This document shows, one piece after another, positions 1 through 64,000 of a DNA stretch of 64,000 nt. Origin of the DNA: a virus; the IMG/VR virus record IMGVR_UViG_3300005529_000003, positions 30,831 to 94,830 of that record; one strand, given 5' to 3'. A program made the translations under genes and the position numbers. The notes under the pieces were generated by a model. That model was not told where the DNA came from. It was given only the letters and a program-made list of their open reading frames with translations, and did no database searches. How positions within the stretch are numbered: the stretch's first letter is position 1; the number at the start of each line of letters is the position of its first letter.

Positions 1-19
1 CTGGCTTCTGTACGGCCTT

Positions 20-58
20 AAAGTTTTCTCTCCTTCACTGAGGACAAGAGAAGACTTT
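20..58. repeat. dispersed AAAGT/ACTTT hairpin, copy 1
   Basis: Imperfect inverted repeat: AAAGTTTTCTCT pairs with AGAGAAGACTTT around a short loop. It lies just past the stop codon of the small membrane peptide that ends at 59. On the minus strand it reads GAAAAGTCTTCTCTTG, the same word found in about a dozen other intergenic hairpins of this window. It could be a terminator or a leader or processing element; the T-rich tail is on the plus strand. Confidence 0.5.
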
Positions 59-151
59 TCACGGAGGAGGACGCGCCGTGAGTGACAACATCATGAGGGC
101 GACGAGCAACAACGCGGCGATGTACGGAATCGCCTCAACGATACGTTTCAT
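59..151 (-). CDS. small single-pass membrane peptide (30 aa)
   Basis: Thirty codons from an ATG at 151 to a TGA at 59. A clear AGGAG lies 7 bases upstream, and an ATGA overlap couples it to the stop of the preceding gene. Residues 8-24 are a hydrophobic segment (IPYIAALLLVALMMLSL) followed by a short Pro-rich tail. Nothing else can be seen. Its size and topology fit a phage-encoded membrane micro-protein; the function is unknown. Confidence 0.6.
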   Translation of the reverse strand: MKRIVEAIPYIAALLLVALMMLSLTARPPP

Positions 152-621
152 TTGAGTTCTCCTCGGGCTTTCCTGAGCGAGTTCTGGTACTCTCTCGGAT
201 GTTTGCTCTTCCACTTCACCCACGCTGGTAGAAGGATCTTATATGCCCCACAGCACGTCGGGCTTTCGGCATATTGTAGTGTGTACTTGTGTTTATCCTC
301 TATAATTACGAAAAGACGACTGGGTAAAGCTGCTGGCGATTGTTTTGAAGTCTCGTTTACGCACCCATCAAAATTTTGCCAGTCAAACGAAAGCGTGTCC
401 CATCTACTCTTCGTTGTGCCCCACCTTCCTGATTCATAAGCTTCCTGACTAACCGTGTGGATAAAAGGTCTTAGCTCAAGCTCCCACACCCACCGCCAGA
501 ACTCAGCCTCCTCCAGGCGGTCGTTGTCCTCGAGCCAGTCGCAGTAGTACGGGAGGTCCTTGAGTTTCCCCTGCTCGATCCTGGCGAGAAAGCCCTCCTC
601 TGTTCTTTCTGTGGTGGTCAT
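148..621 (-). CDS. TIGR02996-like (repeat-companion) domain protein
   Basis: This 157-residue protein begins with a short domain in which a FLARIEQ helix is followed by YYCDWLEDNDRLEEAEFWR at about residues 25-43. That is the pattern of the Gemmata repeat-companion domain TIGR02996 (two acidic residues, then Y-x-DWLE). The remaining ~110 residues contain a Trp-rich stretch and match nothing I know. Two more proteins with this domain lie at 45428-46320. It is the penultimate gene of a leftward early operon and overlaps the next small peptide by four bases. The role is unknown; mimicry of host proteins is only an inference. Confidence 0.6.
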   Translation of the reverse strand: MTTTERTEEGFLARIEQGKLKDLPYYCDWLEDNDRLEEAEFWRWVWELELRPFIHTVSQEAYESGRWGTTKSRWDTLSFDWQNFDGCVNETSKQSPAALPSRLFVIIEDKHKYTLQYAESPTCCGAYKILLPAWVKWKSKHPREYQNSLRKARGELK

Positions 622-623
622 CT

Positions 624-797
624 CTAGTACCTCGTATCTTGTTCTGAGTGGATCAAATCCTCGCTGTCTCTGAACTCGACGTCGGCGTACGTCAACGACT
701 CTTCGCCTGAGACTTTCTTACCTGCGTGAAATAACATCCAGGAGGCGAAGAGTAGAGGCAGGGCGATGAGTTGCCTAATAAACCAGAGCGCTTTCAT
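624..797 (-). CDS. small membrane protein (57 aa)
   Basis: ATG at 797, TAG at 624. The product opens with a hydrophobic segment (about residues 4-26, including QLIALPLLFASWMLF) and continues with a charged, acidic cytoplasmic-type tail ending EQDTRY. It overlaps the 3' end of the preceding gene by 23 bases, as is usual in this tightly packed operon. The ribosome site (AAGAG) is weak. Function unknown. Confidence 0.55.
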   Translation of the reverse strand: MKALWFIRQLIALPLLFASWMLFHAGKKVSGEESLTYADVEFRDSEDLIHSEQDTRY

Positions 798-1224
798 TCT
801 TTGCTCTTTCTTGTTTTTCTTCTCGCCATTCTTTCCAGGCGTTGAAGAGTGCCTCTTCTGCGTTCTGAAGAGATGAAAACCCTTTCCATCCTTCTTGTTT
901 TCGTTCCCTCTTCACTTTGTCGAAGAGTTCCTTACAGAGGTAATCTCCTCTGTTCTCTTTAACTCCTATTGGTTCCCCAGGCCAGTAAGACCAATCTTCC
1001 TTGCCGTCACCTGTTGTCGTTCCTCCATATCCGTAGAGAGAAGGCAGCAGCTTCCTCTCAAGCAGCCACTCCTGAAATTGTGCGAAGTAGTCGTTGTCTT
1101 CCTCGTCGCGAATCCACCAGATGAACGCCTCCTTGCTTGAAGGTGCTCTTAGCCTTTCGCAGCGTTCATCCCAGTAGTCCTTAACCTCTTGTTCGAGGAT
1201 CTTGTACCAGTCACTCCTCGTCAT
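775..1224 (-). CDS. hypothetical early protein (149 aa)
   Basis: The start chosen is the ATG at 1224 (MTRSDWYKIL). A GGAG sits 6 bases upstream, and upstream of it the frame is Arg-rich and not protein-like. The product is charged and rich in Trp, Glu and Lys, with a mostly helical look at both ends (EEALFNAWKEWREEKQER near the C-terminus). No family recognised. It overlaps the end of the P-loop kinase by 14 bases, which indicates translational coupling. Confidence 0.6.
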   Translation of the reverse strand: MTRSDWYKILEQEVKDYWDERCERLRAPSSKEAFIWWIRDEEDNDYFAQFQEWLLERKLLPSLYGYGGTTTGDGKEDWSYWPGEPIGVKENRGDYLCKELFDKVKRERKQEGWKGFSSLQNAEEALFNAWKEWREEKQERAKNESALVY

Positions 1225-1696
1225 TGATCTTCTCCGGCGTCTTCTGTGTCTCTTGCTTTTCCCACGGGTAACGAGCGGCGAGGCACGCATTCACGGACAA
1301 CGGCTCGAGGTCCTCCCACATCTTCTGCACCTTCTCTTCGGGGACGCCGTGCGCGTTCGGGTAGCCGCCCTCGCAACGAATGAAGACGATTGTCGCGTTG
1401 TACTTCATGCCCAACTCGACGTAAGGGCGAGCTTCCCAAGCCTTGATGTTCGTGTTGTCCACGATCACGTTGTGCCCGTTCATCAGCAACGCCTCAACGC
1501 GGATCTGGTTGTAGCGGTGGAACTCCTGGAGCTTCTCGGGCTTGAAGACGTACGCTCCGGTCACATTGTCGATGAAGTACTCGTCCGTCGAGCAGATCTT
1601 GAAGCGAGGTTGTGCGTTCCTCCAGCCGTTGTTCAACTCGTTGGCGAATGTGGACTTCCCCGAGCCTGGCGGGCCTTGCATGATCACGAGGTACAT
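1211..1696 (-). CDS. P-loop kinase, AAA_33 / polynucleotide-kinase-like
   Basis: 161 residues. A Walker A motif GPPGSGKST occupies residues 8-16, and a later strand-plus-motif NVIVDNTN follows. This arrangement is typical of the small NTP-binding kinases related to polynucleotide kinase and the NEDD4-binding-protein-2 kinase domain (AAA_33). Such phage enzymes phosphorylate 5' ends of nucleic acid or small substrates; the actual substrate cannot be read here. There is no phosphatase or ligase domain, and the length is that of a stand-alone kinase domain. AAGGAG precedes the ATG. It lies inside the leftward early operon. Confidence 0.8.
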   Translation of the reverse strand: MYLVIMQGPPGSGKSTFANELNNGWRNAQPRFKICSTDEYFIDNVTGAYVFKPEKLQEFHRYNQIRVEALLMNGHNVIVDNTNIKAWEARPYVELGMKYNATIVFIRCEGGYPNAHGVPEEKVQKMWEDLEPLSVNACLAARYPWEKQETQKTPEKINDEE

Positions 1697-1731
1697 CGAT
1701 GTCTCCTTGTTCGTTCTGGTCTTGAAGTCGG

Positions 1732-2094
1732 TTAGTTGCTCGACGGCTTGATGTCGGTCTTCGGCGGAGGAACTTCTTTGCCCGCTGCCTCATAAACTCG
1801 TTCGGTGATGAGTTGAACAAGCTCTTCCGGTGAAGTCGCCTCAAGGACCTCGACTTCGACCGGGACCGCCTCGTTCGCTGTCTTGTCGATGGCATCGAAG
1901 ACCGCTGCCAGTTTCAGTAGTGACTGCTCAAAATCGTCGCGGACGGAAAGCGCCTCAAGTAGGCTTCTGAAGTGAGGGCGTTCCATGCAGTTCATGAACA
2001 ACTCGAACGCCAACTGGTACTTGATGGCGAGTGGGAGTCGGTCCATATGACCGATCAATATCTTCACGAATGGGTTTACCTGATCGTCGCTCAT
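1732..2094 (-). CDS. hypothetical early protein (120 aa)
   Basis: ATG at 2094 with AGGAG 7 bases upstream. The N-terminal two thirds look alpha-helical and hydrophobic (FVKILIGHMDRLPLAIKYQL), and the C-terminus is Pro/Lys-rich. Family not recognised. It is the first gene after the tRNA-like element, 27 bases away, so it may share the transcript with it. Confidence 0.6.
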   Translation of the reverse strand: MSDDQVNPFVKILIGHMDRLPLAIKYQLAFELFMNCMERPHFRSLLEALSVRDDFEQSLLKLAAVFDAIDKTANEAVPVEVEVLEATSPEELVQLITERVYEAAGKEVPPPKTDIKPSSN

Positions 2095-2121
2095 TCTTGT
2101 CTCCTGAACTTGATGTGTAAG

Positions 2122-2201
2122 TAGGGCCGGCAGGAATCGAACCTGCCTTCGGCGTTGATTAGCTATATCGTCGCCTTAGTCTAGTTAGCACCAGCAACCC
2201 T
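2122..2201 (-). tRNA. tRNA-like element, non-canonical
   Basis: On the minus strand the 3' part is a clear tRNA half: T-arm GCAGG-TTCGATT-CCTGC, then CGGCCCT and discriminator A, with no encoded CCA. The 5' end AGGGTTG pairs with CGGCCCT over 7 bp, two of them G-T. The body is about 7 nt longer than a class I tRNA. It folds into a long central stem (GGCG..GAT / ATC..CGCC) with loop ATAGCTA rather than a standard 5-bp anticodon arm, and the D-arm is unclear. It could be a degenerate or unusual phage tRNA, or a tRNA mimic. No anticodon is assigned. Confidence 0.45.
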
Positions 2202-2207
2202 ATAAAA

Positions 2208-2242
2208 CCTCCCGACGCTTCTCTTGCGATGGCGTCGGGAGG
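2208..2242 (-). terminator. rho-independent terminator
   Basis: Perfect 11-bp stem CCTCCCGACGC / GCGTCGGGAGG with a 13-nt loop. On the minus strand the stem is followed by TTTTATAG. It ends the transcript of the gene at 2320-2532 just before the tRNA-like element. Confidence 0.75.
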
Positions 2243-2319
2243 CAGACCAGGAGAACCGCTGGTGTTCCGTCTAAGTGTGTTAACGATCGATCACAAAAAG
2301 ACGGAACAGAGCAGATTTC

Positions 2320-2532
2320 CTAGTTCTTAATCGTGACGTACTTGCTTTGCTTCTGATCGAAACCGATTGCCGTGTTCGTCTTTGCGGCATGCCAGTACTC
2401 CACTCCGTCCTTGAAGTTGGAAACTCCGGTGAGGTCCATGCCGCGAGCTTGAGCCTCTGCCCTGATGAGTGCGGGGATCTTGATCATTGGACGGCTCTCC
2501 CTTTCTTTGTCGTTCGAGTATCCTTCGTTCAT
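2320..2532 (-). CDS. small hypothetical protein (70 aa)
   Basis: The start chosen is the ATG at 2532, which has a perfect AAGGAG seven bases upstream; a GTG one codon earlier is less well placed. The product has a helical N-terminal half (IPALIRAEAQARGMDLTGV) and a basic C-terminus. It follows the OB-domain membrane protein by 9 bases, so the two are probably co-translated. No family recognised. Confidence 0.55.
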   Translation of the reverse strand: MNEGYSNDKERESRPMIKIPALIRAEAQARGMDLTGVSNFKDGVEYWHAAKTNTAIGFDQKQSKYVTIKN

Positions 2533-2541
2533 CACATCTCC

Positions 2542-3198
2542 TTACTGAACGCTGAGCGAAGCCGCTTCGACCTGCGGTTTCCCCTGGAAGAAGGACTGTG
2601 TCCCGCTCGCCGTGACTACTCGCCCCTTGAAGTAGTCGATGTTCTGCGCGTACTGCCCAAGAACCTGCGGATTCTTGATGACGATCGTTCGCTGGGCGAC
2701 CTTGTAGTCGGGGGTGTCGTTCAAGAACACCCACCCTCGACTGTTCTTGCCGACGCTCGCCACGACGAACTGCGACTGAACCTGCTGGATCGGTGCGGGC
2801 GGAATCGTTCCGGCGTTCAGATAACCAGCGACCGGAGGACTCTGCGTCGGCAGCGGCACCGGCGTCGGAGCCGGAGCGGCGAACTGAGGCTGAGGCTGAG
2901 GATGGTAGTACATTGCGGGCGTCATCGGCGGAGCGACCGCAGCGGCGACGGCGGCGTGCGGCTTCTGAGCCTCCTCGACGTGTGCGTCCTTTTTCGTATC
3001 CTTCTGGTTCACATACCAGAGGATTGCCAGGGACGGCACGATGGCGGCGAGGGCCCAGACAGCCATCGGGTGCTGCTGGATGTACACGGCGGGACTGCGG
3101 CGGTTCTGCGGACTCATCTTGTTCTCCTCGTTCGTGACAGGCGACTCGTTGTTGGACAGTGACTCGTTCTTGACGCTCTCGACTGCTGACTCAGACAT
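2542..3198 (-). CDS. membrane-anchored protein with C-terminal OB-like domain
   Basis: 218 residues. The first ~43 are Ser/Asn/Glu-rich. A transmembrane helix follows at about 46-63 (AVWALAAIVPSLAILWYV), then a long Pro/Ala/Gln linker (75-140), then a ~70-residue C-terminal domain. That domain contains the strands GWVFLNDTPDY, FKGRVVTASGTQSFFQGKPQVE and ends ASLSVQ, the layout of a small OB fold (strand, K-G-K/R-x-V, T-G-T, G-K/R-P-Q). Similar OB-type domains are frequent in planctomycete proteins (recollection). It may hold a ligand or nucleic acid at the membrane; that is inference. AGGAG precedes the ATG. Confidence 0.6.
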   Translation of the reverse strand: MSESAVESVKNESLSNNESPVTNEENKMSPQNRRSPAVYIQQHPMAVWALAAIVPSLAILWYVNQKDTKKDAHVEEAQKPHAAVAAAVAPPMTPAMYYHPQPQPQFAAPAPTPVPLPTQSPPVAGYLNAGTIPPAPIQQVQSQFVVASVGKNSRGWVFLNDTPDYKVAQRTIVIKNPQVLGQYAQNIDYFKGRVVTASGTQSFFQGKPQVEAASLSVQ

Positions 3199-3507
3199 CG
3201 TTCGTGACTCCTCGTTCGTTTAGTGGTTTTCGTTTTCGATCTTCTCGCCTCGTTTAGGAGTGAGAGAAACTTTTCTTCATCATCCTTCGCCACCGAACTC
3301 TTCCTCGATCGGCCACTGGTGTTCTTCTGTTTCCGGATTCCTCGGACTTCTTTTTGGAAAATTCCTCAAGGCCCTTGACCTCCTTTGCCTTCACCCCATA
3401 GAATCTCTTGCTTCTCCTGCCGAAGAAAAGAAAAAGTCTTCTCTACTCCTTAGTGGAGGAGAGAAGACTTTCTCTTCTTTCCTGACTGACGATTCTGACC
3501 TGGAACG
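3199..3507. other. intergenic region with leader hairpin and ssb terminator
   Basis: No convincing gene. It holds one copy of the dispersed hairpin (3250-3286, minus strand AAGAAAAGTTTCTCTCACTCC...GAGGCGAGAAG) just upstream of the OB-domain gene, and the ssb terminator (3433-3471). A 46-codon GTG frame (about 3262-3400, minus) is Lys/Arg-rich and lacks a ribosome site, so it is not called. Confidence 0.5.
3433..3471 (-). terminator. rho-independent terminator of ssb
   Basis: Strong hairpin AAAGTCTTCTCT...AGAGAAGACTTT. On the minus strand it is followed by TTCTTTTCTTC. It stands 37 bases after the ssb stop codon. Confidence 0.8.
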
Positions 3508-3999
3508 TCAGAAAGGGATCTCGCTGTCGTCGTTCTGGCTCTCGTCGCTATCGCCCTGGTCGTTGGGCAGCTCGACGGTCCTTGTCCCGACACTGACGGG
3601 CGACTTCTCGCTCTTCGCGCTGGCTGTCGCTGAACCCTCCTTGGGTTTCGCGTCGAGCGGCATGATCATGATGGCCTCGACGACCCACTTCTCTCGATGT
3701 TCTCCCGTCTGACGGTCGGCCCACTCCTCCTTCTTGAGTCGGCCCTTGACGTACACGAGCCGCCCCTTTCCGTTCTGACCGAACAGCTTCTCCAGGTGGT
3801 CGGCGAGCTGCTGAGACTTGTTGTTGAAGCCCTTGACGTCCCAGTAGACCGGGAAGTCCTCCCACTCGTTCGTCTTCTTGTTGAGCTTTCTCTCGTTGAT
3901 CGCCACGCTGATCTTCGTGACCTTGCCCCCGTTGTCGAACGTCTTCGTCTCTGCGTCTCGTGTCAGCCGCCCGATCAGTGTGAACTCCTGAAAATTCAT
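3508..3999 (-). CDS. ssb: single-stranded DNA-binding protein
   Basis: 163 residues with the SSB OB-fold order: FTLIGRLTRDAETK at the start, then VTKISVAIN, YWDVKGFNNKSQQLADHL, VYVKGRLKKEEW and EAIMIMPLD to about residue 115. A flexible Ser/Asp/Glu-rich linker follows, ending in the acidic DDSEIPF tip that recruits replication and repair partners. It coats single-stranded DNA during phage replication and recombination, and probably works with the polymerase, YqaJ exonuclease and annealing protein encoded at 57.9-64 kb. GGAGG precedes the ATG. It has its own terminator and a leader hairpin, so it is probably a monocistronic early gene. Confidence 0.95.
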   Translation of the reverse strand: MNFQEFTLIGRLTRDAETKTFDNGGKVTKISVAINERKLNKKTNEWEDFPVYWDVKGFNNKSQQLADHLEKLFGQNGKGRLVYVKGRLKKEEWADRQTGEHREKWVVEAIMIMPLDAKPKEGSATASAKSEKSPVSVGTRTVELPNDQGDSDESQNDDSEIPF

Positions 4000-4026
4000 C
4001 GTAACCTCCGAAGTGTAGTGAAGTTA

Positions 4027-4063
4027 AGTTCTATCCGCCTCAATTAGGAGTGGAGAGAACTTT
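4027..4063. repeat. dispersed AAGAAAAGT hairpin upstream of ssb
   Basis: Stem AAGTTCT...AGAACTT with CTC/GAG pairing near the loop. On the minus strand it is preceded by AAGAAA, giving AAGAAAAGTTCTCTCCACTCC. It sits between the terminator of the 950-residue gene and the ssb start, so it probably forms in the ssb 5' leader. Confidence 0.55.
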
Positions 4064-4087
4064 TCTTAACACTGAGCGAAAAAGAAA

Positions 4088-4119
4088 ACGAGCCTCTCCA
4101 CCGAGATGAAGAGGTTCGT
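4088..4119 (-). terminator. rho-independent terminator
   Basis: Stem ACGAACCTCT / AGAGGCTCGT. On the minus strand it is followed by TTTCTTTTT. It ends the transcript of the 950-residue gene 15 bases after its stop. Confidence 0.8.
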
Positions 4120-4133
4120 TTCGTCGGTTGTTG

Positions 4134-6986
4134 TCACGCGGAAATCAATTCTGCGACTTCTTTGACTTCCGCCTCCTGAGTAAGGCGGAACTGCTCGACG
4201 TGATCCCCTAGATCTTCCGGGCAGACCCAGTCTAGTTCGGGCTCGTGGTCCAGTGCCTTGCCGACTGTCTCGGTGCAGAGGGCTGAGGCGACGTACATCC
4301 TTTCCTTGATCGTTTCCAGCCGCTCCTTGCTTTCCATGAGGAAGTCTGCGAGTTCCAACGCGACTCCTTCGTTACGTCCGATGGCGTACTGGATGGCGAG
4401 CGGATCGATTTCCATGCCGTTCACCTTCGCGAGTACCTTTGCGTACGTCTGGCGAAGCAGTTCGAGCCCTGAGACTTTCGCCGTCTCTTCACGATCGACG
4501 TAGATGATCTTCTCGTGGTCGTTCTGGTTCTTCCTTGCTTTCTTCTTTCGTTGAGACGCTGGAATCATTCTTGCGTTCAGCGAGCGGTTCCGGCCGATCC
4601 ATTCCTTGAACCACTGGCCTCCTTGCTCGATCTGGCGGGCTACGTCGTCGATTGTCTCGACCTGGAGTAGCCTCTTGCGAATGATCGTTGCTGCCTCTGT
4701 CAGGAGTTTCTCTCCCTGAGCTTCGAGTCTCTCGGCCGTTCGCTCCAGGGCGGCTCGCAGCCTCTTCTGTCGGTCGATGTCCTCCTTCTTCCTGGGGTTT
4801 GCAGCCAGCATGTCCACTGCGTCAGCCGCGGAGTAGAGCGACTTGAACTCTGCCTCCTTCGCGATCGTGCAGAGCCTCGATGAATCGATCGGTTTCGTGT
4901 CGAGCCTCTCCAGTTCGTTGATCATCCTGATCAGGGTCCGCCAGGCGTTCTCTTCCGCCCGTCGTTCTGCCTTGAACTTCCACTTGCCGCAGCGACGTAG
5001 CGTTCTTGCCATGACGCCCTCGATCGTGTTCCTGAGCTTTGCCTCCTCTTCGAAGATGTCCTGGAGAACGTCCTTGAGGTACTCCGCGTTAGACTTCATG
5101 TCCTCCTGGACGTCTCTCGGTTGCTGGCGGTAGGTCGCCCGCATTGATTCGAGTTCCTTCTCGATCGTCTGTCGCTCGTTGTTCTTCTTGAGCAGCGAAG
5201 CCTCGTGCCATTCCATCGATCGTCGCTCTGACTCGACGTAGAACGTCTCTGGATCGAAGCTGAGAGGCGATGGAGGAATGTAGTCGAGTGGCTCCTCACT
5301 CGCCAGTTCGAATTCCTCCCTGTCGAATGGATCGTTCTCTAGCCAGTCCTGAGCGTTGTGCTGCTTCCTGCTCGACGCAAGCTCCTCCAGGCAGGCGTCG
5401 AGTTCTTCGTGAGTGCCGAAGATCCACTTTGACGGCGGATCGTCCTCGTCTGCTCGTTCTTGCTCTCGCGTCTTGACGACTTGTAGCCAGATCGGAATGC
5501 CACAGAGGCGTGAAGGCAGAAACTCCTGACCGGACTTCGATGTGACGAACTCGCAGACGTCGAGCTTGTGCTGGTGTCTCGACTTCATGTCCGTCCTGTT
5601 CTGACGCAGTTTCATCCACTGCGTCATCCACTCCCTGAATGCCCCGTACACCTTCATCTGGTGGACATACGGCTTGCCCGCTTCCGCGAGTGCTTCTGCC
5701 TCTTTCGATGTGGTGACGATGGGCAGTCTTGTGCCGTCGTCACGAACGTCGAGCATGTATCTCGACTTCCTTGTGTTGCCGTCCTTCTCGCCTGCTCCTG
5801 GGAAGAAGAACCCTTCCCCGAGCATGTCGTCGATCTTGTCGAGTGGGATGAAGCAGAGCGGGCTGTAGACCTTGACCTCTTGTTTCTCCTGCGTCTTCCT
5901 GTTTGCGACGTCGTACTGCGTCACGGCGAGTTCTACTTTTGTCGGGAACTCCACTAGGCCCTTGCCGTCGTTGAACACCAGCGGCGTGAGGCTCGGGCGA
6001 GCGTAGAGCGTCCGCTCGATGACCATCAGCTCCAGCTCCTCGATCGCCTTCCTTGTTGCTCGATTCACCTTGATTCCGTGGAGTGAAGCTCCGAAGTCCA
6101 TCACGAACTTGGATCGCCCCGGTCCTCCTGTCTTCGGGCGGTTCTTGATGTCCTCCATGATCGTGCCGACGCATATCTTCCTGGGCAGTCCCGGAGCGTA
6201 TCCCCACTTGCCACTGATCTCGTCCTGCTTCAGGTTCAGGAACGACAGGCAGGGCAGGAGAGAGTCTCGCTCGAATCCGTCTGGGTCGAAGACGTGATGC
6301 GACTTCGCCGTGCTGATCGTCTTCTGGGCGAGGTCGTTGAAGGTGTATACTGGCCGCTTGAAGCTCCATGCCGTGAAGCCGAGGGCCTTGAACTCCTCTC
6401 GCTCCTGGCGGACGAAGTTTCCTTCACGCGGCATCTTGCCAACGAGTTTGTCGTACACCTTGTATCCCTTCGACGGGACGACGACTGAGAACTCGATGCC
6501 CTTGTCGCAGATCTTCCTGACTCGAGAGAGGAACTGGCCTTTTGTCTTCTCACTGGCTGCCGCTGAGAGGACGATGATCGCGTACTCGTTACGCTCTGGA
6601 AGAGCGTTCCCCTTGATTGGCCGTCCGCTCTGTCTCGTTGACGAGGCAATCACACCGAGGATCTCCGCCTCGCTCCCTCCTTTCCAGAGCATGGCGTCCT
6701 CGATCTGCTCGATCTCGAAGCCGTAGGGGAGGATGCAGACCGCCGATCTCTCCTTCGTTCTTCTGGCGGGAAGTTCCTGCTCTCCTGAGATTTCTTGCTT
6801 CAGGGGAATGTCGTCGTGAGCGTTGCTGAAGGCTGCACTTTTCTTCTCTTCTTCGGGAAATACCTTGCGCCTGAGTTGTGCAGTCTTGTTCTCGTGTTCG
6901 CGTGTCCACGCTTGGAGGTACAGCGGCATCATCCTGGCGAGATGAGGGTCTTGACTGAGGATTTCCGAGCATGTAAGATGCTTCAT
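4134..6986 (-). CDS. large early protein of unknown function (950 aa)
   Basis: The largest early gene, with AGGAGAG before an ATG at 6986. Residues 1-80 are charged and look disordered. About 80-520 look globular and mixed alpha/beta (SAVCILPYGFEIEQIEDAML; YAIIVLSAAASEKTKGQF). From ~560 to 880 it is dominated by long Glu/Lys/Arg-rich helices with coiled-coil character. I see no Walker A, HNH, polymerase or nuclease signature. Its position beside ssb, and its size, would fit a takeover or replication-associated factor, but that is only a guess. It has its own terminator. Confidence 0.75.
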   Translation of the reverse strand: MKHLTCSEILSQDPHLARMMPLYLQAWTREHENKTAQLRRKVFPEEEKKSAAFSNAHDDIPLKQEISGEQELPARRTKERSAVCILPYGFEIEQIEDAMLWKGGSEAEILGVIASSTRQSGRPIKGNALPERNEYAIIVLSAAASEKTKGQFLSRVRKICDKGIEFSVVVPSKGYKVYDKLVGKMPREGNFVRQEREEFKALGFTAWSFKRPVYTFNDLAQKTISTAKSHHVFDPDGFERDSLLPCLSFLNLKQDEISGKWGYAPGLPRKICVGTIMEDIKNRPKTGGPGRSKFVMDFGASLHGIKVNRATRKAIEELELMVIERTLYARPSLTPLVFNDGKGLVEFPTKVELAVTQYDVANRKTQEKQEVKVYSPLCFIPLDKIDDMLGEGFFFPGAGEKDGNTRKSRYMLDVRDDGTRLPIVTTSKEAEALAEAGKPYVHQMKVYGAFREWMTQWMKLRQNRTDMKSRHQHKLDVCEFVTSKSGQEFLPSRLCGIPIWLQVVKTREQERADEDDPPSKWIFGTHEELDACLEELASSRKQHNAQDWLENDPFDREEFELASEEPLDYIPPSPLSFDPETFYVESERRSMEWHEASLLKKNNERQTIEKELESMRATYRQQPRDVQEDMKSNAEYLKDVLQDIFEEEAKLRNTIEGVMARTLRRCGKWKFKAERRAEENAWRTLIRMINELERLDTKPIDSSRLCTIAKEAEFKSLYSAADAVDMLAANPRKKEDIDRQKRLRAALERTAERLEAQGEKLLTEAATIIRKRLLQVETIDDVARQIEQGGQWFKEWIGRNRSLNARMIPASQRKKKARKNQNDHEKIIYVDREETAKVSGLELLRQTYAKVLAKVNGMEIDPLAIQYAIGRNEGVALELADFLMESKERLETIKERMYVASALCTETVGKALDHEPELDWVCPEDLGDHVEQFRLTQEAEVKEVAELISA

Positions 6987-7127
6987 GTGAGAATCTCTCC
7001 TGGTCGTGATGGGCCGGGGAATCTTCTGGCTGGAGACGCGGTTCTCGCAAGGGAATCGTGGAGATCCCTCACGCTGAGTGGCGGTGCTAGTAACACCGCC
7101 ACTCTCTTTGTCTCTACAGCCATTTGC

Positions 7128-7718
7128 TCATGATCGAGCCGCTGACGTCGTTCGACGTTCGTAGCGACTGTACTCTGTCGTCGTTGTTGATTCGCGATTT
7201 TCGCCTCGGGCTCTCGCTTCGAGTTCTTCTCGTTCGCGTTCGAGGCGTTCGCGTCGGCGTCGTCCCATTTCCCTCCAGTACGCCCTCTGTTCTGGCGTGC
7301 CTGGACGTCGTGGCCTCCTCGTTGTTCTTGTCGTTGTCGTGGTTGTTGTCGTTGTCGTCCGCGGTTCGCTTGCTGGCGGCACTGAATCCAGTCGCGTCTG
7401 CTCCTCCACGCTGACTGTTCGTTCGACATACTCCGCGTTCGTGAGGACATAGAGCGTCGTTGGCGTGAAGAGGAGCTGAACGCTTCTTTCGTGTCCGTTC
7501 TGCCTCCTGACTTCGAAGCAGATCTCGTTCTGTTCCTCCCGGTGTTCGCATTCTGCGAAGATGAGCAGCTTCTTTCTGAGCCGCTCGATCTCGTCGCCTG
7601 TTGTGTAGCGAAGCGTTAGCAACGCCTCTTGCTTCGCTTCGGGCCTGACCCTGATTTTCTTGACCAGGCCGTCGTTCGTGAACTTCACACCCAGAATCGA
7701 CTCGATACCAGTATTCAT
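7128..7718 (-). CDS. hypothetical protein with poly-Thr tract and basic coil (196 aa)
   Basis: The first ~110 residues look globular (GIESILGVKFTNDGLVKKIR). They are followed by a run of ten Thr, encoded by a simple ACA/ACG repeat at about 7325-7360, and a very Arg/Glu-rich single helix (residues ~140-175). The frame stays open without a start codon for about 70 codons further upstream, so the ATG at 7718 is not certain; it has AAGGA at 11 bases. The simple repeat could expand or contract. No family recognised. Confidence 0.55.
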   Translation of the reverse strand: MNTGIESILGVKFTNDGLVKKIRVRPEAKQEALLTLRYTTGDEIERLRKKLLIFAECEHREEQNEICFEVRRQNGHERSVQLLFTPTTLYVLTNAEYVERTVSVEEQTRLDSVPPASEPRTTTTTTTTTTRTTRRPRRPGTPEQRAYWREMGRRRRERLEREREELEARARGENRESTTTTEYSRYERRTTSAARS

Positions 7719-8071
7719 CTCCCAAATGTCCTTGCTTCCTTTTACATCGGCGAAGCTAATTCCGCTCCTGGCTGGAGTAAGAGAGATATCGAAGACACGA
7801 TCCTCGACCCCCTTCCTACACTCAGGAGTACAGGGGAGACTTTTTTTCGAGGCGAGCGGCAGCGTATCGAGCGACTCCTTCTCGGATTGTTCATTCCGCT
7901 TGTGTTGTCTGTTTCCTAAAGTTTCCTTTCCCTCCTATCAAGAAGGAGAAGGAGACTTTTCTTACCGAACCACAACGCTTGAAAGACAACCCTTCAGAGT
8001 GATTTTACCGATCTGGAGGATTGCCGATCAAGTGTGTGCAATGTCGTGAGACGGTCTGTGCTGGCTTAGCA
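7719..8071. other. intergenic leader region
   Basis: No clear gene in 350 bases. It contains one dispersed hairpin (7918-7958: AAAGTTTCC...GGAGACTTT) and, 18 bases beyond, one copy of the minus-strand CTGAA(C/G)GGTTTGTC-type motif (7976-7999) that recurs before other leftward genes. Together these look like a promoter and 5' leader for the gene at 7128-7718. Confidence 0.4.
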
Positions 8072-8368
8072 CTAGAGGTAACAAACATAGACAGGCTTTT
8101 GCCCTGTGAGTTCGTTTGCGATTCTCACCGCGATCCGCCGCACTGCTAGCGCTCTGAGGGCACTTTCCCCTCCCATGTCGTCGATGTTGTCGTAGCTGTA
8201 CCGCCCGTCACTCCGCACGAGGTAGACACGACGAATCCATTCGCCCTTCATTGCCTCGATCGTCACTAGCCAGAAGTGCTTTCCCACGACTTCGACGACG
8301 ACATCGAAGTCGCCGTCTTGCCTGAAGTGCTCTTCTGTCTTGAGTTGCCAGCCCTGAGTTGAGATCAT
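8072..8368 (-). CDS. hypothetical protein (98 aa)
   Basis: Compact 98-residue product with beta-strand character in the middle (DFDVVVEVVGKHFWLVTIEA) and a C-terminal helix (ALRALAVRRIAVRIANEL). The ATG at 8368 is preceded only by a weak AAAGAG. No family recognised. Confidence 0.55.
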   Translation of the reverse strand: MISTQGWQLKTEEHFRQDGDFDVVVEVVGKHFWLVTIEAMKGEWIRRVYLVRSDGRYSYDNIDDMGGESALRALAVRRIAVRIANELTGQKPVYVCYL

Positions 8369-8491
8369 TCCATTCTCTTTCTGTAGTAGTTCGTTGTGTG
8401 TTGAGACAATAACGCCTCAGCAAGTCCCGCTCTTTCTGTTCTAGCGAGACCCGCCGAGGCATTCATTTACCTGTCGGGCATGGGGGGCGAA

Positions 8492-8717
8492 TCAGTCTGT
8501 TGTCAGGTCTTTTACCACTTCGTCGCGGAGAAGTCTTGCATCCAGTTTGCGGCTTTCTTGCAGCTTCTCTTCATCGTCCCAGAGATCCTGTTCGATCTCT
8601 GACGTTCTGTTGACGAGGTTTTTTTCGGTCCTTCATCCATTGGCTGTCGATCGCTCTGAGTTTTTCCATCACTTGAGCGTATTCGTCCTTCAGGGCTTGT
8701 CGTTCGTCTGCTGTCAT
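8492..8717 (-). pseudogene. small gene split by a frameshift at an A7 run
   Basis: The ATG at 8717 has a perfect AAGGAG. Reading runs as MTADERQALKDEYAQVMEKL... to a run of seven A residues (plus-strand T7 at 8619-8625). After it, the original frame soon stops. The +1 frame continues as a charged, protein-like 42-residue stretch (NLVNRTSEIEQDLWDDEEKL) to a TGA at 8492. With six A residues the frame would be continuous, giving ~74 residues. It may be a sequencing error, a real inactivating mutation, or slippage that makes two products. Both halves look helical. No family recognised. Confidence 0.55.
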
Positions 8718-8726
8718 TTTTTCTCC

Positions 8727-9101
8727 TTACCAGTCGAGTTCTTCATTCAGCTTCTTCCTGATCCTCTTGAACTGCTCTCCCAGTACTCCTTCTGTCTTAT
8801 CTGCTGAGTCCAGCAAGAACAGGATGTGCCAGACTTCCTCGCTTGAAGGCGACCACGGTAGGCGTTTCTTGTCTGTTGCGTACGACATATAGTAGTCGTT
8901 TGCCGGCTTTCTATCCTCCTCCGAAGCTCGTGGCATTCGAGAGAGATAGATCGGTGGTCTTTTCTGGGCGGCTTCCATCTCCTGTCGTATCTGTTCTGTC
9001 AGGAGATCGTGCCAGCCTCGATCCTTTCCTGCCTGGAAAGAGATGAAGCTGACGAGAGCGACGACGATCGATGCGAACACCCACTCGATGATCTGTTTCA
9101 T
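8727..9101 (-). CDS. single-pass membrane protein (124 aa)
   Basis: The start chosen is the ATG at 9101 (MKQIIEWVFASIVVALVSFI) with AAAGGAG upstream; the open frame before it is Arg/Gln-rich and not protein-like. Residues 4-24 form a membrane helix. The remainder is a charged soluble domain with a helical C-terminus (GEQFKRIRKKLNEELDW). Function unknown. Confidence 0.65.
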   Translation of the reverse strand: MKQIIEWVFASIVVALVSFISFQAGKDRGWHDLLTEQIRQEMEAAQKRPPIYLSRMPRASEEDRKPANDYYMSYATDKKRLPWSPSSEEVWHILFLLDSADKTEGVLGEQFKRIRKKLNEELDW

Positions 9102-9147
9102 GACTGAATCTCCTTTCTGTGCAGATTGTCCTTTGGCCTGATGGGAT

Positions 9148-9498
9148 TTAGTCTTCCTTACGCTTGTGACATCCATCTGCGTAGCAGCCCTTGCACATCC
9201 TTGCCTCTTCTGCTGGTAGCATCTTCGTCGCTGTTGCCATTCGCTTCCAGTTGCACGGCTCGGTAGGGTCCTTCTCGTCCAGGACAATTACTGTCCACCC
9301 TTCCACGAGCCAGCCGACCACTCGTCCGTTGAAGGTGTCGTGAGCGTCCTCGTCGTTCATCGGGTGGCTGTGTTCGATGTGCCCGCGGCCGTCGTCCTCT
9401 CTGAAGCTGAACTTGTTCCCGAACCCGTTCGCTTTCTTTCTGTGGTACATCGTGAAAGTCATGGTGACGGCGACGAGAGCTGATGATGTTGTGTTCAT
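9148..9498 (-). CDS. hypothetical protein with C-terminal Cys/His cluster (116 aa)
   Basis: The start at 9498 has AAAGGAAG upstream. The middle is beta-rich (NGRVVGWLVEGWTVIVLDE). The last residues, MCKGCYADGCHKRKED, have a CxxC...C-H cluster able to bind zinc. No family recognised. Confidence 0.6.
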   Translation of the reverse strand: MNTTSSALVAVTMTFTMYHRKKANGFGNKFSFREDDGRGHIEHSHPMNDEDAHDTFNGRVVGWLVEGWTVIVLDEKDPTEPCNWKRMATATKMLPAEEARMCKGCYADGCHKRKED

Positions 9499-9628
9499 TC
9501 GATCTTCCTTTCGTGGTTGATGCTTATCAGATTCTCGAATTCACGTTGTCCAGCCGTACTGTTCGCTGAAGCAGACAGGGTACTTCTTCTCTGACTCGAC
9601 TTCCTCAGCGAGCCATTCGCTCTCCTTG

Positions 9629-9913
9629 TCAGAACGGCATTGTATCTTCGAGCACCTGAAGATGGTTCTGGATGTACCGAGGTAGCGACCTTCGCTCCTC
9701 CTGCTCTTTCATCCTCCTCGCCTCTCGAATCCTGTCGAGTTCGTCGAGGCTGATTCCTTCGTCCTCGCCGTCTTCCTCTGTGTACTTTTCTTCAGTGCCG
9801 AGGTTGCTGAGGTTTTCACAGAAGCAGCAGACGTATCCGCCGTGGAGATTGTTGTAGTCGAGCGTCGGCTGACCGCAGTAGACGCACTCGCAGTCATCAG
9901 GATGTTGAATCAT
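9629..9913 (-). CDS. zinc-ribbon protein with acidic tail (94 aa)
   Basis: Two CxxC pairs in the first 33 residues (CVYCGQ and CCFCEN) make a zinc ribbon. A Glu/Asp-rich stretch and a charged helix (LDELDRIREARRMKEQEE) follow. AAAGGA precedes the ATG. Such small ribbons often mediate protein or nucleic-acid contacts in phage takeover proteins, but the partner is unknown. Confidence 0.65.
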   Translation of the reverse strand: MIQHPDDCECVYCGQPTLDYNNLHGGYVCCFCENLSNLGTEEKYTEEDGEDEGISLDELDRIREARRMKEQEERRSLPRYIQNHLQVLEDTMPF

Positions 9914-9961
9914 GATCGATGTCCTTTCTGTGTCTCTGACGTATTACGTTGTTCGTACGAA

Positions 9962-10006
9962 AGACTCTCTCTAACTTCTTAATGTGTAAGAAGTTAGAGA
10001 GAGTCT
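9962..10006. repeat. perfect 20-bp inverted repeat
   Basis: AGACTCTCTCTAACTTCTTA and its exact reverse complement are separated by ATGTG. It lies between two minus-strand zinc-ribbon genes, 25 bases after the stop of one and 49 bases before the start of the next. There is no T-run on either side, so it is not a classical terminator. An RNase III-type processing hairpin is possible. Confidence 0.8.
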
Positions 10007-10030
10007 ATGACTGCACACCTTGTCGTCGTA

Positions 10031-10195
10031 TCATGCTGCTCCATTTGCACTTACGACGACCTCCGAAACACTCTCTCCATTTGCACACGAAGGGCAGTAC
10101 TCGTCGCCGTAGAGAGTGCGAATGAGTAAGCAGCCGCAGTCGCTGCACCGCTCGTCCTCGTGGCACTCCGCCTCGATGTCGCGTTCTTCCGTCAT
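10031..10195 (-). CDS. small zinc-ribbon protein (54 aa)
   Basis: The start chosen is the ATG at 10195 (MTEERDIEAECHEDERCSDC) with GGAG 8 bases upstream, overlapping the previous stop as ATGA. Two pairs, CSDC and CPSC, spaced about 17 residues apart, form a zinc ribbon. The tail is Ser/Val/Ala-rich. Function unknown. Confidence 0.6.
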   Translation of the reverse strand: MTEERDIEAECHEDERCSDCGCLLIRTLYGDEYCPSCANGESVSEVVVSANGAA

Positions 10196-10593
10196 GATGT
10201 TTCTCCAGTGTTTTCCTGGGTTTGCTGTGTCTGTTGAGACTTCATCCACTCGATGCACTTCATGATGACGTCGCAGTGGCAAGCTAGTGGCGAGCACCAG
10301 CAGCCGAGATCGAGTTCGGGATGCTCGATTAGAAACTGAAGAGCAGCGACGACTGGCTCGTATCCATCCTGGATGCACTGCCACAGGTCCTTCTTAAATG
10401 CTGGAATCGCCTCACCACGTTTGTGAATCACTGTCTTGCCCTCGGCGTCTCTGCACCAAGGACAGGCACGGTGGATCGGATGTTCGTTGGCGAGAGGCGA
10501 AAGAGGCCATCCGTTACAGGCCCGACCGCAGTAGTAGATTCGCTTGGCTCGTGGTGATCCAGGGCGAATCCCTTTCACGTTGACGACTTTCAT
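10192..10593 (-). CDS. DUF4326-like protein
   Basis: 133 residues. The C-terminal part LDLGCWCSPLACHCDVIMKC is the signature of DUF4326 (L-x-C-W-C-x-P-x-x-C-H-x-D-V), and the N-terminus opens with VVNVK as in that family. Extra Cys residues at 22-48 (CGRAC, CPWC) could bind metal. DUF4326 has been linked by comparative genomics to NAD/ADP-ribose-related metabolism (recollection). Here it lies two genes from a NADAR protein, which strengthens that link. GGGAG precedes the ATG. Confidence 0.75.
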   Translation of the reverse strand: MKVVNVKGIRPGSPRAKRIYYCGRACNGWPLSPLANEHPIHRACPWCRDAEGKTVIHKRGEAIPAFKKDLWQCIQDGYEPVVAALQFLIEHPELDLGCWCSPLACHCDVIMKCIEWMKSQQTQQTQENTGETS

Positions 10594-10799
10594 CTTGGCT
10601 CCCAGGTGTTGTTGTCGAGTTCTTCTTGGGCTGTTTCTCTGGTGCGGAAGTAGTCAGATTCTCTGGAGTACGGGCCGCACTTGCAGATCGTGCCGATGTA
10701 GAAGCCCGCGGCCGATCGACAGACTTGCATCTGAAGTTTCGTTCCGCACTCAGAGCAGACGGGACTCGCACCACTGAGGATCGTTTCACCAGGAAGCAT
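10590..10799 (-). CDS. small Cys-rich protein (69 aa)
   Basis: The start chosen is the ATG at 10799, coupled to the stop of the NADAR gene (TGATG) with GGAG upstream. Cys residues come as CSEC and a later C-x-C (CKCGP), which fits a zinc ribbon. It lies between the NADAR and DUF4326 genes and overlaps both, so all three are probably made together. Confidence 0.6.
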   Translation of the reverse strand: MLPGETILSGASPVCSECGTKLQMQVCRSAAGFYIGTICKCGPYSRESDYFRTRETAQEELDNNTWEPR

Positions 10800-11263
10800 C
10801 ACTGATTCTCCTCTGCTTGTTTGAGTTCGTTGCGGACTTGCATGAGCAGCTTGCCGAGATAATTCTCGCCGACGCCGTTGCAAACTCCCCAGAAGACGTC
10901 ACCCCAGGTGTTCGCTTCCACGAGTTCTTCCTCACCCGTCGCCAGGAGCTTCTCTTTCAGGGACGAGATGGCGAACTTCTGTCGCAGCAGTCTCAGCATT
11001 ACCTCCAGCTTGATATCATCCCAGTCTGTTCGAACAGTCGATTGAAGTCCTCTTGCTGTTCGCTTTGCTGCTGCTGGCGTCTCACAGAGCAGGATCGCCT
11101 CACGAGCAGAGCGATCATCGCCTTGCCGAATGACTCCAGGGAAGAACTTTGCCCACTGATACGCCTGCTCGACAGAGTGAAACAGCGTGCCGTCTTTCGC
11201 CTTCACTTCACAAGCCCAGAAGTTCGAGAGCCAGCGGTATTCGCCAAAGAATCCAGCGATCAT
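10799..11263 (-). CDS. NADAR-family protein
   Basis: 154 residues from the ATG at 11263 (AAGGAG seven bases upstream). NADAR/YbiA landmarks are in order: GEYRWLSNFW, FHSVEQAYQWAKF, an Ala-Arg-Glu helix, AKRTARG, W-D-x-x-K...M..LLRQKF, LLATGEEELVEAN, DVFWG and NYLGKLLMQVR. NADAR enzymes act on N-glycosidic bonds of ADP-ribose-linked or related compounds, and some remove ADP-ribose from guanine in DNA. In a phage this could reverse an ADP-ribosylating defence of the DarT type; that is inference. It is the promoter-proximal gene of its operon, with the CTGAACGGTTTGTC-type motif upstream. Confidence 0.85.
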   Translation of the reverse strand: MIAGFFGEYRWLSNFWACEVKAKDGTLFHSVEQAYQWAKFFPGVIRQGDDRSAREAILLCETPAAAKRTARGLQSTVRTDWDDIKLEVMLRLLRQKFAISSLKEKLLATGEEELVEANTWGDVFWGVCNGVGENYLGKLLMQVRNELKQAEENQ

Positions 11264-11333
11264 CTTCCGCTCCTTCACCAGACTTGTAAGCGAGCAAGAG
11301 CGAAACATTCACTCTATCAAACTCACTTACACT

Positions 11334-11364
11334 CCAAGAAAGCAACCACGACAAACCGTTCAAG
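11334..11364 (-). promoter_or_regulatory. recurrent leftward promoter-like motif
   Basis: Minus strand CTTGAACGGTTTGTCG, then GTTGCTTTCTTGG. Near-identical words occur at 13404-13431 (CTGGACAGTTTGCCG, then GCTTTCTTG), 13854-13874 (CTGAACGGTTTGTCGCTTTGC) and 7976-7999 (CTGAAGGGTTGTCTTTC). All lie 50-260 bases upstream of a leftward gene. It is probably a promoter or activator site for early transcription. Confidence 0.5.
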
Positions 11365-11738
11365 CCGTCGAGACAGCGTCCATCTCTAACACCACGAATA
11401 ACAACTTCTCTCCAACCGACGATGAAGAGAGTGGAGAGATTTTCTATTATTCACAGAGCGTGTGGTTAGTCTGGCTACCTAAACACACTGTCAGAAATGG
11501 TTCTTTCTGCTTCTGAGCAAAAACTTTTCACGCCCTTTTCTTGTCGTCATTAACGCACCTGGCGAAGTTTTTTCTGCTTATCGCTTAAGGACTTATGGAA
11601 TCGAAGATGATTTCCTGTTCACTTTTCCTTGACAAGTTGTTTTAAAGTATGCTACACGCTCTTAGAGAGCGTTCCGCAGCGTCCTATCTGCTATTCCACG
11701 ATCCTCCAAAGCGGTAAAACAGCAAGGATTGTTTCAGC

Positions 11739-11799
11739 GGTGGACAAGTTGGTTCCACCTGTCCACATCATCTCATCGAGGTTTTCGATGTGGACAGGT
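11739..11799. repeat. GTGGACA inverted-repeat cluster
   Basis: Inverted repeat ACCTGTCCACATC / GATGTGGACAGGT (11757-11769 and 11787-11799), overlapped on the left by GGTGGA...TCCACC (11739-11759). A further GATGTGG follows at about 11804. Iteron-like; an operator or an origin is possible. Confidence 0.6.
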
Positions 11800-12274
11800 C
11801 TCTGATGTGGAATCTTAAAAGCTTCCTCCGCTCCTCTGTAGGAGTTGAGAGACGAGAAAGTTGTCAGTCCAGAAGCAAGGCTCTGGGCACTTGGGGACCA
11901 AAGGAAGAAGCAGAAATAACGTTCTCGGGCCTTGGGCCTTGATGAGGGTGTGAAGTTCTTCTTCCTCTTCCCGCCTCGTGACGGTCCCCAACACCCACAC
12001 ATGGCTCTGAAGCTCGCTTGACGAACAACAACGAGCAGCGAGTGACTGACAGCAGCCTGGACGAGTGACGAACAACGAAGAGGGACAGCCAACTTCTCTT
12101 TCTTCGCTGGGGAGTAAGAAGAGACTTTTGAAGTTCTCTTCTTCCACTTGTCCATTTCGAGATGACGAAAAAACGATCATTCGAAAACTTTAGAGATTGA
12201 AACCGCGAGAGTGAAGCGACTCAAGAAGCTGAGTTTTCTTGAGACGGTTTGACGATAAGAAGAGAAAAAAGAAA

Positions 12275-12318
12275 AGACCGCGGCCTCTACTCCTTGCGAA
12301 GTAGAAGCTGCGGTCTTC
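12275..12318 (-). terminator. rho-independent terminator
   Basis: Long stem AGACCGCAGCTTCTACTTC / AGTAGAGGCCGCGGTCT with two mismatches. On the minus strand it is followed by TTTCTTTTTTCTC. It ends the transcript of the 12331-12690 gene. Confidence 0.8.
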
Positions 12319-12330
12319 TCGTTCACACGA

Positions 12331-12690
12331 TTAGAAGTGGATGCGACACAGCGTCTTGCGATATTTGATGAATCGCTCTGTGTACATCCTGCGGATCTTG
12401 TAGTCGGGGTGCTGTTCCGACTGTCGCTTTATGTACTGCATCTCTTCGACACACTTCTCTCTAAAGAATAGGAGGTCGTCGCTGCTGAGGTCCACGATGC
12501 ACTCGTAGAGACGCTGGAGCGTGGAGAGGGTGCAGAGGCCGCCACACGCGAGGAACGCCATCCAGGCGTCCGCGATGGAGTGAGAGGGCCTGGTGATTCG
12601 ACGCGGTTCACACACGATGAGGATCGTGAGCACGAGGGCCGCGAAGAAGATCAGACAGAGGGTGAGACGCAGAATCGACAACTCGTTCAT
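12331..12690 (-). CDS. membrane protein (119 aa)
   Basis: AGGAG before the ATG. Residues 5-27 are a strong membrane helix (LRLTLCLIFFAALVLTILIV). A second moderately hydrophobic segment containing Cys follows at ~38-58, then a basic, helical C-terminus (IKRQSEQHPDYKIRRMYTER). Family not recognised. It has its own terminator. Confidence 0.6.
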   Translation of the reverse strand: MNELSILRLTLCLIFFAALVLTILIVCEPRRITRPSHSIADAWMAFLACGGLCTLSTLQRLYECIVDLSSDDLLFFREKCVEEMQYIKRQSEQHPDYKIRRMYTERFIKYRKTLCRIHF

Positions 12691-12732
12691 GTGATTCTCC
12701 TGGCTGGAGTGAGAGTTTACCAGAAACGAAGA

Positions 12733-12758
12733 GAGCCGCCTCGATCGTGAGACGGCTC
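12733..12758 (-). terminator. rho-independent terminator
   Basis: Stem GAGCCGTCTC / GAGGCGGCTC with a 6-nt loop, followed on the minus strand by TCTTCGTTTC. It lies 28 bases past the stop of the next gene upstream. The tail is only moderately T-rich. Confidence 0.65.
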
Positions 12759-12785
12759 GAAACTTTTCGGGACAGAGTGAGTCGC

Positions 12786-13325
12786 TTAGAAGCGATCCTC
12801 TTTAGTCGGCTGCTTCTTCGCGTTGAGAGCGGCGGTGCGGTCGGCGACGAACTTGCGGTGCTTCGTCGCCCGCTCGATTGTGACTTTCTTGCTGCCGTCA
12901 CAGCACAGACAGACGCCAGGCTCCTTCCAGCCGGCGAACTGCACGAAGCCCTTGCCCTTGCACTTGGGGCATTGGACGAGAGCGGGCTTCTTCGACGTGG
13001 ATGCAGCGGGAGCAGCGGGAGCAGTCGGAGGAGTGAAGACCCAACTCCACTGCTCCGACTTCTTGTAGCCGAGATGCCTCAGCAGTTGGCGGAGAGCTTC
13101 ACGCCCTTCCTCGGAGTACTCGGCGGGATCGACTTCGATCGCCTCACCCAGCACCTCGTTGCCGGTGTGGAAAGTGACGAGAGGAAGAAAGCCAGCAGGA
13201 GCAGAGACGTCGAGGCCCGACAGAATCGCTGTACCGCCTGAGTTGGGGACAGAGAACTCGATACGACCATCGACGACTTTCCAGGAGAAGGACATCGCGG
13301 CCAGAACGGAAGAAGAAGCGGTCAT
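12786..13325 (-). CDS. protein with DnaJ-type zinc finger (179 aa)
   Basis: Residues ~10-105 look globular. An Ala/Pro/Thr linker leads to a zinc-binding module at ~118-145 with CPKCKGKGFV and CLCCDGSKKV. These are two C-x-x-C-x-G pairs as in the DnaJ/HSP40 central zinc finger, here only one repeat pair. It may act as a chaperone-like or nucleic-acid-binding adaptor. AAGGAG precedes the ATG, and the leader at 13326-13431 contains the recurrent promoter-like motif. Confidence 0.65.
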   Translation of the reverse strand: MTASSSVLAAMSFSWKVVDGRIEFSVPNSGGTAILSGLDVSAPAGFLPLVTFHTGNEVLGEAIEVDPAEYSEEGREALRQLLRHLGYKKSEQWSWVFTPPTAPAAPAASTSKKPALVQCPKCKGKGFVQFAGWKEPGVCLCCDGSKKVTIERATKHRKFVADRTAALNAKKQPTKEDRF

Positions 13326-13403
13326 GACAGACTCCTTGCCATGAAGTGAAGGAGTTCAAGCAAGCTGCAACACACAGCTTCACCAACTCAAATCACTTCA
13401 ACT

Positions 13404-13431
13404 CAAGAAAGCGAAACGGCAAACTGTCCAG
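13404..13431 (-). promoter_or_regulatory. recurrent leftward promoter-like motif
   Basis: Minus strand CTGGACAGTTTGCCGTTTCG, then CTTTCTTG, about 80 bases upstream of the zinc-finger gene. It is the most divergent of four copies. Confidence 0.4.
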
Positions 13432-13468
13432 TAACGCTGAATGATGTGGTCGTATGCGGAAAAAGAAA

Positions 13469-13497
13469 AACCCCTCAGCCTTGTAGACTGAGGGGTT
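13469..13497 (-). terminator. rho-independent terminator
   Basis: Perfect stem AACCCCTCAG / CTGAGGGGTT with a 9-nt loop, followed on the minus strand by TTTCTTTTT. It terminates the first leftward gene (13517-13777). Confidence 0.9.
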
Positions 13498-13516
13498 CGT
13501 GTTTGTGTCGTGACGA

Positions 13517-13777
13517 CTACTGCCATGCCGACGCCTCGACGGCGGATAGCATTTCGATCTCCTCAGCGAGGGCGTCACTGAGTTGTAGCCACCGCTCCCG
13601 CTCCGCATAGCCGCTGAGCCACCAGCGAGCTTGTTCGAGAAACACGGGCTGCACCTTGCACAGATCTGCGAGTGAGGCATTCTCACAGATCAGATGCAGT
13701 GCGTGGGGGAGCGAGTGAACGCCAGAGACGAACTGTCGTCCTGTTACCACCATGCCGAGCAGACTCTTGACTGCCAT
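13517..13777 (-). CDS. hypothetical immediate-early-position protein (86 aa)
   Basis: First gene leftward of the lysogeny control region, with AAAGGAG before the ATG and its own terminator. This is the position often taken by a regulator or anti-repressor. The product is helical and Leu/Ala/Glu-rich (FLEQARWWLSGYAERERWLQ) without a recognisable DNA-binding motif. Function unknown. Confidence 0.6.
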   Translation of the reverse strand: MAVKSLLGMVVTGRQFVSGVHSLPHALHLICENASLADLCKVQPVFLEQARWWLSGYAERERWLQLSDALAEEIEMLSAVEASAWQ

Positions 13778-14265
13778 CGTCAGTCTCCTTTCGTGTGATC
13801 AGTTGTCGCGAATGCAACACGCATCCACCTAACAACTGATTCACATCCTGAATGCAAAGCGACAAACCGTTCAGTTTCTTGAGTCGTGCGTACGTCGTTG
13901 TGTCTTCTAGCTCTTGAAGCCCAAAACACAACGAGTAGACCCCCGTACCCCCTCCAGATCATCACAGCAATCAATGAAACACTAACGGGGCTCCTTACAG
14001 AAACCCAAAGGATTTTCAAAGTTGGGATACTTTGCGAGTCTTTTATTCGATTTGAATCAACTCGAGACGTGTCAGAAAAACTGGTACGAATTTCTTACAA
14101 AAAAATCACAGGAGTTCATAACTTTTTCATGCAATGCGTTGCATGTTATCTTTCCTTTTAGTTATCGAGTTCTCGATAACTCGAGGTGACGCTTTGCATC
14201 AACAGCGATCACTTCTTCACAAATTCGTAACGAAACAAACAAGAACGGAAAGAAAGTAAAAGAAC
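13778..14265. promoter_or_regulatory. divergent control region of the lysogeny switch
   Basis: About 490 bases without a gene, AT-rich towards the repressor. It contains the leftward motif CTGAACGGTTTGTCGCTTTGC (13854-13874), the palindrome CATGCAA-tgcg-TTGCATG (14128-14145) and the perfect 22-bp palindrome AGTTATCGAGTTCTCGATAACT (14160-14181). The palindromes are plausible operators for the XRE protein encoded just downstream. Confidence 0.65.
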
Positions 14266-14511
14266 ATGCAGGACTTCATCGCAAAGGCTCTGAAGAACTA
14301 CAGGATGCAGCGGAACATGACGCAGGCGGACCTCAGCAGGGAGGCGGACGTCTCGCTCAGGATCATCAACTACATCGAGAGCGGGGAGCAGTTGAACCCA
14401 AAACTCGTCACACTCACGAAACTTGCGAGGGCCCTCGGCGTTTCCGTGGAGGATCTGCTAAGGAATGCCAGGACGTCTTCTTCGAAGAAAACAAATGACG
14501 ATGGGATTTAA
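14266..14511 (+). CDS. XRE-family transcriptional repressor
   Basis: 81 residues forming one HTH_3 domain: an IAKALKNYRMQRNMTQADLS helix pair, the recognition helix region VSLRIINYIESG, and LTKLARALGVSVEDLL. The length is that of a minimal phage repressor without a cleavable dimerisation domain, so induction probably does not follow the LexA route. It lies between palindromic operators and the integrase and probably represses the leftward early genes. No clear Shine-Dalgarno precedes the ATG. Confidence 0.85.
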   Translation: MQDFIAKALKNYRMQRNMTQADLSREADVSLRIINYIESGEQLNPKLVTLTKLARALGVSVEDLLRNARTSSSKKTNDDGI

Positions 14512-14622
14512 CGCACGCCATTTGCGTTAATGCTTACGGATACTTCGAGTTCAGGAAAACACGTCGAATTTTGAGAGTCACTGTACCGTTCTACTACACC
14601 CCACATCGAGGAGTGCCTTAAG

Positions 14623-15870
14623 ATGACACACCACAAGAAGAAAAAGAAGCGTCGTGGAAGGGGCGAAGGATCGATCTACAAGAGGGGCGACGGCCGGTGG
14701 GTCGCGATACTCGCTTCAGGGGAGGTTGACATTACAACGGGGAGGAAGAAGCGGAAGTACATCTACGCTGAGTCGAAGACAGAGGTCCTTCATCTTCTGG
14801 AAGATCACAAGGCGAAGTTAAAGGCGAAGCGTGTCGAGTCTCATGATAAGCGACTCCTTTGTGATTACCTCGACTCCTGGTTGGAGACGAAGAAACTTTC
14901 TGTAGAGAAACGGACACAGGAGTCGTACGAGTCGCATGTCCGCGTCCACATCAAGCCGAATCTCGGATCGATCAAGCTGCAAGATCTGACTTCGCAGAAC
15001 GTTCAGGACTTCTACTCAAAGCTCGTCAAGGATGGTGTCTCCTCGACGCAGGCGCGCAAGGTCGGGACGACACTTGGAGTCGCCCTGGCGGACGCGGTGA
15101 GGGCCCGACATCTGCTAGTCAATCCCTCTGTCGGCATTCGCAAGCCCAAGAAGGTCTTCAAGGAGAGTGAAGTATGGGACGAGGAGCAGTTGCGTTCTTT
15201 TCTCGCCGCCGCAAAACAAGACGAACGGCACTGGCCTTTCTACTTGACGATGCTCGACAGTGGACTACGCCCCGGTGAGCTTTGGGCATTGCGTTGGTCC
15301 GACGTGAACCTCGAGTTGGGAATACTGACGATCCGCAGGGCGATTGAAGGCGGATTAGGACCAGTCGGCGTCAAGGCTCCCAAGACGTCAAAAGGTCGGC
15401 GAAATGTCGTTCTATCTCCGCCGACAGTTGCAGTCCTTCGTGAACTGAGAGAGAAACGGCTGTTAGCAGGCGCGAAGGAAACGGACCTCATCTTCTGCAA
15501 CATCCGCGGCGGCTTCATGAGGTTCTCGAACTTCTATCGCGATTCATACAACCCCCTTCTGGAACGAGCGAACCTTCCTCACAAGCCGCTCTACACCCTC
15601 CGACACACATCCGCCACGCTCTTGCTCCTCCTGGGAGAGCCAGCGAAAATTGTCTCAGAGCGCCTTGGGCACTCGACAACGAGGCTCACACTTGATACTT
15701 ATAGTCATGTCCTCCCGTCCATGCAAAAGACGACAGCGGACAGGCTTGGCGGCCTGCTCGAGGGACTCATGGCGAAGAAAGATTTGAAACCTTCAGAGGC
15801 CGACGGGGTTAATACTCGGGTTGTAGATGGCGGTCCCGGAGGCTGCAACTCAGCAGATGGACAAACGTAA
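14623..15870 (+). CDS. int: tyrosine-family integrase
   Basis: 415 residues. A very basic N-terminus carries an arm-binding domain (GEGSIYKRGDGRWVA...Y). A SAM-like core-binding domain spans ~78-175, and the catalytic domain 185-375 holds R216 (SGLRPGEL), K257, R327 (TLRHTS), H350 (LGHSTTRL) and the nucleophile Y360 (DTYSHV). The usual box II His before L-R is Tyr324. The enzyme recombines attP and attB. GAGGAG lies 8 bases before the ATG, and attP follows 50 bases after the stop. Confidence 0.95.
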   Translation: MTHHKKKKKRRGRGEGSIYKRGDGRWVAILASGEVDITTGRKKRKYIYAESKTEVLHLLEDHKAKLKAKRVESHDKRLLCDYLDSWLETKKLSVEKRTQESYESHVRVHIKPNLGSIKLQDLTSQNVQDFYSKLVKDGVSSTQARKVGTTLGVALADAVRARHLLVNPSVGIRKPKKVFKESEVWDEEQLRSFLAAAKQDERHWPFYLTMLDSGLRPGELWALRWSDVNLELGILTIRRAIEGGLGPVGVKAPKTSKGRRNVVLSPPTVAVLRELREKRLLAGAKETDLIFCNIRGGFMRFSNFYRDSYNPLLERANLPHKPLYTLRHTSATLLLLLGEPAKIVSERLGHSTTRLTLDTYSHVLPSMQKTTADRLGGLLEGLMAKKDLKPSEADGVNTRVVDGGPGGCNSADGQT

Positions 15871-15918
15871 AGGACGACCAAGTCATGATGGCGCAAGGAC
15901 TTACAGGCGCAGAAGGCG

Positions 15919-15952
15919 TAGCTCAGCTGGTAGAGCAACGGACTTTTAATCC
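15919..15952 (+). other. attP core: 5' half of tRNA-Lys(TTT)
   Basis: The run TAGCTCAGCTGGTAGAGCA then ACGGACTTTTAATCC is positions 8-41 of a bacterial tRNA-Lys, from the D-arm through the anticodon loop (TTT at 15945-15947). Homology breaks inside the 3' anticodon stem (CA instead of GT), and no T-arm or 3' end follows. Placed 50 bases after int and flanked by phage genes on both sides, it is almost certainly the phage attachment site. The first seven bases before it, GAAGGCG, may or may not belong. Confidence 0.85.
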
Positions 15953-16106
15953 CACCAACAACTCCCGCACTGACGACCTCCGATCGTCGCAAACCCTTCC
16001 GTTTTCCCTCATTTACAGCGATTTTGCTGGCATTTTCGATAGCGGCGGCTGCCACGATAAACGCCCCCTGTCCGACTTACAGGCTGTCAGTAAGCGGTCA
16101 ACGCCA

Positions 16107-16130
16107 GAGACGCGGTATCGCGTCTCTTTT
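16107..16130 (+). terminator. rho-independent terminator
   Basis: Perfect stem GAGACGCG-gtat-CGCGTCTC followed by TTTT on the plus strand, about 240 bases downstream of int and beyond attP. In the integrated state it would be separated from int. Confidence 0.8.
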
Positions 16131-16359
16131 GGTGTCCATTCGTCATTTTGGTTGATTCTTTGGATCACCCCACGGATCGCCTCTTGACAACGGCGGCGTG
16201 AGGGCGGATCATCAAGGAGTACAAGTGAGAAGTGTACTTGCGATCAGTAGACGGAAATGGATGGGATCTCCATCAGGCTCGTGTTCTCGCCGCAGAGCGT
16301 ATTCCTCGACGTAGAGGAAACCTCGTCTTGCGGTTTTTTCTCCAGCCAGGAGAAGTACG

Positions 16360-16647
16360 ATGACGGTCGGAACGGTCGCAGTGATGGCGACGAGCGGTTC
16401 TCGCAACGCAGGGATGGTGACGACATCTCAACCGACACCCCCCTCACAAGGAGAGCGAGGAGACAAGCTCTACCTGCTCAAGGAGGTATGCCGTATTTTG
16501 CGGGTATCGCGGGCGACTCTCTACCGCCTCATGAACTCTGGGGCTCTCCACTACTCGAAGGTCGGTGGGCAGCGGCGAATCTCGCGACGGCAGCTCGACG
16601 AGTGCATCGACAGGCACGACACGTCGAGGCACGATACCGCGGCATGA
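16360..16647 (+). CDS. excisionase-like MerR/HTH_17 DNA-binding protein
   Basis: 95 residues. After a flexible Ser/Thr N-terminus, residues ~37-88 form a winged helix of the HTH_17 type: LYLLKEVCRILRVSRATLYR, then a wing with KVGGQRRISRRQLDECI. Small proteins of this type next to int commonly act as recombination directionality factors, but a regulatory role is also possible. AGGAG lies 9 bases before the ATG. A rightward terminator follows. Confidence 0.75.
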   Translation: MTVGTVAVMATSGSRNAGMVTTSQPTPPSQGERGDKLYLLKEVCRILRVSRATLYRLMNSGALHYSKVGGQRRISRRQLDECIDRHDTSRHDTAA

Positions 16648-16668
16648 TGCCGGTTCTGTAAACGATAG

Positions 16669-16710
16669 GAGCGGGTCTGACAGGGAGTTCAGGCCCGCTC
16701 TTTCTATTTT
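16669..16710 (+). terminator. rho-independent terminator
   Basis: Stem GAGCGGGTCTGA / TCAGGCCCGCTC followed by TTTCTATTTT. It closes the rightward excisionase transcript and abuts the stop codon of the converging gene at 16710. Confidence 0.85.
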
Positions 16711-17306
16711 CAGTCGAGATTCCACTTCGCTTTTCGGAGGTGGAGGGTGAATATATGCCCTGTTGTCTTGTAGTCGTATTCTATTCGGTGCAAGACGGCC
16801 TGGAAAGACAGCTCGTGTCCTGGTTTTAATTTCTTTGCCTTTTCGCGGTCTTCTTTTGTCTTGAGCGGAATGATCGCCGGACTCAGGGGGCGGACGTCGG
16901 CATCTTCCTGACTGATCAAGAAGATGAATTTATACAACTCGCGAGGGTGTCGGCGGTTGTCAGGTCTTGCGTCTCTGACGTCGTGCTGCCGGGCGTGGAA
17001 CACGATGCAAGGTCCGAGAGGGGGTGCGTCCTGGATGTCGATCGCCGGTAGTTTCCAGGAGATTTCCTTTACGTTTTGCGAACTCAATACCTTCTTCAAC
17101 ATTAGGATTTGATCGTTCAGGGCTATCTCGTTCCTCTTATTGTCGAATCGCTGAACGATGTCGGTCTTTTCAATCACCCACTGTTTCGTATTTTGTAGCG
17201 ACTTGGCATCAAATTCAGCCTCCTTCGCTTTCGGCGGGGCTTTCTGAAGAAAGAAGACCAGAGCCAGGCACACGAAGAGGGGTAGTCGGGGTTCGCTGAT
17301 GAGCAT
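16710..17306 (-). CDS. exported or membrane-anchored protein near int (198 aa)
   Basis: The start chosen is the ATG at 17306 (GGAG 7 bases upstream). Residues 6-20 are a hydrophobic export or anchor segment (LPLFVCLALVFFLQ). The rest is soluble, with a helical 35-85 region and beta-rich C-terminus (HELSFQAVLHRIEYDYKTTG). The position beside the lysogeny genes, on the opposite strand to the virion operon, is typical of genes expressed from a prophage, for example for superinfection exclusion. The function is not recognisable. Confidence 0.6.
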   Translation of the reverse strand: MLISEPRLPLFVCLALVFFLQKAPPKAKEAEFDAKSLQNTKQWVIEKTDIVQRFDNKRNEIALNDQILMLKKVLSSQNVKEISWKLPAIDIQDAPPLGPCIVFHARQHDVRDARPDNRRHPRELYKFIFLISQEDADVRPLSPAIIPLKTKEDREKAKKLKPGHELSFQAVLHRIEYDYKTTGHIFTLHLRKAKWNLD

Positions 17307-17369
17307 GTCGGATCTCCGTTGAGGGCGACCCAACGACTCTATCAGCGCGCTGTTTTGTCTGTCAAGCGT

Positions 17370-19970
17370 TTACCCGCCGATGTCCGACCCCTTCGGCGGT
17401 TTCGGCAGCGACTTCAGGTCGGGGAGTTCCTCCGGGAACCAGGGGTGGGTTTCGCCGACTTCCTCACGCAGGAACTGGGACGTCGATTGGCCCTGCTCGG
17501 TAAATCCAGGTTCGAGACGGGCTTCGCGGGACTCCTTCGCCGCCTCGCCGGCCCAGATCCTCGCCCGCTCCTCGATGGGTAGGTCTGAGTCCAGATAAGT
17601 TCCTTGCGAGGATTCTCTTTCGACCTCGAAGGCGATGTCCGCTGCCTCCTGTGCCGACATCCTCCGATCTCTCCTGCCAATTCTTTCTCCCCTAGCCTCT
17701 TCTCCTTCCTCGAACGACTCGAGGGCAGAACCCTCGTCCGCTGCGTTTTCTCCTTTACTCCGCCCTTTCGAGATCGTGTTTGTTTTTTCGAATTCGAAGC
17801 TGTCGAGCTTCGCATCGAGTTCCTCGATCAATTGGTTGCCGAGTTGCTGAGAGAGGGGAAGCTCATAATCCTGGATGTCGAACTCCTCTATCTCGTCGTC
17901 GAGGTAACGAATGAGGAGGCGGTGGATGTCTTCCCGCAGGAGGTCAGCTTCGTCCTTGATCGTCTCCAGATCGTGTGCTGCGACTCGGTCGGCCGTGATC
18001 TTCTCCAAACGGCGGCTGAGGTCTTCGTAAGCCCTCCACGGTCCCTGCCTCATCTCGTCCTGTTCCTTGAAGTGGGCTCGCCACCAGCCAGGAGATCCTG
18101 GTGTTTGACCTTCCTTAGCGGACCACTCCTTTTGCCCCATCGACCACCAGTCCTCGTTCCCCATCGACGGACGCCATTCAGGGTCGGTCCTAGCGTTCAA
18201 CGAATGCAGGCGGGCGAGTCGTTTCTGGAAGAGGGCCTTGGAGACTTTCTGGTCTGCGTGGTCTTTCCCCTGGTTCGACAGAATGTCTTGCTGCTTCTCA
18301 AGGAAGTTTTCGTCACGGTTGTCGTCAATGAATTCGATGAACTGGACGGACTCGAGGAGTTTCTGCTGACCTTCTGGCGACATCGACATGATTTGCTGGA
18401 CGGTCCACCGCTTCTTCATCGCCTCATGGTGTCGTGATTCTTCCTCTTCTTCCTTGATTTCCCTTTTATCGCGGTATTGCTCCGCGAAAGCCGCTGGCGA
18501 TTCCCGTTCCTTCTCCACGACTTGCTCGGCGAACTCGGGCGTACCCACCTTGACGATCTCACCCTTCGAGCCGAGGGCGACAGGCCCTTCTCCTCGTCTG
18601 CGATAGTCGTCTTCCGTCAACCTCTGCACCGTTGATGGGTGAGAGAGACTTTGGTATTCGCGATCGAATTCCGCTTCTCGTCGCCTTCCTGTCCCCGTCT
18701 TCAAGTATTCGTTGGCGTACTTGACCATGAACGAGTCGGGCTCGAAGGAGTCGTACTCGAACTCTGAGGGGGCTTTCGGCGTCGTCGCAGCCGCCTTGTT
18801 GATCGTGTGGATCTGGTCGCGGTAAACCTTGCGGATCTTTCCCTCGTCGGTGTAGACGAAGAACTCGTAAGGCTTCGTGTCCTTCGCCTTCTTGTACACA
18901 ACGAACCCGTGCATGACGACGTTCTTGCCTGTCTGTTCGTCCTTATCCTTGAGGACGATCTGGGCCTCGAGGGTGTTTTCCTCCTTCCGCTCCATGTGCC
19001 CGCGTTTAGCTAGCCAGATGATGTAGCCGGTCGGACACTCCTCGATCCGCTTGCCGAAGAACTTCCCCTTCGTCATGACGTAAACATCGCCAGGTGGTTT
19101 CCGGTAGGAGACGACCAGGGCGTACTCGAGTTGGGCCGAGAGCGTAAGGGCTTCGCCAGCGAGAGGGGCCTGGACTCGCTCTCTCCGCCCGATAGCCGCT
19201 TTCAGCTCCTGTGCCGCTTTTCCCAGGCGATCGAGGTTGTTGGCGTACCAGTTCAGGTCGCGTTCCTGTTCTCCCGCCTTGATGTCTCCCTTGTGAATTC
19301 CTTTCTTGAGTCTCGTGTAGGCGTCGATGACGTCCTGGTGGATCTCCGCCTGTGACTTCAGGGCTTCCGAAAGACCCTTCTCCTCGGCTTCCTTGATGAT
19401 TTCCTTGAGTCTGCCCGCGATGCCTGCACTCTCGGCATTCGTCCGGAAGCTAAAGCCAGTGGCGTATCCGCTGTCTTCCAGTGTGTCCACGAGTTTGAGC
19501 CGCTTCTCAACTTCCCTTACATCCTCCTTCGAGTCCACAAAGAGAACGGCATTCCCAGGAAGTCGTTTGACCGTCGTCAGGAGGAACCAGTAACGGTCCA
19601 CAACTTTTGCCAACTCCTTTTCTGCCGTCTGTTTCGCATTGATCTTGGCCTTCTCTGCCTGAAAACGAAGCTTCTCGACTGCGGCGATGTACTCATCTCT
19701 GGCCCGCTGCACCTTCATTTCCTTCGACTTATCGTTCGGGCTATTTCTGCTGATCTGAGCGAATTTCTCATAAGCTTTCCGTTCCCTGACCTTCAACTCG
19801 CCTTCAATGAATTCGACTTCCTTCTTCAGCTCCTTCTCCACTTTCCTGTTAAGGATTTCTGGAGCCAACTCGGACGGCGTCTTCTTGTTTAGTAACGGGT
19901 GAACGCTCGTAACGAGGACGTGGTTCCTGTTCTTTGCGTCGTATTTATCACGACCAACTTCAATTTTCAT
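17370..19970 (-). CDS. large charged protein of unknown function (866 aa)
   Basis: It lies between the lysogeny module and the portal gene, on the opposite strand, where a terminase gene would be expected. Residues ~40-130 form long Lys/Glu-rich helices. About 130-420 look globular and mixed (YWFLLTTVKRLPGNAVLFVD; LEYALVVSYRKPPGDVYVMT). The rest alternates acidic and basic disordered stretches and ends Pro-rich. I see no Walker motif and no nuclease triad, so it is not a terminase. It could be a lysogenic or defence-related gene, or a virion-associated protein. Confidence 0.65.
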   Translation of the reverse strand: MKIEVGRDKYDAKNRNHVLVTSVHPLLNKKTPSELAPEILNRKVEKELKKEVEFIEGELKVRERKAYEKFAQISRNSPNDKSKEMKVQRARDEYIAAVEKLRFQAEKAKINAKQTAEKELAKVVDRYWFLLTTVKRLPGNAVLFVDSKEDVREVEKRLKLVDTLEDSGYATGFSFRTNAESAGIAGRLKEIIKEAEEKGLSEALKSQAEIHQDVIDAYTRLKKGIHKGDIKAGEQERDLNWYANNLDRLGKAAQELKAAIGRRERVQAPLAGEALTLSAQLEYALVVSYRKPPGDVYVMTKGKFFGKRIEECPTGYIIWLAKRGHMERKEENTLEAQIVLKDKDEQTGKNVVMHGFVVYKKAKDTKPYEFFVYTDEGKIRKVYRDQIHTINKAAATTPKAPSEFEYDSFEPDSFMVKYANEYLKTGTGRRREAEFDREYQSLSHPSTVQRLTEDDYRRRGEGPVALGSKGEIVKVGTPEFAEQVVEKERESPAAFAEQYRDKREIKEEEEESRHHEAMKKRWTVQQIMSMSPEGQQKLLESVQFIEFIDDNRDENFLEKQQDILSNQGKDHADQKVSKALFQKRLARLHSLNARTDPEWRPSMGNEDWWSMGQKEWSAKEGQTPGSPGWWRAHFKEQDEMRQGPWRAYEDLSRRLEKITADRVAAHDLETIKDEADLLREDIHRLLIRYLDDEIEEFDIQDYELPLSQQLGNQLIEELDAKLDSFEFEKTNTISKGRSKGENAADEGSALESFEEGEEARGERIGRRDRRMSAQEAADIAFEVERESSQGTYLDSDLPIEERARIWAGEAAKESREARLEPGFTEQGQSTSQFLREEVGETHPWFPEELPDLKSLPKPPKGSDIGG

Positions 19971-20087
19971 CGGGCTGCTGAGCAGAAGAAAGAAAGAGAG
20001 TTATCCTTCCTGGTGCGGAAGAAGTCCGCAACAAGAATCTTCTGTCAGCATCATCGCTCTAATTCACTCACTTCTTGATTTCACTTA

Positions 20088-20165
20088 ATGTTCGACACCC
20101 TCCTAGGTAAAATCAAGACGTTCTGGAAGTCCCTCTGGGCTGGTAGTTCGTCTCATCGCGAGGTG
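20088..20165 (+). pseudogene. orphaned original 5' end of the portal gene
   Basis: An ATG at 20088 opens a frame reading MFDTLLGKIKTFWKSLWAGS, then SSHREVASRL, and then runs into the antisense of the HNH gene. The 14 residues FWKSLWAGSSSHRE are repeated exactly at the start of the working portal gene 650 bases downstream, but with nine codons changed. It is the remnant of the portal start displaced when the HNH gene inserted. Confidence 0.8.
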
Positions 20166-20180
20166 GCGTCCCGTCTACGC

Positions 20181-20711
20181 CTAAGTAGGGAAGTTAAGCT
20201 TGGCGAATTCTCCGTATCTTTCAATAGCGGCAGAGTCGTACATTCTGGCTGCCTCTTCTTCGCTGTCCGAACTCCCTAGATATACAGTCTCGCTTTGGTC
20301 GTTTTTTATTTGAGCCCGCCACTTTGCGTACTGCTTATGCCAGCTAACCCCCTTGAACCGGCTGGTTTTACCAGGCTTGTTTTGGGGTGTCGAGTTCCTC
20401 CTGTTTTGTCTGTGAGTAGCTAGACGAAGATTTGAGCGAACGTTGTTCAGGCCGTTTTGGTCGATGTGGTCAACTTCCATCCCTCTAGGCGCATTCATGA
20501 TGAGTCGGTGCAGATAAACAGTTCTCCAGATCCCCTCGACTTTCACTTTTGCTGCGGCATATACGCCGTTTCTCTTTCTGTTCAAAAACCAGTGATAGTT
20601 CCTTACCAACTCGATATCTTCCGGACTAATCCAAGTTACGATTCCCTCACGCAGTTCAATTGAGTAACGAGCAGTTGTCGATTGCAGGGTATTTTCAGCT
20701 AGTTCAGACAT
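20181..20711 (-). CDS. HNH-AP2 homing endonuclease
   Basis: 176 residues from the ATG at 20711; an in-frame start at 20747 is possible but overlaps the portal start. Residues 60-105 hold the HNH core (VYLHRLIMN, MEVDHIDQNGLNNVRSNLRL). Residues 118-175 form an AP2 DNA-binding domain (FKGVSWHKQYAKWRAQI...YLGSSDSEEEAARMYD). These enzymes cut a specific allele and spread by repair. It is antisense to the virion operon and sits between the dead and working portal 5' ends. Its codons (AGA, TTA, AAT) are more AT-rich than those of its neighbours, a sign of transfer. Confidence 0.92.
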   Translation of the reverse strand: MSELAENTLQSTTARYSIELREGIVTWISPEDIELVRNYHWFLNRKRNGVYAAAKVKVEGIWRTVYLHRLIMNAPRGMEVDHIDQNGLNNVRSNLRLATHRQNRRNSTPQNKPGKTSRFKGVSWHKQYAKWRAQIKNDQSETVYLGSSDSEEEAARMYDSAAIERYGEFAKLNFPT

Positions 20712-20724
20712 TTTAAGATTGTAG

Positions 20725-22188
20725 TTGGTCGTGGGTCTAATCAACAAAGTTGTTCAATTTTGGAAGTCTTTATGGGCAGGCAGTTCTTCCCATAGAGAAA
20801 TGGCCTCGCTATTACAATATGGGGCTGGCCTCGGGACTTTCTCAGGAGCGTGGACGGACTCGCGCATCGAGCTGGTGCGGCACTTCCGCCACTGGGTCTA
20901 CATCGCCGTCGATCGCATCGCGACAAAAGTAGCCACGCAGGTTCCGAACGTCACGTTCGTTCGTGCGGACCTGGATTACATGGACGCGGCGAAGAAGCGT
21001 AGAAACGGCAAGGCGACTCTTTCTCCCTATCACCGCAGCAAGGCTCTCACTCCTCTCCGCAGTCATGAAGAACTCGAGCCGGCAAGAGAAGATCACCCGC
21101 TTGTCAGACTCCTCCACGACCCGAACGAACCCGACACCGCCTATGACCTGTGGTACGAGACGGTCCTGTTCTTGAAGCTCACCGGCTCTTCCTACTGGTG
21201 GATTCCGAAGAACAAGACGACGGGGTTGCCCGAGGCGATCTGGGTCATCCCCTCTCACTGGATCTGGCCTGTCGTCGGCAAGGATCGCACGATCGACGGC
21301 TACGAGGTCCGCCCGGTTGAGGGCAACTACCTCCGCAAGTTCCTCCCTTACGAGGACGTCCTCCACTTCAAGTTCAAATCACCGACTTCAAAGATCGACG
21401 GTTACTCCCCGCTCACCGCAGTCAACAACTGGGTGGACACGCAGGAGAGCGTTGATCGCTCCCGCTTCTTCTTTTTCCGCAACGGCACGTTCCCAACCGT
21501 CGCCATTGAATTCGCGGGCGACCTTCAGGATCTGACGAAGGAGAAACTCGATCAGATCGAGGCGAAGTTGATGAACCGCTCTCAAGGCGAAACAAAAAGC
21601 GGGAAACCACTTTTTGTTCCTCCGGGGATGAAGCTCAAGCCGCTGTGGATTACCGCTCCGGAAATGGGCTTCATCGAGAGCGCCGAGCAACTCCGCGACA
21701 ACATCCTGGCAGCGTTCGGCGTGCCGGCGTGTATCGCTCAGATCAACTCCGATATGACGTACGGGAGCGTGACGGCGGCTCAGGCCGGCTTCTTCACGAT
21801 GACCGTCAATCCTCTTCTTCGTTTTCTCGGCCAGGTGATTACTGAGAAGATGGCGTGGCTCTACGATCGCAAGCTCCGCGTGTGGTGGGAGGACATGACG
21901 CCCGACGATCCTGAGATGGTGGAAAAGCGTATCCAGACGGATCTTCTCGCCGCTGCCAGGACGCCCAACGAGATTCGCGGGCTTCGCGGATACGCCGCTT
22001 ACACGCACGGCGGTGACGATCCCATCGTCGCCCGTAACCTCGCCGTCCTGCCGATCGGTACGGGGCGAAAGCCTGAGTGGCAAATCGCTGATCCAGGGCT
22101 CGACAACGAACGCAACGCCCTTAAAGACCCCTCTTCTCCCACCGAAAAGCCGCTCGTCGAAAACGACGACACTGACGATAAAGAATAA
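20725..22188 (+). CDS. portal protein
   Basis: 487 residues from a TTG at 20725; the next in-frame possibilities are GTG 20731 and ATG 20803. HK97-type portal features: WVYIAVDRIATKVA, YWWIPKNKTTGLPEAIWVIP, DVLHFKFKSPTSKIDGYSPL, FFRNGTFPTVAIE, a long helix, GVPACIAQI and NPLLRFLGQVITEKMAW. The dodecamer forms the DNA gate of the head and binds terminase. The first ~30 codons are unusual (TTA, AGA, CAA, TAT), then base usage returns to that of the phage near 20825. The 5' end was therefore replaced together with the HNH gene. Confidence 0.95.
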   Translation: MVVGLINKVVQFWKSLWAGSSSHREMASLLQYGAGLGTFSGAWTDSRIELVRHFRHWVYIAVDRIATKVATQVPNVTFVRADLDYMDAAKKRRNGKATLSPYHRSKALTPLRSHEELEPAREDHPLVRLLHDPNEPDTAYDLWYETVLFLKLTGSSYWWIPKNKTTGLPEAIWVIPSHWIWPVVGKDRTIDGYEVRPVEGNYLRKFLPYEDVLHFKFKSPTSKIDGYSPLTAVNNWVDTQESVDRSRFFFFRNGTFPTVAIEFAGDLQDLTKEKLDQIEAKLMNRSQGETKSGKPLFVPPGMKLKPLWITAPEMGFIESAEQLRDNILAAFGVPACIAQINSDMTYGSVTAAQAGFFTMTVNPLLRFLGQVITEKMAWLYDRKLRVWWEDMTPDDPEMVEKRIQTDLLAAARTPNEIRGLRGYAAYTHGGDDPIVARNLAVLPIGTGRKPEWQIADPGLDNERNALKDPSSPTEKPLVENDDTDDKE

Positions 22189-23795
22189 TGAGTACTCTCG
22201 AAATCAAATCCGTCTTCCTCTCCGTCGCCGAGAGGGAGAAGAAACTTTCTGAACTCGCGAATCACAAGGACTCGCAGAGTCTTTGTTTCAAAGACGCCTC
22301 TCAGTTCTCCTACACGCTGTCGGAGTCGAAGGGAGGTATTGTCGGTCACGACCACACCGATCCGTCCGTCCTTGAGATCAACGAGAAGGAGATGTGGGCG
22401 GAGTTCAAGCTAACACAACTCCGCAGAGATCACCACGGCGACATCGTCGAGCCGAAGGGCTGTCTGCCCTTCCTCTCGGAGTACGAGAAGAACGCGCAGG
22501 TGTTCTTCAGCCACCGCTCCAGTGATGTACCGATCGCCAAGTCCACCGATGCCAACGGCAAACTTCGCCTGCGAGTCACCGACGAGGACATGGTCGCAAG
22601 GGCGTACTTCCACAACGTCACGCAGGAGAGCGTCGAGGTCTTTAAGCTCATCACGCTCGGGTACTTGAAGGGGGCATCGATCGGCTTCGTGCCCGTCCTC
22701 GGAGAGTGGATCGAAAGGCCCGAACGCAAGAAAGACAAGGACGAAAACAAGAACGAGATCGACTTCGACTTCGGCGGCATCCGTTTCAAGAAGTGGAAAC
22801 TTCTGGAGTGGAGCGTCGTCCCGATCCCCGCCAACGCTGACGCCATTCGCGGCTTCCTGTCACGCGAGAAGTCCCTCTCCCCCATCACCCGCAACTTCCT
22901 CTCTCCTTACGCCGCCGAGAGGAAGGCGTTCCTCTTCCTTCCCGGTCAACTCACCAAAGAGATTCAACATATGTCTGTCGATACGAACACTGAAGAAAAT
23001 AAAATCACAACCGCAGCGGAGGAGCTTACCAAGGCGGTTGAAAACATGGACAAAGTCATTGAGACGATGAAGGACGTCACAAAAAATATCGATTCGATGG
23101 TTGTTGAAGCTACCGTCACTGATAACCCTGAAACGAAGAACGTCGAAGTTGTTGAGAAGGCCGTAGAGAAGAGCGTGGAAGCTACTTCCGCCGCGGAGAT
23201 GAACTCCTCCGACAAGACTCCCAGCGACGACATGCCGTACGGATGCAGCGTCCTCTGCAAGGCTCACGAGCTGCACAAGGCGGCTCATGATCACTTCATG
23301 ACGAGTTACAAGAAGATCGACAACGAGAAGACGATCAAGTTCGTCACCCGTCATGTGAACAAGTTTGCCAAGGCGATGAACGCTCTGTCGAAGTTCGCGG
23401 CAGAGAATTACCCGAAGCACGTCAAGGAGCCGGTCGAAGTCGCGGGCATCGACAACAGCGACGATGACGAACCGGAACACAAGTCGCTCTTTATTGATGA
23501 TTCTCTTGTCGAGGTTGTCGAATTCCTGAAGGAACTCGCGGAGGATAACAAGCTCACGAAGGCCCAGAAAGCCGCGTGCAAGTTGTATTCTCAGTCGCTC
23601 AAATCCGTTAATTTTACCAGTTCACCGGCAAAACCGCAGGAAGTGAAAACGGTTTTCGAGGAAAAAACATCGGCGACCGAAACTCAGACCCCTAACAAGG
23701 AAGAGGCGCATATTGTCAAAGTTCTGGAGAACTGCGAGAAGGTCGATGAGAAGATCAAGAGTTTGTTTTACAAGTTGTTCGGCACAGAGATGTAA
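22188..23795 (+). CDS. prohead protease fused to a scaffold-like domain
   Basis: 535 residues overlapping the portal stop. The first ~240 are an HK97-type (S78) maturation protease: a central strand region with SHRSSDVPIAKS (candidate His) and GYLKGASIGFVPV carrying the GxSxGF serine. The remaining ~275 residues are Glu/Lys/Val-rich, helical and scaffold-like. An in-frame ATG at 22971 (MSVDTNTEENKITTAAEEL), after AAAGAGATTCAACAT, could start a separate scaffold product. The protease matures the capsid; the scaffold part probably drives prohead assembly. Confidence 0.85.
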   Translation: MSTLEIKSVFLSVAEREKKLSELANHKDSQSLCFKDASQFSYTLSESKGGIVGHDHTDPSVLEINEKEMWAEFKLTQLRRDHHGDIVEPKGCLPFLSEYEKNAQVFFSHRSSDVPIAKSTDANGKLRLRVTDEDMVARAYFHNVTQESVEVFKLITLGYLKGASIGFVPVLGEWIERPERKKDKDENKNEIDFDFGGIRFKKWKLLEWSVVPIPANADAIRGFLSREKSLSPITRNFLSPYAAERKAFLFLPGQLTKEIQHMSVDTNTEENKITTAAEELTKAVENMDKVIETMKDVTKNIDSMVVEATVTDNPETKNVEVVEKAVEKSVEATSAAEMNSSDKTPSDDMPYGCSVLCKAHELHKAAHDHFMTSYKKIDNEKTIKFVTRHVNKFAKAMNALSKFAAENYPKHVKEPVEVAGIDNSDDDEPEHKSLFIDDSLVEVVEFLKELAEDNKLTKAQKAACKLYSQSLKSVNFTSSPAKPQEVKTVFEEKTSATETQTPNKEEAHIVKVLENCEKVDEKIKSLFYKLFGTEM

Positions 23796-23881
23796 TCGTG
23801 ATGTATAGAAATTACATGCGTCGTTTTCGTGTTATCATGAAAACTGATTCGTTGTCTTTCTTCCTTTATGTATAGAACTGA

Positions 23882-24202
23882 ATGCCGCCGCCGTCATCGT
23901 CTTCTTCTCGACGTAGTGAGACTTCCGCTAGCAAGACGCAGCAAACTCCTATCTCTTTGTCAGTTAGCCAGAAAGCAACGTCTTCGGCGACTCGAGAAGG
24001 CGAAGCAAGTAAAGAATGCAAGGAATGTAAACACTGGCTGAAGAAGGGCGTCAGTGAGCAGACGCAAGCAGAACTCGGCGACTGCCGTCTCGAGCCCCCT
24101 TTCCTGATCGTCCCTGGAATCCCTCTCACTCAGTTCGGCCCTCTCTCCTTCCACCCCGTCACATCTGGCAGCGACTGCTGCTCTCACTTCACGCAGAAAT
24201 AA
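23882..24202 (+). CDS. small Cys-rich protein between protease and capsid (106 aa)
   Basis: Ser-rich N-terminus, then CKECKHWLKKG, a short gap, GDCRLEPPFLI and finally CCSHF. The C-x-x-C...G-x-C-R...P...C pattern resembles small metal or iron-sulfur-type phage proteins with a C-G-E-F-like ending. The start is uncertain: an overlapping frame begins ATGTATAGA at 23867, but it lacks this Cys pattern. Role unknown. Confidence 0.5.
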   Translation: MPPPSSSSSRRSETSASKTQQTPISLSVSQKATSSATREGEASKECKECKHWLKKGVSEQTQAELGDCRLEPPFLIVPGIPLTQFGPLSFHPVTSGSDCCSHFTQK

Positions 24203-24250
24203 CCAGCGGCACTCATCTCTCGCCGCTCACTTCGGAGAAATCCAACTCTA

Positions 24251-25675
24251 ATGTCCGCAGATAACAAGACTCCTTCCGTTACTGACTCGCTTGCTCAGAA
24301 GGTCGAGTCGCTGGCCGATTCGCAGAAGAAGACCGTTGAGGTCCTCGAGAAACTCGTCGAGAAGACATCCTCGAATGCCGAGCAGAACCGCAAGTCGCTC
24401 TTCGGTGGCGGCGCTCCTAACGTCCGCACTGGCGAGAGCGCTCTAACGAGTCGCGGCTTCAGCTACATGAAGCTGCTCCAGGCGATGTCGAAGATCGTTC
24501 CTTATGAGGACGCGAAGGTCGAGATCGACCTCCACAATCGCCTCCAGAAGCTGTACGTCGATAAGTTCGGCTACCAGAAGGCCGAGACGAACTCGATCCT
24601 CGTCCCCATGTCCTCGTCCTTCCTGGCGATCAGTTGCCCGGAAGAGCGGCAGTTCAGCGAGGAAGTCGGCCAGGTCGTCAAGGCCGGTCTGCACGGGCTC
24701 GACTGGCATGAGTACGTCGCTCTTCGCAAGACGCTGTCGTGGACGGACGAGTCTGCTCTCGGTTCGTTCGTCGCCCCGCCGATCCAGGGCGAACTGATCG
24801 AGCTGTTCCGCAACCGTGAAGTCTTCATGCGGGCGGGGGCTCGTGCGATGCCGATGCCGCCCAACGGCCGCATTGTCTTCCCCCGTCACACCGGGCCGTC
24901 GAGTGCCTACTTCATCGGCGAGAACACGTCGATCACCACGAGCGAGCAGACCTCCGGCGATCTGACCCTCCAGGCGAAGAAACTCGCCGCCCGCGTCACC
25001 GTCCCCAACGAGCTGTTCCGCTTTAGCTCCGTCAGCATGGAGATGTTCCTCCGCGACGATATCGCGAAGGTCTGCTCCCTGAAGCTCGATAGCGCCCTGC
25101 TCCAGGGCGTCGGCAGCACGGTCGCTCCCAAGGGCCTCATCAACTACTCCGGCATCAATACCCACACCGCTCTTACTGTTGGCGCGAACGGCAACACCTT
25201 CCAGCCGGAAGACGTCGCCACGATGATCTCGAAGGTCGAGGAGCAGAACGCCGTCTTCAAGGGCTTCGTGATGCGCCCGCAGCTTTGGGGTGGGATCGTC
25301 AACCGCCGATCGGACGCTGTCAACGCGGGCGATTCGAAGGGGCCATTCGTTTTCAACTACCTGCGTGGCTACGAGCAGAGTCAGAAGCTCGAGAATGGCA
25401 CCGACGCCAACCTCTACGGCTACCCGGTGTGGAAGAGTACGAACATCTCCAACACCCGCTCGAAGGGGAGTGCCTCGAACCTGACCTACATCCTCGGCGG
25501 CGACTTCAACGACTACGTCCTCGCGATGAGTGCCGTCATGGAGTTCGCCATCAACACGCAGGGTGACACGGTCTTCGCCAACGACCAGACGCAGATCCGC
25601 GCCATCATGATGTGTGACGGCGGGCCTCGCCACGAGGCTTCGTTCATCCTCTGCGATAACCTGCTGAACGCCTAA
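24251..25675 (+). CDS. major capsid protein (HK97 fold)
   Basis: 474 residues. A ~115-residue N-terminal helical delta-type region (AQKVESLADSQKKTVEVLEK) is followed by the HK97-fold core: GSFVAPPIQGELIELFRNRE, IVFPRHTGPSSAYFIGEN, a beta hinge, LDSALLQGVGSTVAPKGL and a C-terminal beta domain ending HEASFILCDNLLNA. The delta region is presumably removed by the protease encoded upstream. It assembles the icosahedral shell. Only a distant GGAG precedes the ATG. Confidence 0.95.
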   Translation: MSADNKTPSVTDSLAQKVESLADSQKKTVEVLEKLVEKTSSNAEQNRKSLFGGGAPNVRTGESALTSRGFSYMKLLQAMSKIVPYEDAKVEIDLHNRLQKLYVDKFGYQKAETNSILVPMSSSFLAISCPEERQFSEEVGQVVKAGLHGLDWHEYVALRKTLSWTDESALGSFVAPPIQGELIELFRNREVFMRAGARAMPMPPNGRIVFPRHTGPSSAYFIGENTSITTSEQTSGDLTLQAKKLAARVTVPNELFRFSSVSMEMFLRDDIAKVCSLKLDSALLQGVGSTVAPKGLINYSGINTHTALTVGANGNTFQPEDVATMISKVEEQNAVFKGFVMRPQLWGGIVNRRSDAVNAGDSKGPFVFNYLRGYEQSQKLENGTDANLYGYPVWKSTNISNTRSKGSASNLTYILGGDFNDYVLAMSAVMEFAINTQGDTVFANDQTQIRAIMMCDGGPRHEASFILCDNLLNA

Positions 25676-25723
25676 GCAGTCAGCTTTTTCTAACAAACTC
25701 ACTTATCTCGGAGAAAGCTGATA

Positions 25724-26389
25724 ATGGCAGATCTCTCTAAACTTCAGACGGACGGTGGGCAGAAGACCGCCGCCGTTGCCGCGGGCTCTGGTGCTGCCGA
25801 CGTCGTCGTCAGCGCCAAGCCTGGCCGCATCAATCGTATCGTCATCACCACCGCAGGGACGGCCTCTCTCGAACTCTACGACCACGCTTCCGCCACGGCG
25901 GGTGCGAAGCTCGTATGGAAGAGTGGGGCTACGCCGGCTGTTGATACCGACAACAAGACGCTGGACATCCCTGTCGCCAACGGCATCGTCGCCCTTCAAG
26001 CAAGCGGAACGGCCGCTGTCACGATCTACTTCACGGAGGACGAGGTCGCTGGCACTGGCGAGTCGGCCGACAAATCTCACCCCGTCGCTCTTGGCGGACA
26101 CTACACGTCCTACCACGCCGCCGGGAGTTCCGGAGCGGGTGCTGCTCTTGCCGAGCAGGGTCGTCTCTGCCGACTTGTCGTCCTCTCGTCTGGCTCCGCC
26201 GCGACGGTGATCTACGACAACGACGACGCTGCTTCAGGGACGAAGGTCTTCACGCTGAAGGCCAACCCGACCGTCGGTGCGGTCTACGACATCCAGGCCC
26301 CCTGTGCGGCCGGCATCTACGTCGCCGGCGCGACGAACACTTCTGCCCTCCTCATCACTTACTCGAAGAACGCAGCCAACGGTCGGTAA
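25724..26389 (+). CDS. duplicated beta-domain head decoration candidate (221 aa)
   Basis: Directly after the capsid gene. Two related halves: residues ~33-105 (GRINRIVITTAGTASLELYD...WKSGATPAV) and ~145-215 (GRLCRLVVLSSGSAATVIYD...LKANPTVGAV...LLITYS). Each is a small Gly/Ala/Thr-rich beta sandwich. The duplication and position fit a capsid decoration protein. No family name is certain. Confidence 0.6.
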   Translation: MADLSKLQTDGGQKTAAVAAGSGAADVVVSAKPGRINRIVITTAGTASLELYDHASATAGAKLVWKSGATPAVDTDNKTLDIPVANGIVALQASGTAAVTIYFTEDEVAGTGESADKSHPVALGGHYTSYHAAGSSGAGAALAEQGRLCRLVVLSSGSAATVIYDNDDAASGTKVFTLKANPTVGAVYDIQAPCAAGIYVAGATNTSALLITYSKNAANGR

Positions 26390-26435
26390 ACCGCTAACTT
26401 TTCTCGAAGATACTAAACACAAGAAAGATACATAA

Positions 26436-26876
26436 ATGAGCGCGACGTTTTTAGTTGACCTCGCCCACACGCTCGAGGGCGACGTCTCCATTGCTCCGCA
26501 GAACTACTCCACGGCGGGCACGAAGACTGGCAGCTTTGTTGATCTCCTCGGCTCCGACGGCCCGGTTCATGCTTTCGTCATGACGGGGGATTGCGGCGAT
26601 GCCGACACGAGCTTCTATGTGAAGCTTCAGGAGTCCGTTGATGGAACGAACGACATCACAGATGTCGCCGACTCTACCTCCTCGACTTACTCGGGAGCGA
26701 GCGGCATGGACAACCTTCTCTTTGCCGTCTCCACGAACAAGCGTACCAAGCGTTACGTTCGGGCTGCTGTCGTGATCGCGACGTCCGGTACGGCTGATGT
26801 GGATATTGCCGTTGGCGTCTTCGGTCGGAAGAAGATTGCTGGCAGCGGTGCCGGAACTTACACGACTGTTTCGTAA
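26436..26876 (+). CDS. head-associated beta-rich protein (146 aa)
   Basis: Gly/Asp/Thr/Ser-rich, beta-type product (SFYVKLQESVDGTNDITDVA; YVRAAVVIATSGTADVDIAV) ending VFGRKKI plus a Gly/Thr tail. The pattern (value, variance-like strands, then IAVGVFGRKK) is common in small virion proteins encoded just after capsid genes. Probably a decoration or minor head protein. No Shine-Dalgarno; ATAAATG start. Confidence 0.6.
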   Translation: MSATFLVDLAHTLEGDVSIAPQNYSTAGTKTGSFVDLLGSDGPVHAFVMTGDCGDADTSFYVKLQESVDGTNDITDVADSTSSTYSGASGMDNLLFAVSTNKRTKRYVRAAVVIATSGTADVDIAVGVFGRKKIAGSGAGTYTTVS

Positions 26877-26931
26877 CGAAGTCACTTCCACGCGAGTATT
26901 CTAGAACTCGCAAGTCACTTCCCCTTCGAAA

Positions 26932-27021
26932 CCCTCGCGACCGACTTCATTTCTTACTCGTAAACTTCTCACCAATCCTCTCTCCTTCAAGTTTTACGAG
27001 TAGACAAGTCGGTCGCGGGGG
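26932..27021 (+). repeat. 90-nt two-tier stem-loop before the connector gene
   Basis: Outer arms CCCTCGCGACCGACTT / AAGTCGGTCGCGGGGG (15 of 16 paired plus one G-T). Inner arms TACTCGTAAACTT / AAGTTTTACGAGTA have one bulge. The loop is ~21 nt and pyrimidine-rich. It lies 12 bases before the ATG of the head-tail connector gene and has no T-run, so it is probably an RNA processing, stability or translation element in the late transcript. Confidence 0.8.
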
Positions 27022-27033
27022 TTCATCTCTTTC

Positions 27034-27696
27034 ATGGCTCTGACAACGCTCCTGAAGATGAAGTCCTTCCTGGGTATCACGTCCACGACGCAGGATACTC
27101 AGCTCGATGCTCTTCGTGCGGCTGCGGAGCAAGCCATCAAGACGGAACTCGATCGCGACCTTGAAGCAAACCCCCTGACGGAGTACTATTCGGGCACAGG
27201 CACTCGCGTTCTCTGCCTTCGGGAAACTCCCGTCGCCTCCATATCCTCGATTCATATCGACTTCTCAGGTTACTACGGACAGAACACCGACAGCAATTTC
27301 CCCTCTTCAACTCTCCTCACTGCTGGCAAGGACTACGCACTCAGGATCGATCGTGGCGGCATGAGTTACTCGGGCATCGTCGAGCGAATTGGCACGGTGT
27401 GGTCGGAACTCAACCGCTCGTACACGCAGGCCCACGTCACGCAGGAAGTTGCTCCAGCTATCGGCAACATCAAGGTCAGTTACACGGCAGGCTTCACGAC
27501 GATTCCCGAAGACATTCAGTACTGTGTCGCCCTCGTCGTTCGCAGGATGCAGCAGAACGCTCAGTACGGTTACTTCCTTGCGTCCGAGAAGCTCCGCGAC
27601 TACACCTATCACCTCCTTCCACTTGCCAAGAAGGCGATTAGCGAGGTTGGCTCTGTGGAGCGAACGCTTCGTGTGTACAAGAAGGTGCCGTGGTAA
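27034..27696 (+). CDS. head-tail connector protein (gp6/Ad1-like)
   Basis: 220 residues. An N-terminal helical bundle (LLKMKSFLGITSTTQDTQLD...LRAAAEQAIKTELDR) is followed by a beta insertion and C-terminal helices (YCVALVVRRMQQNAQYGYFL). This is the layout of phage_connect_1/gp6-like adaptor proteins that dock on the portal after packaging. The position after the head genes agrees. Confidence 0.8.
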   Translation: MALTTLLKMKSFLGITSTTQDTQLDALRAAAEQAIKTELDRDLEANPLTEYYSGTGTRVLCLRETPVASISSIHIDFSGYYGQNTDSNFPSSTLLTAGKDYALRIDRGGMSYSGIVERIGTVWSELNRSYTQAHVTQEVAPAIGNIKVSYTAGFTTIPEDIQYCVALVVRRMQQNAQYGYFLASEKLRDYTYHLLPLAKKAISEVGSVERTLRVYKKVPW

Positions 27697-28517
27697 TGTC
27701 TTCACAAAGACTCTTTCTTGAAGCCGTCAGTGTTTGCATCGGTTACGGCGACTTCCTGTCGGTCACACTACCGAAGAATCAGCCGATTTTTGATCACCTT
27801 GTCATCGTGACCTCGCCAGAAGACGAGGAGACACGCGAGGTTTGTCGCAAGCACAGCGTTCGCTGTTTATTGACAAACGACCACAAGAAGAACGACGACG
27901 TCTTCAATAAAGGCCGGTGTATTCAGCGAGGGCTTGATCAGCTCTCTTACGGAGGCTGGGTCGTTCACATGGATGCCGACATTGTTCTTCCAGAGAGAAC
28001 CAGGAAGGTACTTGAGTGGGCGGATCTCGAGGAGGACTGCATTTATGGATGTGATCGCGGCATGGTGAAGTCCTGGGATCACTGGCAGCGCGTCCTGGCG
28101 AGCGGTTGGCTGACGCATGACTACCACTGCCGTGTGAACCCTCCCCCCGACACGGCCATTGGTACGAGGTGGGCTTCCCCCGAACACGGCTACGTCCCGA
28201 TCGGCTTCTTTCAGCTCTGGCACGGGCCTTCTTCCCTCTATCGCGGTACTCACGCCCGCCCTTACCCACAGCACCACCAGGACGCCGCCCGCGGTGACGT
28301 TCAGCACGCCCTTCAGTGGGATCGTTGCAAGCGAGTTCTACTCCCCGAGCTGATCGTCCTCCACCTGGAGAGCGAGCCTGCAAAGCTTGGAGCGAACTGG
28401 AAGGGAAGAACAACTGCGCGTTTCGTTCCAGGCGGGCCTGTAAGACGTCCAACTCCTTCTCCTTCTTCTCCTCCTTCTCCTCCTCCTCTTCCTCCTGTTG
28501 ACGTACGAGTGTCCTAA
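27696..28517 (+). CDS. glycosyltransferase-fold (GT-A-like) protein
   Basis: The start chosen is the ATG at 27696, overlapping the previous stop as TAATG. Residues 1-100 have a Rossmann-like GT-A start (FDHLVIVTSPEDEETREVC, then strand and helix) leading to WVVHMDADIVLP, with a DAD metal-binding motif at 93-95. The C-terminal half has aromatic and His-rich motifs (GFFQLWHGPSSLYRG) and a long Pro/Ser tail. It may glycosylate a virion protein or another substrate; the donor is unknown. It sits in the middle of the head-tail joining genes. Confidence 0.7.
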   Translation: MSSQRLFLEAVSVCIGYGDFLSVTLPKNQPIFDHLVIVTSPEDEETREVCRKHSVRCLLTNDHKKNDDVFNKGRCIQRGLDQLSYGGWVVHMDADIVLPERTRKVLEWADLEEDCIYGCDRGMVKSWDHWQRVLASGWLTHDYHCRVNPPPDTAIGTRWASPEHGYVPIGFFQLWHGPSSLYRGTHARPYPQHHQDAARGDVQHALQWDRCKRVLLPELIVLHLESEPAKLGANWKGRTTARFVPGGPVRRPTPSPSSPPSPPPLPPVDVRVS

Positions 28518-28519
28518 CG

Positions 28520-28900
28520 ATGGCTTCCACACCCGCTTCACACGGCTCCAACAGGACAATCGAGCAAACGGCCGTCCGCCTTACCGCTGCGGATCTGCCG
28601 AATGATTACGAACTTGAACTGAAGGCCGCTGCTGGCAACGGCGGAATCATCTACGTCGGCCTCGGTAACACAGTCACGGCTGGGAGCGATGCTGGCTTTG
28701 ACGGCTTCCCTCTTTCTGCCAATCAGTCCTTGAGTATTCCGAAGGCGCTGGTGGCTCTCACCTCTGACGTGTGGCTTATCGGCTCTGCCGGCACTCAGGT
28801 CGTTTACTGGATGCTCCATAACCAAGTCACTCCCGAACGCCTTGCCTGGGCACTCGACTTCTCTTCGCCTGGCACTTCGGGCTATCTTCCTCTCCTTTAA
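28520..28900 (+). CDS. small virion protein candidate (126 aa)
   Basis: Beta-rich product: LPNDYELELKAAAGNGGIIY, VGLGNTVTAGSDAGF, FPLSANQSLSIPKALVALTSDVW. This type is often annotated as a minor head or decoration protein encoded near connectors. No ribosome site; it starts three bases after the preceding stop. Confidence 0.55.
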   Translation: MASTPASHGSNRTIEQTAVRLTAADLPNDYELELKAAAGNGGIIYVGLGNTVTAGSDAGFDGFPLSANQSLSIPKALVALTSDVWLIGSAGTQVVYWMLHNQVTPERLAWALDFSSPGTSGYLPLL

Positions 28901-28923
28901 GAATTAAGAATACGAGAACATAA

Positions 28924-29940
28924 ATGGCGAACATTCCTGTCAAGGATGCCCTTGGCGCAACGGATTATCTGAAGTCTTCTGGTGCAGGCTCGGATGGCGA
29001 TCCCTTCATCCCGCAGAACACAACCACGCTTCTTGCTGGTTCTGCGGCGGTCGGTACTGTCGGCGTCACCAGCGTTGTAACTGGCGTTGCTGCGACCTCT
29101 CTTGGTAAGGCTGAAGACGCTGCTCACAGTTCGGGCGATGTTGGTGTCATGATGCTCGCCGTGCGCGAGGCATCTGCTACCGATCTTTCCGCAGGGAACA
29201 CGGACGGAGATTATGAACCCCTTCAGGTCGATGCGAGCGGCCGTCTGTGGGTTAACGCGGGTGCCGTCACCCCAGGTACTTCTGCTGCTAATCTTGGCAA
29301 GGCAGAGGACGCTGCGCATTCGAGCGGTGATACGGGCGTCATGATGCTTGCCGTTCGGGAAGCCACGGCTACAGATCTCTCTGCCGGTAATAGTGACGGT
29401 GATTATGAGCCACTCCAGGTGGACGCCAGCGGGCGACTCTGGACGCACGCTGGCGTTATCGACGCAGGCGAGACGCATGTCAGCGACCCCCGCGACGTTA
29501 TTTCCGTCACACCGACCGTCAGTGCTTCTTCTGCCTACACTGCTGGTGATGCTGTCGGTGGCAAGCAAACCCTCACTTCCGCGGCTCGCGTCAGCGGCGG
29601 CAAGCCAATGCTTGAATCGTTGACGATTATCGACAAGGGCAATCAGAAGGCTGCCCTGACGATCCTCTTCTTCGACGCCGACCCTTCCGCCGCGACGATC
29701 ACGGACAACTCCGCCTTCGCCTGGAGTACCGACATCGCGAAGTTCGTCGGCAAGATTGATGTCGTCACGGGCGACTACCAGACGATCGACTCAAAAGCTG
29801 TCGCGACGATTGAGAACCTTGGACTCATCCTGAAGGCGAACGGCTCCGCCAACCTCTACGCTGCGGTTCTGACGACTGGCACGCCGACTTACGCTTCTAC
29901 GAGCGACTTGATCTTCCGCTACGCCTTCCTCCAGAACTAA
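28924..29940 (+). CDS. virion protein with internal tandem repeat (338 aa)
   Basis: Residues ~58-115 and ~118-175 are near-identical repeats with landmarks LGKAEDAAHSSGD(V/T)GVMMLA, VREA.ATDLSAGN.DGDYEP and LQVDASGRLW. This repeat is widespread in phage virion proteins and may mediate host or carbohydrate contacts. The C-terminal ~150 residues form a separate beta domain (LESLTIIDKGNQKAALTILF). It probably decorates the head or neck. The DNA of the two repeats is also close enough to recombine. Confidence 0.65.
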   Translation: MANIPVKDALGATDYLKSSGAGSDGDPFIPQNTTTLLAGSAAVGTVGVTSVVTGVAATSLGKAEDAAHSSGDVGVMMLAVREASATDLSAGNTDGDYEPLQVDASGRLWVNAGAVTPGTSAANLGKAEDAAHSSGDTGVMMLAVREATATDLSAGNSDGDYEPLQVDASGRLWTHAGVIDAGETHVSDPRDVISVTPTVSASSAYTAGDAVGGKQTLTSAARVSGGKPMLESLTIIDKGNQKAALTILFFDADPSAATITDNSAFAWSTDIAKFVGKIDVVTGDYQTIDSKAVATIENLGLILKANGSANLYAAVLTTGTPTYASTSDLIFRYAFLQN

Positions 29941-29963
29941 TTTTCTTTGTCGTTGTCGTGGCG

Positions 29964-30314
29964 ATGACCAACCTCCGAAACTTCACTCTCCAGACTGTCC
30001 TCGTGCAACGTCCGCGTTACACGAAGGACGATTCGGGGGCAGGCCGGCAGCAGTTTTTCCAGGTTAGTGCGAGTGAGATTCCCTGTTCGATTCAGCCGGC
30101 GGGCGGCGGTACGAGTTACTTCTTCGGGGAAAGGCAGACGACGAACGAGTTCTTCGTCTACTTCGACACCGATCCAGGAATTCAACGCGGCGACCGCTTG
30201 CAAGACCAGGACGGGATTTACTACTCAGTGACAAACTGGGAGAACATTGCCGGCCGCTCTCAAATCTGGGTCGCGCGCGCGACTCAACTCAACGCCTCCT
30301 CTCCTCTTACTTGA
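29964..30314 (+). CDS. head closure (head-tail joining) protein
   Basis: 116 residues. Beta-barrel type: FTLQTVLVQRPRYTKDDSG at the start, then IPCSIQPAGGG, FFVYFDTDPGIQRGDRLQDQ and YYSVTNWENIAGR. This is the pattern of HK97 gp7/SPP1 gp16-like stoppers that close the portal after packaging (I-x-R-G-D-R-L, Y-x-V). Position in the connector block agrees. The ATG at 29964 is preferred to a GTG two codons upstream. Confidence 0.75.
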   Translation: MTNLRNFTLQTVLVQRPRYTKDDSGAGRQQFFQVSASEIPCSIQPAGGGTSYFFGERQTTNEFFVYFDTDPGIQRGDRLQDQDGIYYSVTNWENIAGRSQIWVARATQLNASSPLT

Positions 30315-30322
30315 TTCAGTAA

Positions 30323-31021
30323 ATGCCTTCTTACCTCACACAACCCGGACTTAGCCTCGCGAGGACGTCGAACACGTCCTTTTCGGCTTCCATCTCCGGT
30401 GATGGGGGGAATACGCACCGGCTCTTTTACCGCAAGATTGGCGACTTGCTCGACACGACAGGGCCTACTCTTGTCGGGAGCGGGTCTGTCAACGTCCTCG
30501 GGCTAACGAGTCAGGGGCAATATCTCGCCTATGTCGTCGCGGATGACGGCATCTCCTCTTACTCCAGGCCGACATTCAAGGCCGTCTCACTCGCTGCGAC
30601 AGACTCGCTTACCGGAGCGATGATCGCGAGATTCGACGCCAACCCGATCACTGTCGAGATGATCACGGGGGGCATGTGGGCAGGCGAAGTTCCTGAGCAT
30701 GTCGAGCCTCCCTACTGTCACATCGAGCAGTCTGTCGCCACCACGCTCCCGAACTTCGTCGATGAGATAGAGTTCTCTCGGGTGCTGGTGCAGGTCTTTG
30801 CTCTGGGTTACGACAACTGTTACAAGGCAGTCCGGCAACTCAAGTCCACTTACGACTATCAGTCCCTCACCTTCTCTTCCTTCGCCGGCACTGTCGGCAT
30901 CTGGCCTCTTAGCTGGCGAGTCTATAACGAACGCCGCCGCTGGCGAGACAACGAGGTCATTCACCGCGGCGTCCTCACATGGCGCGTCGGGGCTGAAAAG
31001 CCGCGAGCTTCTAACGCTTAA
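30323..31021 (+). CDS. tail terminator/completion candidate with Ig-like N-terminal domain
   Basis: Two parts. Residues 1-90 are a fibronectin-III-like or Ig-like domain (LARTSNTSFSASISGDGGNT; GQYLAYVVADDGISSYSRP). Residues 95-232 look like a tail-terminator or minor-tail U-type domain (MIARFDANPITVEM...PPYCHIEQS...FSRVLVQVFALGYDN...AVRQLKSTYDYQ). The fusion of an adhesion domain to a completion protein is uncommon. Confidence 0.6.
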   Translation: MPSYLTQPGLSLARTSNTSFSASISGDGGNTHRLFYRKIGDLLDTTGPTLVGSGSVNVLGLTSQGQYLAYVVADDGISSYSRPTFKAVSLAATDSLTGAMIARFDANPITVEMITGGMWAGEVPEHVEPPYCHIEQSVATTLPNFVDEIEFSRVLVQVFALGYDNCYKAVRQLKSTYDYQSLTFSSFAGTVGIWPLSWRVYNERRRWRDNEVIHRGVLTWRVGAEKPRASNA

Positions 31022-31097
31022 CACGCTTAAATCACTTCTTTCTTTCGATCCCTTCTTCGATCACTTCTTCGTTTAACGAAAGACAAATACACTTCTC

Positions 31098-31619
31098 ATG
31101 GCAACCACGCTCACCGTCCCCCAGATCAGTGCGGGCATCCGCTGGACCTTCTCGCAGACTCAGACGTGGGGTGACGCCACCTCGCAGTCCTCGGCCTTTA
31201 ACTTCAACGACACCCTCGCCGACGGTACGGGTGCCGACCAGGCGAACCGCCTCTACGTCCTCCAGTCCACGATCGCTGGCGGGGCGACTCTCACCCTTGA
31301 CCTCGCCGCCTCACTCACGGACGTCTTCGGGTCGAGCATCACGTTCGCCCGCGTCAAGACGTTCTACTTCGAGCTGACGTCCGACACCTCCTCTTCGAGC
31401 GTGACGCTTGGTAACTCCGGTACTGCTCCCGCTCCGCTGTGGTTCGGTGCTGACGACCAGACGATCACCATCAAGAACGGTGGGTGTTTCCTCATTCACG
31501 CTCCGGGCGCGACGGCCTACCCCGTGACCGCGACGACGGCGGACAAACTCCTGCTCACGAACGACGACGGCTCGAACGTCGCGACGATCAAGATCGTCAT
31601 CATCGGCGTGTCGGTGTAA
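31098..31619 (+). CDS. beta-rich virion protein (173 aa)
   Basis: Thr/Ser/Gly/Ala-rich product: TLTLDLAASLTDVFGSSITF, FYFELTSDTSSSSVTLGNSG, DQTITIKNGGCFLIHAPGAT. This pattern is common in small structural proteins of planctomycete and related phages (recollection). It lies between the tail completion and tail tube candidates and could be a tail decoration protein. Confidence 0.55.
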   Translation: MATTLTVPQISAGIRWTFSQTQTWGDATSQSSAFNFNDTLADGTGADQANRLYVLQSTIAGGATLTLDLAASLTDVFGSSITFARVKTFYFELTSDTSSSSVTLGNSGTAPAPLWFGADDQTITIKNGGCFLIHAPGATAYPVTATTADKLLLTNDDGSNVATIKIVIIGVSV

Positions 31620-31673
31620 TCCCTTCTCTCCGCTTCGCTCCACTTCAAATCGCACTTCTTTCGAGTCTCATAA

Positions 31674-32144
31674 ATGCCTGCATTTGCTGCTTATAATTGT
31701 CGAGTGACGTTCGGCGGTGTCGCGCTCCACGCTAATTCCGTGACCATCAACGTCAAGAGCGACATCCAGGACGTCACGAGTTTCTCCCAGAACATCGGGA
31801 CGCCCGTTGCGATCCCCACATTCCCTACGGCTGTTGCGGTTGGCGCTGCGGCCGGCTCCAACGGCTACGGCAACTACGTCCAGGGCGTCATCGACGCTGA
31901 CGTGACTCTCGACGCCTTCTGGTTCTCGGATGACAACCCCTACCTCGCCGTGGGTTTCAACATCAACCCCGGCGTGGTCGTGGGGCCTGTCGTTATCCTC
32001 CTCGACTCCGTCAACGTCAACAAGTCGTGGTCCTTCTCGAAGATGATCGTCGAGAGCCTTGACCACATGGAAGCCGTCCGCGAGACGATCCGCTTCACCG
32101 CCCGCCTCAAGAACTGCGGCACGCTCCTCGTGGCACCCGTGTAA
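31674..32144 (+). CDS. tail tube protein candidate A (156 aa)
   Basis: Beta-sandwich product starting CRVTFGGVALHANSVTINVK and ending IRFTARLKNCGTLLV. A Phe-rich middle carries the D-D-N-P motif also found in the next gene. Tail tube subunits of this size lie just before the assembly chaperone. The shared DDNP element suggests that this and the next gene are paralogues. Confidence 0.55.
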   Translation: MPAFAAYNCRVTFGGVALHANSVTINVKSDIQDVTSFSQNIGTPVAIPTFPTAVAVGAAAGSNGYGNYVQGVIDADVTLDAFWFSDDNPYLAVGFNINPGVVVGPVVILLDSVNVNKSWSFSKMIVESLDHMEAVRETIRFTARLKNCGTLLVAPV

Positions 32145-32176
32145 TCGGTCCTGTCTTTTCTTCCTTCTGACTTTTG

Positions 32177-32593
32177 ATGGCCTCCTTCAGCGGCTTTAAC
32201 GGCGCGGTCACACTGAAAGGCGGGGCGATCTTCCTTCACGCGAAGGAATGGTCGCTCCGCCTTTTGGCTGACGAGTTCGACGTCACGCACGCCCTCCCGC
32301 GTGGGGACGTGGACGCCGGCTTCATGAAGACGCTCACCACGCTTCAGGGGGCCGAGGGGGGCGTACGCGCCGTCTGGAACGACGACGACAACCCCTTCTT
32401 CACCGCAGAGGACGTGCGGCCTTCTTCCCGCGTGGAACTCGAGCTGTGGCTCTCCAGGAACCTCGCTCAGGGGTTCTTCCATTTCTACGCCTATATTACA
32501 GGTGCCGAGTCCTCCAACTCCGTCAGGGGAGTACCCGAGTTTTCCTTCACTTTCAAGTCTGACGGTTTCATCTCTTACGCCCGCTCCAAGTAA
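32177..32593 (+). CDS. tail tube protein candidate B (138 aa)
   Basis: Similar plan to its neighbour: FNGAVTLKGGAIFLHAKEWS near the N-terminus, NDDDNPFF in the middle and VPEFSFTFKSDGFISY at the end. The ATG at 32177 is preferred to a TTG one codon before. One of the two is probably the main tube subunit and the other a cap or decoration. Confidence 0.55.
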   Translation: MASFSGFNGAVTLKGGAIFLHAKEWSLRLLADEFDVTHALPRGDVDAGFMKTLTTLQGAEGGVRAVWNDDDNPFFTAEDVRPSSRVELELWLSRNLAQGFFHFYAYITGAESSNSVRGVPEFSFTFKSDGFISYARSK

Positions 32594-32626
32594 CTACTTC
32601 TTTCATTTCCAGAGATACCGAAACAC

Positions 32627-33064
32627 ATGGGAGCAGTCTCCGCAGCGCTTGCAGAAGGCGCTGATTTCGTCTACGAGGACAAGACCTACAAGGTCCACCC
32701 TTGCACTTATGAAGTGCAAGCCGCGTTCGAGCGTTACCTCGAGGGTTACGCCATCGACACCTACTACAAACTCTCACGGAAGATGAGTGTCGAGGACAGC
32801 GACAAGATGCTCGCACAACTCCACCGCGACATCTCGATGGGCTTTTACAGCTTCGGCAGCAAGGCGGTTCGCGAAGCTCTGGACAGCAAGGTCCACCTCC
32901 GCCACATGGTCTTTTTGATGCTCAAGAAGAACCACCCCGAAGTCACCGTGGAACTCGTGCGCGAGATGTTCGACGCGCAGGGAGATCGGTTGATGCTCAG
33001 CGTAAATCTGGCGAACGCCGACCCAAACCGCCAGAGCCCGGAAACGAAACAGCCGAACGGCTGA
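32627..33064 (+). CDS. tail assembly chaperone, short form (gpG-like)
   Basis: 145 residues, helical: YKVHPCTYEVQAAFERYLEG...IDTYYKLSRKM...LRHMVFLMLKKNHPEVTVEL. It is placed between tube and tape-measure genes, where phages encode the G/GT chaperones that coat the tape measure protein. A -1 frameshift near its end gives the longer form. Confidence 0.75.
   Translation: MGAVSAALAEGADFVYEDKTYKVHPCTYEVQAAFERYLEGYAIDTYYKLSRKMSVEDSDKMLAQLHRDISMGFYSFGSKAVREALDSKVHLRHMVFLMLKKNHPEVTVELVREMFDAQGDRLMLSVNLANADPNRQSPETKQPNG
33022..33028 (+). other. -1 ribosomal frameshift site CCCAAAC
   Basis: In the zero frame the ribosome reads GAC-CCA-AAC. CCCAAAC is a canonical X-XXY-YYZ slippery heptamer. Slipping back one base enters the frame that continues without a stop to 33378. 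The geometry is that of the lambda G/GT system. Confidence 0.8.
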
Positions 33065-33378
33065 GACGCTTAACCGGGCACCAGTTGCTCAACTTCAACT
33101 ACGTCTGCGGCATCCTCGTCCGCGAGCCCTACTTCCTCTCCCTCGAACAGATCCGCAAACTGACTCCGTATCAGGTGCAGCAGATCTACGCCAAGGACCC
33201 CAAAACACAATCGCCGTACGTCGGCGGACCGTCGAGGGCACCTGGCGTCGGAGGTTCTTCTTCACTCACTCCGGACGTCTTGCGCAAACTCGGCATCCCG
33301 ATGAAGGAAGATCCATCGCAGGCGAACGTGCCGCCGCCGTGTTTCCCGCTGTCGCCGTTAACGAAACCCTCGAAGTAA
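33028..33378 (+). CDS. frameshifted extension of the tail assembly chaperone (GT-like)
   Basis: After the slip the frame reads PPEPGNETAERLRRLTGHQL, then NFNYVCGILVREPYF and IRKLTPYQVQQIY, with a Pro/Gly/Ser tail. The T-domain is made only as a fusion to the G part (32627 to 33378, about 250 residues). A TTG at 33085 could in principle start it alone, but it has no ribosome site. Confidence 0.7.
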   Translation, partial: PPEPGNETAERLRRLTGHQLLNFNYVCGILVREPYFLSLEQIRKLTPYQVQQIYAKDPKTQSPYVGGPSRAPGVGGSSSLTPDVLRKLGIPMKEDPSQANVPPPCFPLSPLTKPSK

Positions 33379-33408
33379 ACAACAAGACAAGAATAGAGAT
33401 CGCCACTC

Positions 33409-36400
33409 GTGAGTAATCAGAAAGACGTGGCGTCCAACCCGTTCGACGCCGTGATGAAGGTCATGGACGAGGTTGTCCTCGTCATGAAGAACCTCACTGC
33501 CTCGGCGACGGCGGCGGCTCACACGTTCGATCAGGCTGGCGAGTTCGCTTCAGGGATCACGCATCGTGGAATGCTCATTGAGCATTTGCTCGGCCACAAC
33601 CGCCACGAACGCGGCGTCTTCGACGCGATGGCGGGCATCCCTCCTCGCGGCGAATTCTCTTCTTACACGGGCAACTTTCGACAAACAAACAACTCCTTCT
33701 CTGCTGCGACTGCCTCTCCGCAATCACAACGTGGAAGTAGTTGGTGGGGAGAAGGTGCCGGCTTCAACAAGCCGCCCGCCGCGTGGGAGGGGACCGGGAG
33801 GGCGTTCCCGTCCGCACCGATGTCCACGGAGGCAGCGGCGGGTCCGCTCGTCAACCGCATCTTGCAGAGGGCGCTGGGCCAGGTCGATCCCGCGCTCGTG
33901 ACAAAGTGGTTCTCGCATCTCTCCGGCGGCGCGAAGATGTCCGGAGAGGACTTCTCGTCGCTCATTGAGCAACTCAAGGAAGCAAAAACAACTCGCACAC
34001 AATCGAGCAAGCGTGTCGTCAAGGAGGGTCGCTCCTCTTCCAATGAAAGTCGAGAGTCTGACAGTCGATCCATCAAGGACTACGAGCAGCATGAGCGGTC
34101 AAAAAATACTCCCGTCATCGAGGACCGCGACGATGAAGACGAGGACAAGCCGAAGAAGAAAAAGAAGCCGCGTTCTTCGTTTCCGAGAGAAGAACGAAAA
34201 CCCGCTTCAACTACGGATCGCGTAAAAGACAACTTCGAGGAAAATCGGAAAGAAGATAGGTCGAAAACCACATCTCTCCAGCAAGCAACTACCGACTCTT
34301 CGGTAGTTTCTTCTGTTTCTCCTGTTTCTTCTGTTTCGCCTTCTGTCAAAGAGTTGAAGCAGAAGTTCAAGATGCCGGAGGGTCCGTCCGACATCCAGGC
34401 CGCGCACGCGGCATTACGAGAAGACGAAAGAGAACAAGAACTAAGGCGGCGACAAAGTAAATCACAGGCCCCAGGAGATTACCCCACTCGACCTCTCACT
34501 CCAGTCCCTGTTGCTACCTCTCCTTCCGCTCCTGCACCGTCTCCGTTTTTACGGAACGCCGCTCCTTCTCTCTCTGTGGAGTCCGTCCTCTCCGGTCATC
34601 AGTCGGAGAACGATCTTCGTTCTCGGCTGAAGATGAAGCCCATTCCGTTCGAGAACTATGTAAATCGGTCGCTTCTCCGGTACAACAAGGTGACGGGGCA
34701 GCGGGAGCCGGTAAGCAAGCCTGTAAAGGAGTTGTTAGAACAACACGGCGGACTTGCTGGGTTGCTCCAGAAAGCTCAGGAGCTTCAGAAGCCGGCGAAG
34801 CTTACTCCCGTCGAAAAGCAAGAAGATGTCCACACCGAGACGTCTGGACAAACCCTGGCGGCCGAGGTCAACAAGACAAAGAAGAAGCCTCTACCGCCTC
34901 TCCCTTCAGCGAAACAAGCGGCTTACCTCGATCCCTCTGTCGCTGCTCAGATCGAAGAGAATAAAGACAAGCACGAGCAACTCAAGCAGCCGGCTGTTCC
35001 CTATCAGCCTTCCTCTCCTTCTCTCTCCCCTGTTGTAAGTGATCGCCCACTCACACCGTGGGAACAATTCCTGGAGGAAGAAGCTCGTGAGGCGTACGAA
35101 GGGAAACGCAGCCTTCACCCTCTCCGTTACAACCAAAAGAAGAAAAAAAAGAAGACTCCCGAAGAGCAAGAAGCTGAGAGACTTACAGCCCTCAAGACCG
35201 AACACCACCGTCAACACACAGAGGAAGCGGGTAAGAAGCAGAAGAAGGCGGAATTCGAACAGGCTAGTCAGGAATTTTCCCTTGCCCAACAGCAGGAAGA
35301 ACAGCGCAAGAACGAAGAGATTGAAGCAGAAAGACCGAAGGTATCGAACGAGTGGACGCCGGCTGATAAGCCTAGAAATCTTTCTTCGCTCAAACCGATC
35401 GAGCCAGTTCGTTATTCCTCTCTAAGTCCGCACGCTCATGAACGGATGCGCGCATTCGGTGAGTCCGACGAACAGTACTCTCTGCGACTTGAAGCAGAAC
35501 GTGAAGCCGTCGAGAAGAAGAAATCGACTGAGCATTCAGATGTGTTCAGTAATAAGCCTGTCTCGGATGTTCATCAAGATGTACACGAGCTAACAAAAAC
35601 CACACAGGAGAAGCTCAACGATTCTCTTTCTTCCTGGCACAACTTCGAGAAGGAAGGACAAGCGTTTTCTCCTTCTAGTGCTTCTGGTGTTTCGCTAAAC
35701 GAAGCCGGGGCACAAGAAAAATCTGAGTCTTCTGAATTCTCCAAACCACAACACGAAACGCCTGGCGGTCGTTCTTCTACTACTCCTGCTGATGTCATTA
35801 CTCCAGGCGAAGAAATCGCCGATGATCTCGACCTCATCTCTGGCCTGATCTGCGAGGCCGAGAAGAACCTCAAGGCGGCGATCGCCTCCTTGCCGAAGGG
35901 CGTCGAGTACCCTGAAATCGTCCGCCCCGAAGAACAGCCCGCCGTCAAGCGGGCTCATGGCTTCGACGGTCGTGACGATCGTATCGGTGCAGACTTCTTC
36001 CCTCCGGGTGAAGGTGAGAAGTACGGCGATTCCTCCAAAAGTGTCAGCGACAGGGAGGGCAGGCGTACAGATCGCGGCTACACCGAGTCGGACACACACG
36101 CCTCACGAGCTTACGAGTCGAGCGAGAAGGGAAAAACGACTACAAAGGAGAAGGCGTTCAGCGAGAACGAGATCAAGGCCCTCCAGCAACTCCACGCACA
36201 GGCAGAACAGCACTACGACGACAGAGCTAATCAACGATCAGGAAATCGGGTACTCGCTAAGGAGGGGCAACTCGATCGAGACGCCGACAACCAGAAGCGG
36301 AAGCTGAATGACGGCCAGCAACAACACGGCTTTATCCTCTCTGCCGTGACGGGACATCTCCGCAACTTCGGCAATGAGTTGACGAACTCCATCACTGGCT

Positions 36401-37368
36401 TGCTGTCTTTCAAGAAGGCACTCAACCTCGCGTTCACTGCGGCATCTGCTTCTTCGCCCGACGCAATGGCGACTTTCTCGAATTCTTTCAAGCTTTTGAT
36501 GGCGCAGTTTGGGCAGTTCCTTCAGCCTGCTCTTTTGAAGGTATCGAAGTGGCTCCAAGATACAGTTCAAAATGACCAACTTGAGGACAAGTTCCACAGC
36601 CCTAAAGTCGTTAAGTCTCTTCAGGAACTAGGACAAGTTCGACTTCTTCAAGCTACTCAATCTGAGGGCTCAGATGTCTATAAATCACAAAAGAAGTTCC
36701 TGGACATTGCCGCTCATCAGAATCAAGACAAGCTACCTACTATCATCAAGTACGTTCAACAACAAGCAGAGTTTACTGCAAGTAAACATGAATGGGCCAA
36801 GAACAAGGTTGAGGAACTGTCGTCTCTTGTGGAAACGGCCGACGTTTTTCAAAATCAAGTAGAAAAAAGTAAGGGCATCTTTCACTGGCTGAATCCACTT
36901 CCGGGCGGTGTTGACATCGCCAACAAGACAGTCACGAATGAAGATCGAGAAAAGCTTGCGGAAGCAAAAGAATTGCTGCTCAAGTTTGAGGGGCAACTAC
37001 TTGCCTTTCAAGACTTTGCTGATGGGTTGAACAAGAAGTTTGATATTCCTCAGCTTGTGCTTCCTAATTTCCGTAAGGGGATCAAAGAGAGCGCCGGCGA
37101 ACAGATAGAAAAGAATCCCTATCAGCTTGGGCTTCTGCACTCCTACGCCTCCCACACCCAGCCCGCCTTCATGGGTGTCGAGGAAATGTACAAGAACGTC
37201 CAACTCAAAGCCTTGCAGAACGATCCTCTCCAGATGGAGATCAAGAACATCCAGCTCAAACAGCTCGAGGCGATGTGCAAGGGAAATCTCTACCTCGAGA
37301 AGCTTGCCAAAGACGCGGGCATTGAATTCACTACTCCCCCTGCCAAGGTCGTCGGCGGCGGTCGTTAA
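33409..37368 (+). CDS. tape measure protein (1319 aa)
   Basis: GTG start. N-terminal helical segment (KVMDEVVLVMKNLTASATAA), then a very long Lys/Glu/Pro/Ser-rich, probably extended region (~200-1000). The C-terminal region holds hydrophobic helices (~985-1040, KKALNLAFTAASASSPDAMA) and ends in a coil and Gly tail. Tape measure proteins set tail length at about 1.5 A per residue, so a tail near 200 nm is expected. The low-complexity middle, with many charged runs, is unusual for the family. No lysozyme or peptidase domain is visible. Confidence 0.85.
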   Translation: MSNQKDVASNPFDAVMKVMDEVVLVMKNLTASATAAAHTFDQAGEFASGITHRGMLIEHLLGHNRHERGVFDAMAGIPPRGEFSSYTGNFRQTNNSFSAATASPQSQRGSSWWGEGAGFNKPPAAWEGTGRAFPSAPMSTEAAAGPLVNRILQRALGQVDPALVTKWFSHLSGGAKMSGEDFSSLIEQLKEAKTTRTQSSKRVVKEGRSSSNESRESDSRSIKDYEQHERSKNTPVIEDRDDEDEDKPKKKKKPRSSFPREERKPASTTDRVKDNFEENRKEDRSKTTSLQQATTDSSVVSSVSPVSSVSPSVKELKQKFKMPEGPSDIQAAHAALREDEREQELRRRQSKSQAPGDYPTRPLTPVPVATSPSAPAPSPFLRNAAPSLSVESVLSGHQSENDLRSRLKMKPIPFENYVNRSLLRYNKVTGQREPVSKPVKELLEQHGGLAGLLQKAQELQKPAKLTPVEKQEDVHTETSGQTLAAEVNKTKKKPLPPLPSAKQAAYLDPSVAAQIEENKDKHEQLKQPAVPYQPSSPSLSPVVSDRPLTPWEQFLEEEAREAYEGKRSLHPLRYNQKKKKKKTPEEQEAERLTALKTEHHRQHTEEAGKKQKKAEFEQASQEFSLAQQQEEQRKNEEIEAERPKVSNEWTPADKPRNLSSLKPIEPVRYSSLSPHAHERMRAFGESDEQYSLRLEAEREAVEKKKSTEHSDVFSNKPVSDVHQDVHELTKTTQEKLNDSLSSWHNFEKEGQAFSPSSASGVSLNEAGAQEKSESSEFSKPQHETPGGRSSTTPADVITPGEEIADDLDLISGLICEAEKNLKAAIASLPKGVEYPEIVRPEEQPAVKRAHGFDGRDDRIGADFFPPGEGEKYGDSSKSVSDREGRRTDRGYTESDTHASRAYESSEKGKTTTKEKAFSENEIKALQQLHAQAEQHYDDRANQRSGNRVLAKEGQLDRDADNQKRKLNDGQQQHGFILSAVTGHLRNFGNELTNSITGLLSFKKALNLAFTAASASSPDAMATFSNSFKLLMAQFGQFLQPALLKVSKWLQDTVQNDQLEDKFHSPKVVKSLQELGQVRLLQATQSEGSDVYKSQKKFLDIAAHQNQDKLPTIIKYVQQQAEFTASKHEWAKNKVEELSSLVETADVFQNQVEKSKGIFHWLNPLPGGVDIANKTVTNEDREKLAEAKELLLKFEGQLLAFQDFADGLNKKFDIPQLVLPNFRKGIKESAGEQIEKNPYQLGLLHSYASHTQPAFMGVEEMYKNVQLKALQNDPLQMEIKNIQLKQLEAMCKGNLYLEKLAKDAGIEFTTPPAKVVGGGR

Positions 37369-37388
37369 CTCTCTTCTTTTAAGTTCTC

Positions 37389-38378
37389 ATGCCTCAGCAA
37401 ATTCTCAAGATTCTTCCGAACGGCGAGCAGTATGCCACTGTCTACGAGGAAGTCATTCGCGGCGTTCACTCCCCGGAGTACTCTCTTGTCGCTGGCGCTT
37501 CTCGCGTTAGACGCACCGTGGACGTTGCCTGGGACAATCGTACGGACGCCGTCCGCTGCTTCCTCGGCTTTCCTCGTGTGATGCCGTACGGGCCCTTGGC
37601 TACGAACCGTTACATCACGCGGGCACTACCTGATTACATGCGGGACTTCAAAAACAACCACGACGGCCCTTACCTGTGGGCAACACAGATCGAGAAGATC
37701 GAGGGCATTGGGCCGCTGGGTACTTACGACGTCACAGGAGTTGCGGAATACGAAAAAGCGAGGCTGACGGTCATCTATGAAGCTGTCTCACACGGAATTT
37801 TCGAAGATCGACATCCCAAAGTCGTTGGTGCTACTGGCTTTCCTGACGAGTCCAAGCTCTTCCGTTACGTCACCATCGCCTTCAAACCTTCAGCGGAGTT
37901 CATTACACTCCCTCGCGGTTATTACTTTTGGGTTGCAGAAGGGGGCGAACCTTCAGGTAACAAAATGGACTTTGGGGGTTCAAAGCTGTTGCCTTCTATT
38001 GAAATTCATTTCATCTGGCGGCAAGTTCCAGTAATCCCCACAGCAGCACAAACTCAGGTCGGTTGTGTAAATAACGCCCCCTTCACGATCTATTCCAATT
38101 CTGACGATTCGGCTCAGATAACATACGCTACCGGAACGCTGCTCTTACTTGGTGTCGATCTCAATCGTTACAAGCTCGCCAGCGGTGATGGCGTCTTCGA
38201 CATCACCTACCGGATGAAATACTTCGAACCGGAAGCAGGCAGAGGGCATAACTACTTCCTGCGGTATCTTTCAGCAACGAATCAACTTGCTTATCGTCGT
38301 TTGAACTCCAAGGCAGACGGCAACGAAAACAACGTCTTTGCAAGCAAAGACTTCTCTCTTCTCTTTCAGCCTTATTAA
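37389..38378 (+). CDS. baseplate/distal tail protein candidate (329 aa)
   Basis: First gene after the tape measure, where distal tail proteins are encoded. Beta-rich throughout (KILPNGEQYATVYEEVIRGV; FRYVTIAFKPSAEFITLPRG; AQITYATGTLLLLGVDLNRY). No motif identifies it more exactly. It probably forms the tail tip ring that carries the fibre encoded next. Confidence 0.65.
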   Translation: MPQQILKILPNGEQYATVYEEVIRGVHSPEYSLVAGASRVRRTVDVAWDNRTDAVRCFLGFPRVMPYGPLATNRYITRALPDYMRDFKNNHDGPYLWATQIEKIEGIGPLGTYDVTGVAEYEKARLTVIYEAVSHGIFEDRHPKVVGATGFPDESKLFRYVTIAFKPSAEFITLPRGYYFWVAEGGEPSGNKMDFGGSKLLPSIEIHFIWRQVPVIPTAAQTQVGCVNNAPFTIYSNSDDSAQITYATGTLLLLGVDLNRYKLASGDGVFDITYRMKYFEPEAGRGHNYFLRYLSATNQLAYRRLNSKADGNENNVFASKDFSLLFQPY

Positions 38379-38386
38379 GCTTCCTA

Positions 38387-41209
38387 ATGCCTGACCGCGA
38401 GAACATGCCGCGATGGTGCGGCGGAGATTACATCTTCTCAGAAGACCTCAATGCCCTCTCTGAAGGCGTCGAGCGAGCTTCTCGTATCTCTGTCGGCCAG
38501 GGCATCGTTAGTAATTCCTTCGCCGGCAGCTACGAGAGCGATCGCGAAGTCATCTTCGTCAAGGCAACAGCTTACGAATCCTCGTCAGGTAAGTACGCCT
38601 TCAAGGAATACTCCTTTGCTGATGACGGGCTCTTCCAGGAGCGCGACGGGGGCGTATCGAGTTATAACGGAGACGCTTCTGACCCTTACGCCACGCCGCT
38701 TTATGAAGCGAACGGTAAGGTCTTCCCTGTTGACTCGATGGTGTGGGCGAAGCGGAGCGAGAACGGACAATACTACGTCTGCATTTACAACGATATCTCA
38801 GGCGGCGGTACACTCACTGGGCCTGTAACGTTCAGTGACCTTGTCACGTTCAATGGCTATCTTGTTGTAACTCCTGGCAGTACCCCCGGTTCGCCTGTCA
38901 ACGGCGAGGTGTGGACGACTTCCGGCGGCATCTTCGCCCGCATCAACGGCGTCACTTACAACATGCTGAACGCGGCATGGCCGACTATCACAACAGTGGA
39001 CGGCACGCCTTCTTATGCCTCCACCGGGACGGTCGCTTTCGACGAGGCGGACGGCTTCAGTCTGTCGCAGCCCTCGGCGAACGTGGTGCGTGTAGACTTA
39101 CTGGCGGCTTCGACGACGCAAACGGGCGTCATCACAACGGCGGCTCAGAACCTGGCCGGGGATAAAACACTCCTCGGTCTTTTCACTGTCTACGCTTCGG
39201 TTGGGAGCGTCGGCACTTATTTCATCCAGGAGAACTCGGGCAGCACCAACAAGGCGTATTTCACTTACGACACGACGGCGAAACAAGGGGCCGTCGGGAT
39301 CACGACGTCCACTCCAGACGTCGGAGTCGATATCTCCTTCATTTATACCGGGGGGGCGGCGAATGCGATCTGGTTCACGAATTACACTCACTCGACGGGG
39401 GCATACCCGCAACTAGGCATTCGTAAAGTAGAGGGACTCTCTTCGACGCTACTTCTGGGTGATGATGGCACCGATGCTCTCGGCAACGTCTTCACGAGTG
39501 GGCTCTGCACCACCGTCGGTCCCGGCACGTTAGGCACGTCGGCCCCACTAAACATCGACACCGACGGTACCCTCAGTGCAAATTCCAACACGCTGATCCC
39601 CACCCAGAACGCCGTCAAGACCTACGTCGATGCCGTCGCCACCGGGCTCGACTGGAAGGCGTCCGTCCGCGTTGCCACCACCGCCAACGGTACGCTGGCC
39701 ACGGCCTACGAGAACGGCGACACGATCGACGGCGTGACCCTGGCGACTGGCGATCGCATCCTGCTCAAGAACCAGACCAGCGGCGCGGAGAACGGAATCT
39801 ACGTCGTGGCTGCGTCCGGGGCACCAGCACGCGCCACCGACGCGAACACCTCGGCCGAGGTGACGTCGGGGCTGGCCTGCTTCGTCTCCGAGGGCTCGAC
39901 GAACGCGGGTTCGGCGTGGGTTCTCACCACGGCTGATCCCATCACCCTCGGCACGACGGCGCTCGTCTTCGCGCAGTTCAACGGAGGCAGCACCTACACG
40001 GCGGATGAATCCACGCTGCACCTGTCGGGGACGCAGTTCAGCGTGAAGACCAACGGCGTCGGCGACTCCCAGATCCGACAGTCGGCCGGCCTGTCTGTCG
40101 TTGGCCGCAGTGTCAACAGTACCGGCAACGTGGCCGACATCACGGCTGCCAACGACAACGAGGTCCTGCGCCGCAGCGGCACGGCGATTGGGTTCGGCAA
40201 GGCTTCTCACTCCGACTCGCTGAGTAGCCTCGGTTGGACCGTCAGCGGCCACACGGGGACGGCGGACACGCTGGCGGTGTTTGGCAGCTCCGGTCAGGCG
40301 TTGTCAATGGGGATTGGCGACTACACGACTGCCGTGCCGACAGCACTGGACTACTTCCTCTTCTACGACGTGTCTGCTGGCGGTCATCGCACCAACACGA
40401 TTGCCGGCATCCTGGCACTCGTGCCGGTGACTCGTGAGCTGCTGACGGCCAACCGTACCTACTACGTCCGCACGGATGGCAGCGACAGCCATGACGGGTC
40501 GGCCAACGATTCCTCCCACGCTTTTTTGACCATACAGAAGGCCATCGATGTAGCTGTGGCCCTGGACCTGTCCATCTACAGCGTCACCATCAGCGTAGCC
40601 GACGGGACGTACACTGGCTCCAACACCCTGAAGAGCTACGTCGGTGCCGGGCCGATCGCCATCGTGGGCAACACCACCACACCGGCCAACTGCGTCATCA
40701 GCGTCACGGGGGGAGACTGCTTTAGCGGCAACGGCGTGGTGGGACGCTACGAGATTCGCGGTTTCAAGCTAACGACAACGACTAGCGGCTTCGGCATCAA
40801 TGTCACGAACGACACGTTCATCAGCTCCCTGAAGAACATGAACTTCGGGGCGATGGCGACCAACTACTCGCAGATACTCTGCTCGTCGTACTCCGCCGTC
40901 GTGCTGACTGGCGATTACTCAATTACGGGCGGGGCCTACACGCATCTGAATGCTTCTGGCGGGTACATCATTTACTCCGGCTCGGCCACCGTCACCCTCA
41001 CGGGGACGCCGGCCTTCGCCTCGGCGTTCGCCCTGGCGGACCGCAAGGGGAAGGTCGAGACGTCTACCATCCCGACCTATTCGGGCTCTGCGACGGGGAC
41101 GCGGTACATTAGCCAGAACGTGTCGTTCATCTACACCGGCGGCAGCGGGGCCACCTTTTTCCCCGGCAATGCGGCCGGCAGCACAAGCAATGGCGGTGTT
41201 TACGCATGA
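38387..41209 (+). CDS. tail fibre/tailspike with beta-helix C-terminus (940 aa)
   Basis: Modular. Residues 1-150 form an attachment region. 150-400 are Gly/Thr-rich fibre repeats. ~395-540 hold the widespread fibre module LIPTQNAVKTYVDAVATGLD...VRVATTANGTLATAYENGD...GDRILLKNQTSGAENGIYVV. About 680-930 form a right-handed beta-helix-like domain (YVRTDGSDSHDGSANDSS...FLTIQKAIDVA). It binds and may cleave the host surface receptor. From about 39550 leucine is mostly CTG instead of CTC, so the distal half probably came from another phage. Confidence 0.85.
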   Translation: MPDRENMPRWCGGDYIFSEDLNALSEGVERASRISVGQGIVSNSFAGSYESDREVIFVKATAYESSSGKYAFKEYSFADDGLFQERDGGVSSYNGDASDPYATPLYEANGKVFPVDSMVWAKRSENGQYYVCIYNDISGGGTLTGPVTFSDLVTFNGYLVVTPGSTPGSPVNGEVWTTSGGIFARINGVTYNMLNAAWPTITTVDGTPSYASTGTVAFDEADGFSLSQPSANVVRVDLLAASTTQTGVITTAAQNLAGDKTLLGLFTVYASVGSVGTYFIQENSGSTNKAYFTYDTTAKQGAVGITTSTPDVGVDISFIYTGGAANAIWFTNYTHSTGAYPQLGIRKVEGLSSTLLLGDDGTDALGNVFTSGLCTTVGPGTLGTSAPLNIDTDGTLSANSNTLIPTQNAVKTYVDAVATGLDWKASVRVATTANGTLATAYENGDTIDGVTLATGDRILLKNQTSGAENGIYVVAASGAPARATDANTSAEVTSGLACFVSEGSTNAGSAWVLTTADPITLGTTALVFAQFNGGSTYTADESTLHLSGTQFSVKTNGVGDSQIRQSAGLSVVGRSVNSTGNVADITAANDNEVLRRSGTAIGFGKASHSDSLSSLGWTVSGHTGTADTLAVFGSSGQALSMGIGDYTTAVPTALDYFLFYDVSAGGHRTNTIAGILALVPVTRELLTANRTYYVRTDGSDSHDGSANDSSHAFLTIQKAIDVAVALDLSIYSVTISVADGTYTGSNTLKSYVGAGPIAIVGNTTTPANCVISVTGGDCFSGNGVVGRYEIRGFKLTTTTSGFGINVTNDTFISSLKNMNFGAMATNYSQILCSSYSAVVLTGDYSITGGAYTHLNASGGYIIYSGSATVTLTGTPAFASAFALADRKGKVETSTIPTYSGSATGTRYISQNVSFIYTGGSGATFFPGNAAGSTSNGGVYA

Positions 41210-41442
41210 CCACTTACACGAGCGACGAATTCCTGAACCTGTGGAAGATCCCCCTCGACTGCCCGCACTGCCTGGGACGGGCGAGGCGGTTCGGGCTGCA
41301 CACCGTGGCACCATCCGAGGGGTACGCGATCTGCTTTTGTGGTGGGCTCATCGAGTTCCCTCCACTGCCACCCGGCGCGGGCGAGGTAATCGTGGATGAC
41401 ACGACGGGCAGGCGATACCTGACGAGGAAAAAGGCGTCATGA
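41206..41442 (+). CDS. zinc-binding small protein (78 aa)
   Basis: ATGA overlap with the fibre gene. CPHCLGRARRFGLH and CFCGGLIEFPPLP give a CxxC...CxC zinc ribbon, followed by a beta strand and basic tail. It may help fibre assembly, but this is inferred from coupling only. Confidence 0.6.
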   Translation: MTTYTSDEFLNLWKIPLDCPHCLGRARRFGLHTVAPSEGYAICFCGGLIEFPPLPPGAGEVIVDDTTGRRYLTRKKAS

Positions 41443-41885
41443 TCACCTATAGCGAGGACCCGGCCGGCATCAACCTCTCCCGACTCCGCGCCCTCGTCGA
41501 GGCGAGGGGCGGCACGGTCGAGGTGTTCCGGGGGCGCAAGTTAGACGGCTCTCCTGGCGTGGCCCAACTCAACGTCAGTCTCCCCTTCGATGGGGACACC
41601 CCCGAGGCACGGACGGCCTTCAACGAGTGCGTGACCCAGGCCACGGGAATCAGTGACTCGAACGAAGCGGCGGCGAAGGTTTTGCGTGATCGCCTCTCCG
41701 CGAAGTCCGTCCTGGATGATCCAGGCCCCAACGGTAAACTGGCTCGCGCTGCTTTGATCGCCTTCTGCGACGACAACAAAATCAAGGACGCGAAAGACAA
41801 ACTCAAAGCCGGCAAGAACAAAGACGCCCTCGACTCGATCATCGCCGTCGTCAAGGCGGTCATCGACTCTGGCGATGTGGACTAA
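41439..41885 (+). CDS. hypothetical protein after the tail fibre (148 aa)
   Basis: ATGA overlap with the previous gene. The first ~55 residues look mixed alpha/beta (LSRLRALVEARGGTVEVFRG). The rest is Asp/Lys/Ala-rich and helical (GKLARAALIAFCDDNKIKDA). No family recognised. The tight coupling suggests a role in tail assembly or in the following cassette. Confidence 0.55.
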   Translation: MITYSEDPAGINLSRLRALVEARGGTVEVFRGRKLDGSPGVAQLNVSLPFDGDTPEARTAFNECVTQATGISDSNEAAAKVLRDRLSAKSVLDDPGPNGKLARAALIAFCDDNKIKDAKDKLKAGKNKDALDSIIAVVKAVIDSGDVD

Positions 41886-41890
41886 CCCTC

Positions 41891-42685
41891 ATGAACTCCG
41901 AACGCAACAAATTCTTACTTGTCCTCGCCCTTGCCGCAGCCGCCCTCTTTTACGTCGAACAACAGCAACAGAAGAACAAGTGTCCGGACGGCCGTTGTCC
42001 CCTTCCTCCGCCTTCTCCTGCTCCTTTCAACCCTTTTCCTCCATCACCTAAGCCTCCGACTCCACCGCCTCCTAAGCCGTGGGAGCCAGATGACTCCGAG
42101 GCCGGTCGGTCTACTCGCGGAGTCATTTTCGGTAATCCGGTAAAGGGGACAAAGACTTCTCCTGACGGCACTGTCGATTGTCTTGACTTACCGCAGTCCG
42201 AGAAAAAGCACAACGTCGGTGGTCGAGATGGGGCAGGGCTTTGCGTGTTTACATCCATCGAGTACTCTGCTCGATGGAGTAACGAGCGGCGGCTTTACGA
42301 GTTCCAGAATCAGATGAGGAAAGAACCTGGCGGCGGCCATCCAGAGAAGGTCGAAAAGATGATGGCGAAGTACGCCCCTGGTGTCGCCTACATCCAGGAC
42401 ACGACGGGTGACTATGAGTTGTTGAAGGCGGCAATCAAGTCGGGGCGGATGCCGTCTGTCACTTACAACGGCTACGATCCCCATTATCGAGGCCCCGTCG
42501 CTCACATGGTCAGTTGTGCGTGGGCGGACGACAGGTGGGCTTGTGTGACGGACAACAACTTCCCCCAGGACTCCGAACACATCTGGATGTCTCCCGCCGA
42601 TTTCGTGTCAAGATTCAAAGGTGGTGGCGGTGGCTGGAGTGTGATCCTCCTGAACCCTGGCCCCCCTCCTGTTCCAATTAACTAA
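41891..42685 (+). CDS. membrane-anchored C39-like cysteine peptidase
   Basis: 264 residues. A signal-anchor helix (8-22, FLLVLALAAAALFYV) and a Pro-rich spacer (38-66) lead to a papain-like domain of the peptidase C39_2 type. Candidate catalytic residues are Cys118 (GAGLCVFTSIEYSARW), His205 (GPVAHMVSCAW) and Asp221/Asn222 (CVTDNNFPQ). The domain would lie outside the cytoplasmic membrane. It is placed where phages carry lysis genes, so it may attack host envelope protein. An alternative is a role in entry or in processing of a surface protein. Confidence 0.7.
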   Translation: MNSERNKFLLVLALAAAALFYVEQQQQKNKCPDGRCPLPPPSPAPFNPFPPSPKPPTPPPPKPWEPDDSEAGRSTRGVIFGNPVKGTKTSPDGTVDCLDLPQSEKKHNVGGRDGAGLCVFTSIEYSARWSNERRLYEFQNQMRKEPGGGHPEKVEKMMAKYAPGVAYIQDTTGDYELLKAAIKSGRMPSVTYNGYDPHYRGPVAHMVSCAWADDRWACVTDNNFPQDSEHIWMSPADFVSRFKGGGGGWSVILLNPGPPPVPIN

Positions 42686-42696
42686 AGAGACTTCTT

Positions 42697-43704
42697 GTGT
42701 TTCGAACTTCCTTTCTGTTCTTTCTTGCTGTTTTTCTTCTTCTCGTTCTTGTCGCGTTTCTTTCTGCCGCTGTTCATGATAGCAGTGACGAACAACAGGA
42801 GGTCATCGTCTCGCGAGCCTCGAGGGGTTCCCCCGACTACAGCCGGGCGAGCTGGGAGAGGCCGCAACCGTCTGACACGACTCCGCCCACTCACTACTGG
42901 CTCGTATGGAAGAACCTCGACGGGAGCAAGACGACGATCGGCAAGTATCATGCAGTCGGTCTGAAGGCCGGGCAGTTCTTCTACTTCGACGGTGAAAGGG
43001 GCTACGAAACACGACCTTCACCTCCGCCCATTCAACCGCCGCTTACTCCTCCTCCTCCTTCTCCTGTTCTTCCTCCTGTTCTTCCTCCTGTGGTCATTCC
43101 ACGCGAGAACTTCGGCGTTGACGTGGACCGGATTCACCGCTCTCCGGAGCAGATTACCGTTAGTCCCTCAACAGGGAGTAAAGACAAGAAGGAGATTGGT
43201 CGGCAGGAGGCCATCGAGATCATCACGAAAGGCTTACCGGAGGATCGCCAGAAGCTCCGTGTTACAGTCATCGGGAGCGAGTCCGCCTGCCAGCAAGTCG
43301 TCAATGATTTGAAGACATCGCCCGCCCTTCTGCCTTATTCGTCGAACGTCCTCATACAGGATTATCGCCCTGGTGAGTGGGCACTCAACTGCGGCTTTCT
43401 GGCGACTGTAGACCCCACCATTTACGTTCAGAAGCCTCCAGACCAGGCAGGGCGGGGGAAGGTCCTCCACCGCCAGGACGGCTACGATGGCCCAGAGAAG
43501 CTCGCTGTCGCTCTCAGGAAGGCTGACCCCTCTTATAACCCCGCCAATGATCCTGATCTGCGCCGGCCGAATTCGATCCTTCCGTCGTTCGACCTCTCCA
43601 ACGTCCCGCCGTGGGCCATCCTCGCTGGGGCCTTCGGTGGATATGCCCTCCTCACCCGATCACCTCCCCCTTCTCCTTCTCCGTCTCCTTCCGACAAAAA
43701 GTAA
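42697..43704 (+). CDS. bitopic Pro-rich membrane protein (335 aa)
   Basis: GTG start. N-terminal membrane helix (residues 5-26, SFLFFLAVFLLLVLVAFLSA), two Pro/Ser-rich linkers, and a central domain (~165-285: RQEAIEIITKGLPEDRQKLR, VTVIGSESACQQVVNDL). A second membrane segment sits near the C-terminus (~305-323, PPWAILAGAFGGYALL) before a Ser/Pro/Lys tail. The two ends would be in membranes with the folded part between. Spanin-like bridging is possible but speculative. Confidence 0.6.
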   Translation: MFRTSFLFFLAVFLLLVLVAFLSAAVHDSSDEQQEVIVSRASRGSPDYSRASWERPQPSDTTPPTHYWLVWKNLDGSKTTIGKYHAVGLKAGQFFYFDGERGYETRPSPPPIQPPLTPPPPSPVLPPVLPPVVIPRENFGVDVDRIHRSPEQITVSPSTGSKDKKEIGRQEAIEIITKGLPEDRQKLRVTVIGSESACQQVVNDLKTSPALLPYSSNVLIQDYRPGEWALNCGFLATVDPTIYVQKPPDQAGRGKVLHRQDGYDGPEKLAVALRKADPSYNPANDPDLRRPNSILPSFDLSNVPPWAILAGAFGGYALLTRSPPPSPSPSPSDKK

Positions 43705-43708
43705 GAGC

Positions 43709-44308
43709 ATGAACTCGTCTTCGACCGAAACCATTCCTTCTCCTGATGTTGTTTCTACTACTCCTACTCCCTCTCCCATCACCACGGACTTGACCACAAT
43801 GGATACGAATTCGCTCATCCCCTACATCGTTGGCGCTATCATTGCCCTCCTCGCTCAGTGGCTCAGTCACGGCAAACTGCGAATCCCCTTCCCTACTCTT
43901 CCTTCTTCACCAACTCCGCCTTCGACTTCGCCTTCTCCTTCCTCTCAACCGCCTTCTTCTTCTTCTCCTCTTTCGGCGACGACTCCAGCGTCCCTCGCCT
44001 CGATGCCCCCTCTAACGCCTCAGCAGCACGCCGCTCTTCTGCCCCATCTCATTCCCCTGCTGACGAGCATTCTTGCGAACCACACAACTCCTCTGAGCCC
44101 TCCGCCTTCTGTCTCTCCTGTCTCTCCTGTTTCTCCTGTTTCTCCTGTCGTTACGACTCCTTCTTCGACCCCTGCGACTGATCCGGCGACTCTCGCGTCC
44201 TCCGTCTCTGCCTCCATGCCTATCCTCCTGGCCGCGATCTCTGCCGTCCTGCCAACTCTTGTCGAATACCTCCTTGGCAGGATCAAGACTGGGGAGATCA
44301 AGCCGTGA
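43709..44308 (+). CDS. Ser/Pro/Thr-rich membrane protein, holin candidate (199 aa)
   Basis: The start chosen is the ATG at 43709, 5 bases after the previous stop; the same frame is open upstream but without protein character. One membrane helix at ~31-48 (LIPYIVGAIIALLAQWLS), a long Ser/Pro/Thr linker with repeated SPV triplets, and a hydrophobic C-terminal helix (PILLAAISAVLPTLVEYLLG). Small two-helix membrane proteins next to lytic enzymes are often holins; here it is only a candidate. Confidence 0.5.
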   Translation: MNSSSTETIPSPDVVSTTPTPSPITTDLTTMDTNSLIPYIVGAIIALLAQWLSHGKLRIPFPTLPSSPTPPSTSPSPSSQPPSSSSPLSATTPASLASMPPLTPQQHAALLPHLIPLLTSILANHTTPLSPPPSVSPVSPVSPVSPVVTTPSSTPATDPATLASSVSASMPILLAAISAVLPTLVEYLLGRIKTGEIKP

Positions 44309-44661
44309 GCCAGATCACACCGGGCGGCTCCTTTGCCGCCATGACTTTTACGCCAAGGCAGCTCCTTGTCTACGGTCTCGCCCTCTTCGTCTTCCTTCAT
44401 TTCGCTGACAAGATCTTCTTCTCCTCCTCTTCCTCCTTACCGAATAGATCGCCAGCAGGGAAGATTCACTGCGAAGTTCGAGTGGTCTGTGACCCGTTCC
44501 AAAAGGAAGCTAGATTAGTGAAGATCAAGGACGGCGGGGCCGTCATCCTGCTATCCTTCCACACTCCCGAGGACGCTGCGAGTGCGGCCAAGGTCATCCT
44601 CGACGTCCTCCGGGATTACCCCCTGCCGCTGCCTCCGCCTTTACCGAGACCTTCCCCATGA
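44305..44661 (+). CDS. small membrane-anchored protein (118 aa)
   Basis: GTGA overlap with the preceding gene and a good GGGGAG site 8 bases upstream. A membrane helix at ~18-38 (PRQLLVYGLALFVFLHFADK) is followed by a small soluble domain (HCEVRVVCDPFQKEARLVKI) and a Pro-rich end. It is part of the same coupled cassette. Function unknown. Confidence 0.55.
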   Translation: MSQITPGGSFAAMTFTPRQLLVYGLALFVFLHFADKIFFSSSSSLPNRSPAGKIHCEVRVVCDPFQKEARLVKIKDGGAVILLSFHTPEDAASAAKVILDVLRDYPLPLPPPLPRPSP

Positions 44662-45395
44662 CACGATTCTTCTCTCTCTTCTCCTTCTTCTGTTTTCTCT
44701 TTCCTCCTGCCTCACTCGACGCCTTTGCTGCCACGCTCAAGGAGGACGTGTTGCTGAATGTCGTTCACATCGACGCAGGCAAGTACTTGGGGTCCGGGAT
44801 CACAATTGTACACAACGGAGAGCTGCACGTTCTCACCGCAGCCCATGTCGTCTCTGACGTCATGAAGCTTAAATCCATCCGCTTCATCGACGCGAAGGGT
44901 GAGGTCTACTCCCGCGAGGAAAAAGTAACGCCACGCTACGTTGACTGTACCTGGAAGAACGACACCAAGCTTCGCTGTCAGGTTGTCTGGTACTCTGCGG
45001 ACTGGGAGGGAGGGGCCATCGACCTTGCTCTCTTAAAACCCGACGCAGCCGGGCTTAAACTGCTCAAGGACGCGGGCGTCAAGGGGGCAACACTCGCTGG
45101 GAAAGAAGACGCCGGGCTTGAGGAAGGAGAAGACGCCTGGTATTGCGGCTCGGGGGGCGGCATCAAGTGGGGACTCGAGAAGACGATCATTTCCCGCTTT
45201 GATGATCGTTACCTCGTCGTTAACGGCTGCGGTTGGTTTGGACACTCTGGAAGTGGCGTTTTCGTGAAACGTGGAGACTCCTTCAAACTCGTCGGCATCA
45301 TCAGTCAGTTCATTCAGCATCCGAACGAGAACTTCAAGTCGCCCATCGAGGCCGAACGCCAACTTCAGACGTTCCTCGACGGCGTACCGAAGTAA
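44658..45395 (+). CDS. secreted trypsin-like serine protease
   Basis: 245 residues. A signal peptide (residues 1-24, TRFFSLFSFFCFLFPPASLD) is followed by a chymotrypsin-fold protease with the triad His63 (LTAAHVVSD), Asp122 (IDLALLKPD) and Ser197 (FGHSGSGVF). The length is that of a bare catalytic domain without a PDZ, so it is not a full HtrA. It is the last gene of the late operon before a strong terminator. With the C39-like enzyme it forms a pair of envelope-directed proteases where an endolysin is expected. Confidence 0.85.
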   Translation: MTRFFSLFSFFCFLFPPASLDAFAATLKEDVLLNVVHIDAGKYLGSGITIVHNGELHVLTAAHVVSDVMKLKSIRFIDAKGEVYSREEKVTPRYVDCTWKNDTKLRCQVVWYSADWEGGAIDLALLKPDAAGLKLLKDAGVKGATLAGKEDAGLEEGEDAWYCGSGGGIKWGLEKTIISRFDDRYLVVNGCGWFGHSGSGVFVKRGDSFKLVGIISQFIQHPNENFKSPIEAERQLQTFLDGVPK

Positions 45396-45421
45396 CGGTC
45401 GTTTAACAACCCGAAACACTT

Positions 45422-45462
45422 AACGCCTCAGTCTTGATTGACTGAGGCGTTTTCTTTTTCTT
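45422..45462 (+). terminator. strong terminator of the late operon
   Basis: Perfect 12-bp stem AACGCCTCAGTC / GACTGAGGCGTT with a 6-nt loop, followed by TTCTTTTTCTTC on the plus strand. It overlaps the stop of the converging gene at 45428, so the two transcription units meet here. Confidence 0.92.
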
Positions 45463-45901
45463 CTTGGTCTAGATCAAGGCCGAATTTCTTTCTGTTCTCT
45501 TCGGAAACAGAAGGAATGACGCCGATTTTCATCGGTCGTAGTTCAACAAGTTGAATTTCCATCTCGTCATACAATTCCTTGTTAACTGACGTACGCCATG
45601 CATATATCCCCTGACTCCAATCTGTGTACCTCTGGGTTGCCGTGTCGGTAATCGCCCCGCGAGCTGCACTCACCGACTTGTAACGACCCATTTTCGAGCC
45701 GTCCTTCTTCGAGACAACCTCGTAATACGCCTCAGAGACGCCTGCCTTGACTCGCATCTGAGCAGCCTCGATCTTGCGATCATTGTCTTGCTCTTCCAGC
45801 CAGTCCCCGTAAGCTGCCGCAGCCGCCGTTCGCTCTGACCAATTCCCTTCTCTGATCGCCTTCTTGAACTCCCTCTCGATAGGGTCTGTGACCTTCTTCA
45901 C
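45428..45901 (-). CDS. TIGR02996-like domain protein, paralogue 1
   Basis: 157 residues, GTG start overlapping the previous stop. The N-terminal domain (FKKAIREGNWSERTAAAAAYGDWLEEQDN, split over residues 12-40) is the repeat-companion pattern. It is followed by MRVKAGVSEAYYEVVSKKDG and RYKSVSAARGAI, closely matched by the next gene upstream, so this is a tandem duplication. The C-terminal third is unrelated and acidic. Function unknown. Confidence 0.65.
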   Translation of the reverse strand: MKKVTDPIEREFKKAIREGNWSERTAAAAAYGDWLEEQDNDRKIEAAQMRVKAGVSEAYYEVVSKKDGSKMGRYKSVSAARGAITDTATQRYTDWSQGIYAWRTSVNKELYDEMEIQLVELRPMKIGVIPSVSEENRKKFGLDLDQEEKENASVNQD

Positions 45902-46320
45902 TTCTTTTCTCCGAACTGTGAGAACCTCGCGACAATGTTCAGCGTGCGCGGTACTTCGTAAAGGACAACTTCGAGGATTTCGTCGAAAAACTTATCGAAC
46001 TGTTCTTTTGTGGTGTACAGGACTGTCTGCTTTAACCAGTTCCTCCAGATCCACCCTTTGTGATGTTCGATCCAGCGAGTAACCCGACTCAATGACTTGT
46101 ATCTTAACAGGACGTCTTTCGATTTCCTGTCGATGACGCCGTAGTAGACCCACGAGACGCCAGCTTTCATTCGCATCTTCGCGGCTTCTTCCTCGCGCTC
46201 CTGGTTCGACAGCCAATCGGCGTAAGCTCCTGCCGTTGCTTTTCTTGTCTCCTTATCTGTCTTCTTGTTCGCCAGCACCTCCTTGAACTGTTTCTCCAGA
46301 GCGTCTACTTTCTTCGCCAC
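45898..46320 (-). CDS. TIGR02996-like domain protein, paralogue 2
   Basis: The GTG at 46320 is chosen because GGAGG lies 7 bases upstream; an ATG 33 bases earlier is inside the previous gene. It shares AYADWLSNQEREEEAAKMR, then MKAGVSWVYYGVIDRKSKDV and RYKSLSRV, with its neighbour. The C-terminus is hydrophobic and beta-like (FDKFFDEILEVVLYEV). It arose by tandem duplication; the pair may have diverged in partner specificity. Confidence 0.65.
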   Translation of the reverse strand: MAKKVDALEKQFKEVLANKKTDKETRKATAGAYADWLSNQEREEEAAKMRMKAGVSWVYYGVIDRKSKDVLLRYKSLSRVTRWIEHHKGWIWRNWLKQTVLYTTKEQFDKFFDEILEVVLYEVPRTLNIVARFSQFGEKK

Positions 46321-46321
46321 T

Positions 46322-46996
46322 TCAAGACCTCCAGCAAACACCACATTGTTCACACGTCGTCTTTGTCACGCCGTTCTCAGGCGGACATACGAGCGTCAGC
46401 CCGATCTTCTTCTGCACGACCCCACGCAGCTTCCTCACCCTGAACACCAACTCACTTCCTTCAGGCGGCAAGTCCTCCTGACTTGTCATCATCCATGCCA
46501 ACCTGACGCCTTCAGGAACTCGCCGTGGCGTTCCTGTCTCCTGGTCGCAAGAGAACCACGCTCTGACGTTCTTCAGACCGGCGATCTCCTTCAACACCTT
46601 CAAGATTTCACGAACTCTCCAACTTCTTGTGTAGAAGTAGAAGATCGTTTGTGGGCATGTCTTCATTACCTCGAGCCACTTCCTTGTGTAGAGAGAAGAA
46701 TAGAAGTCGCCCGCAGCGTGAATGCGAACAACTTCTATCTTCTTCGATTCGATGAAGTGAATCATTCGCTTCACGAAAGTCTTACGCCTGGAGAGGCGAA
46801 AGTTCTTCTCGTATTGCGACTTGATGTTCGGGCGGAAGGCTTCGAGGTGAGCGGAGTAACAAGCTTTCGAGCAGAGGTCGGAGCGGCCAGGACACGTCTT
46901 GCGAGACGGCAAACTGAACGACCAAATTCTCCTTCGTTTCTTCTTTGAACCGGGACGTCCTTTACTCCGGAGCTTTGAGTTCCCCGGCGTTAACAC
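46322..46996 (-). CDS. GP88-like phage protein
   Basis: 224 residues from a GTG at 46996 (GGAG 7 bases upstream), overlapping the previous gene by 35 bases. Landmarks of the phage gene-product-88 family: SLPSRKTCPGRSDLCSKACY, then R-x-x-I-x-x-x-Y-x-x-N, IHAAGDFYSSLYTRKWLEVM, and a C-terminal TTCEQCGVCW cluster. The Cys residues suggest a metal site. The biochemical function of the family is not known to me. Confidence 0.65.
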   Translation of the reverse strand: MLTPGNSKLRSKGRPGSKKKRRRIWSFSLPSRKTCPGRSDLCSKACYSAHLEAFRPNIKSQYEKNFRLSRRKTFVKRMIHFIESKKIEVVRIHAAGDFYSSLYTRKWLEVMKTCPQTIFYFYTRSWRVREILKVLKEIAGLKNVRAWFSCDQETGTPRRVPEGVRLAWMMTSQEDLPPEGSELVFRVRKLRGVVQKKIGLTLVCPPENGVTKTTCEQCGVCWRS

Positions 46997-47360
46997 TTGC
47001 GAACTCCTTGAAGCAATCAAGCTGGTTAAGGGCCTCGATGAACTCCTCGCCGTTCCATACTTGCTCTCCCCGACTGTCCATTCGGGCTCTTCGATCATGA
47101 AGATCCTGGATCTGTTCAAGATCCTTGATCGTCATGGATTGCGGAAGGATTTTCTTGATCAGCTCGTGGTCGAGGTCCCATACCGCAGAGCCTTCAAAGC
47201 TTTCGTGGTAGTCTTCGTCTTCGATCAAAATGCCGACAACACATTTCGTCTCATTCGGACCTCGGTATAAACACTGGCTATCAGGAGTTACTGATGGGAG
47301 GGTGCCGTCTATAGCCGCCTTCTTGAGCATCTCGTAGTATTCACGTTTCGTCACCGGCAT
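46962..47360 (-). CDS. hypothetical protein with Cys motif (132 aa)
   Basis: AAGGAG before the ATG. The middle carries CLYRGPNETKCVVGILIEDE, a pattern (C-x5-G...KC-x-V-G-x-L-I-x-D) that I have seen in unnamed phage proteins. The C-terminal part is helical (EFIEALNQLDCFKEFA). Overlaps on both sides show it is co-translated with its neighbours. Confidence 0.55.
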   Translation of the reverse strand: MPVTKREYYEMLKKAAIDGTLPSVTPDSQCLYRGPNETKCVVGILIEDEDYHESFEGSAVWDLDHELIKKILPQSMTIKDLEQIQDLHDRRARMDSRGEQVWNGEEFIEALNQLDCFKEFASVNAGELKAPE

Positions 47361-47692
47361 TCTTTTTCTCCTTCACTCACGAAAGCTTCCAGGGTGTGAC
47401 ACACTCGCACGACCTCAGCGAATGAGTCTGCCCTACCTCGAGGAAATGCAGCGAGTAGAGGGTCACACTCACTTTCGGCTTCCTCCTGGTACTCCTTCTC
47501 TCTTGCCTCACAGTACTCGCGGATCTGCTGCACGATTGCTTTCGGTGATAGTGGCGTGAACTGGACGCCGAGGATCACTCCAAGCCCCTTGCAGAACGTC
47601 TCTCGCGTCCAGCCTTCTTTCTTTCGTTCCTCCACCCATGCCTGAATTTCTGTCAGGATCTCGTTCGTCTTCGGATCTGTTTCTTTAACCAC
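47351..47692 (-). CDS. hypothetical helical protein (113 aa)
   Basis: GTG start. Rich in Glu and Lys and mainly helical (EIQAWVEERKKEGWTRETFC; IREYCEAREKEYQEEAESEC). No family recognised. It overlaps the flanking genes by 8 and 10 bases. Confidence 0.5.
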   Translation of the reverse strand: MVKETDPKTNEILTEIQAWVEERKKEGWTRETFCKGLGVILGVQFTPLSPKAIVQQIREYCEAREKEYQEEAESECDPLLAAFPRGRADSFAEVVRVCHTLEAFVSEGEKECR

Positions 47693-48107
47693 CGTACACC
47701 CCCGTCGTTTCTTCCACGTTCTTTCGTAACTCCAACGATCGCTTCACTTCCGGGATGAGGTTCGCTCGCATTTCATCACGCGGCGTATCGTCAAACCAGT
47801 TCAACCAGTATCTACATGCTGCTTTCTCCCCCATTCGCTGATCGATCTCGAAGCACATGGTTGCGAAAAATTCCTCAACCTCCATTACGGTTTCAAGTTT
47901 GTCACCGATCCAACCACAGAACCCCAAGGCACAAGCAGCTTCCACCGGCCAGGAAGCCACACAGAGAAGAGGGGGCGGTGTTGTCGTTGCTCCCTGGAGC
48001 AGCCTTTCGTCGTCTTTCTCCAGGGCAGTCAGCAGGGCCTGCAAGCCTTCTTCACTTAAAAGAGGTGCGACTCCTTGTCGCCATACTGTCTTCCACATCT
48101 CGATCAT
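47685..48107 (-). CDS. hypothetical protein (140 aa)
   Basis: The start chosen is the ATG at 48107, which overlaps the previous stop as ATGA and has GGAGG 6 bases upstream. It contains a Cys/Ala-rich hydrophobic middle (LLCVASWPVEAACALGFCGW) and a helical C-terminus. No family recognised; there is only a faint resemblance to the CPLTA family next door. Confidence 0.5.
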   Translation of the reverse strand: MIEMWKTVWRQGVAPLLSEEGLQALLTALEKDDERLLQGATTTPPPLLCVASWPVEAACALGFCGWIGDKLETVMEVEEFFATMCFEIDQRMGEKAACRYWLNWFDDTPRDEMRANLIPEVKRSLELRKNVEETTGVYGG

Positions 48108-48580
48108 GCTTCCCTCCATTCGCCGTTCGTCCACCGCTCGTAAAGCAACACCTTGCAGTCGTGGATCTTCCACACCGCCGTCTCGTTGTTCGCGGACAGC
48201 ACCTTCACGAACGCCTTGTAAACAAGCTGATCTTCCTTGTTGTGCATGTCCGCCTTCTTGACAGCCTCCAGGGGCGTATTGGCGTAAGTGAAGAGGATCG
48301 TCACTCCGTCGTTTTTCGCCAACCTCACCTCATAAAGGAGTAGAGGAGACTTTTCTTCCACCTTCTTCTCTTCTGAACTCTTTCGAGGGTTAAGCGGATT
48401 GAGTTCGATCAACTTGTCGTGGTGGTCGCTCGAAATGGCAGGAAATGCGAGAATGTTGTACATTCCCCCGTAACGGTGCTGGAACGTCAAGGAGTTGTCC
48501 ACGCAGAACTTCAGGATCTCCATGACGTTCCACGGGTACACATACGCCTCCCAGCCGTACAGGATTCGGTGATCGCTCAC
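48104..48580 (-). CDS. hypothetical protein (158 aa)
   Basis: GTG start. Aromatic N-terminus (GWEAYVYPWNVMEILKFCVD) and a C-terminal half with YEVRLAKNDGVTILFTYANT. A copy of the dispersed GAAAAGTCTCCTCTACTCC word is embedded in the coding sequence at about 48325-48356. No family recognised. Confidence 0.5.
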   Translation of the reverse strand: MSDHRILYGWEAYVYPWNVMEILKFCVDNSLTFQHRYGGMYNILAFPAISSDHHDKLIELNPLNPRKSSEEKKVEEKSPLLLYEVRLAKNDGVTILFTYANTPLEAVKKADMHNKEDQLVYKAFVKVLSANNETAVWKIHDCKVLLYERWTNGEWREA

Positions 48581-48894
48581 GATTTTTTCTCTTCCTTCTT
48601 TTTCGGTTTGACGAGGGTCAAAAGCTTCTCTCGGAGTGAAGGCGAGCTGTAATGGCCGTTGTCTGCCGCCACTGCGATATCATACGCCTGACTTGCTGAT
48701 AGTCCCAGGCCCTCCCCCGCCCTCTTGTACGCCGTGAGGTCGAACACCGTGTTGTTCTTCAGGAAACACGCGGCGGTCAGCGGGCAGCAAAGTTTCCTCA
48801 CGCCCTTCACCGTGATGATGCACTGGATCATGCCCGCTTGACGGAGTTCCCACGGCAGATCCTTGACCGTTTCGACGATTTCGTCAACTGTCAT
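48577..48894 (-). CDS. CPLTA-family small protein 1
   Basis: 105 residues, AAGGAG before the ATG. Shared plan of the five-member family: an N-terminal M-x-V/L-D-E-I/A helix, Trp near residue 15, a central KLCCPLTAACFLK, an LGLSASQAYDIAVAADN helix and a C-terminal REKLLTLVK. The C-terminus adds a Lys/Glu tail. The conserved Cys and the CP(L/I)(T/S)A motif suggest a fixed structural turn or ligand site. Function unknown. Confidence 0.65.
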   Translation of the reverse strand: MTVDEIVETVKDLPWELRQAGMIQCIITVKGVRKLCCPLTAACFLKNNTVFDLTAYKRAGEGLGLSASQAYDIAVAADNGHYSSPSLREKLLTLVKPKKKEEKKS

Positions 48895-48908
48895 TTCGTT
48901 TCTCCTTA

Positions 48909-49229
48909 CTAAGGCTTGACGAGCGTCAGAAGTTTCTGGCGGATGTCGAGGTCTTGTTTCTTGTTTCCGTCGGCGGCAAGTACAATTTGTGTAGTCAATT
49001 CTTCCGGAATATCACTCACCTTCCCCGCCGTGTACGGGAAATGAGGCCCATACACTCTTCCAGTACGCAAAAAACAGAAGGCGGTGATTGGGCAGAAACA
49101 TTGCTCCTCGTCCACATTTGAGTGTTTGAGGAAGCAGCGAATCACACAATCCCCAACTTCACAATCCCCAACTTCTCCTATCTTCCAGGGCAGATCCTTG
49201 ATCACCTCGATGATTTCATCAACGTCCAT
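48909..49229 (-). CDS. CPLTA-family small protein 2
   Basis: 106 residues. Same plan: MDVDEIIEVIKDLPW, CFCPITAFCFLRTG, IVLAADG and IRQKLLTLVKP. It is closest to family member 1, from which it is separated by 14 bases, so this is a recent tandem copy. There are extra Cys residues in the N-terminal half (GDCEVGDCVIRCF). Confidence 0.65.
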   Translation of the reverse strand: MDVDEIIEVIKDLPWKIGEVGDCEVGDCVIRCFLKHSNVDEEQCFCPITAFCFLRTGRVYGPHFPYTAGKVSDIPEELTTQIVLAADGNKKQDLDIRQKLLTLVKP

Positions 49230-49259
49230 TATTTTCTCTTTCGTGTCAGAAGTTAAATG

Positions 49260-50339
49260 TCAGAGGTTTGGACTGTAACGCGAGGCCGCACTGCGAGCGA
49301 TCTGGCATAACTCCTCTTCCTCGAGTGGCGGCTCGCAACGAGTGTTCATGTTCTTGAGAGCGGCTCGAATTTCGTTCTCCGCTGCACCGAACCGCCTGAG
49401 AGCCGACGCCGCCCTGAACAATGTTCGATTCCTCAGCCCCTCGTGGATGACGATCCCCCCGTCCATCGCCATCGACACACCTTCTACGCTGCTCGCATGA
49501 GACGGCAACGGTAGTGGCTTCCACGGCTGAAAAGTCGTGAGAGCTTTCTGATTCAACTGCCAGGTATACTTCTTCCCCTTGCAATGGAGAGACGGAGGCA
49601 TGACGGAGATGCGACCTTCTGACAGCAACTCGACCTGGCCCTCGGAGAACTTCAAGCACGAGTTCGCAGGCGGCTTCATGTCGTCAGGGAGGAAGTAGAC
49701 GAGCCTTTGCCCCCGATGCGTATCGAATGTGAGAGTATCGGAGAGATCGAGCCACGCCAACTCTTCAAGGGCCTTCTCTGTTGGCCCATCGATATCGACG
49801 CTGACGAGGTTCGACACCTTGCCCATGACGACGCCGACGTTCGCGGACGGGTGCCTGCGGAACTGGTCCTCGAGTTCCTGCTCAGTGGGAGGTCGTTGCT
49901 GCCACAAGCGCCAGCGGCAGTCTACTGGCACTTTACCGAACTTGTCGGGGCGACGGCAAACCTTCCTGTGCTCTGCCCCCACGCCGTAATGATCTCGCGG
50001 GCAAAGCGCGACGACGGACCATCCCAGGCGGAGGTAATGGAGTGCCGCCTTGAAGCGGGGGTTTTTTCTGAAGTCATCCGCGTACGTCTCGTCTTGGCAC
50101 TCTTCCTTGACGGCCTGTTCGAATTTGTTTTCGTCACTGATGGTCGCGTTCTCGTACACCTCATTCTCCTGAGTCTCTCTTTCGACAACATTCACGGACC
50201 ACGAATTGATAAGGAACTGGGCCAACTCGTTTCCTCTCTCGTCGAGGAGACGATCTCTTAACAGATGCAGCTTCTTTACTGACAGAGTAGGCCCTTTGTC
50301 GATGTACTTCTCCTCATTGCTGTAGAACTGGATCTTCAC
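49260..50339 (-). CDS. prim-pol type DNA primase
   Basis: 359 residues, GTG start. Residues ~95-285 are a bifunctional primase/polymerase domain: ALHYLRLGWSVVALCPRDH, GKVPVDCRWRLWQQRPPTEQ, PSANVGVVMG and LVSVDID, with the acidic pair that binds metal. Residues ~300-355 are a PriCT-1-like helical domain (GLRNRTLFRAASALRRFGAA...CEPPLEEEELCQIARSA). It probably primes phage DNA synthesis. It has no fused helicase, so the helicase must be encoded outside the window or taken from the host. Confidence 0.88.
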   Translation of the reverse strand: MKIQFYSNEEKYIDKGPTLSVKKLHLLRDRLLDERGNELAQFLINSWSVNVVERETQENEVYENATISDENKFEQAVKEECQDETYADDFRKNPRFKAALHYLRLGWSVVALCPRDHYGVGAEHRKVCRRPDKFGKVPVDCRWRLWQQRPPTEQELEDQFRRHPSANVGVVMGKVSNLVSVDIDGPTEKALEELAWLDLSDTLTFDTHRGQRLVYFLPDDMKPPANSCLKFSEGQVELLSEGRISVMPPSLHCKGKKYTWQLNQKALTTFQPWKPLPLPSHASSVEGVSMAMDGGIVIHEGLRNRTLFRAASALRRFGAAENEIRAALKNMNTRCEPPLEEEELCQIARSAASRYSPNL

Positions 50340-50393
50340 GACTCTCTTGCACTCGGTCTAGATACGGGGGTGAATTCGACAGTGACTTCGATA

Positions 50394-50648
50394 TTACTTA
50401 CAATCACAACTCATGACAAAGCCCGCATTCTTCTTCCACTGCGGGCGTATCTCCTGCTTGCAGAACATGCAGCGTACGCTGTGCGTGTACTCGTGGACGG
50501 GGAGAGGGCCTTCCAGCTCGTCCACCGTGACGCATTTAGGGGTGTTCTTTGTGTTTTCTTTTTCGATGCGGTCGGCGGCTTCCTGCTTTCTATCTCTGCG
50601 GGGTTTTCGCCTTGTTCTCAACCTTAGAATGATGGGGGATGCGGTCAT
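50394..50648 (-). CDS. basic protein with C-terminal zinc ribbon (84 aa)
   Basis: The start chosen is the ATG at 50648 in a TAATG overlap, with GGAG upstream. Very basic N-terminus (LRLRTRRKPRRDRKQEAADR), then a C-terminal CMFCKQEIRP...MSCDCK zinc ribbon. The combination suggests nucleic-acid binding. Confidence 0.6.
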   Translation of the reverse strand: MTASPIILRLRTRRKPRRDRKQEAADRIEKENTKNTPKCVTVDELEGPLPVHEYTHSVRCMFCKQEIRPQWKKNAGFVMSCDCK

Positions 50649-50992
50649 TATAAGTGGCTCTCCATTGTCTTTGTAATATTCAGCCTGTTCTTTTCGATCC
50701 ACTGTTGTTCAAAGTCTAATGCAGCGAGTCGATTTACATAAGGCCCGACTACAGGTCCTCCAAGTGGCCTCAAATCAACAAACCATTTATCTTTCTCGAT
50801 GAGTTTTTCGTTGTAGTAAGGATGATCTTTGATCCACATATTTTGTGCGTCCATACTTAAACAAGACCACGGCTCGACGTGCGAAGCTCTCTTTACTTCA
50901 CACTCTCCTGAATGCTCGATCTTCAAGTTATCCGTGGTGATGTGCATCACGACACCATTTTCATCGATCTTCACGATGATCTTCGTTTGCAT
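50648..50992 (-). CDS. hypothetical protein (114 aa)
   Basis: The start chosen is the ATG at 50992 (GGAG 7 bases upstream); an upstream ATG would lie inside the 13-bp hairpin at 51009-51044. Beta-rich N-terminus (TKIIVKIDENGVVMHITTDN), then a Trp/Tyr-rich helical part. No family recognised. Confidence 0.55.
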   Translation of the reverse strand: MQTKIIVKIDENGVVMHITTDNLKIEHSGECEVKRASHVEPWSCLSMDAQNMWIKDHPYYNEKLIEKDKWFVDLRPLGGPVVGPYVNRLAALDFEQQWIEKNRLNITKTMESHL

Positions 50993-51008
50993 TTCATTCT
51001 CCGTAAAT

Positions 51009-51044
51009 GAAACAACGTACGCCACTAAAGACGTACGTTGTTTC
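51009..51044. repeat. perfect 13-bp inverted repeat
   Basis: GAAACAACGTACG / CGTACGTTGTTTC around a 10-nt loop, in the gap between two minus-strand genes. It has a TTTGTT tail on the plus strand only. It may be a leader hairpin controlling the start at 50992 or a weak terminator. Confidence 0.75.
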
Positions 51045-51066
51045 TTTGTTCATTGTTTGTCACACT

Positions 51067-51333
51067 TCATTCCACTATTTCTTCTTCCTCCTTGATGAAC
51101 GTGAGTACTTCCTCTTCAGTCCAACCATCCTTGTTTTCTCCTGGCGTCACATAAAGTAACCAGCACTCATCGTCATCGTCGAGAAGGTAAAGCCCGCAGT
51201 TGTATTTCCCATTTGATCGAGGTCCCTCGACTATGATCTTCCAGTAAGGCGTAAGCTCTTTCTCGAATGACTGTGGAAGTCCTACCCTTCGAGCAAATCC
51301 TTTCGCCTTCAAGTTCTCCACGAACACGTTCAT
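51067..51333 (-). CDS. hypothetical acidic protein (88 aa)
   Basis: The ATG overlaps the stop of the preceding gene by one base. Mixed alpha/beta: WKIIVEGPRSNGKYNCGLYL, LDDDDECWLLYVTPGENKDG, then an acidic helix EEEVLTFIKEEEE. No family recognised. Confidence 0.55.
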   Translation of the reverse strand: MNVFVENLKAKGFARRVGLPQSFEKELTPYWKIIVEGPRSNGKYNCGLYLLDDDDECWLLYVTPGENKDGWTEEEVLTFIKEEEEIVE

Positions 51334-52322
51334 CAGAGTTCAACCTCGTTGAGCTTGCCTGCAACGTCGCTCGAGAACTGGCGGCGAGGCAATGTCGTCA
51401 CCATCTTGTCGAGTGACTCCTTGAGCTTGTTCATGCCGTCCTTGACCTGGCTCTTGATCCAGTCCACGTTCTTCACCTCGTTCACGGAGATGGGAATACG
51501 ACCCGTACTGGTGTTTACAGTGAGGATCTCCTGAGCCTGGTTAACAAGCCCTTCGAGTTCAGCGTTCGACCCGCAATAGAGGTTCTTGAACCGCTGGACA
51601 AAGGCGTTGACGTTCTCGAGCGAAGCCTGCTTGAAGACCTTCCGCTCGCCCTCTTCTCCAGGCTCCAGGCGTTCAGAGAGGTGCGACACGAGTTCGTGGA
51701 ACGTCTCTACGAACACCTGTTCACCGAGAGATGCCGCCTCGTCAAACCGCTGGCGGACTCGCTCGGCCTGCTCCCGATATAGATCAGGGTTAACGCCCTG
51801 GAGCCACTCAGGCGGCTCGAGCGATGGGTAATCGACAGTGAACCCATATTTCTCCACGATCGACACAGGGTAGTCGGCATCGTTGTAGAGGTCGCCCAAC
51901 TCCTGCCTCGCCTCCGCCTTGACGTCGCTGAGGTGGGCCTGGAGGTCCTCTACGGCAGTTGTCAACTCCGCTCGAATCGAGTTGACGAAGTCTGTCCACA
52001 AAGGAAGGGCGGAGGTCTTGAGAAGGCGAACGCCGTCCTCGATCCACTCGTCCGTCCTCTCCTGCCACTCCTGCCGCAATCTCGACAGGATCTTGCTGAC
52101 GGCGGCAATGTACTGGTTGTCGCTGTTAGCAAGCTTCTTGCCACCTGTCATCCGCTTCGACTGAGCGCCGAACGCATTCGCTGCCGTCTTCCTCTGATCC
52201 TTGGACAGCGACTTCGACAGACCCCAGCGATTGATGACGAGCTTGCAACCCATTCGCGTTCTGCGAAGTCGTTCACCAGGAGTCAGCAAACTGATATCTT
52301 GATTCGTTTGTTCTTCGGACAT
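51333..52322 (-). CDS. DUF3150-like helical protein (329 aa)
   Basis: AAAGGAG before the ATG. Almost entirely helical: a long N-terminal half (SKILSRLRQEWQERTDEWIE; FVNSIRAELTTAVEDLQAHL), DADYPVSIVEKYGFTVDY, and a C-terminal helical bundle (SLENVNAFVQRFKNLYCGSN). This order resembles DUF3150, a family found near AAA ATPases in phages and plasmids. An AAA ATPase indeed lies three genes upstream. The assignment is tentative. Confidence 0.5.
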   Translation of the reverse strand: MSEEQTNQDISLLTPGERLRRTRMGCKLVINRWGLSKSLSKDQRKTAANAFGAQSKRMTGGKKLANSDNQYIAAVSKILSRLRQEWQERTDEWIEDGVRLLKTSALPLWTDFVNSIRAELTTAVEDLQAHLSDVKAEARQELGDLYNDADYPVSIVEKYGFTVDYPSLEPPEWLQGVNPDLYREQAERVRQRFDEAASLGEQVFVETFHELVSHLSERLEPGEEGERKVFKQASLENVNAFVQRFKNLYCGSNAELEGLVNQAQEILTVNTSTGRIPISVNEVKNVDWIKSQVKDGMNKLKESLDKMVTTLPRRQFSSDVAGKLNEVEL

Positions 52323-52366
52323 TGAGTTCTCTCCTTTAGTCTTTAGTCGTTAGTCGTTAAATGAAA

Positions 52367-52399
52367 ATCTCCACCGCCTCATCATGAAGGGGTGGAGAC
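52367..52399. repeat. dispersed GAAAAGTCTCC hairpin
   Basis: Stem AGTCTCCACC / GGTGGAGATT. Minus strand begins AAGAAAAGTCTCCACCCC. It lies 45 bases upstream of the 51333-52322 gene and is a well-formed copy of the dispersed family. Confidence 0.6.
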
Positions 52400-52427
52400 T
52401 TTTCTTACTTCCAGTTGTTCACGATGA

Positions 52428-52769
52428 TCAGTTCACGAGAGCAAGAAGGCGATCTCGAATCCTGATCACCTCATGATCGACGGAAAGACTTTCTTGTTCT
52501 CGATTGTAAACATTGTCCGAAGCCTGAACGATCTTAACCGCATCGTCAATCTTGAGGTTAAGCCTTTCGGCCATCGCTCTCACTTGATGGATTGTAAATA
52601 CAATCTGCGTCTTCTTGTATGCCAGGGCACTAAGAGGACAGTGAGTACAAGTCCAGGCGAATGCGGGATGTTGACCGTGCGAGCGAATGCACTTCTGAGA
52701 GTTGTCGATCGTCCACGGGAACTCATCCTTGAGCTTGAGGATCTCGTCCACCGCCTCGTCGAGCGTCAT
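52428..52769 (-). CDS. CPLTA-family small protein 3
   Basis: 113 residues. Family plan: MTLDEAVDEILKLKDEFPWT, CTHCPLSALAYKKTQ, a helix LNLKIDDAVKIVQASDN, and IRIRDRLLALVN. It overlaps the next member by four bases (ATGA), so members 3-5 form one translationally coupled array after the AAA ATPase. Confidence 0.65.
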   Translation of the reverse strand: MTLDEAVDEILKLKDEFPWTIDNSQKCIRSHGQHPAFAWTCTHCPLSALAYKKTQIVFTIHQVRAMAERLNLKIDDAVKIVQASDNVYNREQESLSVDHEVIRIRDRLLALVN

Positions 52770-53107
52770 TCATCTCTCTCCTTCTTCGTGAGCGTGAGGA
52801 GCTTCTGGCGGACGATCGCTCTAGGAGAGTCCGGCTCGTTTGTGTTCCGCCTGTCCGCCGCATCGGCGATGATCTCGGCATCTTTTTCCGCAATCCCCAG
52901 CTCCTCTGCTGCTAGTGCGTAATCTCCGCTCCAGTATGCCTTCCCTGTCCGTTTCAAGCAAAGTGCGGTGAGCGGGCACAGTCGATTTGCTTCTCCTTTT
53001 CCTAATTCCTCTCTCCACCACCGCAACCAGCCGTCGCTGTCGTCGATCGTCCAGTTTTCGTCCCTCGTCTCTTCCAGAATCGCGTTCACTGCTTCGTCAA
53101 GTGTCAT
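52766..53107 (-). CDS. CPLTA-family small protein 4
   Basis: 113 residues. MTLDEAVNAILEETRDENWT, RLCPLTALCLKRTGKAYW, ELGIAEKDAEIIADAAD, RQKLLTLTKKERDE. The first eight residues (MTLDEAV plus one) are nearly identical to member 3. It starts one base after member 5 ends. Confidence 0.65.
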   Translation of the reverse strand: MTLDEAVNAILEETRDENWTIDDSDGWLRWWREELGKGEANRLCPLTALCLKRTGKAYWSGDYALAAEELGIAEKDAEIIADAADRRNTNEPDSPRAIVRQKLLTLTKKERDE

Positions 53108-53108
53108 G

Positions 53109-53450
53109 TCATTCTCCGTAGTGTTTTGGGTGAAGCCCTTCTAGAAACCGCCGACGAATCTCTGTTGCCACTGGTGATGCTCCGTGGCAGCAGTCTGCCG
53201 CACGGATGATCGTATCGATGTCCCTGAAGCCAATTTCCAGTATTGTTCCCGCTTTTCGAAAATCGACCGCTGGCAGCAATTTACTTGTCCTTTTGAATAC
53301 GAGTGCCGTCAGTGGACACATCGTGCAAGTCGGTAGAGTACTATTACTCTCCTCGTAACGACTTGCACGAAGCGTCCCCAGAGGGTTCAACCTCCAGTCC
53401 ATGTCCTTCGTCTCCTCGATCACAGCAGTCATGAACTCCTCGAGCGTCAC
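53109..53450 (-). CDS. CPLTA-family small protein 5
   Basis: 113 residues from a GTG at 53450 that overlaps the AAA ATPase stop as GTGA; the longer upstream frame is antisense-like and rejected. Plan: VTLEEFMTAVIEETKDMDWR, CTMCPLTALVFKRTS, ILEIGFRDIDTIIRAAD, IRRRFLEGL. It is the most divergent C-terminus of the five. Confidence 0.65.
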   Translation of the reverse strand: MTLEEFMTAVIEETKDMDWRLNPLGTLRASRYEESNSTLPTCTMCPLTALVFKRTSKLLPAVDFRKAGTILEIGFRDIDTIIRAADCCHGASPVATEIRRRFLEGLHPKHYGE

Positions 53451-54958
53451 AGTTCTGTTCCTTTCTCTGTCTTGAGCGCGTCCAGCCGTCTCTGAATTGA
53501 AGAGGACGGTAGCGGTTTGTTGTAGTAGATTCCCGGCGACGACGCTGAAAGTGCCCACCCCGACGCGAACTCCTTTATCTGGCGGATGGCTTCTGGTGCT
53601 CTCCTGACGTTCACCGGCACTCGTTCCACAGCTTCACCGAACGAGTACCCCATCTCACTGACGAGGTAACAAAGTTGTTCCACCTCCGCTCCTGTCCATC
53701 CTTCAAGATCTCCACACGCCTTGTTGACCGCGGCGACGGAGTCCACGAGCCCCGCCTTCTTCAGGTGGTATTCGAGGATCGAGTCGCGTTCTTCTTTCGT
53801 TGGGAGGTCGAGGAAGAACGTGGCGTCAAAGCGGCCAGGGCGAAGGAACTCGTACGGAATGGAAGCGACGTTGTTTGCCGTGGCGATCAGGTAGACGTCG
53901 GCCGTCGTCTCCTGTCGCCACGTTAAGAGCGTGCCGAAGATCCTCGCCATAACTCCAGAGTCATTGGACGAGCTGCTGCCGGCAAGGTCCTTCTCGATCT
54001 CCTCCAGGCGGACCACGACAGGTGCGAGGGCCTCGAGTTGGTCGAGGACGAGGCGGAGGTTCGCCTCGCTCTGCCCAACGAGCGACCCGAGCAAGGAGCC
54101 AATCCTCAACAGGACTGTGTTCCGACCCACTTCATTCCCCAGAGCAGAAGAGAAGAGACTTTTCCCTGCCCCGGACGCTCCTACGAGACAGATCCCCTTC
54201 GCCGGCTTCTTCCTCTCAGGGCGGAAAGCCCGCAACGTGAAGTCTTTGAGGTGGGCGAGCCCCTTGACGTCCGCGAACGTCAGTGAGGAGCGCTCCATCT
54301 TCAAGAAGCCGCCCTTCTCCAGCACCTTTGCCTTCGAGTGCCAGAGGGCTTTCGGCGTCACGGGCTCGTCCCTCGCCAGACAAAGGGCCAGTTCCTGCTC
54401 GGCCTCGAAGCGCATAAGTCCCGACAACGCTTCGAGTGTCGCCTTCTGAAGTGGAGAGCCTTCTTCTCGACCGAGCGTGCGGTTGACTAGCTTCTGGATC
54501 TCCTCGTGCCCTGGAGGCTCATGGCGGAGGACAGCGATGTACGTCTGGAGTTCGTCGGGGATGTTCACGAACGGCGACAGGATGATGAAGTACGCCCCGA
54601 CGCTCTTGCCGACAGCGATCGCGTTCAAGAGCGATTGCTTGAGGTCGGGGATCTTGATAAAGTCGTGGAGGTTATGAAGGGCGATTGCGTACTTCTTCTG
54701 CGACTCCGCCGCCTCGCCGATCTTCTGGAAGACGCTCTTGATGGCATTTCCTGGAGCCATCTTGCTCCCCTCAACCGTGGGACCATCGTCATTGACTTCA
54801 CGCAGGCCGACGTCAGCATCCCAGGAGAGAAGCTGAACGTCGTGAGCAGTACACACTCGCCGCATGACTCGCTGTGTCTCGGGCGGCTCTCGTGTTTGTA
54901 CCCACATCCCCGCCGCTCCTGCCTTCAAGTGCTGTGCGAACGATTCCTCGAACTTCAT
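53447..54958 (-). CDS. Ycf46-like AAA+ ATPase
   Basis: 503 residues. The N-terminal domain (1-200) starts MWVQTREPPETQRVMRRVC...LLSWDADVGL, the layout of Ycf46-type ATPases. The AAA core follows at ~225-440: Walker A GASGAGKS (260-267), Walker B VVVRLEEIE (Glu-Glu 319-320 instead of Asp-Glu), sensor 1 ATANN, and arginine finger RPGRFD. It is probably a ring-forming remodeller. Context: five helical or small genes overlap around it, including a DUF2997-like gene, as near Ycf46 in cyanobacteria (recollection). Confidence 0.85.
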   Translation of the reverse strand: MKFEESFAQHLKAGAAGMWVQTREPPETQRVMRRVCTAHDVQLLSWDADVGLREVNDDGPTVEGSKMAPGNAIKSVFQKIGEAAESQKKYAIALHNLHDFIKIPDLKQSLLNAIAVGKSVGAYFIILSPFVNIPDELQTYIAVLRHEPPGHEEIQKLVNRTLGREEGSPLQKATLEALSGLMRFEAEQELALCLARDEPVTPKALWHSKAKVLEKGGFLKMERSSLTFADVKGLAHLKDFTLRAFRPERKKPAKGICLVGASGAGKSLFSSALGNEVGRNTVLLRIGSLLGSLVGQSEANLRLVLDQLEALAPVVVRLEEIEKDLAGSSSSNDSGVMARIFGTLLTWRQETTADVYLIATANNVASIPYEFLRPGRFDATFFLDLPTKEERDSILEYHLKKAGLVDSVAAVNKACGDLEGWTGAEVEQLCYLVSEMGYSFGEAVERVPVNVRRAPEAIRQIKEFASGWALSASSPGIYYNKPLPSSSIQRRLDALKTEKGTEL

Positions 54959-54986
54959 CGTTTAGTTCCTCTCTCGTCATCATTTG

Positions 54987-55259
54987 TTACTGTTGAAACG
55001 CCTCGTAAACGAGCTTGTCTGCCGCAATGTCCAGGAGTAGCCCAGAACAGCTATCTCCATGCACACCGTCGTATTCTCCTTCGTTCGCCCTAGCTCCAGT
55101 GTTGTCGCAATAGACATGGGCCATTGTCTTACAAACGAGCTTCACTTCATCGTCTTTGCCATCGGCAATCCCCAGAACGTAAACAGGAGTCCCCTTAAAG
55201 ACGACGTCCGCTTCTTCCGTGACAATCGTCTCTGTCGTTCGGCAAATCAACTTGCTCAT
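54987..55259 (-). CDS. hypothetical beta-rich protein (90 aa)
   Basis: The start chosen is the ATG at 55259 with AGGAG 7 bases upstream; the 40 codons upstream are an Arg/Thr/Ser-rich shadow of the DUF2997-like gene. Strands ADVVFKGTPVYVLGIADG and EVKLVCKTMAHVYC, then a Cys-containing loop and a helix ADKLVYEAFQQ. No family recognised. Confidence 0.55.
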   Translation of the reverse strand: MSKLICRTTETIVTEEADVVFKGTPVYVLGIADGKDDEVKLVCKTMAHVYCDNTGARANEGEYDGVHGDSCSGLLLDIAADKLVYEAFQQ

Positions 55260-55260
55260 T

Positions 55261-55440
55261 TCAAGTCTCCTGGTTGACGTCAGGCGACAGGTACATCTCA
55301 GGCGTCGGATCGTCCTTCTCTTGCTGCCCCAGGCCGATCTCAACGAGGCGAGTGGCATCGAGACATTCGCTCCCGGCAAACCCTTGAGCCTCCACCTTCG
55401 CGTTCCCCCACTCGTCTATACGAATGATGATCTTCTTCAC
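55261..55440 (-). CDS. DUF2997-like small protein (59 aa)
   Basis: GTG at 55440, TGA at 55261. The product reads VKKIIIRIDEWGNAKVEAQG, FAGSECLDATRLVEIGLG and then a Glu/Asp tail. DUF2997 proteins have exactly this layout: strand, G-x-x-x-V-E-x-x-G-F-x-G, C, then an A-T/S-R helix. DUF2997 is often encoded with Ycf46-type ATPases (recollection), and such an ATPase is two genes downstream here. It was easily missed because of its size and GTG start. Confidence 0.7.
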   Translation of the reverse strand: MKKIIIRIDEWGNAKVEAQGFAGSECLDATRLVEIGLGQQEKDDPTPEMYLSPDVNQET

Positions 55441-55443
55441 TTG

Positions 55444-55662
55444 TTAACCTTTCATGAAGACCGTTTGTTCAAAGCCCTTGTGCGATACGAGCCACTCCAC
55501 AAACGCATTGTTCCATTCGTACTTTGCCTTGAACTCTCGGCCCTCAGCCGCACACACCTTTCTGAATTCGATCGCATAACAACGAGTGTCGTACGGGCCT
55601 ACCACAACGTGATGGATTGAGCCTGCGGAGTCATGCAGAATGATCGCCAATCGCAGGCTCAT
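55444..55662 (-). CDS. hypothetical protein (72 aa)
   Basis: The start chosen is the ATG at 55662 (GGAG 8 bases upstream). Product SLRLAIILHDSAGSIHHVVV...CYAIEFRKVCAAEGREFKAK...WNNAFVEWLVSHKGF is mixed alpha/beta. No family recognised. It is three bases from both neighbours. Confidence 0.55.
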   Translation of the reverse strand: MSLRLAIILHDSAGSIHHVVVGPYDTRCYAIEFRKVCAAEGREFKAKYEWNNAFVEWLVSHKGFEQTVFMKG

Positions 55663-55664
55663 TA

Positions 55665-56057
55665 TTAGCACTCCTCTGACAGGTTCTCGAAAGTCTTGAC
55701 AGCCACGTCCGGAACAGAGATCTCTTCAGGCGGCTCGAGGGCGATCGTATCAAGCTCCAGGCCTTCCCATTCTTCTTTCCACAACTCGAATGCCCGCCCC
55801 GCTTCTGACTCTGCCCAGTTCTCCGATCGCTCGTCGGCATAGTCCGTCATGACCTGAACGACCTCGTCCCTGAAAGCCACTGCCTCCTCGATCATCTTGT
55901 TCAACCGCTTCAACGGCTCGTCGATACTCCGCTCCCACTCCCGTTGAAAAGCGTCGTTGAAGTCTGAGATCCCATTCTCAAGCTCTGATGCTGCCTCGGC
56001 CAACTCCCTGGCGAGGCGTGCTTTCTTATTCAGTTGTTCTCTGTCGAGCTTCTTCAC
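55665..56057 (-). CDS. coiled-coil protein (130 aa)
   Basis: GTG start with AGGAGG upstream, overlapping the small membrane peptide by four bases. Residues 1-95 are a continuous charged helix (LNKKARLARELAEAASELEN; LKRLNKMIEEAVAFRDEVVQ). The C-terminus is acidic. It may be a partner or adaptor of the AAA ATPase encoded nearby; inference from position only. Confidence 0.55.
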   Translation of the reverse strand: MKKLDREQLNKKARLARELAEAASELENGISDFNDAFQREWERSIDEPLKRLNKMIEEAVAFRDEVVQVMTDYADERSENWAESEAGRAFELWKEEWEGLELDTIALEPPEEISVPDVAVKTFENLSEEC

Positions 56058-56194
56058 TTGATCAACCTCCTGATTTCTTCCTCTATCCAGTTAACAATAC
56101 GGGGCGTTACACCCTCGATCAAACTGTAAGGGCCGTCGCTGTATTTGTTAGCAACAAAAAATAGTAGAATCAGCAACACTCCGCCTGTGATCAT
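56054..56194 (-). CDS. small membrane peptide (46 aa)
   Basis: ATG at 56194 in an ATGA overlap, TGA at 56054 in a GTGA overlap. Residues 2-15 (ITGGVLLILLFFVA) form a membrane helix. The rest is amphipathic (YSLIEGVTPRIVNWIEEEIR). Function unknown. Confidence 0.6.
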   Translation of the reverse strand: MITGGVLLILLFFVANKYSDGPYSLIEGVTPRIVNWIEEEIRRLIK

Positions 56195-56403
56195 TTGGTG
56201 TACCACAACTCCTTCCACGCTCGCCCAATTTCTTTGTCCATTTCATCCTGTTCTGGAGTTGTTTTTCCGTAGCTATCTTGAAGTGCGGGCCAGATGATTC
56301 CTGCTCCTTCCAACGCTCTTGCGATAGCAGCGATGCAGATTCCTTCCTTTCGTGCTGCTTCCAGAATGATGTGATAGTCAGTCGCACTGTTGTATTTACG
56401 CAT
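56191..56403 (-). CDS. hypothetical protein (70 aa)
   Basis: The start chosen is the ATG at 56403 (MRKYNSATDYHIILEAARKE); the upstream frame is a Ser/Arg-rich shadow. The product looks like a single small helical domain that may contain an HTH-like pair (HIILEAARKEGICIAAIARA). The ribosome site is weak. Confidence 0.5.
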   Translation of the reverse strand: MRKYNSATDYHIILEAARKEGICIAAIARALEGAGIIWPALQDSYGKTTPEQDEMDKEIGRAWKELWYTK

Positions 56404-56434
56404 TGCTGTTTTTCGGCCATGCCTTTCGTGAAGT

Positions 56435-56569
56435 TCAGTCGTGAAACGTGATTGACCACTCGCTGTAGAGAGTGATCGCCATGAATGGGTGAGCGAAGAA
56501 GTCGTGAATGAAAGCCCAAAAGAACTTCTCCTTCGCATTCTTGCAAGCCTTGCGAGGGTCAGTCCTCAT
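56435..56569 (-). CDS. small conserved-type phage protein (44 aa)
   Basis: ATG at 56569, overlapping the end of the acidic gene. The C-terminal WAFIHDFFAHPFMAITLYSE and SITFHD follow a pattern (H-D/W...HP-x-M-A-x-T-x-Y-S-x-W...FHD) that I have seen in short unnamed phage proteins. Upstream frame rejected because it is only poly-Lys. Confidence 0.55.
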   Translation of the reverse strand: MRTDPRKACKNAKEKFFWAFIHDFFAHPFMAITLYSEWSITFHD

Positions 56570-56819
56570 CGTCTTCTTCCTCTTCTTCTTCTTCTTCTTC
56601 CTCTTCGGTTTCTTCAAAGACAAGCCCAAGTCCTTCGAACACACCAGCGACATGCTGAATCTGCTCCCAGTCCCATTCCTTGTCAGGATTCAGGACGTAC
56701 TTGCCAGTATCGAGGTCCATCTCCGCGTAGAAGATGTCATGGAGTTCCTCGAGTGCGACTACGAGTTCAGTGTTCGAGACAGCCTGCTTCAAGATCCTTT
56801 CGCGTTCCTGGAAAGTCAC
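56559..56819 (-). CDS. protein with extreme acidic tail (86 aa)
   Basis: Helical N-terminal 65 residues (ERILKQAVSNTELVVALEEL; WDWEQIQHVAGVFEGLGLVF) followed by a C-terminal run of almost pure Glu/Asp (~16 residues), encoded by a GAA/GAG simple repeat. Acidic tails in small phage proteins can mimic DNA; that is speculative here. Confidence 0.6.
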   Translation of the reverse strand: MTFQERERILKQAVSNTELVVALEELHDIFYAEMDLDTGKYVLNPDKEWDWEQIQHVAGVFEGLGLVFEETEEEEEEEEEEEDDED

Positions 56820-56831
56820 CTCTTGCTCCTC

Positions 56832-57230
56832 TCAGTAAGCGGCCAACTCCAAAACAACCTCCTGGCCCTCTTCCTGCGTAGAGAGAAGCGTGAGTCCCTG
56901 CTCCTCCGCACTCACGAGGACGCTTTGCTTGGCGTACTCCCGCAAGAACTTCTTCAGCTCACTGACCTTCCCCCAGTGACCGTCCTGCACCTGGCGGATG
57001 TCGTTCACTGTCGGTGGGTTCTCGGAGTAGTTGTCAAACGTCAGCGTGCCGTCCGCGTTGAAGCAGACGGGGTAAAGCCAGTTAGGCAACTTGACCCACA
57101 TGCCATTCATCGTCCGGCTTGCGTACCCCCTGACCTCACCGACGCCGTGAACAAGACCCAACGCCTTGCAAGCCCGCTCGAACACCCTCTCGGAACGCAC
57201 CTGCGTCTTGACAGTGCTGATGTGAGACAC
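56832..57230 (-). CDS. hypothetical protein (132 aa)
   Basis: The GTG at 57230 (VSHISTVKTQVRSERVFERA) is chosen because GGAGG lies 8 bases upstream. The longer ATG frame would read through a terminator hairpin. The product has an SRTMNGMWVKLPNWLYPVCF beta region and a helical C-terminus (KVSELKKFLREYAKQSVLVS). No family recognised. Confidence 0.6.
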   Translation of the reverse strand: MSHISTVKTQVRSERVFERACKALGLVHGVGEVRGYASRTMNGMWVKLPNWLYPVCFNADGTLTFDNYSENPPTVNDIRQVQDGHWGKVSELKKFLREYAKQSVLVSAEEQGLTLLSTQEEGQEVVLELAAY

Positions 57231-57264
57231 TATTCGATCCTCCGTCTGTTTGTGTGTAAAAAGA

Positions 57265-57303
57265 AAAGTCTCCTCCACCTCATCAAGAAGCGGAAGAGAC
57301 TTT
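57265..57303 (-). terminator. rho-independent terminator, member of the hairpin family
   Basis: Stem AAAGTCTCTTCCGC... / ...GGAGGAGACTTT. On the minus strand it is followed by TCTTTTTAC. It is the dispersed hairpin in the opposite orientation from most copies, here placed to end transcription from the tRNA-like region. Confidence 0.7.
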
Positions 57304-57488
57304 AAGAGAAGAAATGGCCTGGTGACTTTTCCCTCAAGCTCTAGGCTCGAGAAGGGGCACCGCCGAAGCTGATCATTCAACCGGAGTCACGGTGTAAGCT
57401 GCTGGCACTTCGTTGGAAGTCAGAAGCCTTGCCACTCGTTTGAGTCAGGCCATTGTGCTTTAAAGAGATGAGATCGGTCGATCGGAGT

Positions 57489-57584
57489 CTCTGTGGCTGG
57501 GATTTGCACCGAGCTGTTATCACAGTTTGCCAGACGCCCGTCTAGACCAAGCGGTTGACCGTCGCGCGACGAACTGCGACAGTC
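57489..57584 (-). tRNA. possible degenerate tRNA-like element
   Basis: On the minus strand CTCGG-TGCAAAT-CCCAG looks like a T-arm with one mismatch. CTGT-GATA-ACAG before it could be a long variable arm, and CCACAGA pairs only partly with ACTGTCG at the 5' end. The perfect CGTCGCGCGACG lies where a D-arm would be. No normal anticodon arm could be drawn. It may be a relic or a structured RNA of another kind. Confidence 0.3.
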
Positions 57585-57667
57585 TAACCGATCTCGTCTC
57601 TTCTGAAATGTGTTTGCGAGCCCGCCACTCGTACAATATCGCTAGTCAAGACTTACCGTTCGTCTTG

Positions 57668-57767
57668 AAAAGTCTTTTCTTCCTCCCCGGCGAGGCAAGA
57701 GAGTAGAGAACAAGTCAAGCTGTACTTGATCTACTCTCTACTGCCTAAAGGAGAAAGAAGAAACTTT
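57668..57767. repeat. 100-nt imperfect palindrome
   Basis: Nested arms: AAAGTCTTTTCTTCCTCC / GGAGAAAGAAGAAACTTT; GGCA-GAGAGTAGA / TCTACTCTC-TGCC; AAGTCAAG / ACTTGAT. It lies just downstream of the YqaJ exonuclease gene. Candidate terminator, structured RNA or replication element. Confidence 0.7.
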
Positions 57768-57888
57768 CTTGGGAGCTAGCCTTCTTGTACGGTGATTATA
57801 CCAAGGGGTCGAAAAAGCTGTCAAGAGCAGTTTGAACATAATCGCGAAAATGTTACGAAAAAGTTTCCTAACACTTCTTCGTGAGTTC

Positions 57889-58488
57889 TTATTTACTCTT
57901 TGCAAGTTTCTCTCGCTCCTCGACAACGCGACACCAGAACTTCTCGGCTTCAGAATTGATGCGTGAAATTTCTCCTTCGTTGCGAGGATAAAGCACGACG
58001 GCGAATTCCTCACTCTTTGCGAATGATGTCGGATTATACGACACATAATGATGAAGCAACGACCCTGAGATGCCGATCTGCCAATCACACTGCGGCTGAT
58101 ACTTGACAGGAATCTTCCCATCAAGTGCTAATTTGTGGTCATCCTTGTTTGGGCACTTGATCTCGATGGTGATGCGATTCTTGGAATCCCAGCCATCAAG
58201 AGATACCTTCATCCACTCTCTGACGTCGTCCTCACCACACACAGGGAGGACAGGGATGCCCATGATGGCCTCGTAGAGAGCCCTAGCGACCGGCTCCAGG
58301 TCGTGCCCTCGTCGCATCGCCCCGTTGCTCTTCCTCGCTGGCACGCCCGTTACCTTCTCTCTGAGGAGCTTCTCGGGCTTTGTCCACGGAGAGACGCCGA
58401 GGATGATGGGGATGTCGGAACTTCCAATGCCTGCTTGCCTCCAGGCGAGCCACTCTGGCGTTCCTTGTTGTAAATTAATGATCTTCAC
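57889..58488 (-). CDS. YqaJ/lambda-type recombination exonuclease
   Basis: 199 residues, GTG start. Signature of the YqaJ family: GTPEWLAWRQAGIGSSDIPI, LGVSPWTKPEKLLREKV, MRRGHDLEPVARALYE, VSLDGWDSKNRITIEIKCPN (catalytic D...E-x-K) and KYQPQCDWQIGI. It degrades one strand from DNA ends to make single strands for annealing. The partner annealing protein is encoded divergently at 59364-60281. AAAGG precedes the start. Confidence 0.92.
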   Translation of the reverse strand: MKIINLQQGTPEWLAWRQAGIGSSDIPIILGVSPWTKPEKLLREKVTGVPARKSNGAMRRGHDLEPVARALYEAIMGIPVLPVCGEDDVREWMKVSLDGWDSKNRITIEIKCPNKDDHKLALDGKIPVKYQPQCDWQIGISGSLLHHYVSYNPTSFAKSEEFAVVLYPRNEGEISRINSEAEKFWCRVVEEREKLAKSK

Positions 58489-58648
58489 GAAACGTGCCTT
58501 TATAAATGCGGGCGGTACTGAAACACATAAGTTTAACTCCTGGTCGAAAAGGAGCAGAAGAAACTTTTCTTCTTGCCAACTTCGGATCTCGAGTTAGCTT
58601 TCTTTCGTCAGGTAACTTTCACAATGAATTTGAATACTCGCGGTTCTG
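58489..58648. promoter_or_regulatory. divergent intergenic region
   Basis: Separates the leftward exonuclease block from the rightward replication block. Contains one hairpin of the dispersed family (about 58530-58577; minus strand GAAGAAAAGTTTCTTCTGCTCC...GGAGTTAAACTT). Promoters in both directions must lie here or just outside, but none is clear. Confidence 0.45.
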
Positions 58649-59044
58649 ATGTCTCGTCGTCCCACTGATTCGTCCTTTCTCCAGCAACTCAAAGACGGTT
58701 CCGGCTTCTGGCTTCCCAACGATCTCGTCGATCTTCACGCGGAAGTTCTGGGGCCTTTCGGAGTTTTCCTTTACGTCATCCTGGCGAGGGCGATCACGCC
58801 TTCCTTCTATCCCAGTGTGAAGGAGTTGGCCTTCCAGTCCCGAATGCCGGCGAGAGAAGTCCGCAAGAAGCTCCTCCAGCTTGCGAGCCTCGAGTTGTTG
58901 AACGACAATGACCTTGAGCGCCTCCGTGGTTACTACTACGATCGCAAGGGCAAGAACTCAAGCGGCAAGAGCCACTGCGAGGAGCCCGCCTTGCCGGAAG
59001 AACTCACACCAGACGAGGACGTCGAAGGGGGTTGCGAGTTGTGA
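58649..59044 (+). CDS. winged-helix replication-initiator-like protein (131 aa)
   Basis: Residues ~18-95 form a winged-helix domain: GFWLPNDLVDLHAEVLGPFG, VFLYVILARAITPSFYPSVK, ELAFQSRMPAREVRKKLLQL, ASLELL. This is the type seen at the start of DnaD or phage replication-initiator proteins. The tail is acidic. It is the first gene of the rightward replication block, so it may bind an origin or regulate the block. No Shine-Dalgarno. Confidence 0.6.
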   Translation: MSRRPTDSSFLQQLKDGSGFWLPNDLVDLHAEVLGPFGVFLYVILARAITPSFYPSVKELAFQSRMPAREVRKKLLQLASLELLNDNDLERLRGYYYDRKGKNSSGKSHCEEPALPEELTPDEDVEGGCEL

Positions 59045-59102
59045 AAAGTTTCTTTTGTCCCCCTGATGTCAACAACTCGATAACAAGAAGAAAGAAACAC
59101 AC

Positions 59103-59348
59103 ATGAATCGAATGTCTCTCACCAAGTACTTGCTCGTTGTCGGCTTCTTCTTTGTCGCCCTGACAGTCGCTGTCCTTGTCTGCATTCCCTCCTCGGACGA
59201 CGACTGCGATTGTTGTGATGGCAAGTGCTGTCCGTGCAAGAAGTGTCCGTGCGGTAATAGTTGCGAGTGCAATCAAGGTAAGCCCTGCTCCTGTGAGCCA
59301 GGCAAGTGTGAGTGTGAAGACTGCCCCGGCATTGTCAACAAAAAGTAA
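59103..59348 (+). CDS. membrane-anchored metallothionein-like protein (81 aa)
   Basis: Residues 5-29 are a membrane anchor (SLTKYLLVVGFFFVALTVAV). The remaining ~47 residues contain 15 Cys, mostly as C-x-C, C-C and C-x-x-C, spaced by Lys, Gly, Asp and Glu (CCPCKKCPCGNSCECN; CSCEPGKCECEDC). The composition is that of a metallothionein tethered to the membrane. It may bind Zn, Cu or Cd at the envelope. Its place between replication genes is unexplained. Confidence 0.7.
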   Translation: MNRMSLTKYLLVVGFFFVALTVAVLVCIPSSDDDCDCCDGKCCPCKKCPCGNSCECNQGKPCSCEPGKCECEDCPGIVNKK

Positions 59349-59363
59349 GCGAGTCACGTCAAC

Positions 59364-60281
59364 TTGAGCTACCAAGAAAATCTTCCTTCTGCTCCTTTAA
59401 GGAGTCAGAGAGAACAAAGGAACGAGCTATCTGTAACGACTGCCGATAGTAGTCAGTTTTCGATCAAGGCGATGTTCGCCCTCGCCAAGGCGTGTTCGGC
59501 CAGCGGTTTTTACAAGGACGCCAAGGACCCCAACAAGGCGATCGTCAAGATGATGATTGGGCACGAGTTGGGGATCGGGCCTGGCGCTTCTCTCAGCGGC
59601 ATCTACATCGTCCAGGACAAAGTCGTCCTCTCATCGAACCTTCTCGCCGGCCTGGTGAAGAAGAGTGGCCGTTACGACTACCGCGTTAAACTTCTTGACG
59701 CTGAGAAAGGATGCGTACTCGAGTTCTTCGAAGTGCAGGAGACTCCTCAAGGCAAGAAGCTAACGTCGATCGGCACGTCGGAGTTTCTCAAGGCCGACGC
59801 TGAACGAGCAGGGCTGCTAAACAAGCCAGGCCCGTGGAAGCAGTACCCGAAGAATATGTACTTCGCGCGTGCGCTTTCCAACGGACAGCGCATGTTCGCC
59901 CCCGACCTGAGTGCTGGGACGCCCGTCTACACCCCGAACGAACTTGGAGTCGAGGAGAATGAGGACGGCGAGATCGTTGCTGACGATGGAAGTCCGACTT
60001 CTCCGACGATCGCCAAGAAGCTCCAAGACCTCTGCAACCAAACAGAGACGTCTGTGGAAGCGCTCTTGAGGCACTACGGATCGCCGACGATCGCAGATCT
60101 AGGAGATCAAGCAGCGTCTGCGGCGATCAGCCTCCTCGAGCAAAAGCTCGCCATCCGCCAAGTTCAGCAAGTCCAATTGAACAAAAACAATGCTGCGGCA
60201 ACTGTCGCCGTGGCGAACGTACAAGAACCTGAATCTGTTGAATCTGTTGAATCTGTTGAAGTAAAGAAAGAGAGTGATTGA
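59364..60281 (+). CDS. phage single-strand annealing protein (RecT/Bet-like role)
   Basis: 305 residues, probable TTG start; a stop lies 18 bases upstream and the first ATG (59472) would cut the conserved region. Landmarks are AMFALAKACSASGFYKDAKD, IVKMMIGHELGIGPGASLSG, IYIVQDKVVLSSNLLAGLVK, YPKNMYFARALSNGQRMFAP and GTPVYTPNELG. This family occurs in phage recombination modules and is usually called RecT-like. With the YqaJ exonuclease and SSB it would repair or join DNA ends by strand annealing. The C-terminus carries an E-S-V repeat. Confidence 0.75.
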   Translation: MSYQENLPSAPLRSQREQRNELSVTTADSSQFSIKAMFALAKACSASGFYKDAKDPNKAIVKMMIGHELGIGPGASLSGIYIVQDKVVLSSNLLAGLVKKSGRYDYRVKLLDAEKGCVLEFFEVQETPQGKKLTSIGTSEFLKADAERAGLLNKPGPWKQYPKNMYFARALSNGQRMFAPDLSAGTPVYTPNELGVEENEDGEIVADDGSPTSPTIAKKLQDLCNQTETSVEALLRHYGSPTIADLGDQAASAAISLLEQKLAIRQVQQVQLNKNNAAATVAVANVQEPESVESVESVEVKKESD

Positions 60282-60283
60282 GT

Positions 60284-60802
60284 ATGGCTTACGATCTTGA
60301 GTCCCTTTACGTCGGTGAAGTCGTCGAACACAACGCCGGTGCTGACAAGAACGATAACCTGAAGGTCGTCCTCGACGTCAAGCTCGCCGGCAAGTTGATG
60401 GATAAGTTCAACCCTGACGGCGGTGTCGATCCACTCGACCAGAACGCCGTTGTCCAGGTGCAGTTGAACTTCTCCGACTCCGATACTCGCATGGACATCC
60501 TCGAGAAGCAGCTCGAGAAGCTAGGCTTCGACGCCGACACCACTCCAATCACCGCCTTGATCCCCGGAGAGCCCGGCCATCACTCCTTCGTCGGCCAGAA
60601 GGTCTTCCTCCAGGGCACGCTGTCGAGTCAGAACGGCAAGACATCGCTGTTCTGGAACCTCCGCTTCCCTCGTCGCTTCCAGGCTCGCCTCGACACCGAG
60701 AAGCGCGATCTCGTTCTCTCGAAAGTGACCGAGACGTGGTCGAAGCGGAAGAAGGCGAAGCAAGAGACGACACAAGTCGCCTCTGCCGAGATCCCGTTCT
60801 AA
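60284..60802 (+). CDS. DNA-metabolism protein with SSB-like C-terminal tip (172 aa)
   Basis: Starts three bases after the annealing protein. Residues ~1-130 look like a beta-rich binding domain (NDNLKVVLDVKLAGKLMDKF; FVGQKVFLQGTLSSQNGKTS; LFWNLRFPRRF). A Lys-rich segment follows and the last residues are ASAEIPF, matching the EIPF end of the phage SSB. It may bind single-stranded DNA or compete for the same partners. Family uncertain. Confidence 0.6.
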   Translation: MAYDLESLYVGEVVEHNAGADKNDNLKVVLDVKLAGKLMDKFNPDGGVDPLDQNAVVQVQLNFSDSDTRMDILEKQLEKLGFDADTTPITALIPGEPGHHSFVGQKVFLQGTLSSQNGKTSLFWNLRFPRRFQARLDTEKRDLVLSKVTETWSKRKKAKQETTQVASAEIPF

Positions 60803-60820
60803 CAGCAACTTCTTGAAATT

Positions 60821-60893
60821 GCCCCGCTGTCATCCACAATGCACTCCGACTCTCACTCACTCGTTCGGATGGCAGCGGGGCTTTCTTTTCTTT
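60821..60893 (+). terminator. rho-independent terminator with long loop
   Basis: Arms GCCCCGCTGTCATCC / GGATGGCAGCGGGGC (one mismatch) enclose a 31-nt loop and are followed by TTTCTTTTCTTTT. It ends the recombination gene transcript. Confidence 0.8.
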
Positions 60894-60927
60894 TCTACAC
60901 ACCGCATAACAGAGAAAGAAAACACAC

Positions 60928-61635
60928 ATGACTCCTGAAGAGTTCGTTATCTGGCTGTGGAATTCGATCGTCTCTCACCCCGAAGTCAGTCTGTTCAACT
61001 CCTTCCTGACGACTCTCGGGTTCATTGCCATCCTCCTCATCAAGAAGTACAAGAAGCCCATAGTCGTTATCGAAGAGAAGATGGAGTACGACCCCGTCTA
61101 TCACCCACTCAGTGCGATCATCAACGGCAGCAAGGTAACGGACTGGGTCAGGGACGCTGGCTGCTACATTCACAGGAATCGCACTGGCTTCGGTTTCACG
61201 TTCATCCCTGAAACTTCCTGTAAGGACGAACAGATCGTCCTTGTACAGGGCATGATCGACGTGACAAAGCTCTTGACGAGCGAGCAGTACACGCAGCTTT
61301 ACAACGACTGCAAGGCGCTTCAGAAACAGGTTGATCTTTATTGTGACAACCAGGCCCGTGAAGTTCTTGCCAAGGTCTTCGTTACTGACCCCGATTCCCC
61401 GCCTCTGCCGAACTTCACTCGCAACGGTCAGGTTCTGTCAGCGAATGGTACTTGGATTACCCCTACCACCTCTCCTCTTGCTGAAGTCCGAGGTTCTGCT
61501 TCTCCTGTGGGCTTCACTCCGGCTGAACTGCGAGCGCCTCAACAGCAGCAAGAAGACAAAAAGGTTAGCGCAAAGGATGTAAAGGATGCAAAGGATTACG
61601 TCAACCACAAGAGTTATCACTGCGCGCTCCGTTAA
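60928..61635 (+). CDS. membrane-anchored protein (235 aa)
   Basis: A membrane helix at about residues 24-40 (SFLTTLGFIAILLIKKYKKP) follows an amphipathic start. The central domain (45-165) has YIHRNRTGFGFTFIPETSCK and a Cys-containing helix (LYNDCKALQKQVDLYCDNQA). The tail is Gln/Lys-rich. No family recognised. It lies between the recombination genes and the polymerase. Confidence 0.6.
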   Translation: MTPEEFVIWLWNSIVSHPEVSLFNSFLTTLGFIAILLIKKYKKPIVVIEEKMEYDPVYHPLSAIINGSKVTDWVRDAGCYIHRNRTGFGFTFIPETSCKDEQIVLVQGMIDVTKLLTSEQYTQLYNDCKALQKQVDLYCDNQAREVLAKVFVTDPDSPPLPNFTRNGQVLSANGTWITPTTSPLAEVRGSASPVGFTPAELRAPQQQQEDKKVSAKDVKDAKDYVNHKSYHCALR

Positions 61636-61662
61636 TTCGCTTTAGAGAAGAAAGTAAGTGTA

Positions 61663-64000
61663 ATGACGGTTCGCTCCACACAATTCGCAAACTCTCGTTA
61701 CACTTACTCTCTTCCCTGGAGCGGCGAGAAGTTCCCCTCGTCAAAGACGAACCCGATCGCCTTCGATACAGAAACAGAAGTTGTTGATGTCGGAACTCCT
61801 AAAGCGGTACTTGCCACGATCTCAACAGGAACTAGAAGCGCTGTCCTCTCTCTTCAGCAACTTCCATCGTTCATCCAGCAGCACGCTGGTTCTTACTTGG
61901 TCGGACACAACTTCGCCTTCGATTTCTGGGTCGTCGAGCGATACCTTCGAGAGAGCGACCATCGAGAAGCTCTCGGTATCTGGTGGTCGCTCGTAGACCG
62001 CGGCCATGTGTTCGACACGATGGTCCTCGACATGCTCGTCCGCATCGCTCGCGGCGAAGGGGCGAAGGGCGGAGCAGAGGACGGCATCTGGGCTCGCAAC
62101 CTCGACGAAGTCGCTCAGAGCTACGCCAAGATCGCCGTCAACAAGGAAGACCCCTACCGAATGCGGTACGCCGAGATCCTCGGCAAGCCGTTCGAGGAAG
62201 TTACTGACGTCGGCTTCTTCGACTACGCCATCAAGGATGCGATCGCGACGGCCAGGACGTACAACGCGATGCGAGCCGTCGCCGACTCGCTTGTCAGGAC
62301 GCACGCCCTCTTCTACCCGCCAGAAAAGCGGGAATACCGCAGCGACGTCGTCGAGAAGTACGGTCTGCTCACCGAGACGCTCCAGGTCAAGGCGTCGGTC
62401 ACTTTGAAGTACATGGAAGATCGTGGTATTTGTGTTGACAACCAGAAAGTCGCGACACTCGACAAGACCTATCGTGATCACGTTGACGACGTCATCGAGT
62501 TCATGCGGTGTCGATGGCCCGATCTATTCAAGTACCAGAAGCCGAAGAAGGTCAAGCAACCGAAAGTCGAGAAAGTCAAACTGCCTCGAAAGAAGAAGGG
62601 CGACCCGCCGCGAGAAAAGCCGGCGAAGCCCGCCCCTCCGCCAATTCCTCCTCGCGAAGAACTCCCCCTGGAGTTGACGAAGAAGTCAGGCTTACCTTCC
62701 TTGAACTCGAAGTGGCTGAAGGAGTACTTGCAGCAGCTTGCTGACGAACTCGAGGTGGACGCCCCACAGTCAGACGGCAAGAAGAAGGGCATCTCCGCGA
62801 GCGTGAAGGCGTGGAGCGAGCTGGCGAAAGAGTACGGTGCATCTCACCCCTTCCTTCAAGCCTGGCCGCTTGTTGCAGAGTCCTCGAAGCTCCTCGGCTT
62901 CCTGTCGATCGCCGCCAAGGATAAAGTCCTCAGACCTCGCTACGGTCTCCTGAAGCTCACTGGACGTACAAGTTGTTACTCTCCGAACCTGCAACAATGG
63001 CCGAAACTAGCGGCGTTTCGTGAGATCTTCATCCCTCGTTCAGGCTTCAAACTGCTCACGATCGACTACAGCGCCATCGAGCTTTGCACACTCGCATCTG
63101 TGTGTCAAAAGAGGTTCGGTTATTCAAAGCTTGGCGAGTTGATTCGCAACAAGAAGGACCCGCACGCCTACACCGCCTCGATGATTCTCGGAGTGCCTCT
63201 CGAGGACTTTATGCTCCTGAAGAAGTCCGACGAGAAGTTCTTCAAGGCTAAGCGGCAAGCAGCGAAGGCACTAAACTTCGGTTGCCCTGGTGGCCTCGGT
63301 GCGTTGAAGCTATCTCTTTACGCCAAGGCGAACTACGGTGTCGATCTGACCGTCGAAGAAGCTCAGGCATTCCGAGAGAAGCTGATCAATCAGATCTACC
63401 CCGAGCTAAATGACAAGGACGGCTTTCTCGCCGATGAGTGCTGGACGAACATGGCTTTCTCGCTCGGCCTTTCAGAAGAGATCCTTCGCAAAGCTTTCGA
63501 CGCTGAAGATCCTGACAAGGGCTTCATCACCGGACGCGCTCTCGGCAAGGTGATTCGTGGCTCTCCTGTCAAGTTTGATGGGACGCCTTACAAGCCGGAG
63601 TTCGTCGAACGCATGTGGCACTCAATCATTTCTGTCTTCACTCTCTCCCCGAAGGTCAAGAGCGAAGACCTCGAGCAGTTGTTCGAGAAGAAGGGTTCGC
63701 CACAACTCTTCTACAAGTACTGTGCAGGCGTCGTCCCCACGCTCACTGGGCGTCTCAGGGGCGGCGTCGATTACACCCAGCAAAAGAACTGTCTCGATGC
63801 TGAAACTGAAGCGTTAACTCGTCGTGGTTGGGTAAAAGGTTTTGATCTTAAGATGGATGATCAGCTTCTTACCAAGAATGCAGATACAGGAGAACTGGAA
63901 TGGCAACATCCTACTGACTTAAAATTCTACCCAGACTACGAAGGTCCACTCGTAGAGTTTTCTTCCAAGTCTATGAGTGCTGTTTCAACTCCCGATCATC
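61663..64000 (+). CDS. polA: family A DNA polymerase, intein-interrupted, truncated by window
   Basis: Start at ATG 61663. The 3'-5' exonuclease domain has IAFDTETE (D35, E37), VGHNFAFDFW and a YAIKDA third motif. The polymerase domain has GRTSCYSPNLQQWPKL, motif A LTIDYSAIELCTLA (Cys-Thr where R-A is usual), motif B RQAAKALNFGCPGGLG, and TLTGRLRGGVDYTQQKN. There an intein begins at residue 710. A Pro/Lys/Arg-rich insertion at ~285-345 is unusual. It copies the phage genome. The end lies outside the window. Confidence 0.93.
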   Translation, partial: MTVRSTQFANSRYTYSLPWSGEKFPSSKTNPIAFDTETEVVDVGTPKAVLATISTGTRSAVLSLQQLPSFIQQHAGSYLVGHNFAFDFWVVERYLRESDHREALGIWWSLVDRGHVFDTMVLDMLVRIARGEGAKGGAEDGIWARNLDEVAQSYAKIAVNKEDPYRMRYAEILGKPFEEVTDVGFFDYAIKDAIATARTYNAMRAVADSLVRTHALFYPPEKREYRSDVVEKYGLLTETLQVKASVTLKYMEDRGICVDNQKVATLDKTYRDHVDDVIEFMRCRWPDLFKYQKPKKVKQPKVEKVKLPRKKKGDPPREKPAKPAPPPIPPREELPLELTKKSGLPSLNSKWLKEYLQQLADELEVDAPQSDGKKKGISASVKAWSELAKEYGASHPFLQAWPLVAESSKLLGFLSIAAKDKVLRPRYGLLKLTGRTSCYSPNLQQWPKLAAFREIFIPRSGFKLLTIDYSAIELCTLASVCQKRFGYSKLGELIRNKKDPHAYTASMILGVPLEDFMLLKKSDEKFFKAKRQAAKALNFGCPGGLGALKLSLYAKANYGVDLTVEEAQAFREKLINQIYPELNDKDGFLADECWTNMAFSLGLSEEILRKAFDAEDPDKGFITGRALGKVIRGSPVKFDGTPYKPEFVERMWHSIISVFTLSPKVKSEDLEQLFEKKGSPQLFYKYCAGVVPTLTGRLRGGVDYTQQKNCLDAETEALTRRGWVKGFDLKMDDQLLTKNADTGELEWQHPTDLKFYPDYEGPLVEFSSKSMSAVSTPDH
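63790..64000 (+). other. N-terminal part of an intein in polA
   Basis: The polymerase chain stops being polymerase-like after TQQKN and continues CLDAETEALTRRGWVKGFDL (block A, with Cys1 as nucleophile) and, 65 residues on, SAVSTPDH at the window end (block B, T-x-D-H). Codons here are more AT-rich (TTA, AAA, GAT). The insertion point is just before the expected T-x-F-Q-G-L-A-A-D motif C, a highly conserved site favoured by inteins. The C-terminal splice blocks and any endonuclease domain lie beyond 64000. Confidence 0.88.

Follow-up and report, generated by a model that had tools for sequence, protein, structure and literature searches.

Does a block of coupled late genes that encodes two proteases serve a phage as its lysis cassette, in place of a recognisable endolysin? 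An earlier note on this DNA had proposed that it does. The window that we analysed is the whole stretch of 64,000 nucleotides, which covers bases 30831-94830 of a virus record 94,830 bp long; we also read the remaining 30.8 kb, and genes were called over the whole record. The two ends of the record share 110 identical bp, and it is therefore probably complete or circularly permuted. The best single reading of the block, to which we give a probability of roughly one half, is a late lysis cassette in which an exported, membrane-tethered papain-like peptidase replaces the standard endolysin. We favor it because of the late position of the genes, their export and anchor signals, the catalytic triad, the linked partner protein, the neighboring small membrane proteins and the fact that no other lysin was found.

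We started with the layout of the block. The earlier note had described tightly coupled genes for a C39-like peptidase, membrane proteins and a trypsin-like protease, and all of these are present. Six genes on the + strand follow each other from 41439 to 45395 with spacings of 5, 11, 4, -4 and -4 bases, so that the fifth overlaps each of its neighbors by 4 bases (Table 1). The first has a coding-like GC content by codon position (0.62/0.44/0.79), and its product has no match in Pfam or PHROG. Portal, capsid, tail and tail-fibre genes lie upstream. The cassette had been said to come after the tail fibre; it does lie downstream of it, but two small genes (41206-41442 and 41439-41885) separate the fibre gene from the peptidase gene. 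Beyond the block, a hairpin resembling a strong intrinsic terminator starts 27 bases past the last gene, and convergent genes on the - strand begin at 45428. This hairpin, together with the strand switch, indicates that the block is the 3' end of a rightward late operon. No promoter-like site above chance was found within the block.

Table 1. Genes of the coupled block and the hairpin that follows it (positions in the window).
Feature	Position	Strand	Basis
Protein of unknown function, 148 aa, first gene of the block	41439..41885	+	ORF
Predicted membrane-anchored cysteine peptidase of papain/C39 fold, 264 aa	41891..42685	+	AF2 model, VIA, triad
Partner protein, 335 aa, GTG start	42697..43704	+	tblastn, modelled fused homologue, Foldseek
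Pro-rich protein, about 199 aa, ATG start at 43709	43709..44308	+	Hydropathy
118-aa protein, GTG start, one predicted membrane segment	44305..44661	+	Hydropathy
Trypsin-like serine protease, predicted secreted, 245 aa	44658..45395	+	Pfam Trypsin_2
Strong intrinsic-terminator-like hairpin, 12-bp stem and T-rich tail	45422..45451	+	

Next, we asked what kind of enzyme the 264-aa peptidase might be. Its AF2 model (mean pLDDT 83.1) has an N-terminal helix (residues 2-30), a disordered Pro-rich linker and a papain-like domain at about 89-256. The triad Cys118/His205/Asp221 is placed as expected for a papain-like, clan CA-like enzyme: the Cys is at the N-terminus of a modelled helix (117-129), the His is in a strand (202-212), and the Asp comes after the next strand (217-220). 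All three residues are identical in 73 of 73 distinct relatives; the patterns used to find these relatives contained neither the His nor the Asp, and only one of the two contained the Cys. An invariant triad implies that the protein is catalytic. In a VIA alignment the model matched PeiR best (Z 13.1, rmsd 3.1 over 142 residues), nearly tied with the C39-like structure 3erv (Z 12.5) and CtaG (Z 12.2) and followed by phytochelatin synthase (Z 11.8) and PCAT (10.8), with CDI toxins and papain itself at 10-12. With Z values of 10-13 to papain-like enzymes, the model makes the peptidase papain-like by fold, and this fold does not specify a lysin. The papain fold is common to non-lytic enzymes such as phytochelatin synthase, CtaG and the CDI toxins. 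An N-terminal hydrophobic segment is found in 44 of the 58 relatives in which it could be assessed.

The peptidase is followed, after its partner, by small membrane proteins. The product of 43709-44308 is 19% Pro and contains two hydrophobic segments by hydropathy, and its position makes it a holin-like candidate. In the relatives, the peptidase and partner precede small membrane proteins that belong to several families unrelated to one another. Of 55 distinct loci that could be assessed, 30 have a small ORF with a predicted membrane segment no more than 500 bp downstream; for the background, taken behind other genes of these loci, the figure is 42 of 457 positions. This corresponds to an odds ratio of 12 and a Fisher p of 2e-14, a value that is too optimistic since the loci are partly non-independent. 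The small membrane proteins had no significant match to a holin family, the PHROG holin matches being at E 0.14-0.23. The arrangement, with a late gene of hydrolase fold beside small membrane proteins, is that of an endolysin-holin cassette.

We then looked for standard lysins. The earlier note had seen no muramidase, amidase or transglycosylase motif, and had proposed searching the rest of the genome for a peptidoglycan hydrolase. At the Pfam level its statement holds for the called genes of the whole record: no peptidoglycan-hydrolase family was found among the matches listed for three gene sets, which for two of them were the best 25 families, the remainder being weaker than E ~0.002. Divergent enzymes could be missed by a Pfam scan of this kind. 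Amidase_2 was absent from all 42 peptidase-bearing records, many of which are fragments, and Phage_lysozyme, CHAP, SLT, M15_4 and M23 were absent from the 21 longer ones. The control consisted of 14 longer records with a shared capsid family but no peptidase, and these contained no Amidase_2, Phage_lysozyme or M15_4 either (0/14); the lack of lysins is thus weak evidence that the peptidase is the lysin. Among five of the capsid-sharing contigs without the peptidase, there were two other hydrolase matches, M23 (L236) and DPBB_1, a faint sign of replacement in a few cases.

To place the peptidase family, we examined its distribution. The protein has no match in Pfam (0 families at E<=1) or PHROG, and tblastn found no relatives in 50,697 named phages. 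Simple patterns taken from the window proteins by themselves retrieved no relatives either. A DNA pattern for the motif DGAGLCVF retrieved 57 viral stretches, nearly all of which tblastn confirmed, and a profile-guided search found the family encoded in 97 of 102 candidate viral stretches and also in 11 bacterial contigs. Nine of these 11 are titled Planctomycetota (Planctomycetaceae, Gemmataceae, Gemmatales) and one is a MAG labelled Chloroflexi, which makes the planctomycete host suggested earlier plausible at the level of phylum. The phage structural genes found alongside the family fall into four or more different sets. Mapping phage-lineage labels onto the peptidase tree requires at least four changes; this is close to the minimum of three for four groups, so exchange between lineages is weakly indicated.

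These findings bear on the main rival to a lysis cassette, according to which the block is exported to modify the host: its proteases and membrane proteins would have the surface of the infected or lysogenic host as their target and no part in lysis, for example in superinfection exclusion, receptor shaving or defence against competitors. The record encodes an integrase, so the phage is probably temperate, which suits such a role, as do predicted exported and anchored proteases whose wall substrate is unproven and a papain fold tied with CDI toxin domains. However, the genes belong to a late operon, in which some overlap by 4 bases and no promoter-like site of their own rises above chance, and conservation alongside at least four structural gene sets speaks for a core function and not an optional one. 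We therefore regard host-surface modification as unlikely, though as an explanation to be taken seriously.

The gene that follows the peptidase proved to be closely tied to it. The earlier note had called the products of 42697-43704 and 43709-44308 two Pro-rich bitopic proteins. The second is indeed Pro-rich but has two predicted hydrophobic segments. The first is no Pro-rich bystander, for many relatives carry its conserved part and the peptidase as one fused protein. It is predicted to consist of a hydrophobic N-terminus, a small beta domain, a Pro linker, a thioredoxin-like domain and a C-terminal membrane anchor, and by tblastn it matches 43 loci. Among the 73 relatives, peptidase and partner are fused in about 34 and split in 35. 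On the peptidase tree at least four switches between the two states are needed, well-supported branches forcing two of them, and such recurrent joining and separation suggests that the proteins work together. A model of one fused homologue (L004, mean pLDDT 82.8) contains the papain-like, small beta and thioredoxin-like domains and a C-terminal helix, and Foldseek identified its thioredoxin-like domain with a probability of 1.00. C-terminal anchors are predicted in most partners. We rejected a redox-active thioredoxin role, because the CxxC motif is missing from 81 of 82 partner domains and present in one; for the same reason the domain is probably a binding module. Peptidase and thioredoxin-like partner together form the conserved core of the block.

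Such a fusion to a binding module would also be in keeping with a processing machine, in which the anchored peptidase would mature some other exported protein, of phage or host, while an unrecognised enzyme opens the wall. C39 peptidases process leader peptides, and the peptidase model resembles them in fold (3erv Z 12.5, PCAT Z 10.8). The usual Gln before the catalytic Cys is missing, though, neither an ABC transporter nor a leader-peptide substrate was seen in the vicinity, and the recurrent association with small membrane-protein genes points away from processing, so that we consider this a good deal less likely than host modification. With phytochelatin synthase (Z 11.8) and CtaG (Z 12.2) among the near-tied structures, one might suppose a papain-fold enzyme that is not a hydrolase, such as an envelope transpeptidase or cross-linker. 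We find this improbable, given that the full Cys-His-Asp triad is invariant and that true peptidases are among the matches at equal or higher Z.

A role of the cassette proteases in head maturation was rejected, as the record encodes a separate Peptidase_S78 for this purpose (Pfam), neither protease matches S78, and there are signals for export. The broader proposal that the proteases belong to the virion, either packaged in it or attached to the tail, and act in its maturation or breach the envelope at entry, is the least probable of all: tail genes adjoin the block, and in some prophage-like loci (L083, L072) the peptidase gene is found among head-tail genes and not after a tail fibre, which also counts against a lysis cassette, but the N-terminal hydrophobic segments and the partner anchors point to export, normally absent from virion proteins, and the head protease is a separate one.

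The second protease matches Trypsin_2 (PF13365) with an E value of 1.4e-9 and 39.3 bits, against a curated cut-off of 27.6, and its triad His63/Asp122/Ser197 lies within the match. The triad is kept in a 26%-identical relative from another phage (L112), which occupies the equivalent cassette position. The residue numbers given previously for both triads are exact, and the 73 peptidase relatives, the Trypsin_2 match and the L112 relative show that they are not due to chance. The trypsin-like gene was present in three of 42 records, in two of them at this cassette position, and it is accessory. The proposal of a protease cassette in place of an endolysin stands insofar as the block is located where a lysis cassette is expected and no endolysin is recognisable, but the two proteases are not equal partners in it.

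How might the lysis cassette work? We infer its export topology, substrate, holin role and lytic outcome as follows. The papain-like peptidase would cross the inner membrane but stay tethered to it. Positioning of the enzyme or its substrate would probably fall to the partner protein, a thioredoxin-like module that is redox-dead and has an anchor of its own. Once the adjoining small membrane proteins had disturbed the membrane, the peptidase would cut peptide bonds in the envelope, most likely those of peptidoglycan stem or cross-link peptides, and so serve as the endolysin. The trypsin-like protease, as an accessory, may degrade envelope proteins or activate the peptidase.

To our knowledge, the mechanism by which phages lyse planctomycetes has not been described, and our literature search found nothing directly on the subject. 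The earlier note had reasoned that lysis by proteases would suit a protein-rich planctomycete envelope. This rationale is outdated, since planctomycetes have lysozyme-sensitive, DAP-containing peptidoglycan sacculi (PMC4432640); given this peptidoglycan, a peptidase acting on the peptides of peptidoglycan would fit at least equally well. We propose more tentatively, with somewhat less confidence than in the lysis cassette itself, that these genes represent a new lysis system of planctomycete viruses, in which a tethered papain-like peptidase and a redox-dead partner replace all standard endolysins, common to several unrelated phage lineages. The papain-like family offers a specific candidate, open to testing, for the enzyme that breaches the unusual planctomycete envelope, and serves as a marker of planctomycete phages in metagenomes.

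Finally, we compared the cassette with known systems. Pseudomurein endoisopeptidases cleave the Ala-epsilon-Lys bonds of pseudomurein. PeiR, PeiW and PeiP of methanogen viruses are virus-encoded Cys-His-Asp enzymes that open the cell wall, PeiW and PeiP by cutting pseudomurein peptides (PMC4592898). They have the same triad in a papain-like fold as the window peptidase. However, the latter is only 13% identical to PeiR, whose lead over other papain folds is within 1 Z; the family profile had no match at E<=10 among PDB sequences, and hence no sequence homology to Pei; the Pei enzymes target archaeal pseudomurein and not bacterial envelopes; and no thioredoxin-like partner was seen for them in the text consulted. 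The C39 and C39-like peptidases (3erv, PCAT, ComA) also share the papain-like fold and the Cys-His-Asp triad (Z 12.5 and 10.7-10.8). The label C39-like in the earlier note was right for the fold, but Pfam C39 matched none of 28 family members, and the C39 Gln six residues before the Cys, which forms part of the oxyanion hole, is R, S, K or T in the family alignment. The family also differs from C39 in being exported and anchored, as predicted, outside any ABC transporter context. The window protease is a member of the Trypsin_2 family by E value and full triad, and differs from it in being predicted to be secreted and in being encoded in a phage late operon.

Phage endolysins of the CHAP and NlpC/P60 types are papain-like cysteine enzymes that serve phage lysis; CHAP was not matched in the 21 records, and we found no sequence relation to either type. 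The papain fold, the trypsin fold, the thioredoxin fold and the lysis cassette are each already known. Thus, the single elements are of known kinds, while the family, its predicted export-and-anchor architecture and its thioredoxin-like partner are new to the libraries that we searched.

Because one of its genes matches Phage_integrase, the phage is probably temperate, even though the record is that of a free viral contig whose ends match. The same record carries a family A DNA polymerase gene that is interrupted by the record's ends; the piece at the record's start encodes the enzyme's C-terminal part. A LAGLIDADG-like segment in this piece suggests an intein or a homing endonuclease.

Two further phage genes were picked by motif. 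For the first, a Pfam scan of the gene set that contains it returned a match to PF08719 (E 2.4e-24), and its product is probably a NADAR-domain protein; such proteins can counter ADP-ribosylating defences. For the second, which is CsrA-like, the scan of the phage gene set gave a CsrA match (E 2.2e-22).

Phage genes outside the candidate lysis block
Feature	Location	Strand	Remark
Family A DNA polymerase, C-terminal part, with LAGLIDADG-like segment	L002:83-1135	+	record's start
Probable NADAR-domain protein	window 10799-11308	-	
Integrase-like gene	window 14623-15870	+	Pfam match in gene set
CsrA-like RNA-binding regulator	L003:14485-14688	-	just outside window
L002 and L003 are stretches of the same phage record that reach outside the window.

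Downstream (3') of the peptidase in stretches L075-L104 and L117-L147, two unnamed small membrane-protein families recur, 'GWKTTEFW..' and 'GYKTYLAAAGL..YQFSQG'. Neither has a good match to any family; judged by hydropathy, position and size, both look holin-like. A single member of the peptidase family (L071) lies in a MAG titled Chloroflexi, which reflects either faulty binning or a host that does not belong to Planctomycetota. Finally, many contigs of 10-17 kb (L156-L235), all from metagenome 3300047160, have in common an HK97-type capsid, a relative of the capsids found beside the peptidase; these contigs may be small prophages or elements resembling gene-transfer agents.

Follow-up and report, generated by a model that had tools for sequence, protein, structure and literature searches.

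The window analyzed here, 64,000 nucleotides of the 94,830-base viral record IMGVR_UViG_3300005529_000003, comes from an uncultivated phage known from metagenome sequence alone. Since portal and capsid proteins and an integrase are encoded, the phage is, judging from its genes, a temperate tailed phage. Five small genes lie in two clusters, as a first-pass annotation had noted: copies 3 to 5 come after a gene for an AAA ATPase, and copies 2 and 1 after a gene for a Prim-Pol primase. The whole record holds five copies, the same count as the window. The features are as follows (E-values of the five copies are from a profile without window rows):

53447..54958, minus strand: AAA ATPase (PF00004, E 2.2e-19; phrog_8638, E 1.5e-71)
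53109..53450, minus strand: family copy 5, 113 aa (E 1.3e-15)
52766..53107, minus strand: family copy 4, 113 aa (E 5.8e-19), modeled with AlphaFold
52428..52769, minus strand: family copy 3, 113 aa (E 1.5e-12)
52368..52402, minus strand: hairpin after copy 3 (fold -22.6 kcal/mol, z -2.8)
49260..50339, minus strand: Prim-Pol/PriCT primase (PF09250, E 7.3e-24; PF08708, E 6.4e-11), upstream of copies 2 and 1
48909..49229, minus strand: family copy 2, 106 aa (E 2.5e-14)
48577..48894, minus strand: family copy 1, 105 aa (E 9.5e-18)

All five proteins begin with M..(D/E)E and an early W, carry CP(L/I)(T/S)A and A(A/S)D, and end in R..LL/FL. Eleven columns are invariant in the five-way alignment, where identity to copy 1 is 29-39%, and in 5/5 copies the same number of residues separates CP and the conserved D. 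The motif plan drawn up in the first-pass annotation therefore stands, apart from its C-terminal IR, which in copy 1 is IQ. Searched as a DNA pattern, the motif pair matched four times in the window and not once in 100 shuffles. In the alignment, 8 extra residues are inserted in the loop of the hairpin of copy 2. Copy 5 starts with GTG at 53450, and its open frame extends upstream to 53558.

The AAA ATPase gene leads a run that continues through copies 5, 4 and 3, and the proposed translational coupling is borne out by the junctions: the AAA stop and the start of copy 5 overlap in GTGA, copies 5 and 4 meet in TGACATG with a 1-nt gap, and copies 4 and 3 overlap in ATGA. The hairpin at 52368..52402 is the probable end of this unit, whose final gene, copy 3, is also the lowest-scoring of the five. 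A like hairpin, of the type AAAGTCTC...TTGATGAGG/CATGATGAGG...GGAGA, stands on the minus strand at 57269-57303 (2 found, as against 0.25 expected), and the two are probably shared terminators or processing sites. In the other cluster, gaps of 30 and 14 nt separate the Prim-Pol gene from copy 2 and copy 2 from copy 1, which overlaps the following ORF in GTGA.

Several other genes deserve mention. The first gene past the hairpin after copy 3 (51333-52322) encodes a 329-aa protein with no family match above cut-off, and a GP88-family protein (46322-47119; PF17338, E 3.8e-41) belongs to the same gene run. Upstream of the AAA ATPase gene, 56832-57380 encodes a protein weakly similar to DUF1257 (E 0.008, under the cut-off); DUF1257 genes and Ycf46-like ATPases co-occur in other genomes. 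Elsewhere in the window, large ORFs of 950 and 866 aa (4134-6986 and 17370-19970) have no PHROGs match.

A homologous family absent from the libraries searched

A profile was built from outside relatives alone, with zero window sequences. Run against all window ORFs, it retrieved exactly the five copies, on the minus strand and 105-113 aa long as annotated (E 5.8e-19 to 1.5e-12; next ORF 0.26), and with both motifs masked it retrieved the same five (E 3e-13 to 6e-6; next 0.31). Profile homology extends over the whole length in 5/5 cases, and on this evidence the five genes are firmly placed in one homologous family of phage proteins. Degenerate-pattern scans of IMG/VR, with confirmation by profile, brought up members in another 20 non-redundant records of uncultivated viruses; the source contigs are viral and come from many metagenome samples. 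The pattern matches in L011/L013/L019, L030, L035, L048, L051, L055, L056 and L089 were set aside as chance.

The annotators knew of no named family with this pattern, and the libraries agree: Pfam, NCBIfam, PHROGs and PADLOC hold zero models for the 28 members, none of their models matching more than one member (best E 0.0057). Searching 50,697 phage records by tblastn, with five different members as queries, gave no convincing match (one at E 0.3, to a DNA polymerase, was taken as chance), and one query against 72,556 plasmids gave none; single-sequence tblastn overlooks distant relatives, so absence from the phage and plasmid records is unproven. There was no match in the genomes of one phylum, searched in two draws (200 and 398) without a positive control. 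Queries with the AAA ATPase and the primase brought up no close relatives of the window phage, and a literature search for the family motif brought up nothing. Identity with a known family is thus ruled out by the four libraries, searched with all 28 members, together with tblastn of the isolate phages. By these comparisons the family is firmly new to Pfam, NCBIfam, PHROGs and PADLOC.

Two candidates for kinship were considered and rejected. A phrog_17693-type protein encoded at 46962-47360 (KCVVGILI...IQDLHD) is, like the family, small, has a Cys-led stretch and a late Asp, and lies in the same gene run, but profile comparison with this Cys-helix protein gave a probability of 1.5% over 12 columns. 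The top PDB-sequence profile match, the SaPI capsid morphogenesis protein CpmB (6b23), covers 51 columns over the LGL...AAD helices at E 0.5, which is chance level, and it did not appear in the fold search.

Predicted fold and conserved residues

AlphaFold models were compared for two members, copy 4 (pLDDT 91.7, pTM 0.85) and the outside member L034 (pLDDT 87.6), the latter from an alignment without window rows. The element order, H-E-E-H-H-H-H, is the same in both: a helix, a beta hairpin, a helix opening at CP(L/I)TA, and three more helices, with the AAD end and an Arg conserved. The two alignments were not identical but had outside rows in common, so the models are only partly independent. 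The family is confidently predicted to have a single compact fold, rather than the unrelated folds that would have told against the annotation. Foldseek found nothing under E 0.6 for the copy 4 model in BFVD and PDB, and nothing under 1.9 for the L034 model in BFVD. Since Foldseek performs poorly on small helical proteins and the sets compared were BFVD and PDB, a new fold is a possibility rather than a result.

Column identity averages about 25% over the 28 aligned rows; all of them have C, P, A, D and R, and 27/28 retain R29. Such conservation, with nucleotide-metabolism genes nearby, might suggest a small enzyme or a nucleotide- or phosphate-binding protein, in which the Cys that opens the CPxTA helix would work together with the conserved Arg and Asp. 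Indeed, an active site would account equally well for C, D and R being so strictly conserved. However, C, P, A and D were required by the search patterns, and ascertainment is therefore part of the reason why they are invariant (they are also kept in rows that were recovered solely because a fetched locus held an additional copy). The family has no conserved His or second Cys, the Thr of CPxTA is substituted in the L068 copies, and no fold was matched in PDB or BFVD. All told, an enzyme seems distinctly unlikely. Strong conservation extends to residues that the patterns did not contain: R100, R29, the early W, F6, L10 and G26.

Gene neighborhoods

In most readable loci the adjoining genes are those of replication, recombination and nucleotide metabolism. 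Outside the window, the neighbors include RecT, DNA polymerase A, DHFR, dCMP deaminase, a PDDEXK nuclease and metallophosphoesterases, as well as an SNF2 helicase, a terminase and a weakly matched SSB. It appears from these sequences that the family resides in early-type modules of DNA metabolism, early expression being what one would expect from the replication-module context. Eleven neighboring window proteins, on the other hand, have 0 relatives in 24 loci with other family members. The coupling to the AAA ATPase is thus local, and the special tie to the AAA ATPase and primase that the first-pass annotation suggested does not hold for the family: neither protein recurs in the 24 loci, and the partnership fails as a family-wide rule.

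The setting invites the thought that the family assists in replicating or recombining phage DNA as an accessory factor, perhaps an adaptor or a partner of single strands or helicase, acting with the phage's own proteins. Three window copies overlapping or abutting behind an AAA ATPase gene would suit such a role, as would the genes adjoining the family elsewhere. However, no single partner recurs among the eleven; a core factor poorly explains five diverged copies, and related phages differ in whether they have the gene and have swapped it (see below). A replication accessory is for these reasons unlikely, while deserving to be kept in mind.

One may also consider regulators, superinfection-exclusion factors or antitoxin-like factors kept in temperate phages. 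The window phage has an integrase, and small helical proteins are often regulators. But the integrase, at 14.6 kb, is far from the family genes, which lie in the replication module, and no member matches a helix-turn-helix or antitoxin family in Pfam, NCBIfam, PHROGs or PADLOC. Of the alternatives, this one seems very unlikely.

Copy number, gene exchange and possible role

Most relatives carry a single copy. A first count found one each in 18/18 other viral records (near-duplicate contigs counted), and among records added later four have one copy, G222 has two and G223 three; many records are fragments, so a single copy is a minimum. The window's five copies are the maximum seen, and the amplification within one genome that the annotation perceived is thereby upheld. 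A tree groups copies by phage, with support of 84/91 for the window, 93/75 for L068 and 90/93 for L062, while the outside row L016 falls within the window's group and long branches leave the details uncertain. Since the copies cluster by phage, the simplest reading of the sequences is that expansion of the family took place independently in three or more lineages of phages.

Exchange can be followed in a group of related records (L054, L058, L061 and L062). Copy a of L062 (5005-5355) is 78-82% identical to its relatives, as against 51-68% for most flanking genes (L062 3822-7584), and its dS to these relatives is 0.25-0.33, where most neighboring genes have 0.8-1.9. By blastn, an 86.5% block is flanked by 73% upstream and 73-81% downstream. 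The low dS relative to the neighbors points to a gene-sized recombination block, swapped between diverged phages. The L062 gene for a site-specific recombinase is likewise closer than average (dS 0.5). Copy b (7987-8334) is an extra copy amid conserved flanks; the distance between these is 771 bp in L062, against 279 bp in L061, a difference of about 490 bp. Presence/absence and swapping, as read from this group, mark the gene as accessory. Many phage accessory genes undergo duplication and swapping.

In the same group, invariant columns number 2/20 in the hairpin tip and 75/111 elsewhere (p 1.5e-6), and the tip has indels. As a signal of recognition this hypervariability is suggestive only, because a clamp-like neighboring protein has an equally variable stretch. 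The family gene has dN/dS of 0.41-0.89, compared with 0.07-0.43 for most neighbors; the clamp-like neighbor, at 0.31-0.43, is fairly similar to the family, and one small neighbor reaches 0.89. No positive selection was seen, dN/dS being below 1 everywhere in the genes compared.

A binder directed at the host would be expected to behave in this way: its scaffold is kept while the tip changes, and the gene, carried in early-type modules, is duplicated and exchanged. We tentatively favor, as the best explanation, a family of small binding proteins directed at the host, serving takeover or counter-defense, with changing targets. Family proteins would be made along with the products of the early replication genes; their conserved core would provide the scaffold, and the tip of the hairpin with the adjacent loops would form the recognition surface, copies within one phage hitting different or allelic host targets. 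Early expression, a host target and recognition through the tip are steps that we infer. Counter-defense is a plausible role from the sequences, and anti-defense genes of phages are often duplicated and exchanged between phages; no anti-defense neighbors of the family were found in the loci examined. The earlier suggestion of variable partners fits the lineage-specific duplication, the gene recombination and the hypervariable tip, while no target for its counter-defense example was identified. Going further, a previously unseen small fold may serve as the recognition scaffold, its rewritten tip and multiplied copies making an array of inhibitors against several host defenses; we regard that version as rather speculative and on the unlikely side.

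The closest precedent in behavior, by analogy, may be AcrID1, an anti-CRISPR of rudiviruses, for which 26/35 homologs are found in four viruses (PMC11065993) and different or allelic host targets have been suggested for the duplicated genes. In both cases small viral proteins, early or presumed so, are strongly amplified in few genomes. AcrID1, however, belongs to archaeal viruses and has a known target, whereas the present family belongs to phages and its host target is putative. There is no sign of homology between them, the comparison being that the family has no PDB sequence or fold match at all.

The family adds to phage proteins one that is missing from the libraries searched and whose predicted fold is unmatched in two structure sets. 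Because it has expanded repeatedly within single lineages and its genes have been swapped, it is a good candidate source of new anti-defense or takeover proteins, and the five natural paralogs allow a direct side-by-side test. As to hosts, a protein encoded beside the L016 member (1964-2968), with no Pfam match, resembles by eye the repeat-companion type of protein that Gemmata-like planctomycetes commonly have, a possible host clue.
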